A stretch of 30,765 bases of DNA, taken from Clostridia bacterium. GTDB lineage: Bacteria > Bacillota_A > Clostridia > Christensenellales > Aristaeellaceae. Numbering within the stretch: position 1 is the stretch's first letter; every line of letters begins with the position of its first letter. The notes under the pieces are model-generated. The model did not search any database. It had not been told where the DNA came from and saw only the letters and a list, made by a program, of their open reading frames with translations. Made by a program: the position numbers and the translations under genes. The stretch spans positions 1 through 30,765 of the forward strand of contig JAFQIF010000044.1 in NCBI GenBank assembly GCA_017397695.1, written 5' to 3'. Below are positions 1-30,765 of this stretch, in pieces.

Positions 1-679
1 CCTCGTAGAACTTCATGCCCTCGACGTTCACCCACGGATTCTCCTGACCGTCGGCGATGGAGGTCTTCAGGCCCATGTACAGGTCGGCGTACGGAACGGA
101 AACGGTGTTGGCGCCCATGGCCTGGAAGGTCAGGTCGATGGTCTTCATGCCGTTGGTGCGCATCTTCAGGCCCTTGAGATCCTCGGGCTTGGTGAGCGGG
201 CGGGTGTTGTTGGAGAACTGACGGAAGCCGCCAGCATCGCACAGGTTGATGATGACGGTGCCGGTGGTCTCGGCAGCCTCAGCGGAAACCTTCTTGGCCA
301 GGTCGCTCTGCAGCAGCGCGGTGACCTCTTCACGGTTGTTGGCCAGGAACGGCAGGGTGAACATCAGCAGACGCGGGCTGAAGTCATACTGACCGCCGCG
401 CATGCCCTGGGTCACGCCAGCGACGACCTGCTCGAGCATTTCCTTCTCGGTGCCCAGCTGGCCATTGCCGAAGACTTCGACGGTCACGTGGCCGTTGGTC
501 TTCTCGGCGACGTCGGCAGCGAACTTCTCCATGGAGATGTAGCGCGGGTTGCTTTCCGGCTGGGCATGGCCCACGATCATGGTGTAGTTGCCCAGGGCCG
601 CATACTGATCCTCAGCCAGAGCGCTCACGCAGGAAAGCGCGAGGATCGCGACGAGCAGGAGAGCGAAGAACTTCTTCAT
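1..679 (-). CDS. TRAP transporter solute-binding protein, DctP family (C-terminus beyond window)
   Basis: Extracytoplasmic substrate-binding subunit of a tripartite ATP-independent periplasmic (TRAP) transporter. It captures an organic acid and delivers it to DctQ/DctM-type membrane subunits, which would lie beyond the left edge. Translation from 679 begins MKKFFALLLL with a typical signal peptide ending near ALA. It contains DctP-family landmarks: GNGQLGTEKEMLEQV, a region around SNNTRPLTKPEDLKGLKMR, and ADGQENPW near the left edge. The arginine in the LKGLKMR segment belongs to the family's carboxylate-binding region. About 226 residues are visible of a usual ~330, so the gene is truncated by the window only. 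A good ribosome site (GGGAGGT, 687-693) sets the start. The substrate cannot be told from sequence. The divergent FCD-type GntR regulator suggests a sugar acid or carboxylate. Confidence 0.93.
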   Translation of the reverse strand, partial: MKKFFALLLVAILALSCVSALAEDQYAALGNYTMIVGHAQPESNPRYISMEKFAADVAEKTNGHVTVEVFGNGQLGTEKEMLEQVVAGVTQGMRGGQYDFSPRLLMFTLPFLANNREEVTALLQSDLAKKVSAEAAETTGTVIINLCDAGGFRQFSNNTRPLTKPEDLKGLKMRTNGMKTIDLTFQAMGANTVSVPYADLYMGLKTSIADGQENPWVNVEGMKFYE

Positions 680-726
680 TTGGAGTACCTCCCATAGTTT
701 TTATGACGGCGCGACCACGCGCACCC

Positions 727-742
727 ATCTTGTATACATATA
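727..742. promoter_or_regulatory. GntR-family operator-like site O1
   Basis: ATCTTGTATACA (727-738) is identical to the first 12 bases of the perfect palindrome at 892-907 and contains the 8-base palindrome TGTATACA. It sits at the start region of the minus-strand TRAP promoter. TTGTATACAA-like palindromes are typical of FadR/FCD-type GntR operators. Binding by the adjacent regulator is inferred. Confidence 0.6.
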
Positions 743-768
743 CTATCACATCGGCCGCTCAATTACAA
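740..768 (-). promoter_or_regulatory. Probable sigma-A promoter of the TRAP gene
   Basis: On the minus strand, TTGTAA (768-763), a 17-base spacer and TAGTAT (745-740). The expected transcription start falls in the TGTATACA palindrome at 731-738. An ACAAGATAT half-site at 765-773 overlaps the -35, so regulator binding here would block initiation. Confidence 0.5.
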
Positions 769-891
769 GATATCCTGACGAGTTTTTTGCGCTGTTTCTC
801 AAATTCGCCTGCGTATTGCACAATCTCTGATCATGCTTTATCCACATCTCATCTGAGAGTATACGACGCTTTTGTTTGTTTTTTCACCTCC

Positions 892-907
892 ATCTTGTAT
901 ACAAGAT
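892..907. promoter_or_regulatory. GntR-family operator-like site O2 (perfect 16-base palindrome)
   Basis: ATCTTGTATACAAGAT is a perfect 16-base palindrome, 23 bases upstream of the -35 of the regulator's own promoter. It shares 12 bases with the site at 727. The centre-to-centre spacing of about 165 bases would allow looping. Confidence 0.7.
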
Positions 908-930
908 ATGTTTCCGTTTTTGAATTTTGC

Positions 931-959
931 TTGACATGTTCTTGATGGCGAACTATAAT
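931..959 (+). promoter_or_regulatory. Consensus sigma-A promoter of the GntR regulator gene
   Basis: TTGACA (931-936), exactly 17 bases, TATAAT (954-959): a perfect consensus match. It drives the regulator gene starting at 986 with a leader of about 20 bases. Confidence 0.85.
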
Positions 960-985
960 ATAAATATTAATTTCACAAGGATGAC

Positions 986-1705
986 ATGATTATGACCGTC
1001 CAGACAGCATGTGACCACGAGCAGATCTTTCAGACGCTCGCCGAAGAGATCCTGCGCTTTGACCACAAGCCAGGCGACCTGCTCAGCGAGCATTATCTGT
1101 GTCAGCGCTTCTGCATTTCCCGCACGCCCGTGCGCAGTGTGCTCCAGCGTCTGCAGGAAAACGGCCTGGTGCAGATCGTTCCCCGCAAAGGCAGCATCGT
1201 AACCCGGCTCAATTACAACATCGTCAATCAGTTGATCTACCAGCGCGTGGCCGTGGAAAGCATGGTCCTGCGCGATTTCATCCTCACCTGTACCCCCGCA
1301 GACGCTGAGCGCGTGCGCTTTGCCTTCTCCCAGCTGCGTGATGTCGGTCAGGTTTATATGACCGATCCCCAGCGTTTTCCCGCCGATGTTTTTCTGAACA
1401 TCGACCTCTCTATGCACGAAATCTGGTTCCGCGCCACAAACAACCTCTTCCTCTGGGAGCGATTGAGCGGCCCGCAGTCCAGCTACACGCGTTTCTGCAC
1501 GCTGGATATCATCGAGGGCAGCAACGTTCAGGACGTGCTGCGGGATCACGAGGAGATGCTGCGCCTGATCGACGAGCGCGACGTGAGCGGAATCGAACCG
1601 CTCATGCGCCGCCATCTTTACGGCGGCATCCGCCGTCTGGGCGGCCTGGTCTTTACCAAGTACGCCGATTATTTTGTGCCCACGGAAACTGAAGCTGGCG
1701 TGTAA
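986..1705 (+). CDS. GntR-family transcriptional regulator, FadR/FCD subfamily
   Basis: Effector-responsive DNA-binding regulator of 239 residues, the usual FadR-subfamily length. An N-terminal winged helix (about residues 10-75) includes GDLLSEHYLCQRFCISRTPVRSVLQRL, the GntR recognition-helix pattern. It is followed by a GLV-x-RKGSIV wing. The C-terminal all-helical FCD ligand domain has D-x3-H in IDLSMHEIWF and the closing DHEEMLRLIDERD...LMRRHL pattern that supplies metal-binding histidines in this family. The start at 986 has AAGGA at 977-981; an in-frame ATG at 992 is possible. It is divergent from the TRAP gene, with two palindromic sites between them. The likely role is a carboxylate-responsive repressor of the TRAP operon and of itself. 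The ligand is unknown. Confidence 0.93.
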   Translation: MIMTVQTACDHEQIFQTLAEEILRFDHKPGDLLSEHYLCQRFCISRTPVRSVLQRLQENGLVQIVPRKGSIVTRLNYNIVNQLIYQRVAVESMVLRDFILTCTPADAERVRFAFSQLRDVGQVYMTDPQRFPADVFLNIDLSMHEIWFRATNNLFLWERLSGPQSSYTRFCTLDIIEGSNVQDVLRDHEEMLRLIDERDVSGIEPLMRRHLYGGIRRLGGLVFTKYADYFVPTETEAGV

Positions 1706-1830
1706 ATACGAAAAGGAAACAGCAGGGCCGCCACCCTGAAATCTGCGCGGTGGTATCATCCGCGAACTCCTTTTTCAAGGCTGCTTGCATCGCCGCACAA
1801 GCGCTCCCTGCAGTTCCCAATGTTCCGCCT

Positions 1831-1855
1831 GCCTGTGCCGCCGCCGGCGGCAGGC
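1831..1855. other. GC-rich hairpin between GntR and secreted-protein genes
   Basis: GCCTG pairs with CAGGC and CCGCC with GGCGG around a short loop. It lacks an immediate T-run. The rest of 1706-1939 holds no gene I can support; it ends in the strong terminator at 1893-1931. Confidence 0.35.
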
Positions 1856-1892
1856 TCCGGTTCCGCAGCGTTTTTATGAAGTCCAGAGCACA

Positions 1893-1931
1893 TAAAAAAC
1901 GGATTCCCGTTCGGGAATCCGTTCTGTTTTT
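1893..1931. terminator. Bidirectional intrinsic terminator
   Basis: CGGATTCCCG (1900-1909) pairs with CGGGAATCCG (1912-1921). The hairpin is flanked by AAAAAA on the left and GTTTTTT on the right, so it can end both the regulator transcript (plus) and the first secreted-protein transcript (minus). Confidence 0.8.
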
Positions 1932-1939
1932 TGGATGAA

Positions 1940-2455
1940 TTACTTCGCAGCAGCAACAGCCTTCTCCAGCGCTTTGAGCTGATCGTTGATGTAGATGGTG
2001 CAGCCGGAGGTCAGGTCGGCGTCGGTCGGCTTGCCGTCCGGGCCAAAGGCCATGCCCAGCACCTCAGCCGGGGTCTTGCCCACGCACCAGGCCTCCAGGG
2101 CGTCCATCTGCTCATACCACTCCTTGCCGATCGGGGAAATGGCCTTCATGCCGTAAGCGTCGCCCAGCTCAGCCTTGGTCTGCGGCGCAGCGTTCACCTC
2201 GCCGGCGATGGCGCCGGTGGCGTCGAAGCCAGCCTTGGACTCGATGATGTCGAAATCGACGGCAACAAACTTGCCCGCGTCGTCCAGGGTCACGGCGCAC
2301 ATGGTGGTGGTCACGGTCACGGAGCCGGCCGCATCAGCGGTCGCAGCAGCGGCGGACACAGCGGTGGTAGAGCCCACGCCGGTGGCCGCCAGGGCAGAGG
2401 TCGCCAGCGCCATCATCAGGGCGCACAGCAGGGCTGCAGTCAGGATCTTCTTCAT
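1940..2455 (-). CDS. Secreted FMN-binding-like protein, paralogue 1
   Basis: A 171-residue exported protein. The start at 2455 is chosen because AAGGAG lies 10 bases upstream and MKKILTAALL opens a clean signal peptide cleaving near residue 23; the open frame extends further upstream without a ribosome site. The mature part resembles an FMN_bind domain: VTLDDAGKFVAVDFDI is the 'G-K-[IF]-V-x-V' beta segment. Near the C-terminus DLTSGCT (D147 to T153) fits the D-x2-S-G-[AC]-T signature whose threonine carries covalent FMN in RnfG/NqrC-type domains. It is strongly similar to the next gene (TTMCAVTLDD, YGMKA, IGKEW and ALEAWCVGKT are shared). There is no lipobox, so it should be released or wall-associated. 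A role in extracellular electron transfer or flavin carriage is inferred; flavin attachment is unproven. Confidence 0.75.
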   Translation of the reverse strand: MKKILTAALLCALMMALATSALAATGVGSTTAVSAAAATADAAGSVTVTTTMCAVTLDDAGKFVAVDFDIIESKAGFDATGAIAGEVNAAPQTKAELGDAYGMKAISPIGKEWYEQMDALEAWCVGKTPAEVLGMAFGPDGKPTDADLTSGCTIYINDQLKALEKAVAAAK

Positions 2456-2520
2456 GATTCTTTCTCTCCTTGCGCGTTTGCGCAGTATATTCGGCACGAT
2501 GTGCCATCTCTGTGATGGAT

Positions 2521-2552
2521 AGAATAGCTTTCATTTATGTCAAAAGTATGGC
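2521..2552 (-). promoter_or_regulatory. Direct-repeat activator-type promoter of paralogue 1
   Basis: On the minus strand, GCCATA (2552-2547) and GACATA (2541-2536) repeat with an 11-base period. Nine bases follow, then TATTCT (2526-2521) as the -10. There is no correctly placed -35. This matches the layout of OmpR/PhoB-class activated promoters and recurs before the next two genes. The upstream side is AT-rich. Confidence 0.6.
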
Positions 2553-2643
2553 TTTTTTTCAAATTAGACAACATTTTGTTTTATTCTGCGGAATTTATGT
2601 CCTCTTACACATCGCATTTATATTTATCTATGCATAGATACGA

Positions 2644-2673
2644 CAAAGGGACTTCCTTGCGGAAGTCCCTTTG
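2644..2673. terminator. Strong hairpin downstream of paralogue 2
   Basis: A 13-base perfect stem (2644-2656 with 2661-2673) and a TTGC loop, placed between the stop of paralogue 2 and the promoter of paralogue 1. The T-run on the minus strand after the stem is weak, so termination efficiency is uncertain. Confidence 0.55.
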
Positions 2674-2708
2674 CCGTAGAGAAAAGAAAAAGAAGAAGGT
2701 TGTCGATA

Positions 2709-3239
2709 TTACTTCGCGACAGCCGCAGCCTTCTGCAGGGCCGCCAGGTAGTCGCCCACAGTGATGGTGACGCCGGTCTTCAGATCAGCCTCATCCGGAA
2801 CCATGGTGTGGCTGCCGTCGCCGCGGTCGAAGGTCTGCATCGCGCAAACTTCGGCAACGGTCTTGCCCACGCACCAGGCCTCCAGGGCCTCGGCCTGCTC
2901 AAACCACTCCTTGCCGATGGAAGAAACAGCCTTCATGCCGTAGCCTTCCTTCAGCTCCTTCTTGGTCTGCGGAGCGGCGTTGATGTCGCCGGAAGCAGCG
3001 CCGGTGGCGTCGAAGGCGGCCTTCGGCTGCACGACGTCGAACTGAACGGCCACGATCTTGCCCTCGTCATCCAGGGTGACGGCGCACATGGTGGTGTTGA
3101 CGCTCACGTTGCCGGCGGCATCGCCAGCCGGGGTCAGCTTCACGGAAGTCACGGAGCCCAGGCCGGTAGCAGCCATGGCGGTGGTGGCGATGGCCAGCAG
3201 CAGGGCGGTCATCAGCGCAACAGTCAGAATCTTCTTCAT
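2709..3239 (-). CDS. Secreted FMN-binding-like protein, paralogue 2
   Basis: A 176-residue exported protein, closely related to its downstream neighbour and probably a tandem duplicate. The start at 3239 follows AAAGGAGAG at good spacing; MKKILTVALM begins the signal peptide (cleavage near AMA-A, residue 23). The core shows VTLDDEGKIVAVQFDV, then AAPQTKKEL, YGMKAVSSIGKEW and ALEAWCVGKT. The flavinylation-like motif is DLKTGVT (D152 to T158), with serine replaced by threonine and alanine by valine; the key aspartate and threonine remain. Two cysteines (in TTMCAV and EAWCVG) are shared with paralogue 1. The gene has its own direct-repeat promoter and is followed by a hairpin, so it is a single-gene unit. 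Function is inferred as for paralogue 1. Confidence 0.75.
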   Translation of the reverse strand: MKKILTVALMTALLLAIATTAMAATGLGSVTSVKLTPAGDAAGNVSVNTTMCAVTLDDEGKIVAVQFDVVQPKAAFDATGAASGDINAAPQTKKELKEGYGMKAVSSIGKEWFEQAEALEAWCVGKTVAEVCAMQTFDRGDGSHTMVPDEADLKTGVTITVGDYLAALQKAAAVAK

Positions 3240-3297
3240 GTGGATACTCTCCTTTTTTGTTTTCCCGCATCTCGTCAGAGATCGGTCATTGCATTTA

Positions 3298-3329
3298 AAT
3301 ATATCGATCAATTGTGGCAAAAGTATGGC
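3298..3329 (-). promoter_or_regulatory. Direct-repeat activator-type promoter of paralogue 2
   Basis: Minus strand: GCCATA (3329-3324), then GCCACA (3318-3313), 11-base period; nine bases; TATATT (3303-3298) as -10. Same geometry as at 2521 and 3989. Confidence 0.6.
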
Positions 3330-3382
3330 TTTCGGCATATATTTATCGATCTTTTTAAATTTTCAAATCCGTCTTTATATTT

Positions 3383-3411
3383 AAAAAGAGCTTCCGGATT
3401 TCCGGAAGCTC
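3383..3411 (-). terminator. Intrinsic terminator of paralogue 3
   Basis: GAGCTTCCGGA (3388-3398) pairs with TCCGGAAGCTC (3401-3411). On the minus strand the stem is followed by TTTTT (3387-3383). Confidence 0.75.
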
Positions 3412-3428
3412 CATAAAGAGATTTTCGA

Positions 3429-3935
3429 TTACTTCGCAGCCTTGGCAGCCTCGATGATGCCGTTGACATAGCCCAGGGTATCCACCAGGGTGCAGCCGGA
3501 AACAGCGTCAACCATCGCGGCGGCGTCCTTGCCGGCAACCTCAGCCTCGAGCTCGGCCACGGTCTTGCCGGTAACGAAAGCCTCAATGGCGGCGTAGTTG
3601 TCCATCAGATGGATGGTAGAACCGGCAGCGGCCATGTTGGTGCTGTACGCATCCGCATTGACCTTCTTGGAAGCGAGAACCTTGCCCTCCGGGAAAGCGG
3701 TGCCGAAATCAGCCTCGCTGTTCGGAACGCCGACAGAACCGGCAGCCATGAACTGATACTCGTCGATGTAGGCGTCGGCGATGACGTCACCCTGCATGGC
3801 AACGGTCATCACGGCGAAGCACTTGGTGCCGTGGGCAGCATACTGCACCTGGCCGATCTTGATCTCGCCCTCAGCAGCGGCAATGGACATGGTGAGCACG
3901 AGCAACGCGAGCGCGACAAGCAGAACCTTCTTCAT
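3429..3935 (-). CDS. Secreted FMN-binding-like protein, paralogue 3
   Basis: A 168-residue exported protein with a signal peptide (MKKVLLVALALLVLTM; cleavage near AAA-EG, residues 20-22). The ribosome site AAGGAG precedes the start. It is more divergent than paralogues 1 and 2: an early beta segment (QYAAHGTKCFAVMTVAMQGDVIADAYIDEYQ) is followed by a helical stretch and NYAAIEAFVTGKTVAELEAEV, then DAVSGCT (D143 to T149). The last motif is a near-exact match to the DAVSGAT flavinylation signature of RnfG/NqrC-type FMN_bind domains, with alanine changed to cysteine. Promoter geometry is shared with the two genes downstream, and it has a dedicated terminator. A soluble extracellular flavoprotein is the best reading; enzymatic or carrier function is not visible. 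Confidence 0.72.
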   Translation of the reverse strand: MKKVLLVALALLVLTMSIAAAEGEIKIGQVQYAAHGTKCFAVMTVAMQGDVIADAYIDEYQFMAAGSVGVPNSEADFGTAFPEGKVLASKKVNADAYSTNMAAAGSTIHLMDNYAAIEAFVTGKTVAELEAEVAGKDAAAMVDAVSGCTLVDTLGYVNGIIEAAKAAK

Positions 3936-3988
3936 ACAAACATATCTCCTTTTCTTGTTTTGCCTGTATTCAGGCTTTTCTGGCGCTC

Positions 3989-4020
3989 AGTATATCGGCC
4001 ATTTATGGCAAATGTATGGC
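3989..4020 (-). promoter_or_regulatory. Direct-repeat activator-type promoter of paralogue 3
   Basis: Minus strand: GCCATA (4020-4015) and an identical GCCATA (4009-4004) with an 11-base period; nine bases; TATACT (3994-3989). The clearest of the three copies, since both half-repeats are perfect. Confidence 0.65.
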
Positions 4021-4050
4021 TTTTTGAGAAATTATTGTCTTTCTGCAAAA

Positions 4051-4074
4051 GAATCCCCGCATAGGCGGGGATTC
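4051..4074 (-). terminator. Intrinsic terminator of the two-domain FMN-binding-like gene
   Basis: GAATCCCCGC (4051-4060) pairs with GCGGGGATTC (4065-4074) around a four-base loop. The minus strand continues with TTTTGC. Confidence 0.75.
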
Positions 4075-4088
4075 GTGCGATTTTGTTG

Positions 4089-4892
4089 TCAATCCAGCCG
4101 GTATGCATGGCGGCCCAGCGCATCCCAGATGGCGGAGATCACCTTCGGCGCACGGATCGTCGCGCCGGAGAAGACGTCCGCATCCGGTGCAATCGCGCCC
4201 GGCCTGTACAGATCGTTGACCGCGCTGATGGGCTTGCCCACCAGATAGTCCAGCAGCGCCTGGAACTGGCCTGCCACCTGTCCGACCAGCGCAGAGGCGT
4301 CCGGCGAAAGATAGTCCTCTCCCTTGTACTGCAGCGTTCTGTATGCAATCTCCAGGAACGTATTGTCCTTGATCGCAAATTCCAGCGCCACCTCTTCTCC
4401 GCCGTCCTCCATATAGCTGCCGCGATACGTGCCGTCGGCATAGCTTTCGGCCATGGGCAGCTTGGTGGTATCCACAAGCTTGTAGGGATGGCGGTTGAGG
4501 CCGTCCCACAGGGCAGAAATCAGCTTGGAGGACTGCATCGTTGCGGTCGTAACCGCATCCACATCGTCCACGATATCATATGGGCTGTAGAGATCGTCGA
4601 TCGCCTCCACGCCCTTGCCCACCAGGTAATCGGCCAGCTGCTGATACTGGCGCAGCGTCGCCTTCTGCGCGTCGCTGGCGTCCTCGATCATGTAGTCGCC
4701 GTCCTTGTATTTAACGCCGCGGTACACGATGGAATCGAACACGGCGTTGCGAATTTCAAACTGAATGGCGATCTGCTCAATGCCGCCGTCATAATAAAAG
4801 CCGCGGTAAATGCCGTCGGCATACGGCTGCTGCGCCATCGCCGCCGATGCCATCAGCAGCAGCGCCGCTGCGGCAAGCGCAATTCTCTTCAT
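4089..4892 (-). CDS. Secreted protein with two FMN-binding-like domains, paralogue 4
   Basis: A 267-residue exported protein (signal peptide MKRIALAAAALLLMASAAMA, residues 1-20). It holds two tandem FMN_bind-like repeats. Repeat 1 starts YADGIYRGFYYDGG (about 24-135) and repeat 2 starts YADGTYRGSYMEDGG (about 151-265). Each has the opening D-G-x-Y-x-G of the family, a middle (Y-K-[DG]-[GE]-[DE]-Y) segment, a YLVGK helix, and the terminal flavinylation-like motif: DAVTTAT (D112-T118) and DVFSGAT (D239-T245). The second is canonical. The ribosome site is AAGGAA. It lacks the GCCATA repeat promoter of its three neighbours and is divergent from the two-component system. The tandem domains suggest a multi-flavin carrier protein. 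An ApbE-type flavin transferase would be required but is not in this window. Confidence 0.8.
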   Translation of the reverse strand: MKRIALAAAALLLMASAAMAQQPYADGIYRGFYYDGGIEQIAIQFEIRNAVFDSIVYRGVKYKDGDYMIEDASDAQKATLRQYQQLADYLVGKGVEAIDDLYSPYDIVDDVDAVTTATMQSSKLISALWDGLNRHPYKLVDTTKLPMAESYADGTYRGSYMEDGGEEVALEFAIKDNTFLEIAYRTLQYKGEDYLSPDASALVGQVAGQFQALLDYLVGKPISAVNDLYRPGAIAPDADVFSGATIRAPKVISAIWDALGRHAYRLD

Positions 4893-4985
4893 CTGCGTTC
4901 ATTCCTTCCGTATCTGAAATTATGCCCGACCCGATTGCGCCTGCACATGCGCCGCAATCTTTCCTCAAATTCATTTGCGAATAAA

Positions 4986-5014
4986 TTGACATTCATCGTT
5001 CTATATTTTACAAT
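4986..5014 (+). promoter_or_regulatory. Sigma-A promoter of the two-component operon
   Basis: TTGACA (4986-4991), 17 bases, TACAAT (5009-5014). It lies in the divergent region between the two-domain secreted protein and the response regulator. Confidence 0.75.
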
Positions 5015-5072
5015 AAAATAGTGCATAGATCAACCGGTTGATTTTGCCGCATGATGAAACGGAGGAATATGC

Positions 5073-5756
5073 TTGAACCCCATCCTGATTGTCGACGACA
5101 ACGAGCAAATCCTGAAGATTCTCACGCCATATATTGAAAAGGAAGGCTGGCCCTATCTGACAGCGCGCTCCGGCGAGGAAGCGCTCTCTCTCTTTGACGC
5201 CGCCTCTCCCTCTCTGATCCTGCTGGATATCATGCTTCCGGGAATAGACGGCCTGGAGGTTTGCCGCCGCATCCGCCAGGTATCCAATATCCCGATCCTG
5301 ATGATTACCGCCAAAGACGAGGACGCAGACCGCATTCTCGGCCTGGATATCGGCGCAGACGACTATATTGTCAAGCCGTTTTCTCCGGGCGAGGTCATGG
5401 CGCGTATCCGCGCCGTCAGCCGCCGGATTCCCGCGCAGGGCGGCAGCGAGACGCTGGTCATCGGCAGCCTGTCCATCCACCTGCCCTCTCTGAGCGTATC
5501 GCTGGACGGACACAAGCTCAGCCTTACCCGCAAGGAGACCGAACTGCTCTACACGCTGGCCGCTGCGCCGGGGCGCGTATTCACTCGCGACAACCTGCTC
5601 ACGCTGGTATGGGGCTACGAGCATGTCGGCAATTACCGCGCGGTTGATTCCCACATCAAGCGCCTGCGCCAGAAGCTGGACGCCTATCCGCACGATTTTT
5701 TCAATATCGCCACGGTCTGGGGCACGGGATACAAGTTTGAGAGGACGCTGCCGTGA
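5073..5756 (+). CDS. OmpR/PhoB-family response regulator
   Basis: DNA-binding response regulator of 227 residues, normal for the family. The receiver domain (1-120) has the acidic pair D8-D9, phosphoacceptor D52 in LLDIMLPGIDG, T79 in MITAKDE and K101 in YIVKPF. The C-terminal winged helix (about 130-225) includes LTRKETELLYTLA, VFTRDNLLTLVWGY, RAVDSHIKRLRQKL and the closing GTGYKFE. The start is a TTG at 5073: GGAGGA (5061-5066) is correctly spaced and the nearby ATG at 5069 is out of frame. Its stop overlaps the kinase start. OmpR/PhoB proteins bind direct repeats of about 11 bases, just what precedes the three secreted-protein genes at 2521-4020, so these are its candidate targets (inference). 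Confidence 0.96.
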   Translation: MNPILIVDDNEQILKILTPYIEKEGWPYLTARSGEEALSLFDAASPSLILLDIMLPGIDGLEVCRRIRQVSNIPILMITAKDEDADRILGLDIGADDYIVKPFSPGEVMARIRAVSRRIPAQGGSETLVIGSLSIHLPSLSVSLDGHKLSLTRKETELLYTLAAAPGRVFTRDNLLTLVWGYEHVGNYRAVDSHIKRLRQKLDAYPHDFFNIATVWGTGYKFERTLP

Positions 5757-7228
5757 GCCATCGCATTCGTCTGTTCCGCTCCATCACATGGCGGCTGATG
5801 CGCCTGTTTGCGCTGCTGCTGATCGTCTTCACGCTTATCGTCGGCCTTCTGTACAACAGCCTGATGCGCCGTCAGACGATCGCCCATTACAGCCAGACCA
5901 TGCAGCGCGACGCGCATGCCATCGCGCAGAATCTTTCCGAGTGGATCGCCCCCTCGCAATACGAGAATCTGGACGATACGCGCTTCGTCGTCAGCGATGA
6001 TACGCTGGCGCCGTATCTGGCCTTTATCGAGCAGCTGACGGGCAGCACGGTCTATATCGTGGATACCCATCACAACGTAACCGGCTACTTCAGCGGCGTC
6101 GTACAGACCATCTCCAAGCCGCTGCTGCCCAGCTATCTGGAGCAGAGCATTGCGCTGGGCTTCATGGGCAAAACGCCCTTCATCCAGGCGCAGATCGACG
6201 GCGAAACCCACCTGACCACCTCCATGCCGGTGATGAACGCCAGAAGCCGGGTGCTGGGCGTGGTGCTGCTTACCTCTACCCTGCGCGAGCAGGGCTACAC
6301 GCAGGTTCCCAGCGCAACCATTCTGCTCAACAGCCTGCTGTTTTCCTTCCCGCTGGCGGTGCTGCTGTCCTTCCTCTTTTCCAGCATGTTCACGCGTCCC
6401 ATCGCCAAGCTGCAGCAGGTGTCGCTTTCCCTGGCGGACGGCCAGTACAAAACACGTACCCGTATCGATTCCGGCGATGAAATCGGCTCTCTGGCGCACT
6501 CTATGGATATCCTGGCCGAGCGCCTGGATCAGGCGCGCGAGCGCGACGAGCAGCTGCGCACGCAGCAGCAAATCTTCTTTTCCAATATCTCTCACGAGCT
6601 GAAGACGCCCGTCACGGTGATCCGCGGCTCGCTGGAAGCGCTGAACGACGGCGTCATCCGCGGCGAAGAGAATACGCGCGCCTATTACGCGCAGATGATC
6701 ACCGAAAGCCGCTGGCTGCAGCGCCTGATTCAGGATCTGCTGGAGCTGTCCCGGCTGCAGAATCTGGAGTTTTCGCTGAACATGGGCGAAGTGGACCTGA
6801 CCGAGCTGCTGGGCGACGTCGCCATGAGCGCCAGCTCTCTTTGTGAGCGCAAGGGCATCGTCTTCTCCTGTGAGGAGCCAGCCAGGCGCTTCACGCTCGA
6901 GGGCGATTACACGCGCCTGCGGCAGATGCTGCTTGCGGTCATCGATAATTCCGTCAAATTCACCCCTGCCGGCCGCCACATCCGCCTGAGCCTTCTACCC
7001 GACAGGCCCACGATCATCATCGCCGACGAAGGCATCGGCATTGCGCCGGATGAAATCGGTCACATTTTCGACCGCTTCCGTCACACGCACGACGCTTCCC
7101 GCGAAAGCACCGGCCTGGGCCTTGCGATCGTACAGGAGATCGCACGCAGGCATGGCGTCACCATCGACGTAGCCAGCTACGAAGGCAAGGGCACAACATT
7201 CTCCTTTGTTTTCCCCGATCAAGCATAA
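5753..7228 (+). CDS. Sensor histidine kinase
   Basis: Membrane sensor kinase of 491 residues partnered with the preceding regulator. It starts with GTG at 5753, overlapping the regulator's TGA by four bases, which implies translational coupling. Layout: TM1 about 15-35; an extracellular sensor of about 150 residues; TM2 about 188-213; HAMP about 212-265; a HisKA domain with the H-box SHELKTP (H281); then the HATPase_c domain with N-box DNSVKFTP, G1 DEGIGIA, F-box FDRFRH and G2 STGLGLAIV. All catalytic motifs are intact. The sensor domain shows no known ligand motif. It should phosphorylate the adjacent OmpR-type regulator. The stop codon lies in a bidirectional terminator. Confidence 0.96.
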   Translation: MSHRIRLFRSITWRLMRLFALLLIVFTLIVGLLYNSLMRRQTIAHYSQTMQRDAHAIAQNLSEWIAPSQYENLDDTRFVVSDDTLAPYLAFIEQLTGSTVYIVDTHHNVTGYFSGVVQTISKPLLPSYLEQSIALGFMGKTPFIQAQIDGETHLTTSMPVMNARSRVLGVVLLTSTLREQGYTQVPSATILLNSLLFSFPLAVLLSFLFSSMFTRPIAKLQQVSLSLADGQYKTRTRIDSGDEIGSLAHSMDILAERLDQARERDEQLRTQQQIFFSNISHELKTPVTVIRGSLEALNDGVIRGEENTRAYYAQMITESRWLQRLIQDLLELSRLQNLEFSLNMGEVDLTELLGDVAMSASSLCERKGIVFSCEEPARRFTLEGDYTRLRQMLLAVIDNSVKFTPAGRHIRLSLLPDRPTIIIADEGIGIAPDEIGHIFDRFRHTHDASRESTGLGLAIVQEIARRHGVTIDVASYEGKGTTFSFVFPDQA

Positions 7229-7255
7229 AAGCAGGGCTTTCACGGCCCTGCTTTT
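7227..7255. terminator. Bidirectional terminator between kinase and Lrp genes
   Basis: AAAAGCAGGGC (7227-7237) pairs with GCCCTGCTTTT (7245-7255). T-runs on both strands serve the two convergent genes. Confidence 0.85.
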
Positions 7256-7267
7256 CTGTATTTTTAA

Positions 7268-7711
7268 TTACTGCGCATCTCCCGCAGGAATACCTCTGTG
7301 CTCCACCGGCGTGGAAAACACGATCTGCGTGCGTGTGCGCCCAAAGCGGTCGAGCTGATTGATAAACTGATCCAGTTCCTGCGTCGTGCGGAAGCAGACC
7401 TTGAGCAGCATCGAGTAATCGCCCGTCACGCAGTTGCACTCCATCACATTGGGGCAGCCTTCGATATACGGATAGAATTCCGGCTTCTGGCGCGGCTCAA
7501 CCTCCAGCGCGATAAACGCCTTGATCTGATAACCCAGCGCCGCCGCCGACAGCTGAGCCTGATAGCCGGTGATCAGCCCGGCGCCCTCCAGGCGCTCAAT
7601 ACGCGAGCTGACCGCAGGAGATGATAAAAACACCTGCTCCGCGATTACCTTAAGCGGCGTACGTGCATTCTCCTGCAGAATCGTCAGAATCTTTCTATCG
7701 ATGTTATCCAT
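7268..7711 (-). CDS. Lrp/AsnC-family transcriptional regulator
   Basis: A 147-residue regulator of the feast/famine family, full length. The N-terminal helix-turn-helix opens MDNIDRKILTILQENARTP and continues VFLSSPAVSSRIERLEGAGLI, the standard AsnC-type pattern. The C-terminal RAM ligand-binding domain follows (IKAFIALEVEP...NVMECNCVTGDYSMLLKV); GDYS/D is the conserved effector-pocket turn. The start at 7711 is preferred because GGG lies about six bases upstream. An ATG two codons earlier (7717) has no ribosome-site room. It is convergent with the kinase and has its own promoter. The family usually senses an amino acid and often acts globally. There are no obvious amino-acid genes nearby, so targets cannot be named. 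Confidence 0.94.
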   Translation of the reverse strand: MDNIDRKILTILQENARTPLKVIAEQVFLSSPAVSSRIERLEGAGLITGYQAQLSAAALGYQIKAFIALEVEPRQKPEFYPYIEGCPNVMECNCVTGDYSMLLKVCFRTTQELDQFINQLDRFGRTRTQIVFSTPVEHRGIPAGDAQ

Positions 7712-7753
7712 ATACATCCCATCGCTTTCATCGCATCGCTTAATCTAAGAAAG

Positions 7754-7782
7754 AGAATACCATGAACAAACCCATTTGACAA
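7754..7782 (-). promoter_or_regulatory. Sigma-A promoter of the Lrp-family gene
   Basis: Minus strand: TTGTCA (7782-7777), 17 bases, TATTCT (7759-7754), about 40 bases before the start codon. Confidence 0.7.
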
Positions 7783-7863
7783 GCCGAAGTGCAAAAGAAA
7801 ACAAAGTCGTACAGATTCCAGATACGCCACACAAAAACCATTGAAAAAAGTGAAAAAAATGTG

Positions 7864-7892
7864 TTGACAATCCGCCCGCCCTCTGATATAAT
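7864..7892 (+). promoter_or_regulatory. Consensus promoter of tRNA-Arg
   Basis: TTGACA (7864-7869), 17 bases, TATAAT (7887-7892): a perfect consensus, 22 bases before the tRNA. Confidence 0.9.
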
Positions 7893-7914
7893 AATTTTCG
7901 TTCCGAACGGACAA

Positions 7915-7991
7915 GCACCCATAGCTCAGCTGGATAGAGCGTTTGACTACGAATCAAAAGGCCACAGGTTCGAATCCTGTTGGGTGCACCA
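7915..7991 (+). tRNA. tRNA-Arg (anticodon ACG)
   Basis: A complete cloverleaf of 77 nucleotides with encoded CCA. The acceptor stem GCACCCA (7915-7921) pairs with TGGGTGC (7981-7987); discriminator A7988; CCA 7989-7991. The D-arm contains AGCTCAGCTGGATAGAGC. The anticodon stem TTTGA/TCAAA encloses CTACGAA, giving anticodon ACG (A34 normally becomes inosine and reads CGU, CGC and CGA). The T-arm is CAGG-TTCGAAT-CCTG. It stands alone with its own promoter and terminator. Confidence 0.97.
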
Positions 7992-7993
7992 CG

Positions 7994-8032
7994 AACCGCC
8001 GACAAGCTTCGCGCTGTTGGCGGTTGTTTTTT
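7994..8032 (+). terminator. Intrinsic terminator of tRNA-Arg
   Basis: AACCGCC (7994-8000) pairs with GGCGGTT (8019-8025) with an extended inner stem, then GTTTTTT. Nearly identical to the terminator at 9791-9830. Confidence 0.85.
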
Positions 8033-8209
8033 ATACTCATCCTTCGTGCGGGGATTTCCTTACAGGCTTCACCGCTTCGTCAATGATCAGAGAACGCCGC
8101 CGCCCTGCAGTATCCCCTATTCTGAAGCACGATGGCGCTTATTCACAGGAAACAAGAAGCCGATTGGGAGAGACCCCCTTCATGTTCAATCCACTCTGAG
8201 GTGCCGATT

Positions 8210-9691
8210 ATGAAAAAAACGCTCAAGCGCATTCTGTCTGCCGTGGTTTTCCTCGCGGTGCTGATCTCTCTGCTTGCCGGGCTCAGCCGTGTGTTGGAGT
8301 ACAAGGGAAGCCGTGAAAAGATCGCGCCCTTTTTCGAACGTGCGGAGCAATTCGATGTGCTGTTCTTCGGCGACAGCCATGCCTACAGCGGGATCTATCC
8401 CATGGAACTGTGGGAGAATTACGGCATTGCATCCTATAATCTGGCCAACTACAATCTCCCAATTCCCGTGTCCTACTGGGTGATGCGCAATGCGCTCCTC
8501 GCCTGCAAGCCGAAGGTCGTCGTCCTGGACGTCAATCAGATATGGGAACAAGCGAAGCTCTGTGAATCCAGCGGCGATGTGCATACCGGACTGGATGGTT
8601 TTCCGTTATCCCGGGTGAAGCTCGAGACGATCTTCGATCTCATGGACGACCCCCTGCTTACAGACGAAAACGGGCAGCGCTACAAAGACATGCGCCTGGA
8701 GTTCATCTTTCCCTTTATCAAATATCACGCGCGCTGGAGCGATCTCACCTTGCAGGACCTGAAGCCCTGTTACAATCAGGAACTTGGCGGCGAACGCAAC
8801 ATCGCCGTGGCAACGCCGGATGCATACGAAATCACCGCCAGCACAGCGGATGAACAGGGCTTCGGCTTTGTCTATTTGCGCCGCTTCATCGAGTATTGTC
8901 AGAATATGGGGATTCGCGTAATGCTGACCAATCTCCCCTATCCCTGCCCAAACAATAACGAGGAGCAGCTCTACACAAACGCCGTCATGTATACGGCGGA
9001 AGAATACGGGATTGAGTACTTCGACTTTGTGTACATGGACCAGATCGTCGATTACGCGACGGACTGCTATGATCCGGCTTCGCACCTCAATCCTTCCGGC
9101 GCATGGAAGGTAACAGACTTTATCGGGCAGCATCTGTCGCAATCCTATGATCTGCCGGACCATCGCGGGGAATCCGTCTACGCCTCCTGGGACAGCGATT
9201 ATGCAGCATACCGCGAGCTCAAGCTGCAAAGTCTTCGCAAGGAGACAGAACCCTACAGCTTCCTGATGCTGCTCGCCGACCCGTCCTTCAGCACCATCCT
9301 TCTCCTCCCCGAGAACTCCGCCGTATATACGGATGACCTGGCGATGCAGCTTGTACAGAATGCCGGACGCAGGCATCTGATGGTATCGGACATGGACGAA
9401 GCCGTCTGGTCCGACGCACTGATGCCGCTCGAGCTGCTGATGCAGCCGGCAAGCGGAGTCTATATGGCGGTCATCGACAGGAACGGCGCATCGATTGAGG
9501 AATGCATGGGCGGCGGTATTGTCAGCACATCTTTCGGCAGCGTCACACTGGATGACAGCATGGGAACTGCAGCCGTGAATGCAGCCGACGGCAGCTTCCT
9601 GCTTTCCGCGCATCCGGATGCGGATGTGTACGCGGTGGTGCTCGATAAACGCAGCGGCGAAGTCCTCTACGAGCGTGCTGTCAGGCTGTAA
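8210..9691 (+). CDS. Membrane-anchored SGNH/GDSL-type (DUF1574-like) hydrolase or acyltransferase
   Basis: A 493-residue protein with a single N-terminal membrane anchor (about 9-28) and the bulk outside the cell. The start at 8210 has GAGGTG seven bases upstream. SGNH catalytic signatures: FFGDSHAYSG (block I, nucleophile S56) and YDPASHLNPSG (D288/H292, block V). Between them, VVVLDVNQIWE and MLTNLPYP fit the Rossmann-like SGNH core. About 180 residues after residue 310 form a C-terminal region I do not recognise. Proteins of this type (DUF1574, AlgJ/AlgX-like, PatB-like) work with membrane acyltransferases to add or remove acyl groups on surface polysaccharides, and two acyltransferase-3 genes follow. 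It is separated from them by a strong terminator, so is transcribed separately. Enzyme direction and substrate are unknown. No convincing promoter was found in 8033-8209. Confidence 0.78.
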   Translation: MKKTLKRILSAVVFLAVLISLLAGLSRVLEYKGSREKIAPFFERAEQFDVLFFGDSHAYSGIYPMELWENYGIASYNLANYNLPIPVSYWVMRNALLACKPKVVVLDVNQIWEQAKLCESSGDVHTGLDGFPLSRVKLETIFDLMDDPLLTDENGQRYKDMRLEFIFPFIKYHARWSDLTLQDLKPCYNQELGGERNIAVATPDAYEITASTADEQGFGFVYLRRFIEYCQNMGIRVMLTNLPYPCPNNNEEQLYTNAVMYTAEEYGIEYFDFVYMDQIVDYATDCYDPASHLNPSGAWKVTDFIGQHLSQSYDLPDHRGESVYASWDSDYAAYRELKLQSLRKETEPYSFLMLLADPSFSTILLLPENSAVYTDDLAMQLVQNAGRRHLMVSDMDEAVWSDALMPLELLMQPASGVYMAVIDRNGASIEECMGGGIVSTSFGSVTLDDSMGTAAVNAADGSFLLSAHPDADVYAVVLDKRSGEVLYERAVRL

Positions 9692-9790
9692 AGATACAGC
9701 CTGTGGGCGAAGCATCTCCATGACGATCATCCCCGCTGCGCTCGGAATCCCTGATGCGATCCTCAAAAAGCGGACAGCATACGCGTTGCG

Positions 9791-9830
9791 CAACCGCCGA
9801 CAAGCCTTCCGGCTGTCGGCGGTTGTTTTT
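9791..9830 (+). terminator. Intrinsic terminator after the SGNH gene
   Basis: CAACCGCCGACAAGCC (9791-9806) pairs, with a one-base bulge, with GGCTGTCGGCGGTTG (9811-9825), followed by a T-run. The rest of 9692-10089 holds the next promoter and a leader, and no gene I can support. Confidence 0.88.
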
Positions 9831-9918
9831 TATCTCTGATGTAAATCAAGGATTCTTCTATCGAAAACGACATGGCATTCGGTTTCTCTCCAAAACCGCC
9901 TGCAGCGTCGGTGGTATA

Positions 9919-9947
9919 TTGTCTTTTGCTGTCGCTTCAAGTATAAT
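9919..9947 (+). promoter_or_regulatory. Promoter of the acyltransferase operon
   Basis: TTGTCT (9919-9924), 17 bases, TATAAT (9942-9947). A second TATAAT at 9954-9959 could act as an alternative -10. The leader is about 135 bases long and contains TTGACGTCC twice (near 10003 and 10035), with no known riboswitch fold. Confidence 0.65.
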
Positions 9948-10089
9948 ATGCAGTATAATGTTGATTTTGTCTGCATTTCAGGGCGGAGCTTTCGCTTCAT
10001 CCGTTGACGTCCTTCTTCTTTGCCTGCACATCGCTTGACGTCCGGCGAAGATACGGCATCCGATTTTGGTCATCGAAAGGCTGGATACT

Positions 10090-11151
10090 ATGAACAACAC
10101 CCGTTTGAACCAGATGCAGTTTCTGCGTACGTTGGCTTTTCTCAATATCTTCATGCTCCACGCCGGGCATTGGAATTTCTTCAATTATCCTCAGTGGTTC
10201 GGCGCAATTTCTGCCGTCAATTTCTTCTTTATGCTCAGCGGCTTTCTGACCGGCTATTTCTTCGATGAATCCAGAATCAAGCCGGGGCTTCCGGCCTACC
10301 GGCAATACATGCATCGCAAAATCGCCAAGTTCTATCCGGTATATCTTCTGGTAACGCTCTATGCCGTCGCATTTTCCGATATTCCGCAGATCTTCTCAAC
10401 CGGACATTTCGGCAACCTGATCAAGCCTCTGGTGCAGCTGGTCAAGCATATTCTGTGCATCCAATCCTGGTTCCCCGACGGATTCTTTTCCTTCTATGGT
10501 CCGGCCTGGTTTTCTTCCGCCCTGCTTTTCCTGACCGCCCTGAATATCCCCTTCTTCTTCCTGCTTCGCGCTATCAACCGCAAGCCCGGAAAGAACTATA
10601 TCCTGCTTGGCATGATTGCCGTGTTTTACTGCGGCACCTTCGTCTACAGCTATTTCACCCGCGAGGGCTTCCTGCAGTTCCTTCACTATATCTTCCCGCC
10701 TTCGAGGCTGGGCATCTACTTTGGCAGCATGGCGCTCGGCGTGCTGATCCGTCCCATGGCTGAAAAGCTGCGCAGCGGCAGCCATACCGCACTGTTCACC
10801 CTTTTGGAAATCGGTTCCCTTGTTTACTGGTTTGTCTCCCTGAGCCATCCGGGCGCCCAGTGGATGGAATGGAACGCCGCCTGGATTCTGCCCAATGCGC
10901 TTGTGCTGATGGTGTTCTGTGTCGGAAGCGGTATGCTTTCGCGCCTCTTCTCGCGCAGGCCGCTGGTCTATATCGGCGGACTCACGATGGAATGCTATCT
11001 CGTCCATTCGCTGATTATCCCCTCGTATTCCAGATATAACAAGTTCGATACCTCTTATACATACGGCTGCGTTTTCTCGTTGGCCGCATGCCTTGCCATG
11101 ACGTATATGGTCGCGTTTGTTCTTTCCAGATGCAGCAAAAAACAGGCGTAA
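10090..11151 (+). CDS. Acyltransferase-3 family membrane protein (first copy)
   Basis: A 353-residue multi-pass membrane protein of the acyltransferase-3 family (Acyl_transf_3), which moves acyl groups across or onto surface glycans. Family features: LNQMQFLRTLAFLNIFMLHAGHW with the conserved arginine in helix 1 and H24 at its end; FFFMLSGFLTGYFF (helix 2); and YMHRKIAKFYPVY, the R-K-...-R/K-P motif. About ten hydrophobic helices follow. The start at 10090 follows AAAGG at nine bases; an upstream in-frame TTG lacks a ribosome site. It is first gene of an operon with the next acyltransferase, whose ribosome site overlaps this stop codon. Likely role: O-acetylation or other acylation of a wall or capsule polymer, perhaps with the SGNH protein upstream. 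Confidence 0.88.
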   Translation: MNNTRLNQMQFLRTLAFLNIFMLHAGHWNFFNYPQWFGAISAVNFFFMLSGFLTGYFFDESRIKPGLPAYRQYMHRKIAKFYPVYLLVTLYAVAFSDIPQIFSTGHFGNLIKPLVQLVKHILCIQSWFPDGFFSFYGPAWFSSALLFLTALNIPFFFLLRAINRKPGKNYILLGMIAVFYCGTFVYSYFTREGFLQFLHYIFPPSRLGIYFGSMALGVLIRPMAEKLRSGSHTALFTLLEIGSLVYWFVSLSHPGAQWMEWNAAWILPNALVLMVFCVGSGMLSRLFSRRPLVYIGGLTMECYLVHSLIIPSYSRYNKFDTSYTYGCVFSLAACLAMTYMVAFVLSRCSKKQA

Positions 11152-11163
11152 GGAGGCGGCTCT

Positions 11164-12252
11164 GTGACCAATCAGCATAAGCGCCACGCCGGCATTGATC
11201 TCATGCGCATCGCATGCATGTTTCTGATTGTTCTCTATCACATTCAGGGACATGGCGGTCTGATCAGCAGCAAGGCAATTTCCCCGGCAAACCTGACGCT
11301 GTTTATCATCCTGCAATCCATCTTCCAGGCAGCGGTTGACGGCTACGCGCTGATCTCCGGATATGTCGGCTATCATGCCAGGCAGCGGTATGCGTCCCTG
11401 ATTCAGCTGTGGCTGCGCGTTCTGTTTTACTCCGTGGGCATTACCGCAGTCATCTGGCTGCTTTCGCCCGCCGCCGTAAGCCGTGCAAATATCAGGGATT
11501 CTTTCTTCCCGCTGCTCAAGGGGCAATACTGGTACTTTACCGCATATGCCGGCTGCTTCGTGCTCGCTCCGCTTGTGCGCGCCGCCATCGCCCATCTGTC
11601 CCGCAGGGAAAGCACCATCTGTCTTAGCAGTGCGTTTCTGGTCTTTTCCGTATTTCCCTATATCCTGCGCAACGATCCGTTTCTGACGGCAAGCGGCAAC
11701 CATGCCCTTTGGCTTCTGCTTCTCTATGCGCTGGGCACATATATCCGCCGATTCGATCCGTTCTCCAAGCTGTCTGTCCGGGCAATTTCTCTTTTGCTTC
11801 TCGGTGCCTGTGTGCTTCAGGCTTCCGCCGGTTTCATCCTGCGTCCGCTCAGCCAGCTGCTCACAGGAAAAGCCGTCACCCAGTGGTATTTTATCTGCCA
11901 TGATTCCCCGACCACGCTTGTGCTCGCCGTGCTGATGCTGGCGCTGTTTTCAAGGCTTTCCTTTTCGTGCAGCCATCGCTTTTTCCGCCTGCTTGTATCC
12001 TCCAGCTTCAGCGTGTATCTGATTCACGATCATCCGCTCATTCGCCGGCATATCATCATCCCCCTGGGAAACCAACTTGCTCAGCTTCCGTCCCTTCTGG
12101 TGATTCCATCTGCATTTGCCTGTGCGCTGATCATTTACCTGCTCTGCACAGGTATCGATGTGCTGCGGGAAAAGCTCTTCCGCACACTGCGCATCTCCGA
12201 GCTGCTCGCCAGAGCCGAGTCCAGGCTTTGCGCGCCGCCTGACGAATCCTGA
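11164..12252 (+). CDS. Acyltransferase-3 family membrane protein (second copy)
   Basis: A 362-residue multi-pass protein of the same family as its upstream neighbour but not a close duplicate. It starts with GTG at 11164; AGGAGG at 11151-11156 is ideal. Helix 1, HAGIDLMRIACMFLIVLYH, has R15 and H26 in the family positions. It also has FQAAVDGYALISGYVGY and KGQYWYFTAYAGCFVLAPLV, the latter typical of WecH/OatA-like and polysaccharide O-acetyltransferase relatives. About ten membrane helices and a charged cytoplasmic tail are present. Twelve bases separate it from the previous gene. Having two such enzymes suggests two positions or two substrates are acylated. Substrate is unknown. Confidence 0.88.
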   Translation: MTNQHKRHAGIDLMRIACMFLIVLYHIQGHGGLISSKAISPANLTLFIILQSIFQAAVDGYALISGYVGYHARQRYASLIQLWLRVLFYSVGITAVIWLLSPAAVSRANIRDSFFPLLKGQYWYFTAYAGCFVLAPLVRAAIAHLSRRESTICLSSAFLVFSVFPYILRNDPFLTASGNHALWLLLLYALGTYIRRFDPFSKLSVRAISLLLLGACVLQASAGFILRPLSQLLTGKAVTQWYFICHDSPTTLVLAVLMLALFSRLSFSCSHRFFRLLVSSSFSVYLIHDHPLIRRHIIIPLGNQLAQLPSLLVIPSAFACALIIYLLCTGIDVLREKLFRTLRISELLARAESRLCAPPDES

Positions 12253-12310
12253 CGCTGCGCCCATCCCTTGACACCCTTTAGCCCACATCATGTTTTCCGA
12301 GGTGAACGCC

Positions 12311-13480
12311 ATGCTATCCATCGAAAAGAAGATCCTTGACTGGTGCGAAAAGCACATGCTGCTGCTCTTTGCCGGCATCATTTCCTTCCTCGCATACCGC
12401 ATCCGCTACAACGGTATGAATATGACCACCGTGGATTACTGGTCCTGTCTGGAGCCGTGGTTCAGCACCATCGCTGCCAAGGGCGGTCTGCCTGCCATCT
12501 CCGAACAGGTCGGCAATTACAACGTGCTCTACCAGCTCTTGATCTGCCTGCTGACCTACATCCCCGTTCTCTCCCTCTATCTGTACAAATGGCTCTCTGT
12601 CGCCTTTGATTATCTGCTCGCACTCGCTGCCGGCCTGACCGCCTATGAGCTCTGCCATCAGAAAATCAAGGCTGTGCTGGTCTACTGCGGTGTGCTCCTG
12701 CTGCCCTCTGTGTTTATCAATTCCGCATACTGGGCGCAGTGCGACTCCATCTATTGCTTTTTTCTCATCCTGTCCGTATACTTCCTGCTCAAGCAGCGCT
12801 ATACGCTCACGTTTATCTTCTTCTCCATTGCCTTCCAGTTCAAGCTTCAGGCCATCTTCTTTCTGCCGTTCCTTCTGTACTATTACGTGCGTACGCGCAG
12901 CTTCAGCCTGCTCCAGTTCCTGTGGGTGCCTGCGCTCGGCGTGCTGATCTGCCTGCTGTGCGGCCGCGGCCCGCTGGATTCCATCACCATTTATCTGGAT
13001 CAGACGAATGTACAGCCCGGCATGGCGCATAACTTCCCCTCCGTCTGGAATCTCATCACCAGCTCCTACGAGTTCTTCCGCGGCACGTCGATGCGGCTTA
13101 CGATTGCCATTCTGGGCGTCGGCCTGCTGCTGATTCTCCATACGAAAATGCCCTTCACACGCGAAAACATACTCAACGTCATGATCTGGTCCCTGTGGAC
13201 TTGCCTGCTGTTCCTTCCGTCCATGCATGAGCGCTATGCTTATTTCCTCATCATCCTGCTCCTGATCGCCTCTGTGATCAACTTCCGCATGATGGGCGTC
13301 TACTGGCTGGGCACCGAGCTAATCATTCTGGTGTGCTATGCCAACTGCCTATGGAACGATACATACGCCGAGAACATCTCTCCCTGCCTGTATTCGGCGC
13401 TGTTCTTCGCGCTGTATCTGCTCTTTACCCATCAGCAGTTCTTCCGCAGGAAGAGCTGGCTGACCGAATCCGAAGTCTGA
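12311..13480 (+). CDS. GT-C-type membrane glycosyltransferase (mannosyltransferase-like)
   Basis: A 389-residue protein with about ten membrane helices. The start at 12311 is preferred: GAGGTG lies six bases upstream, while the ATG at 12290 has no ribosome site. Family-like landmarks are SAYWAQCDSIYCFF (the W-x-Q-x-D loop seen in GT-C enzymes related to DUF2029/GT87 and bacterial mannosyltransferases), FKLQAIFFLPFLLYYY, and LPSMHERYAYF, the H-E-R-Y motif found in the same group. Such enzymes take a lipid-phosphate sugar donor and add the sugar outside the membrane. It follows two acyltransferase genes in what looks like one operon, supporting a surface-glycan pathway. Donor and acceptor are not predictable. 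Confidence 0.75.
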   Translation: MLSIEKKILDWCEKHMLLLFAGIISFLAYRIRYNGMNMTTVDYWSCLEPWFSTIAAKGGLPAISEQVGNYNVLYQLLICLLTYIPVLSLYLYKWLSVAFDYLLALAAGLTAYELCHQKIKAVLVYCGVLLLPSVFINSAYWAQCDSIYCFFLILSVYFLLKQRYTLTFIFFSIAFQFKLQAIFFLPFLLYYYVRTRSFSLLQFLWVPALGVLICLLCGRGPLDSITIYLDQTNVQPGMAHNFPSVWNLITSSYEFFRGTSMRLTIAILGVGLLLILHTKMPFTRENILNVMIWSLWTCLLFLPSMHERYAYFLIILLLIASVINFRMMGVYWLGTELIILVCYANCLWNDTYAENISPCLYSALFFALYLLFTHQQFFRRKSWLTESEV

Positions 13481-13497
13481 TCAAACCATGACACACA

Positions 13498-13531
13498 AAC
13501 AGGGCGCCGCATGCTGCAGCGTCCTGTTTTT
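13498..13531 (+). terminator. Intrinsic terminator of the glycan operon
   Basis: AACAGGGCGC (13498-13507) pairs with GCGTCCTGTT (13519-13528), one wobble, followed by TTTTT. Confidence 0.75.
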
Positions 13532-13592
13532 CATTGCATTCTTCTTTCCTTTGTTCCCGCCGGCGTCCAGGAATCTTGCCCGCCGCACCATC

Positions 13593-13621
13593 TTGCATCG
13601 GGCGCTCCGATGGCATATAAT
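13593..13621 (+). promoter_or_regulatory. Sigma-A promoter of the VIT1-type transporter gene
   Basis: TTGCAT (13593-13598), 17 bases, TATAAT (13616-13621). A leader of about 30 bases contains GGAGGG before the ATG. Confidence 0.75.
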
Positions 13622-13659
13622 GGAAGCAACGATATACATAAGCGCATGGAGGGATCCAT

Positions 13660-14538
13660 ATGAAAACCGTATCACCGTCTTCCCTTGAGATCATCAAGCG
13701 GATGCAGCAAAACGAGCTGACCGAAAGCGTCATCTACGAAGAGATTGCCAGATTCGCCAAGGGCGAAGAAAACAAGCAGGTACTTCTGCGCCTTGCCAAG
13801 GAAGAGTACGCGCACTACGAAATCTGGAAAAAATACACCGGCGTATCCATGAAGCCCGAGCGCGCAAAGGTGCTCAAATTCAAGCTGCTGGCGCGCCTTC
13901 TAGGCTTTACATTCGCTGTGAAGCTCATGGAAAGCGGCGAGGAAAACGCGCAGCAGGCATACGAACGGCTGGCCCGCGAGGTGGAAGAAAGCGCGCTTAT
14001 CCGCCAGCAGGAGGAAGAGCATGAGCAGGCGCTGCTGGGCATGCTCGACGAGGAGCGCCTTCAGTACGTGGGCAGCATGGTGCTCGGCCTCAACGACGCG
14101 CTTGTCGAGCTCACCGGCTCGCTCGCCGGCTTTACCTTCGCCATGCAGAATACTCGCCTGATCGCCCTTTCCGGCCTGATCATCGGCATCTCTGCAACAT
14201 TCTCTATGGCCTCCAGTGAATTCTTGGCCGCCAGGAGCGAAGGCCGCAGCGATGCACTCAAATCCTGTACCTATACCGGTATCGCCTATCTCATCACCGT
14301 CATTCTGCTCATTGCGCCCTATCTGCTGCTGGGCACGGCCCAGTATGTCGCCGCGCTTGTGTGCATGCTCGCCATCGTGATCCTCATCATCGCAGGCTTT
14401 ACCTATTATACCTCCGTCGCACAGGATCAGCCCTTCAAGCCCCGCTTCCTGGAGATGGCAGGCATCAGCGTCAGCGTTGCCGTGATCTCGTTCCTGGTCG
14501 GTGTTCTCGCCAAGCATTTCCTGGGCGTCGATCTGTAA
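13660..14538 (+). CDS. Ferritin-like/VIT1 (CCC1-type) metal transporter, MbfA-like
   Basis: A 292-residue fusion. Residues 1-135 form a ferritin-like di-iron domain: ESVIYEEIARFAKGEENKQ, EEYAHYEIW and later EEEHEQALLGML supply paired E and E-x-x-H ligands on four helices. Residues 136-290 form the CCC1/VIT1 transporter with five membrane segments and the family's VLGLNDALVELTGSLAGFTFA and SMASSEFLAARSEGRS motifs. In MbfA-type relatives the ferritin-like part senses or oxidises Fe(II) and the membrane part exports iron or manganese; here that role is inferred by family. The ribosome site GGAGGG precedes the ATG. It is a single-gene unit with its own promoter and terminator. No Fur-type box is evident. 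Confidence 0.9.
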   Translation: MKTVSPSSLEIIKRMQQNELTESVIYEEIARFAKGEENKQVLLRLAKEEYAHYEIWKKYTGVSMKPERAKVLKFKLLARLLGFTFAVKLMESGEENAQQAYERLAREVEESALIRQQEEEHEQALLGMLDEERLQYVGSMVLGLNDALVELTGSLAGFTFAMQNTRLIALSGLIIGISATFSMASSEFLAARSEGRSDALKSCTYTGIAYLITVILLIAPYLLLGTAQYVAALVCMLAIVILIIAGFTYYTSVAQDQPFKPRFLEMAGISVSVAVISFLVGVLAKHFLGVDL

Positions 14539-14561
14539 CACCGCTCCATATACCAGATTCC

Positions 14562-14602
14562 CGCCGTTCGGGCCATCCGCCCGGACGGCGTCTTTTGTTT
14601 TT
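14562..14602 (+). terminator. Intrinsic terminator of the VIT1-type gene
   Basis: A 12-base stem (14562-14573 with 14579-14590, one wobble) followed by TCTTTTGTTTTT. Confidence 0.85.
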
Positions 14603-14692
14603 CCGCGCTCCTGCATTAGATCAAATCTCTAAAACATTAGGCGAATTCCATTTTGTATTCTTTTTCGTTAGTTTATTTTGTCCCCTCCTTGT

Positions 14693-14722
14693 TTGATTCG
14701 TTAGTTCTCTTTCGCCTATACT
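14693..14722 (+). promoter_or_regulatory. Possible promoter of the YARHG gene
   Basis: TTGATT (14693-14698), 18 bases, TATACT (14717-14722). Moderate match in an AT-rich stretch about 55 bases before the start. Confidence 0.5.
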
Positions 14723-14775
14723 ATATCCATCGAAAGCAAACAACACAAACGCCAAACAACAAGGAGGAAACACAA

Positions 14776-15645
14776 ATGAAAAAGAACATTGCCATGATTC
14801 TCTGCTGCCTGATGGTGCTTGTCAGCGCCGTCGCCTCTGCCTGCGGCCCCTACGTCCTCATCGAGGACAGCAACACCCGACTGCTCACCGAGCGTGAGCT
14901 GCGCGAATACTCCTATGATGCGCTAGGCTACGCGCTCAACGAGATCGTCGCCCGCCACGGCTACCACTTCGATGAAAACGGCAAGTACGCCGATCATTTC
15001 AGCCATCTCTTCTGCGAAGCAGATGAGGACGTTTCCAACGCGGAAATCTATGCCGGCCTGTCCAATGTGGAATATGCCAACATGGACCTGATCAAGAAGG
15101 TTCGTGCGGACCTGCGCGCCGAGAACGCCGACCTGGGGCCGGAACCCGGTCTGTGGAGCTGCAGCGAGGAAGACTATGACCCGGCGCTCGAAGTTCCCTA
15201 TATTGGCTCGGCCGATTGGTTCTTCAAGCAGCCGCACCTCAATATTCCGGTCTACTCCGGCCCCGGCGAATACTACCTGCGCGGCGCCAATGGTCGTGCC
15301 TGCCTCTCTACCAACGAGGACGTACTCGCCTACGGCTGGGACGGCGAATGGCTGATGGTGACCTACCTGATTGATGAAGGTCACGCCCGCGTCGGCTATA
15401 TCCATAATGCCAACTTTACCGCCTTCTGCGAGATTCCGGCGCTCGACTTTGAATATACGCCGTCCATCCTGACCGCTGACGCTATGCTGACCGACGATCC
15501 CGCGGGTACGCAGGCTGGCCTCAAGGCCCTGCATGCCGGTGATCCGGTAACCGTTCTGACCACCTATCCGCAGGAGGGATGGATCTACGTCGAGGTTGAC
15601 GGCAAGACGCCGGTGCGCGGCTTCATCCCCGCCGCCTGCCTGTAA
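14776..15645 (+). CDS. Secreted YARHG-domain protein with SH3-like repeats
   Basis: A 289-residue exported protein. The start at 14776 has AAGGAGGAAA at correct spacing. The signal peptide MKKNIAMILCCLMVLVSAVASA is followed directly by C, so a lipoprotein is conceivable (V-A-S-A-C is a poor lipobox). Residues about 32-105 match the YARHG domain: LLTERELREYSYDALGYALNEIVARHGYHF, with the eponymous arginine-histidine-glycine. Residues about 150-289 contain two bacterial-SH3-like segments (IPVYSGPGEYYLRGANG...VGYIHNANF and MLTDDPAGTQAGLKALHAGDPVTVLTTY...RGFIPAACL), which usually bind cell wall. Likely a wall-associated protein of unknown function. The next gene, 69 bases downstream, is also secreted and probably cotranscribed. 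Confidence 0.8.
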   Translation: MKKNIAMILCCLMVLVSAVASACGPYVLIEDSNTRLLTERELREYSYDALGYALNEIVARHGYHFDENGKYADHFSHLFCEADEDVSNAEIYAGLSNVEYANMDLIKKVRADLRAENADLGPEPGLWSCSEEDYDPALEVPYIGSADWFFKQPHLNIPVYSGPGEYYLRGANGRACLSTNEDVLAYGWDGEWLMVTYLIDEGHARVGYIHNANFTAFCEIPALDFEYTPSILTADAMLTDDPAGTQAGLKALHAGDPVTVLTTYPQEGWIYVEVDGKTPVRGFIPAACL

Positions 15646-15714
15646 TCCCTGCCGCTTCCACTGCCTGCAATCCGTCAGTTACAATCACCGCAATGCCAAA
15701 GAGGAGGAACGCCC

Positions 15715-16419
15715 ATGCTGCGCAAGATAACCGCTCTGTTTATCGCTTTCACCCTGCTGCTCACTGCGAGTACCGCACTGGCCTACGAATCCTTCACCGG
15801 ACTCCCTGCTTTTGATTTCAAGATCACACTCAGCGCGATGGCAACCGAATGGTTCCACCAGGCGGATCCCGCCTGCAGTCCGGTCAATCTTGATGGACAG
15901 AACCTGACCGTATTCGCCCAAAGGCAGCTGCAGGACGAAGCACTGCTCAACACGGTGCTCATCAGCGAGTTCCTCTCCGACTATACGCCTGCCGCTGAAT
16001 GGAGCGCCGAGCGCGCCATGGATCTGTGTATCAATCAGATGTTCATGCAGCTGTTCATGTTTGAAAACTCCGGCATCAGCACTCCGGACGCGCCCTTCAT
16101 CCGCACAAGCGCCTATTACGATCTTCTCTTTTCCGGCGGCGCAGCGTTCAAGTTCTATGACGAAGAATACCTGTCCGGCTGTACCAGCGATTCCGAGTGG
16201 ATGATTCTCCCCTTCAGCATTCTGGATGCGGATGGCAATCCCTATCAGGATCAGAGTTACATCTACTACCGCGATGTAATTGCCGATCCCAGCGGGGCAA
16301 AGGCAGTCATTCAGTTCTGCATTGCCGATCAGGAGCAGGTTTCCCTGCTGCGCGCTGATATCCGGGATGCCATTGCAGAATACGGCAGCATCCACGCGGA
16401 TTTCCGTGATTTCCTGTAA
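15715..16419 (+). CDS. Secreted protein of unknown function
   Basis: A 234-residue exported protein that I do not recognise. The ribosome site GAGGAGG precedes the ATG at 15715. A clear signal peptide (MLRKITALFIAFTLLLTASTALA, cleavage near residue 23) is followed by a mature part of mixed alpha/beta character with an acidic bias. Visible segments include an early ITLSAMATEWFHQAD, the charged helix SAERAMDLCINQMFMQLFMFE in the middle, and SDSEWMILPFSILDADG near 155-175. There are no repeats, anchor or catalytic motif. It follows the YARHG gene in probable operon and ends before a strong bidirectional terminator. Two cysteines in the mature part could form a disulfide. Function is unknown. Confidence 0.8.
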   Translation: MLRKITALFIAFTLLLTASTALAYESFTGLPAFDFKITLSAMATEWFHQADPACSPVNLDGQNLTVFAQRQLQDEALLNTVLISEFLSDYTPAAEWSAERAMDLCINQMFMQLFMFENSGISTPDAPFIRTSAYYDLLFSGGAAFKFYDEEYLSGCTSDSEWMILPFSILDADGNPYQDQSYIYYRDVIADPSGAKAVIQFCIADQEQVSLLRADIRDAIAEYGSIHADFRDFL

Positions 16420-16444
16420 GCATTCCCTTTCTTCGCTGCATATC

Positions 16445-16480
16445 AAAACCGCCGCAGGCAAAGCCTGCGGCGGTTTTTTG
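16445..16480. terminator. Bidirectional terminator between convergent genes
   Basis: A perfect 15-base stem (16445-16459 with 16463-16477) and a three-base loop, with A and T runs on either side. Confidence 0.92.
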
Positions 16481-16485
16481 TCGTG

Positions 16486-19400
16486 TTACAGCAGCTGTTT
16501 ATGCATCATCGCGCCCTGATGCGCGCAGTCGATGGCAAGCGCAGCGCTAAAGCACTTTTCGGCACGCTGCCTATCGCCCAGGCCATAGCTGCCCAGGGCA
16601 ATCAGATACTCACAGTGCGCCCGATTGCGCACGGACAGGTCCTCCTCAAAGAGCTGAAGATCCGGCAGCGACACGGCAAAGTAATCGATCGTCACCTTGT
16701 CGTAATAGTGCTTCTCGCCGTAGGCAATCAGCTTATGGAATCGGGCGCTCGCCCGCGCCTCGTCGCCAAGCGCACGCGCGGCCAGACCCTGATAGAGGAT
16801 CATCTCCGCAGGCTGGTCGTTGTAATACATGGCGCTGGCCGGCTCCTCATCGCCGCTGGCTGCACGGGCAAGGTGCGCGGCGGCAGCTTCTTCATTCCCC
16901 ATCATGCGCTCGCACAGGCCGAGATAATAGTAGATATTGTTGTCCTTCGCGCCCTCGAGCTTACCCTCGCCCAGGTTATGCGGAAAGACGAGCGCACGCT
17001 CCAGCAGCACTTTGGCTTTCGCCGCTTCGCCAGCCGCCATGGCTCTGCGCGCCAGCTGCGTCAGCGCTGCGGCATACTGCGTGGTCACCTTGCCTTCGCC
17101 GCCCTCCCACGGATGGAAGCGGCGCGCCATGATGATGTCCAGCGCCTCCTCATAGCGTTCCAGGCTATTGAGCAGCGCACAGTATTCGATCGTCAGATCG
17201 TCGCGCACGAACACAACGTCTCTGCGGGCATCCAGGAAGGCAAAGCGCTCAACGATGGGCATATTCAGCTTGCGGTAAAGCTGATCGAGCTCCAGCAGCA
17301 CGCGCGCGTCGGTTTCATCCAGGTGGTAGGCGCGCTCAAGGCATTCGCGCGCTTTCTCCGGCCTGCTCTGCTTGTTGTAATACGCCAGCGCCAGGTTGCG
17401 CCATACCGTCGGGAAAGAACCGTCCATCCGCGCGCTCGTTTCCCACATATCGGCGGCAAGCGTATACTGACGCTTATCATACCACAGGCAGCCGAGGTAA
17501 TACGGCGCTTTAGCGTCTGCCGGATGATGGGCAAGCGCGTGCTCAAGCGCGGCAATATCCTCCAGTCTGTTGGGGAAGCAATACAGGCTCGGGCGCTTCG
17601 CCGCATCCAGCAGCGCCTCCCCGGCCAGCGCTTCATCGTATTTTCCGGCATAGAGCGCCTTGTGATAGGCGAGCATCGGGCTGGAATCCCTGCACAGATC
17701 GAGCACGGCAACGGCCCTGCGATAGAAGCCCGCCTCGGCATAGTCGATCGCGCACTCGATATAGCTGCTGGCGCGATCGCCCATAAGCCTGAGCGCACAA
17801 TCGATATCTCCGGATTCAATACAGGAGACATAATCAAACGCATCCAGTTCCAGATTCTGCGCATACCAGCGCTCCGCCTCGCCGCAGCGGCCCAGCTCGC
17901 CAAGAATCATGCCGCGCAGTGCGCGCGCCTTGAGATTGTGATAGTTCTTCACGAGACTGCGGTCGATATGCTCCAGCGCCAGGCGGTATTCCCCGCGCCT
18001 GCAGTCGATGGCAGACAGATAATAGAAGCCTGCTTCCTGCTCGGCAGCCGTCCAGGTCGCCTTGTAAAATGCGTCGTATGCCTCATCATCCCGGCCCTGA
18101 TACAGCAGGGAAAGGCCAAGATTCAAATGTGCCTCTCCGGTATATGGATTGGGATTGCGGTCCGTCAGGCGATCGATGGCCGCGCGGAAATACGGTTCAC
18201 TCTTCCCAAAAAGGCCGCGGCGCAGCAGCAGCTGACCATAGGCAATGTTTGCGCGGCTGTCGCCGGGATCGCGCTTCAGCGCTTCCAGATAATACGCATC
18301 AGGCAGATACGTCGCATGGCGGTACTGCTCGATGTGCAGGCCCGTCAGATACAGCTCCTCGTTCGTCAGAATCTCATGCGGCAGCTTCGCTGCAGGCGCA
18401 GGATCGGGAATACGCTCAATCTTCTTTTCCGCCGGCGCATAGTCAAGCATCTTCCTGCCGCGGCAGTCATACACGGCCAGCACAAGCGCCGTTTCGTCCA
18501 CATCGGTATTCACATCGGCGCGCAGCACATCCACCGGGCTGAGGATCGTCGTCCTGTCGAAAAGCACGCTGTCCTTTGCCGTCAGCACCACGCGCGCATC
18601 CTTGTACACGCCCGTCGCGTATACGGTAATCCTCGCTGCGCCATCCTGCTTTTCCAGGTTGAGCACGATCTCGCTGCTGGCGTTTTTGGCATAACCCGCC
18701 GCCTTGTAGGGCATGAAGTACTGGGTGAAGGTCTTCTCCTCGAAGGGCTTCAGCCACGTAAAGTCCGGCTGATTATCGCAGAACATGCCGGTCATCAGCT
18801 CGATATACGGGCCGTTTGCATCGGTCAGGTTTCGGTCCCATGCCTGGCCGAAATCGCCGTTTCCCCAGGTCCACTGCTTCTTGCCCGGGGATACATGATG
18901 ATCCGCAATATGCAGAATGCCTGCATCCACGCCGTAGTCGTAGCCGCCCACAAAGTTATAATCGCTATGTGCGCACATGTAGCTTGTGGGCACGGGGATG
19001 TTGCGGTAACGGGAGATATCTACGCCCGCGCCGTAGTCGTGCTTGTAATACACGCCCGTGGCAATCGGGAAGGTGGACACGTCGCGCTTGCCGTGGTCAA
19101 ACACGGCCGTCACGTCCGGCGGGAAGACGCTCTGCGTGTTGTCGTTCACCGCCACAGCGGGATTGGCCCACCACAGGAACGTCTGCGGGAGGCTGGTACG
19201 GTTATACAGCTGGCCCTTGATCTCGATATACGCCCTGTCCGGATAGACGGTAAAGGTCATCTTTCCCTTCGTGCCATACATCTGATCGACCTCGGAGAGC
19301 TCCACCGAACAGCTGCCGTCCTCGTTTTCCGTGATTCTCCAGTCGGTCGGGCCGTAGGTGGTCGGGCGGTGATGCTGCGGCCAGTTGAACTCGATACCGC

Positions 19401-19749
19401 CGGAAATCCACGGACCGGTCAGGCCCACCAGCGCCGGCTTGATCACCTCGTTATAGTATACGAAGTCGTAGCCGTTGGTCTTGTCATAGGCGCGCTGAAT
19501 ACGGCCGCCCAGTTCCGGCAGCACCATCACGCGGATGTAGTCGTTCTCCAGCCATATGCTCGTATAGGGCTGGTCGGTCTTCTCATCCAGGATCTTATCC
19601 ACCACGGGCAGCGGATAGACCTTGCCGCTGGAGCCCTGATACACGCGCTTTTCCAGGAACATGGGGTTCTTGTCCGGCTTGCCGATGCCGTAAGTGGGCA
19701 GGGTAATGCGCTCAACCCACACTTCGGCTTTGCCCTGAACATGCTTCAT
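16486..19749 (-). CDS. DUF5107 domain protein with TPR repeats
   Basis: A 1087-residue protein with no signal peptide, so cytoplasmic. The start is the ATG at 19749 with GGAGGT at 19757-19762; a GTG one codon earlier is closer to the site. The N-terminal half (about 20-400) fits DUF5107. It contains VMVLPELGGRIQRAYDKTNG, a segment like the galactose-mutarotase-type beta-sandwich, and GGIEFNWPQHHRPTTYGP. The C-terminal ~600 residues are helical repeats of TPR type (AHLNLGLSLLYQGRDDEAYDAFYKA; PYYLGCLWYDKRQYTLAADMWE; AYYNKQSRPEKARECLERAY). Family members often lie near sugar-utilisation genes, so binding or processing of a carbohydrate is plausible; no catalytic residue is proven. A hairpin separates it from the YczE-like gene upstream, so it may be partly independent. 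Confidence 0.88.
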   Translation of the reverse strand: MKHVQGKAEVWVERITLPTYGIGKPDKNPMFLEKRVYQGSSGKVYPLPVVDKILDEKTDQPYTSIWLENDYIRVMVLPELGGRIQRAYDKTNGYDFVYYNEVIKPALVGLTGPWISGGIEFNWPQHHRPTTYGPTDWRITENEDGSCSVELSEVDQMYGTKGKMTFTVYPDRAYIEIKGQLYNRTSLPQTFLWWANPAVAVNDNTQSVFPPDVTAVFDHGKRDVSTFPIATGVYYKHDYGAGVDISRYRNIPVPTSYMCAHSDYNFVGGYDYGVDAGILHIADHHVSPGKKQWTWGNGDFGQAWDRNLTDANGPYIELMTGMFCDNQPDFTWLKPFEEKTFTQYFMPYKAAGYAKNASSEIVLNLEKQDGAARITVYATGVYKDARVVLTAKDSVLFDRTTILSPVDVLRADVNTDVDETALVLAVYDCRGRKMLDYAPAEKKIERIPDPAPAAKLPHEILTNEELYLTGLHIEQYRHATYLPDAYYLEALKRDPGDSRANIAYGQLLLRRGLFGKSEPYFRAAIDRLTDRNPNPYTGEAHLNLGLSLLYQGRDDEAYDAFYKATWTAAEQEAGFYYLSAIDCRRGEYRLALEHIDRSLVKNYHNLKARALRGMILGELGRCGEAERWYAQNLELDAFDYVSCIESGDIDCALRLMGDRASSYIECAIDYAEAGFYRRAVAVLDLCRDSSPMLAYHKALYAGKYDEALAGEALLDAAKRPSLYCFPNRLEDIAALEHALAHHPADAKAPYYLGCLWYDKRQYTLAADMWETSARMDGSFPTVWRNLALAYYNKQSRPEKARECLERAYHLDETDARVLLELDQLYRKLNMPIVERFAFLDARRDVVFVRDDLTIEYCALLNSLERYEEALDIIMARRFHPWEGGEGKVTTQYAAALTQLARRAMAAGEAAKAKVLLERALVFPHNLGEGKLEGAKDNNIYYYLGLCERMMGNEEAAAAHLARAASGDEEPASAMYYNDQPAEMILYQGLAARALGDEARASARFHKLIAYGEKHYYDKVTIDYFAVSLPDLQLFEEDLSVRNRAHCEYLIALGSYGLGDRQRAEKCFSAALAIDCAHQGAMMHKQLL

Positions 19750-19774
19750 CACGTATACCTCCCTGCTGTAAAAG

Positions 19775-19799
19775 AGCCGGTCGGGTACTCCGGCCGGCT
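19775..19799 (-). terminator. Hairpin between YczE-like and DUF5107 genes
   Basis: AGCCGGTCGG (19775-19784) pairs with CCGGCCGGCT (19790-19799). On the minus strand it is followed by CTTTTAC. It would end or attenuate transcription from the YczE-like gene. Confidence 0.6.
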
Positions 19800-19811
19800 T
19801 GATTGACGGAA

Positions 19812-20429
19812 TTACTTATCTCTGGAAAACACGTACTTCTTCCAGAAATCGAACATCGGTCCAAAGATGAGCGCGGCGATGATCGTTCCCTCGCGCAGCG
19901 TCCATTCCACACCGAACGCCAGGCTGATGACCACGCTGATGATGACCAGCACGACGTCGATCTTCTGGCGCAGCTTACCCATCGTGGTGCCGATGCGCTC
20001 GGCGATCATCTGGATGCAGCCCTCCATGGGCGTACGCATCAGGTGTGTCTCCAGCACCAGCGTGCAGCCGAACGAGCTGACCGCAAACGCCAGAACGCAT
20101 ACGATCAGGCGCAGCGGATAGAAGGAGAAGCTGACGTCCCTGAGCACGGTATAGAGGAAGAAATTGAGCACGGAACCGCCCAGGGTGATATAGAGCAGCT
20201 GCAGAAACTCGGTCTTCTTAAAATCCCTGCGCTCCATGGCAATCTGCCCCAGGAAGAAGCTGCCGTGAAAGAGCATGGAGAATGTGCCAACCTTCATGCC
20301 AATCAGCGTGGCAATGGAAGTAATGGCGGCGTCCACCGGCAGCACGCCGATGCCCGCCTTGATGGCAAAGGCCACCGCGCTGTACACAAGGAGAATGCCC
20401 AGGATCGTACGGGCTATCTTTTTCGCCAT
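19812..20429 (-). CDS. YczE/YitT-like integral membrane protein
   Basis: A 205-residue protein with five or six membrane helices. The start at 20429 follows AAAGGA at about ten bases; the frame is open further upstream but has no ribosome site there. Features of the YczE-type family are AKKIARTILGILLVYSAVAFAIKAGIGVLPVDAAITSIA near the N-terminus (a substrate-pocket-like G-x-x-P-x-D/W segment), SFGCTLVLETHLMRTPMEG in the middle, and a positively charged end. The molecular function of the family is not established; membership as a small permease-like protein is the most that can be said. It is divergent from the small membrane protein at 20588. Confidence 0.78.
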   Translation of the reverse strand: MAKKIARTILGILLVYSAVAFAIKAGIGVLPVDAAITSIATLIGMKVGTFSMLFHGSFFLGQIAMERRDFKKTEFLQLLYITLGGSVLNFFLYTVLRDVSFSFYPLRLIVCVLAFAVSSFGCTLVLETHLMRTPMEGCIQMIAERIGTTMGKLRQKIDVVLVIISVVISLAFGVEWTLREGTIIAALIFGPMFDFWKKYVFSRDK

Positions 20430-20520
20430 ATCGATTGCGTCCTTTCGCTGTATCGTTATGCCCATCATAACACAAAGCCAGTCGAAAAGAAAGGCGGTTC
20501 CCACCTGTTTTTCAGGGGCA

Positions 20521-20549
20521 TTGACACGTTTTTTTCTGCATGCTATATT
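20521..20549 (+). promoter_or_regulatory. Sigma-A promoter of the small membrane protein/AEC operon
   Basis: TTGACA (20521-20526), 17 bases, TATATT (20544-20549). Confidence 0.8.
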
Positions 20550-20587
20550 GTTTACAGATCGATTTATCCGAATGGGAGGGACGCATG

Positions 20588-20803
20588 ATGAAGCTCTTTG
20601 ACGCAGCCAACCAGTATCTCAGAGAATCCGACTGGAAAACCCTGACCGCCATCAAGTTCTGCCTGTTTTCCATGGGCGTCATCGTCGGGCTGCTGCTGCC
20701 GCAAAGCCAGCGCGCCCCGCTCATCGCCATCTTTTCAGTGATCTTCATCGCCACCTACATTCCGCTGATGCGCAAGCTCTTTCTCATTTTCAAGCGCATG
20801 TAA
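20588..20803 (+). CDS. Small two-helix membrane protein (family often labelled 'permease of phosphate ABC transporter')
   Basis: A 71-residue protein. Two adjacent ATGs exist; 20588 has the better spacing (seven bases) from GGGAGGG, 20585 being the alternative. The sequence has an amphipathic N-terminus (MKLFDAANQYLRESDWK), a helix TAIKFCLFSMGVIVGLLL, a charged turn with PQSQRAP, and a second helix ending YIPLMRKLF. It matches, from memory, a short Firmicutes family commonly annotated as a phosphate ABC permease. At this length and with no transport motif that label is not supported. It lies 21 bases upstream of the AEC transporter and probably shares its promoter, so it could be an accessory subunit. 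Confidence 0.75.
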   Translation: MKLFDAANQYLRESDWKTLTAIKFCLFSMGVIVGLLLPQSQRAPLIAIFSVIFIATYIPLMRKLFLIFKRM

Positions 20804-20824
20804 ATCATTCCGGGAGGAAACGCC

Positions 20825-21745
20825 ATGCAGACCCTGACCACCGTTCTGGAAAAAGCCCTGCCTGTATTCATCATGCTGCTCATCGGCATGCTCTGCCGCA
20901 GGAAAAACATCATCTCCCGCGAGGGCGTGGGCGCCATGAAGACATTCGCCGTCAATATCACGCTGCCCGCCGTGATGCTCAACGCCTTTGCCACGGCCAG
21001 CTACAGCGCAAGGAGCATCGTCGTGCCGCTGGTGATCTTCGCCGTGTGCGTGCTCATGCTTGTGCTCGGCCATGCGCTGTGCCGCGCCATGCGCATTCCC
21101 GGCAGGCTTTCGCCCTATCTGGCCACGGGATTTGAGGCGGGCATGCTGGGCTATGCACTCTTTGCGCTGCTCTTCCCCGGCGAGCCGACCTCGTCGTTCG
21201 CCATCGTGGATCTGGGCCAGGTGCTCTTTGTCTTCACGCTCTATAAGGCGCTGCTGGCCGGCCAGGGCGGCCTCCGCGGTGTGATCCGCGAGGCTGCGCA
21301 CGCGCCCACCGTATGGGCCATCGGCGCGGGCATCCTCATCGGCGCAAGCGGGCTGTATGAGGCGCTCAGGCCGAGCGGCCTTGCGGGCGTGCTGGACGCC
21401 GTCACCGGCTTTATCAGCGCGCCGACCAGCGCCGTAATCCTGCTGACCATCGGCTACGATCTCGTGCCCGGCGAAATCCGCTGGCGCAAGACCTTCCGCC
21501 TCGCTGCGCTGCGCATCCTGATCAGCGCGCTGGCGCTTGCCGCTGTGCTTGCTGTGGATCGCCTGCTGCTGGGCGGCATGATGCATATGGGCGCGCTGGT
21601 CCTTCTGTTCATCCTGCCGCCGCCGTATGTGCTGCCTGTGTTTGCAGATGTGGAGGAGGAACGCACGGATATCTCCTCTTCTCTCTCTTCCATGACGCTC
21701 ATCAGCCTCATCCTCTTCATGCTGCTGACGATCATCTTCGCCTGA
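20825..21745 (+). CDS. AEC (auxin efflux carrier) family transporter
   Basis: A 306-residue membrane protein with about ten helices in the two five-helix halves typical of AEC/BASS-fold carriers. GGGAGGAAA precedes the ATG. Helix 1 is VLEKALPVFIMLLIGMLCRRKNIIS; then MKTFAVNITLPAVMLNAFA with the N-x-x-x-P discontinuous-helix motif, LATGFEAGMLGYALFALLF in the mid-region, and ALVLLFILPPPYVLPVF near the end. Bacterial relatives export or import malate, malonate and similar carboxylates by secondary transport; the substrate here is unknown. It is second in a two-gene operon. Confidence 0.9.
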   Translation: MQTLTTVLEKALPVFIMLLIGMLCRRKNIISREGVGAMKTFAVNITLPAVMLNAFATASYSARSIVVPLVIFAVCVLMLVLGHALCRAMRIPGRLSPYLATGFEAGMLGYALFALLFPGEPTSSFAIVDLGQVLFVFTLYKALLAGQGGLRGVIREAAHAPTVWAIGAGILIGASGLYEALRPSGLAGVLDAVTGFISAPTSAVILLTIGYDLVPGEIRWRKTFRLAALRILISALALAAVLAVDRLLLGGMMHMGALVLLFILPPPYVLPVFADVEEERTDISSSLSSMTLISLILFMLLTIIFA

Positions 21746-21765
21746 AATTCTTTACGTATACGCTA

Positions 21766-21810
21766 AAGCGCCGCCGCCCATCCGGGCAGCGGCGCTTCAT
21801 ATTTTCTTTT
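21766..21810. terminator. Terminator between AEC and CxxC-repeat genes
   Basis: AAGCGCCGC (21766-21774) pairs with GCGGCGCTT (21789-21797), with an inner GCCC/GGGC stem, followed by CATATTTTCTTTT on the plus strand. The only hairpin between the convergent genes, so it probably serves both. Confidence 0.78.
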
Positions 21811-21820
21811 CGGATCAAAA

Positions 21821-22777
21821 TCAGATGGCCTTCGCGTCTTCGGCGGTCTCCATCTCCTCGGGCTTCAGGGCGTCCGCATCCTTGCCCGTGGCCGCCTCCC
21901 AGGCCGCCTCCAGGCTTTCCAGCGTCGCTGCATCCGCCACACCGCTGGCGTTCAGGTCGTGCTCCTCCTGGAAGCGGGCCACGGCGGTGGTCGTCAGCTT
22001 GCCGAACTGGCCGGTGCGGATCGCGCCATTGTAGTAACCCAGATCACGCAGCATCTCCTGCAGGGTGATGACCTCCTCGCAGGGCTCCATATCCTGATAG
22101 AGCGTGCCGTCGTGATAGAAATACTCTTCCACAGCATGGCTGCACAGGGTACATACACTCTCGCGGATGCCCTTGCGCTTGCCCTCCGGCTCGCGGGTCA
22201 CGTTCCATTCGCTGTACACATGATCCAGGCGGCCGATCTTCGTGCTCTGCGTCTTGCCGCAGCGTGCGCAGGTCTCCTCGCCCGCGCCCTGGTTCTTGCA
22301 GGTCGGCGCCTTCACAACGCGCTCCTCGCCCCATTCATGGCCGAGCTTCGGCAGGGTTTCTGTCTTTTTGCGGCCGCAGCCGGCGCAGGTGTATTCGCCC
22401 TTGCCCGCCTTCACGCAGGTCGGCTCCTGCACAACGGTCATCTCGCCGTATGCGTGGGGCAGCTTGTCGATGGTATAGCGCACAAGATTGCCGCACACCT
22501 GGCAGATCGCCTCCTGCTTGCCGGTCTCGGTACAGGTGGGTTCCTTGGTCACGGTCATCTCGCCGGGCGTGTGCGGCAGCTTGGCGGTATGGCGCTGCTC
22601 CCAGTGATCGCACTTGGAGCAATACTTGAACTGATGGCCCTGACGGGTGCAGGTCGCCGTGGTTTTGGTCTTCCACGGGCCATAGCGGTGGTCCTCTTCC
22701 TTCTCGCAGGCGGCAAACGCCGTAGACGCCAGCAGCACGCACAGCAGCAGGCAGATCAGGCCAATTCTCTTTTTCAT
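21821..22777 (-). CDS. Secreted protein with five CxxC repeats and a peptidoglycan-binding domain
   Basis: A 318-residue exported protein. The start at 22777 follows AAGGAG; MKKRIGLICLLLCVLLASTAFAA is a signal peptide, with cysteine immediately after. Residues about 32-220 hold tandem units with a period of exactly 39 residues for three complete copies, pattern PTC-x4-G-x4-C-x2-CG-x7-LPH-x-YGE-x-V. Each has a C-x2-C knuckle plus an extra cysteine; the first and last units are degenerate. Residues about 242-295 match PG_binding_1: ITLQEMLRDLGYYNGAIRTGQFG...TTAVARFQEEHDL. The tail is acidic. The repeats look like zinc ribbons common in gut-bacterial surface proteins; metal binding is inferred. 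Attachment to peptidoglycan through the C-terminal domain is likely. Divergent from the FGGY kinase. Confidence 0.82.
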   Translation of the reverse strand: MKKRIGLICLLLCVLLASTAFAACEKEEDHRYGPWKTKTTATCTRQGHQFKYCSKCDHWEQRHTAKLPHTPGEMTVTKEPTCTETGKQEAICQVCGNLVRYTIDKLPHAYGEMTVVQEPTCVKAGKGEYTCAGCGRKKTETLPKLGHEWGEERVVKAPTCKNQGAGEETCARCGKTQSTKIGRLDHVYSEWNVTREPEGKRKGIRESVCTLCSHAVEEYFYHDGTLYQDMEPCEEVITLQEMLRDLGYYNGAIRTGQFGKLTTTAVARFQEEHDLNASGVADAATLESLEAAWEAATGKDADALKPEEMETAEDAKAI

Positions 22778-22894
22778 GACAGGTTCTCCTTCCAAAAGCG
22801 GCGGGCTTTTCTTACAAAATCCGCCGCATACGCGGTGATTCTCTCCTTGAGCGCATTTATTGTAGCATAACAGCGCAGCTTTCTCAACCTTCGC

Positions 22895-22933
22895 GACGTT
22901 TTTTGTCCATCTTCCTGTCAGACGTTTTTTGTC
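22895..22933. promoter_or_regulatory. Tandem 13-base repeat, operator-like, before the FGGY kinase
   Basis: GACGTTTTTTGTC occurs at 22895-22907 and again, identical, at 22921-22933 (26-base period). Each copy has GAC...GTC inverted ends. The second copy abuts TATAAT (22935-22940), the likely -10 of the kinase gene, which lacks a good -35. This looks like a regulator-binding array. Confidence 0.5.
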
Positions 22934-22968
22934 GTATAATAAGAACATCGATTGTACAGGAGGAACCT

Positions 22969-24303
22969 ATGAACGCTTCAAACCATGCAGACGCGCGCTT
23001 TCTGGGCGTGGATATCGGCACGACGACGCTGAGCTTCGCCGTCGTATCCAGCGCCGAGGCGCGCATTATCCATACGCTCACCATCCCCAACGACAGCGTC
23101 CTGCCCGACCCGGGCACGCAGAGCGCTGCGCGGGTCGCAGAACTCACGCTCGGCGCGGTTTCTTCGCTGCTGCATGCATATCCCGGCGTCCTGGCCATCG
23201 GCGTCACCGGCCAGATGCACGGCGTGGTCTGCCTGGATGCGTGCGGCGCGCCCGTATCGCCGCTGTATACCTGGCAATGCCCGCTTGCCGATGAAGCGCT
23301 CTGCGATGAAATCCGCCAGAAGACCGGCATGCGCGTCTATCCCGGCTACGGGCATGCGACGCTCTATGCGCTCGCCCGGCAGGGCGCGCTCGCGCCGCAG
23401 GCCGCACAGTACTGCACGATCATGGATTATATCGTCATGCGCCTGACGGGGCGCAGCACGCCGCTTGTACACGCCACCAACGCCGCCAGCCTCGGCCTGT
23501 ATGATCTGGCGCGCGGTGGATTCGATGCGTCCGCCCTGCACGCGCTGGGCCTGCCCCTTTCCGCACCCGAAACCACGACCGGCGAATGCATCTGCGGCCA
23601 TCATAACGGCATCCCCGTGTGCGCAGCCATCGGCGATAATCAAGCCAGTTTCTACGGCAGCGTGCGCGATGAGGCGCACAGCGTGCTGGTCAACTACGGC
23701 ACTGGCAGCCAGCTTTCGCTGATTACCAATTCGCCCATTGCGCCGCCCGGCTGCGAAATCCGCCCGTATCCCGGCGGCAGGTATCTGCTGTGCAAAAGCG
23801 CGCTGTGCGGCGGCAGGGCATACGCCATGCTCGAGCGCTTCTTTGCCGAATACATGCGTGCTGCCAGCTGCGAAGGATCATCCCAGTATGAGACGATGAA
23901 CCGCCTTGCGCTTGATGCCTATCGCGCGAAAACGCACATCCATGTCAGCACGACATTCTGCGGCACACGCGAGGATCCTTCGCTGCGCGGCAGCATGTCC
24001 CAGATCGGGGAGGAGAGCTTCACCCCGGGTGCAATGATTCTGGGCGTGCTGCAGGGCATGGTGGACGAGCTTGCCGCCGCGTTTGATCCCGCCGCGCATC
24101 CGCTCGTGCATACGCTGGTGGCCTCGGGCAACGCCGTGCAGAAAAACCCCGTGCTGCGCATGCTGCTGCGCGATACCTTTGCCCTGCCGCTGACCCTGCC
24201 CGCTCAGCGCGAGGAGGCCGCCTTCGGCGCTGCGCTGTGCGCGGCGGCAAGCGCGGGCGTCGTGCCGGTTTCCCGGGCCAAGTCTTGGATCGCCTGCGAA
24301 TGA
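22969..24303 (+). CDS. FGGY-family carbohydrate kinase, probable sedoheptulokinase
   Basis: A 444-residue sugar kinase of the FGGY family. It starts at 22969 after AGGAGG; the open frame upstream lacks a site. N-terminal phosphate loop: FLGVDIGTTTLSFAVV. Substrate segment: IGVTGQMHGVVCLD. Middle: TIMDYIVMRLTG, HATNAASLGLYDL and AIGDNQASFYGSV, where the aspartate is the catalytic base position, followed by VNYGTGSQLSL. C-terminal ATP region: VASGNAVQKNPVLRMLL and EEAAFGAALCAA. The GDNQASF plus GTGSQ combination resembles sedoheptulokinases more than xylulokinases or glycerol kinases; these phosphorylate sedoheptulose to sedoheptulose-7-phosphate for the pentose phosphate pathway. It is transcribed alone, and no sugar transporter is adjacent. 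Confidence 0.85.
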   Translation: MNASNHADARFLGVDIGTTTLSFAVVSSAEARIIHTLTIPNDSVLPDPGTQSAARVAELTLGAVSSLLHAYPGVLAIGVTGQMHGVVCLDACGAPVSPLYTWQCPLADEALCDEIRQKTGMRVYPGYGHATLYALARQGALAPQAAQYCTIMDYIVMRLTGRSTPLVHATNAASLGLYDLARGGFDASALHALGLPLSAPETTTGECICGHHNGIPVCAAIGDNQASFYGSVRDEAHSVLVNYGTGSQLSLITNSPIAPPGCEIRPYPGGRYLLCKSALCGGRAYAMLERFFAEYMRAASCEGSSQYETMNRLALDAYRAKTHIHVSTTFCGTREDPSLRGSMSQIGEESFTPGAMILGVLQGMVDELAAAFDPAAHPLVHTLVASGNAVQKNPVLRMLLRDTFALPLTLPAQREEAAFGAALCAAASAGVVPVSRAKSWIACE

Positions 24304-24321
24304 CGCATTCCTGTGCAACAG

Positions 24322-24353
24322 AAAAAGGAGAACGGTTTCCCGTTCTCCTTTTT
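24322..24353. terminator. Bidirectional terminator between kinase and LPXTG esterase genes
   Basis: A perfect 14-base stem (24322-24335 with 24340-24353) around a TTTC loop, starting AAAAA and ending TTTTT. Confidence 0.92.
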
Positions 24354-24375
24354 GATTGACTTATGTTTCCTGTGA

Positions 24376-27318
24376 TCAGGCGCGGCTCTTCTTTTTGAGC
24401 ACCACCATCATGCTGACAGCAGCAGCCAGAACCAGCGCGAGCAGCACGATGTTGCTGTTATCGCCGGTATTCGGCAGCGCAACGGCCAGCAGATCATGCG
24501 GAACCTTCTTCAGCTCCACCCAATCGTTATCGAAGATCGCACCTTCGATCTTGACGGAGTAGGACTTGTTCAGATCCAGCGCAGTAGCATTGCGGCTGTT
24601 GCCCAGCGGAGCAAAATCCTCAGCGGTCAGCGCGTCGAGCACAACCACGTTCACGCCCTGCTCGATGCTGTTGTCGCGCAGCAGCGCGCGATAGCTCTTG
24701 CCATTCTGGGTCAGGGTAATGCGCAGCGGGATATTCAGCGCCGGGGTTCCGTTCTTGGTGTAGGAAGAAGCCGGGATGCTGTTGTAGTACTTGGTGATGC
24801 CTTCGTTCACAGCGAACACCGGAATCACAGTGCCGTTGTTCTGCTCCAGGCTCGCATAAGCCATGCTGCGCAGGTTCGGCTTCACATTCTCCTTGCTCTT
24901 GTCGCCGCCTTCCAGCACGGCGTCGTCATACATCTCGCTCCAGACGTACTCAAAGGCCTCGTTGAAGTGCGGGAGGTAGAACTCGCTGTTATGCTCACCA
25001 TTATCGATGAAGAAGTAGTGATCCACGCCCATCGCTTCGAGCGCCTGGTTCAGCTCGATGGCCGGCTGGCCGAAGCTGTACACGTCCTGGTTGCCGCAGC
25101 AGAAGTACATCGCGAAGTTGTCCATGTACTCAGCGGACTCGTTTTTCACAACGGTCAGCGGGCTGGTATTGCCGCCCATGCTGAAGGCGCCAAAGAAGGA
25201 GATCGCACCGGAGAAGGTATCCGGGTTGCACAGAGCCATGCCGAACGCGCCCTGGCCGCCCATGGAGCAGCCGGCGGTGAGGCGATAGCGCGCATCCTTG
25301 ATGGTACGGTAGTTCGCGTCGATGTGCGGAACGAGCTCTTCGGTGACCATCTTCTGCCAGTCGCCGCGCCACCAGCTGCTCTCCTGAGAATTCGGGATGA
25401 CGACGATGAATTCGTCGAACAGGCCTTCCTTCACACCCGCATCGAACAGATCATTGACAGAGTCCGTCTTGTAGGAGGTGTGGGTGGAGTTGTACTGGTG
25501 CATCAGGTAGACGGTCGGATAGTAGCGATCGGTCTCGTAGTAGTCTTCCGGCAGGTAGATGAGGTACGGGTTGTCGTACGGGCTCGGCTTGCCCAGCAGG
25601 CTGGCCGCATACTTGGACTCGAAGGTTTCCTCATAGAAGTACGGATCGTAGGCATCCGGGTTCACAGCGTCAAACGCCGCGCCGGCATACAGGCCCACCG
25701 GACCCTGATACCAGCCGCCGCCGCCCATGCCGTCATTGATATTACGGAGGACAACAATGTTCTCGCCGCCGTAATTCAGGATGCTGGAATCGACCGGGAA
25801 CGCGCTGTAGGCTTCCCAAGCGGACTCGCCGGAGGAAAGGCCCGCCTCGGTGATGCCGGTGCCGCCGATGCGGACGCCGTTGATGTACACTTCGCAGCGG
25901 TCGTCAACACGGCCGGCGGAGAACATGATATCGCTGGTAGCGAAGTTCGCCGGGACAGTGAAGGTTCTGGCATAGTACGCATTGCCGATAATAAAGTACT
26001 CCAGCCAAGACGCCGGATAGCCAACGGTGCTCGGATTGATGTTACCAAAGCCATTCTTCCACCAGTCAAGCGCCGGCTGAACAACGGACCAGTTTTCGAA
26101 GGTGGCCTTGCCGGACGGCACGCTCAGAGCGGACATGCTGTACGGCGGGTTGGAACCATTCGGATTGCCCTTCGCATACTCGAAGTGCCAGTCGCCCATC
26201 AGGTCGATGGCGGTGCTCGTCGCAGACTTACCGCGGATCAGCGTCGCTTCCGCCAGCTCAATCTCGGTGTCCAGCACCTTGACAGACAGAACAATATTGG
26301 AAGAATCGCCATTGACCTTGTTGGCAACGGAGGCAGAGCCCGTAAAGGTGGCGGCGCCGGAGACCTTCTCCGTCTGCACAACCTTCGTGGCCAGCTTGTC
26401 GCCAGTCTCCGGATCAACGACGGAAACGACGATCTTCATTTCCACATCGCCGTTGACAAAGCTGCTCAGCGCATCGGTCAGCTTGACGGTGTAATTCACC
26501 TTGGCATTGCCCTCGCTGGCCAGCAGAACCGTCTTCTCCAGAGAGATGCTGCCAGTAGCAGCGCCGGAGGAGAACACCCAGTTGGTGATGCGGTCGGCAA
26601 TACGATTGGCGGACTCGACCATGAAGTCATCCATGTCCTCGTTGTCGCCATCCTTCAGATTGCGGATGGTCGCCTCAACCACATCGCCGCCCAGAGAGTT
26701 GCCGTCAATCCAGTGCGCCATATCCGCGGTGGAGCCTTCCTGATTGGTCCACACGCCGCCCACCGGAGCGTCCAAGTAGCTGAAGCGGTTTTTGAAGGCA
26801 GCAGTGCCGGCAGCGGTCATCTTCTTATAGAGGTCGCCATAGACAGAATACCAGCCATTATTGAGCATATTGCCGTTCACGCTGGCAAAGAAGCTGAAAT
26901 TGCCGTTCGCCGGGACCTTGCCGTCCTTGTCGAACATGCCCAGCGCATAGGCCAGATAGCCGCCATCCTTCGTGCCGATAATGGCGCGCTGCGCGCTGCT
27001 CTTGGTGGTGGAATACTTCTCATCGATCTCAGCGATCATCGCATCCACTTCGGCGTGCAGGTCTTCGCCCTTCTCAAAGCTCGGCAGGACGATCAGCATA
27101 TCCATGCCCTTGCCCGCCTTGATCGCGCTCTGAAGCAGCTTGGCAAGCGTGTTGTCCTTGCTGTTCGTGTAGCCGTCTTCCGGCATCACGAAGACAACCG
27201 GATACTTGGTGCCGGAGCCCGCCGGCTCGATGACCTGATAGCTGGCGGCGCTGGCCGTAACGACAGTCGCCACGAGCAGCATCAGCAGAACCAGAGCCAA
27301 GATAAGCTTGTTCTTCAT
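24376..27318 (-). CDS. LPXTG-anchored multidomain esterase with an inactive esterase-like domain
   Basis: A 980-residue surface protein. AGGAGA precedes the ATG. Domains: signal peptide (1-25); esterase-like alpha/beta-hydrolase domain (about 26-245), where the nucleophile elbow reads GTKDGG (115-120) so lysine replaces the serine; a beta-rich linker (about 250-370); a jelly-roll, galactose-binding-like module (about 375-565: YYARTFTVP, EVYINGVRIGG); an active esterase-D/feruloyl-esterase-like domain (about 580-800) with YLMHQY, GCSMGG (nucleophile S685), D745 and H776 in GEHNSEF; a C-terminal domain; then the sortase signal LPNTG (948-952), a hydrophobic stretch and KKKSRA. It probably removes acyl or feruloyl groups from plant polysaccharide or host glycan at the cell wall. 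Its own promoter lies at 27372-27400. A housekeeping sortase elsewhere is required. Confidence 0.9.
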   Translation of the reverse strand: MKNKLILALVLLMLLVATVVTASAASYQVIEPAGSGTKYPVVFVMPEDGYTNSKDNTLAKLLQSAIKAGKGMDMLIVLPSFEKGEDLHAEVDAMIAEIDEKYSTTKSSAQRAIIGTKDGGYLAYALGMFDKDGKVPANGNFSFFASVNGNMLNNGWYSVYGDLYKKMTAAGTAAFKNRFSYLDAPVGGVWTNQEGSTADMAHWIDGNSLGGDVVEATIRNLKDGDNEDMDDFMVESANRIADRITNWVFSSGAATGSISLEKTVLLASEGNAKVNYTVKLTDALSSFVNGDVEMKIVVSVVDPETGDKLATKVVQTEKVSGAATFTGSASVANKVNGDSSNIVLSVKVLDTEIELAEATLIRGKSATSTAIDLMGDWHFEYAKGNPNGSNPPYSMSALSVPSGKATFENWSVVQPALDWWKNGFGNINPSTVGYPASWLEYFIIGNAYYARTFTVPANFATSDIMFSAGRVDDRCEVYINGVRIGGTGITEAGLSSGESAWEAYSAFPVDSSILNYGGENIVVLRNINDGMGGGGWYQGPVGLYAGAAFDAVNPDAYDPYFYEETFESKYAASLLGKPSPYDNPYLIYLPEDYYETDRYYPTVYLMHQYNSTHTSYKTDSVNDLFDAGVKEGLFDEFIVVIPNSQESSWWRGDWQKMVTEELVPHIDANYRTIKDARYRLTAGCSMGGQGAFGMALCNPDTFSGAISFFGAFSMGGNTSPLTVVKNESAEYMDNFAMYFCCGNQDVYSFGQPAIELNQALEAMGVDHYFFIDNGEHNSEFYLPHFNEAFEYVWSEMYDDAVLEGGDKSKENVKPNLRSMAYASLEQNNGTVIPVFAVNEGITKYYNSIPASSYTKNGTPALNIPLRITLTQNGKSYRALLRDNSIEQGVNVVVLDALTAEDFAPLGNSRNATALDLNKSYSVKIEGAIFDNDWVELKKVPHDLLAVALPNTGDNSNIVLLALVLAAAVSMMVVLKKKSRA

Positions 27319-27371
27319 GTGTGTCTCTCCTAATCGTTATTTGGGGAAAAGTGCAAATTTCATCATTCCAT

Positions 27372-27400
27372 ATTTTAACATAGCAACCGCTCGATTTCAA
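27372..27400 (-). promoter_or_regulatory. Sigma-A promoter of the LPXTG esterase gene
   Basis: Minus strand: TTGAAA (27400-27395), 17 bases, TAAAAT (27377-27372). Leader of about 47 bases. The stretch 27401-27525 shows nothing else. Confidence 0.75.
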
Positions 27401-27525
27401 ATACTTTCAGCATTTTTTACATTAAATTGTTGTAATATTTCGTTTGCAATACCCTTTCACATCGTTTTGTGACACATGTTTTACACAAAAAACCGTTTTC
27501 TCCCATGCCATTGCTGCGGGGCAAC

Positions 27526-27554
27526 AAAAAGCGCGCCGCATATCTGCAGCGCGC
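27526..27554 (-). terminator. Intrinsic terminator of the DUF6056 gene
   Basis: Minus strand: GCGCGCTGCA (27554-27545) pairs with TGCGGCGCGC (27540-27531), followed by TTTTTG. Confidence 0.88.
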
Positions 27555-27561
27555 ATGCTGA

Positions 27562-29202
27562 TTATTGGATGTTTTCCGCAGTCTCCTGCGGCGCTTCGTC
27601 CGGTTCGGACATGTCCTGCGCGCTGTCGGCGGCGTTCGGGTCGATCACCCGGACCGCCTTCACGCCAAAGTACTGCGCCATGGCCTCGTTGGTCCACATG
27701 GTTTCATCCGTGTAGGCGGTGGATTTTCCAGTCATGGTCTGCACCGTCCACGCGGGCAGCTCCACGGTATCCTCCGCGCCAGCAGCCTCGCACAGCGCGT
27801 ATTCGTTTTTCACCTGAGCGATGTAGGCGTCCTGCGTGCCGTCGTGCTGATCGCGCACCAGCTTGGCATAGTTGCCGCCCTGGCCCAGCGCCAGGCAGAC
27901 GATCAGCGCAGCGATGCTCAGCACGGCACAGGTCTTCGTCGTCATCGCGTCGGAAAGCTCTGCGCGCGTGCGCGGTTTCAGCCGCAGCAGAATCAGGATA
28001 TACGCCGCCGGCACGGCAAGCAGCACGTAGAGATGATACATATTCACCACACGGCCGCTTCCGGCGTAGCCGGAGGAATACATGTGCGGAATGATCATCG
28101 CGCAGAGCGTAAGATACGCCGAAAGCACGGTGATCGCAATCGGCGGCGTGCGCCAGGCGCGCTCCTCCATGCCATCCAGCGCACGGGCAAGCGACGGCGT
28201 CATCGCGATGAGCAGCGCAAGCAGCGGCGTTCTGATCACAAAGCGGACAAAATAGCCCAGCGCGTCGCGCATCGTCCAGAGGATGGAGGCGATCAGATAT
28301 TCTGTACCTGCCTGGTGCGCGCCGTCCGTTTCCATGCGCACATGGTTGCCCGGCGCGAGCACGGAAATGAGCAGGCCCACACCGATGGGCGCAAGCAGCA
28401 GGAATGTGCGCAGCGCAGCGCGGCGCTGGCGCGCTTTCTCCCGCAGGCCGCCGAATTCGCGCGTTTCCTCCGCCATCACGCCCGCGGGGCTGTATACGAT
28501 CCGGCCGATCATGCCCGCCGCCGGGGTCTTCATCGCTGCCCACAGGCGCTGCATTGTCATCATAAACAGCGCAGCCACCGTCATCATCGCGGTGATGTAA
28601 TTATCCATACCAAGCAGCGCCAGCAGCGCGCAGCACAGCACGCCCAGCGCAATCTGCCGCTTTTTTCCCGTCGTGCTGACGCTGAAGCGGTCGCAGAGCA
28701 CCAATGTAATCAGCGCAACCGCCTGTGCGCCGGTATAGAACCACGCGCCGTTGAACCAGTAAATGCCCTCCACAATATCCGGCAGGAACATAAGGCTGAT
28801 CGCCGAGAGCAGCAGATACAGCTTGAGCCACAGCCCGCTCGCAAGCCCGAGCCGCCTGCCCAGCACATGCGCGCACAGCACAAACCAGCTGACCAGGTGC
28901 AACGCCAGCAGCACAGGCGCATGCACCCAGTAGTGCTCCAGCGAGAACACCGCCGGGTTGAGCGCCATGATGAGCACGCCCGTAACCGTGCCCTGCCAGT
29001 CGCGCCAGGTGCGCAGCGTATAGCTCAGCGCATCCTTGAGGACATGCAGAATGCTGCCGGTTTCCTCCCAGGTCGGATGGGTGTATACGGCGAATGTGAA
29101 ATCATCCGTTGCGGGATGCGCGCCCGGCGCGCCCAGGAAAAAGGGCGCAAGCAGCGCAGCCCAGAGCATGGCAAACAGAATCCATTTGACTTTCTTCATC
29201 AT
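27562..29202 (-). CDS. DUF6056-type polytopic membrane protein (GT-C-like)
   Basis: A 546-residue protein with about eleven membrane helices. The start at 29202 has GGGAG eight bases upstream; the ATG at 29208 is too close to it. Near the N-terminus, HPATDDFTFAVY carries the D-D pair after helix 1 that marks DUF6056 and related GT-C glycosyltransferase-like proteins. Also visible are VEGIYWFNGAWFYTGAQ and SVLAPGNHVRM, which recur in that family. The C-terminus (about 465-546) is a soluble extension ending acidic (DEAPQETAENIQ). Family function is unproven; a role in exported glycan or glycolipid modification is inferred from the fold. It lies 18 bases after the aldo/keto reductase gene and is probably cotranscribed, with no obvious metabolic link. 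Confidence 0.75.
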   Translation of the reverse strand: MMKKVKWILFAMLWAALLAPFFLGAPGAHPATDDFTFAVYTHPTWEETGSILHVLKDALSYTLRTWRDWQGTVTGVLIMALNPAVFSLEHYWVHAPVLLALHLVSWFVLCAHVLGRRLGLASGLWLKLYLLLSAISLMFLPDIVEGIYWFNGAWFYTGAQAVALITLVLCDRFSVSTTGKKRQIALGVLCCALLALLGMDNYITAMMTVAALFMMTMQRLWAAMKTPAAGMIGRIVYSPAGVMAEETREFGGLREKARQRRAALRTFLLLAPIGVGLLISVLAPGNHVRMETDGAHQAGTEYLIASILWTMRDALGYFVRFVIRTPLLALLIAMTPSLARALDGMEERAWRTPPIAITVLSAYLTLCAMIIPHMYSSGYAGSGRVVNMYHLYVLLAVPAAYILILLRLKPRTRAELSDAMTTKTCAVLSIAALIVCLALGQGGNYAKLVRDQHDGTQDAYIAQVKNEYALCEAAGAEDTVELPAWTVQTMTGKSTAYTDETMWTNEAMAQYFGVKAVRVIDPNAADSAQDMSEPDEAPQETAENIQ

Positions 29203-29220
29203 GACCATTGCTCCCGGGCG

Positions 29221-30228
29221 TTACGCACCGAATTCTTCCTTGCAGCGCGCAAGCATATCGCGGATCGGCAGCTGATACGGGCAGCGGCTTTCGCACACGC
29301 CGCAGCCGATGCAGTCTCCTGCCTTCTTGCCCATGGCCGCATAGCGCGTCTTCGCCCAGTCGCCCAGGCCATAGCGCTTGAGATAGCCTTCCAGCACGAA
29401 GATGCCGCTGATGCCGATGCCCGCGCTGCACGGCTGGCAGTAATTGCAGCGGCGGCAGAACTGGGTGCCCAGTTCCTTGCGGATCACGTCGATTTTCGCA
29501 AGCTCTTCCTCGCTCAGCGGCGAAGCATCCATCGCGGCGGCAAGGTTCTGTTCCAATTCGTCCACGCTGTACATGCCCGGGATCACGACGGAGACGTCCG
29601 GATTCTGCGCGATAAAGCGCATCGCAAGCGTCGCATCCTCCAGCGCGCCGCCGGCCAGCGGCTTCATGACGATGAAACCGACATTCTGCTCGGTACACCT
29701 GCGCATGAGCGCTTCGCCCTGTGTCTCCACGATATTGTACGGGAACATCACGGTTTCCACCCAGTCCATGGAGAGCGCGCGCTCAAACACGGTCGCCATG
29801 TGTGCCGTCACGCCGATATGACCGATCTTGCCCGCAGCCTTAGCCTCCATCAGCGCTTCCAGCGCGCCGCCGGGCGCGGTCACGGCATCCAGGTCGGTGA
29901 GGGTCGGATTGTGAATCTGATAGAGCTCGATATGATTGGTACGAAGGTTTTTCAGGCTCGTTTCGATATCCTTTTCCATCGCTTCCTTCGTGCGCGCCAT
30001 AGACTTGGTCGCCAGCACGAACCTGTCGCGCAGGCCTTCGAGCGCCTCGCCGATATACTGTTCGCTCACGGTATAGCCGCGCGCAGTATCGATATAGTTC
30101 ACGCCCTGATCGGCCATCGCCTGCATCAGGGTGCGCACAGCCTGCACGTCCACCTTCTGAATCGGGATACCGCCAAAGCCCATGCGGGAAATCTTCAGAC
30201 CGGTTTTGCCCAGCGTCGTATATTCCAT
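29221..30228 (-). CDS. Aldo/keto reductase with C-terminal 4Fe-4S ferredoxin domain
   Basis: A 335-residue cytoplasmic oxidoreductase. The start at 30228 follows AAAGGAG by eight bases; an upstream TTG is less likely. The TIM-barrel reductase domain (1-255) keeps the tetrad: D47 in NYIDTARGYTVSEQYIGEAL, Y52, K75 in VLATKS and H106 in LYQIHNP. NAD(P)-binding elements include IPGMYSVDELEQN. The C-terminal part carries cysteine motifs FCRRCNYCQPC (about 257-267) and CIGCGVCESRCPY (about 304-316), the ferredoxin-type cluster region seen in many anaerobe reductases. It likely exchanges electrons between ferredoxin-like carriers and a carbonyl substrate; the substrate is unknown. It is the first gene in a two-gene operon with the DUF6056 gene. 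Confidence 0.93.
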   Translation of the reverse strand: MEYTTLGKTGLKISRMGFGGIPIQKVDVQAVRTLMQAMADQGVNYIDTARGYTVSEQYIGEALEGLRDRFVLATKSMARTKEAMEKDIETSLKNLRTNHIELYQIHNPTLTDLDAVTAPGGALEALMEAKAAGKIGHIGVTAHMATVFERALSMDWVETVMFPYNIVETQGEALMRRCTEQNVGFIVMKPLAGGALEDATLAMRFIAQNPDVSVVIPGMYSVDELEQNLAAAMDASPLSEEELAKIDVIRKELGTQFCRRCNYCQPCSAGIGISGIFVLEGYLKRYGLGDWAKTRYAAMGKKAGDCIGCGVCESRCPYQLPIRDMLARCKEEFGA

Positions 30229-30277
30229 AAACAAATCTCCTTTGTTCCATCAAAAATGCAAATGAAGTGTCACGTTC

Positions 30278-30306
30278 ATTATATCCTCTATCGCTTTGCT
30301 TTGCAA
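30278..30306 (-). promoter_or_regulatory. Sigma-A promoter of the aldo/keto reductase operon
   Basis: Minus strand: TTGCAA (30306-30301), 17 bases, TATAAT (30283-30278). The -35 is self-complementary and is shared with the divergent promoter at 30301-30329. Confidence 0.7.
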
Positions 30307-30329
30307 TGCGGCTTGCCGAAAATTATATG
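30301..30329 (+). promoter_or_regulatory. Promoter of the DUF1540 gene, sharing its -35 with the divergent operon
   Basis: TTGCAA (30301-30306), 17 bases, TATATG (30324-30329). Leader of about 70 bases to the ATG at 30406. Confidence 0.5.
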
Positions 30330-30405
30330 GAAGCATAATCCGCGAGCAGGCGGGCACAATAGCATCGAGCGAATGCTCACAGAACATGACTTGGAGGGAA
30401 TTATC

Positions 30406-30558
30406 ATGAACCAGACCATTCATTGCTCCGTTTCCACCTGCCGCCATCACAGCGCGAAGAATGTGTGCGAGCTGGAGTCCATCGACGTGCGCCCGAACTG
30501 CAACTGCCACTCCGGCAAGTGCGACGAGAGCATGTGCGGCTCCTACGACAAGAAGTAA
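30406..30558 (+). CDS. DUF1540 cysteine-rich small protein
   Basis: A 50-residue protein. GGAGGG precedes the ATG at 30406. It has seven cysteines in the DUF1540 arrangement: IHCSVSTCRHH, then NVCELESIDV, NCNCHSGKC and MCGSY. DUF1540 proteins are short, metal-binding-like proteins common in spore-forming and other Firmicutes; one domain is present here. The function of the family is not established. A zinc or other metal knuckle is inferred from cysteine spacing. It is a single-gene unit, with a strong terminator 15 bases after the stop codon and a divergent promoter shared with the reductase operon. Confidence 0.88.
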   Translation: MNQTIHCSVSTCRHHSAKNVCELESIDVRPNCNCHSGKCDESMCGSYDKK

Positions 30559-30572
30559 GCGCACAAGGAAAG

Positions 30573-30597
30573 AAGAACCGCCTGCGGCGGTTCTTTT
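30573..30597 (+). terminator. Intrinsic terminator of the DUF1540 gene
   Basis: AAGAACCGCC (30573-30582) pairs with GGCGGTTCTT (30586-30595), followed by TT. Confidence 0.88.
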
Positions 30598-30656
30598 GCT
30601 TTGGGGATAGAAAGTTCATTAAGGCAGCTTCAAGCCGCCGCGAAGCGAAGAAGGGT

Positions 30657-30702
30657 CAAGGGATGAAATCCCTTGTCAGGGGTTTGGGGATGAAATCCCC
30701 AA
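30657..30702. repeat. Two tandem hairpins with a shared TGAAA loop
   Basis: CAAGGGA-TGAAA-TCCCTTG (30657-30675) and TTGGGGA-TGAAA-TCCCCAA (30684-30702). Stems differ in sequence but loop and layout are the same. They lie in a stretch without a gene (30598-30737) and may belong to a dispersed repeat family. Confidence 0.55.
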
Positions 30703-30737
30703 CGTATCCCTTACGTATCTTTCTATCTCTAATGCAA

Positions 30738-30760
30738 AAGAACCGCCGATGGCGGTTCTT
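30738..30760 (-). terminator. Terminator for a minus-strand gene beyond the right edge
   Basis: AAGAACCGCC (30738-30747) pairs with GGCGGTTCTT (30751-30760). On the minus strand the stem is followed by TTTTGC, so it likely ends a gene to the right of the window. Confidence 0.7.
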
Positions 30761-30765
30761 GTGCG

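Follow-up and report, generated by a model that had tools for sequence, protein, structure and literature searches.

In the 30,765-base stretch of Clostridia DNA analyzed here (the window), three neighboring genes, g1, g2 and g3, are each preceded by a direct repeat with an 11-bp period, followed nine bases later by a minus-10 hexamer. We consider it highly probable that the three sites are operators within class II promoters of the OmpR/PhoB type, which would lack a minus-35 and be activated by the response regulator encoded next to them (Table 1). PhoB/OmpR-activated promoters had been proposed for these genes in the original prediction, and computation supports that reading: the sites are exact and conserved, lie before homologues of g1 to g4 and follow the kinase across genomes, and the gene of a paralogous regulator is itself preceded by this layout.

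Table 1. Features of the proposed regulatory system, in window coordinates
Feature	Position	Strand	Description
g1	1940..2455	-	171 aa, N terminus resembling a signal peptide (by eye), paralogue of g2 (64% identical)
g1 operator-promoter (putative)	2521..2557	-	A-tract, GCCATA-N5-GACATA, 9 bases, minus-10 TATTCT
g2	2709..3239	-	176 aa, N terminus resembling a signal peptide (by eye), no Pfam hit
g2 operator-promoter (putative)	3298..3334	-	GCCATA-N5-GCCACA, 9 bases, minus-10 TATATT
g3	3429..3935	-	168 aa, N terminus resembling a signal peptide (by eye), no Pfam hit, SGCT near C terminus
g3 operator-promoter (putative)	3989..4025	-	GCCATA-N5-GCCATA, 9 bases, minus-10 TATACT
g4	4089..4892	-	267 aa, FMN_bind at Pfam cut-off (22/22 bits), one SGAT by eye
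OmpR/PhoB-type response regulator	5073..5756	+	receiver and Trans_reg_C, TTG start
Sensor histidine kinase	5753..7228	+	HAMP, HisKA, HATPase_c; start overlaps regulator stop

We searched the whole window with the pattern GCCATA-N5-GMCAYA-N9-TATWYT, tolerating up to two mismatches. The pattern matched three times with zero mismatches, exactly where the sites had been predicted on the minus strand (2552-2521, 3329-3298 and 4020-3989), and there was no further match at up to two mismatches. The chance expectation from the shuffled window is 0.00, and none of 100 shuffles reached three matches. The predicted absence of a minus-35 was borne out, as the best TTGACA hexamers at spacers of 15-19 agree at 2/6, 2/6 and 3/6 positions. 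From the first base of the repeat to the start codon there are 97 nt (g1), 90 nt (g2) and 85 nt (g3). The three sites are 73-81% identical in a 37-base core and 20-33% identical in their flanks, and thus are not recent promoter duplications. The regulator carries receiver (PF00072, E 6.2e-30) and Trans_reg_C (PF00486, E 3e-24) domains, which places it in the OmpR/PhoB type, and it starts 181 bases from the fourth gene (5073 versus 4892), as predicted. Upstream of g4 in the window no operator site was found. The intergenic region between g4 and the regulator contains none either, so autoregulation is not indicated in the window.

For comparison we used 300 genomes of the window organism's bacterial family. 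An orthologous kinase (61-82% identity) is present in 19 of them, and further kinase matches reach at most 40%. In a broader contig search with the kinase, the near orthologues among the 80 loci listed were L001-L003 only. The initial display of sites hid mismatched ones within mechanically called frames (for instance L153:11452 and L159:9056), and the scan was repeated with neither a gene filter nor a required minus-10 over 281 kb, made up of the window and the 19 kinase-locus regions. The exact repeat occurs 23 times; all 23 copies lie upstream of g1-g4 homologues and all have TA...T at nine bases. When up to one mismatch is allowed, it is present in 30 of 33 cases before g1-g4 homologues versus 0 of 5 elsewhere. 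The three exceptions are L159:9056, which has CAGAAT there, and two additional registers in the relative L163, where three repeats stand in 11-bp register. When the repeat plus TANNNT was sought at the kinase loci with at most one mismatch, all 32 matches fell upstream of g1-g4 homologues, at 58-107 nt apart from one at 293. Judged from sequence, the repeats replace the minus-35 at a fixed distance from the minus-10, as in class II PhoB-like promoters.

Drawn from 16 relatives as well as the window, 29 sites could be aligned without gaps and share the 11-bp direct-repeat period of OmpR/PhoB-type operators. The conserved element reads AAAAA-GCCAYA-C(T/A)TTT-GMCAYA-AA(T), with TAnnnT nine bases past the second half-site. 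It is longer than the motif as first described. The profile made from these sites excludes the two extra registers of L163, as well as any site with at least two mismatches.

The site follows the kinase across the family. At E<=1e-3 the profile finds it in 17 of 19 kinase-positive versus 7 of 281 kinase-negative genomes, and at E<=1e-5, a cut chosen afterwards, in 15 of 19 versus 0 of 281; because the profile and the generalised pattern were built from kinase-locus sites, enrichment at those loci is partly by construction. These 300-genome counts used stricter filters than the scan of the 19 genomes and lose weak matches. In the 19-genome scan at E<=1e-3, 31 of 34 matches are on the kinase contig, and the remaining three are found 86-104 nt ahead of a gene encoding an FMN_bind protein of 556-558 aa (the G168 copy is cut by the contig end). 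Two kinase-positive genomes have no site; their contigs end about 175 bases before the regulator (G154) and inside g4 (G259).

The pattern of the original prediction and a comparison of g2-family genes are less exposed to this bias. Searched genome-wide in the 300 genomes, the exact pattern occurs six times, four times at the orthologous locus and twice just upstream of other OmpR-type regulator genes. It occurs nowhere else, at unrelated promoters or inside genes, and the reversed-pattern control gave 0 matches; for the generalised pattern, the reversed control matched in 3 of the 300 genomes. For the g2 family we compared all 30 loci listed, among matches in 82 genomes. A site precedes the gene in 13 of 15 kinase-positive versus 0 of 15 kinase-negative genomes, the homologues of the latter being more distant (48-55% versus 57-89% identity) and two of them (L296 and L299) being part of longer open frames, in which the 400-base search region may itself be coding. 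Three of the 13 positive sites (G241, G235 and G129) are of a GACACA type with low profile scores.

Away from the kinase locus, kinase-positive genomes contain 22 matches with at most one mismatch versus 21 for the reversed-pattern control, so most of these matches are due to chance. We examined the surroundings of 14 of the 22 (L165-L178). Three precede the large FMN_bind gene (L165-L167) and two precede OmpR regulator genes (L168 and L176); the nine others, before unrelated genes or intragenic and with profile scores <18, were taken as chance. In the seven kinase-negative genomes with a site at E<=1e-3, what follows it includes a g3 homologue, DUF2202 proteins and an OmpR gene. The site in G120 precedes a protein that looks exported and has no Pfam hit, that in G224 a 444-codon frame and that in G136 a contig end.

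The sites may instead represent a class of OmpR-type operators bound mainly by another, paralogous response regulator, with the linkage to the window's kinase and regulator reflecting gene order rather than regulation. In 28 of 30 loci, versus 0 of 471 controls, this layout also stands before the gene of a paralogous regulator that is about 48% identical to that of the window and has a similar recognition helix; the 30 are all the loci listed, among matches in 207 genomes, and are non-independent close relatives (proteins 83-100% identical). Because similar repeats occur at paralogous regulators, another OmpR protein could bind the window sites. GACACA-type sites stand before the large FMN_bind gene in G241 and G129 and, in G241, also before a copy of g2; in both genomes the contig also encodes a paralogous regulator (48-51%). 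We nevertheless regard this explanation as unlikely. Regulators that match the paralogue at E<=1e-70 are found in 207 of the 300 genomes, yet the strong sites (E<=1e-5) follow the orthologous kinase, and the paralogue's own sites differ in sequence, with a second half that is often GACAAA. Among 11 loci with paralogous kinases (34-40%, L110-L120), a one-mismatch site precedes the regulator or its divergent neighbor in L112, L113 and L119, and the other eight have none; no g1-g4 homologues were found within these short loci. The layout is common to OmpR paralogues and so not unique to the window regulator.

The invariable nine-base gap to TA...T in the exact repeats could also be expected if the whole element were recognized as one minus-35 and minus-10 block by an alternative sigma factor, with no activator. 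We find this very improbable: the half-sites form genuine direct repeats with an 11-bp period, with three in register in L163, the minus-10 is an ordinary TATAAT-like one, OmpR regulator genes have this layout in front of them, and the site follows the kinase. Moreover, a Pfam scan of 24 window proteins turned up no sigma factor. That the sites are functionless leftovers of tandem gene duplication, or chance, is already contradicted, and we give it practically no credence. Although g1 and g2 are tandem paralogues, site flanks have diverged far more than the core, the sites are conserved down to 61% kinase identity, unlinked genes carry them, and the chance expectation is nil.

Activation by the neighboring regulator is our preferred reading. 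The kinase would phosphorylate the regulator, and two regulator monomers would bind head to tail on the GMCAYA half-sites, in the place of the minus-35; counting from the minus-10, this is roughly -38 to -22. With the regulator bound, RNA polymerase would be recruited to the TATWYT minus-10 and g1, g2 and g3 would be turned on; relatives would have g4 and the unlinked FMN_bind protein as further targets. Binding by this regulator, activation and the signal are all inferred. In the window g4 lacks a site, though its homologue is preceded by an operator in 10 of the 19 kinase-positive relatives.

The description of the targets as flavoprotein-like was put too strongly for g1-g3. The g4 product has FMN_bind at the cut-off, but none of g1-g3 has a Pfam hit over the cut-off (FMN_bind, PF04205, included), and the strict [S/T]GA[S/T] flavin attachment motif occurs in 0 of 33 g1/g2 homologues, which have TGCT-like motifs instead and an invariant Thr in all 33. 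The products of g1-g3 are small and probably exported. The unlinked 556 aa protein of the relative G119 has a Pfam FMN_bind domain that matches domain 1 of the solved CbFMN4 (8p2b, E 7.6e-15), and its C-terminal domain aligns with the g1/g2 profile (hhalign E 5e-7, probability 92%). By this profile comparison, g2 is a distant relative of domains in that protein. Against sequences of solved structures, the g1/g2 profile weakly matched 2kzx (E 0.066), whose SGAT aligns with the region of the invariant Thr. A single-sequence structure model of g2 was discarded (pLDDT 47.5) in favor of an alignment-based one, for which Foldseek returned no match at E<=0.001; a second listing, without an FMN_bind-named chain, carries no weight.

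The most likely function of the system is to deploy a set of exported, FMN_bind-like redox proteins upon something sensed outside the cell. More tentatively, paralogous OmpR regulators in this family may possibly share one operator grammar, GMCAYA-N5-GMCAYA-N9-TAnnnT, in which small half-site changes set the regulator obeyed. Exported-redox genes might then have been rewired between sister systems as this code shifted, with the window's branch sensing an extracellular electron acceptor or redox state, to which it would respond by deploying an exported flavin-protein relay. The findings give an unstudied, uncultured gut-type group of Clostridia a putative two-component regulon with a defined candidate operator and tie FMN_bind-like proteins to a dedicated sensor. 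Searches of related genomes for the operator and its built-in minus-10 can link targets to OmpR-type regulators from sequence. The sister systems provide a natural series in which changes in response-regulator specificity can be studied. The operator architecture is already known; the regulon and the operator code are new. Among the matches listed from the open-licence PubMed Central literature, we found no paper on FMN_bind proteins under two-component regulation in these bacteria.

The targets resemble ApbE-flavinylated and multi-flavinylated FMN_bind proteins, as described in PMC8238504 and PMC10339131, in the FMN_bind domains of the 556 aa protein and, at the cut-off, of g4, and ApbE is encoded in 18 of 19 kinase-positive genomes (and 7 of 14 control genomes). 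Unlike them, g1-g3 have no Pfam hit and the g1/g2 homologues have TGCT-like rather than strict attachment motifs. In the available text of PMC8238504, "two-component" appears solely in a reference title. The ArcA sites of E. coli are direct repeats spaced 11 bp center to center, often three or more (PMC3798270). The spacing is the same here, and L163 has its three repeats; ArcA, however, acts globally as a redox regulator, through many architecturally varied sites, whereas the sites here are few, strong, mostly local and constant in their distance from the minus-10.

About ten bases separate the end of the PHO box from the minus-10. The box consists of two direct repeats of 11-nt units with the consensus CTGTCAT (PMC4415409), and in the model given in PMC3348028 the PhoB and sigma sites overlap the -35 region. 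The window system does not belong to the Pho regulon, since its half-site is GMCAYA rather than CTGTCAT and its targets are g1-g4 rather than phosphate genes. What it shares with that regulon (PhoB in E. coli, PhoP in B. subtilis) are 11-nt direct repeats where the minus-35 would be, a regulator of the OmpR/PhoB type and an ordinary minus-10.

The block AAA-GCCATA-N5-GMCAYA-N9-TATWYT lies ahead of each of three small minus-strand genes, g1, g2 and g3, whose products are probably exported. As originally predicted, these are three direct-repeat sites with a minus-10: the window contains three exact occurrences of the pattern, with none added at two mismatches, against an expectation of 0.00 in shuffled sequence. 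We looked for a minus-35 at the three sites and found none, again in agreement with the prediction. The sites resemble one another in the core alone (73-81% identity in the core, 20-33% in the flanks). Adjoining g1 are genes for a TRAP binding protein of the DctP type and for a GntR/FCD regulator (2-679 and 986-1705), and homologues of both occur near the cluster at L146-L149 and L153. Elsewhere in the window, two long open frames face each other on opposite strands: one of 1107 codons on the plus strand (16483-19806), which had no match in Pfam, and one of 1088 codons on the minus strand.

Genes of the locus and position of the repeat sites in the window
Feature	Position	Strand	Remark
g1	1940-2455	minus	site 85-97 nt ahead of start codon (range for g1-g3)
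g2	2709-3239	minus	site 85-97 nt ahead of start codon (range for g1-g3)
g3	3429-3935	minus	site 85-97 nt ahead of start codon (range for g1-g3)
g4	4089-4892	minus	no such site found in the window
OmpR-type regulator	5073-5756	plus	
Sensor kinase	5753-7228	plus	overlaps regulator gene

The best protein matches, where named, were to Candidatus Ventricola (placed in Clostridia, Eubacteriales incertae sedis) or Clostridia bacterium. Our comparison set comprised 300 genomes from the family of the relative G001, 19 of which encode the kinase at 61-82% identity; the next matches reach at most 40%. The kinase region was fetched in all 19 kinase-positive genomes (some contigs end nearby), and these regions and the window, 281,150 bases in all, were scanned on both strands without requiring a minus-10. 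Each of the 23 exact GCCAYA-N5-GMCAYA repeats precedes a g1-g4 homologue and is correctly oriented, and each has TA...T at nine bases. When one mismatch was allowed, 38 repeats were found; 33 precede g1-g4 homologues, 30 of them with TA...T, which is absent from the other five. For the full layout, GMCAYA-N5-GMCAYA-N9-TANNNT with at most one mismatch, 32 of 32 matches precede such homologues (10 for g2, 10 for g4, six each for g3 and g1), 58-107 nt from the gene apart from one at 293. A site precedes g4 in 10 relatives; the g4-regulator intergenic region has none in the window, L146-L149, L151 or L156. The logo of 29 sites displays an A-tract, both half-sites and CWTTT in between, and one relative (L163) carries a triple repeat in 11-bp register.

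The genome search proposed with the original pattern, run on the 300 relatives, gave six exact matches and none for the reversed control. Four are at the orthologous locus (G241, G119, G003 and G138), and two (G236 and G215) immediately precede the gene for another OmpR-type regulator (~48% identical). A pattern generalised from the relatives' sites and a 29-site profile were, unlike the original pattern, trained on the kinase loci, so their enrichment is partly circular: the former matched 15 of 19 kinase-positive versus 6 of 281 kinase-negative genomes with one mismatch and 12 versus 0 exactly (reversed control, 3 of 300 genomes), and the latter 17 versus 7 at E<=1e-3 and 15 versus 0 at E<=1e-5, a cut chosen afterwards. 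Looser matches mean little because those off the locus (22) about equal the reversed control (21).

Seven kinase-negative genomes have a profile match (G074, G066, G110, G236, G120, G224 and G136). In G074 the site precedes a g3 homologue (79%) and the contig is short, so the kinase may be missing only from the assembly. The site in G236 precedes an OmpR gene, and those in G066 and G110 precede DUF2202 proteins. Of the other three, the G120 site stands ahead of an exported-looking protein with no Pfam match, the G224 site ahead of a frame of 444 codons and the G136 site ahead of a contig end. The repeat and minus-10 before DUF2202 proteins, at L179 (1501-2258) and L231 (850-1532) in two genomes without the orthologous kinase, suggest a sister two-component system controlling another exported protein family.

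Among g2-family homologues, 13 of 15 in kinase-positive genomes carry a site (at most two mismatches), and in the two exceptions (G270 and G028) the g2 homologue follows g4, which has one. None of 15 homologues from genomes without the orthologous kinase does (best, three mismatches), a contrast somewhat weakened because these homologues are the more remote ones, at 48-55% identity, and two of them (L296 and L299) lie within larger frames. Three of the 13 sites (G241, G235 and G129) are of the GACACA type and score low against the profile, and in G241 a paralogous regulator stands beside the g2 copy. At this locus (L239, contig C126, 2454-7461) the g2 copy, the paralogous OmpR regulator and a large FMN_bind gene lie together, each preceded by a GACA-type repeat, as though a sister regulator had taken over part of the regulon.

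The profile also points to unlinked targets. Its matches in kinase-positive genomes number 34 (E<=1e-3), all but three of them on the kinase contig. The three exceptions, in G119, G168 and G235, are located 86-104 nt ahead of genes that encode a protein of 556-558 aa; the G168 copy is cut by the contig end, and the two complete copies scanned contain an FMN_bind domain. This large FMN_bind gene occurs in 10 genomes, with weaker repeats at the same position in G274, G001, G002, G129 and G241 and no repeat found there in G270 and G222.

With the G236 paralogue as query, we examined the 30 best regulator loci by protein similarity among the matches listed, three of which (G236, G203 and G267) had first been found through the DNA pattern. 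The layout GMCAYA-N5-GMCAYA-N9-TANNNT occurs, with up to three mismatches, at 28 of 30 loci (26 with up to two, 19 with up to one), within the 170 bases that lead up to a conserved N-terminal motif, and in 0 of 471 random stretches from the same loci; the loci are close relatives (83-100% alike), so these counts reflect few independent events. Ahead of this second regulator group's own gene (L241-L270) the repeat is conserved, being present at 28 of the 30 loci; it often reads GMCACA-N5-GACAAA-N9-TAnnnT and looks autoregulatory. The same layout before paralogous regulator genes supports reading the repeats as probable OmpR-family operators. Recognition helices are similar (R(A/T)VD(S/T)HIKR(L/I)R), and paralogues could share sites. 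Among kinase paralogues picked by protein alone, 3 of 11 loci have a one-mismatch site.

As far as sequence comparison goes, the predicted control of g1-g3 by the neighbouring OmpR-type regulator is upheld. The simplest account would be class II activation of these promoters by the phosphorylated regulator; we infer activation rather than repression because the minus-35 is missing and the spacing is fixed. We found no paper on this regulon among the matches listed in open-licence PubMed Central. The repeats span about -38 to -22, counted from the minus-10, and occupy the place of the minus-35, as in PHO boxes, which an excerpt of PMC4415409 describes as 11-nt direct repeats; likewise, an excerpt of PMC3348028 presents a model in which PhoB and sigma sites overlap the -35 region. 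Systems of this kind are well known; what is new here is the putative regulon, together with its code and the sister systems.
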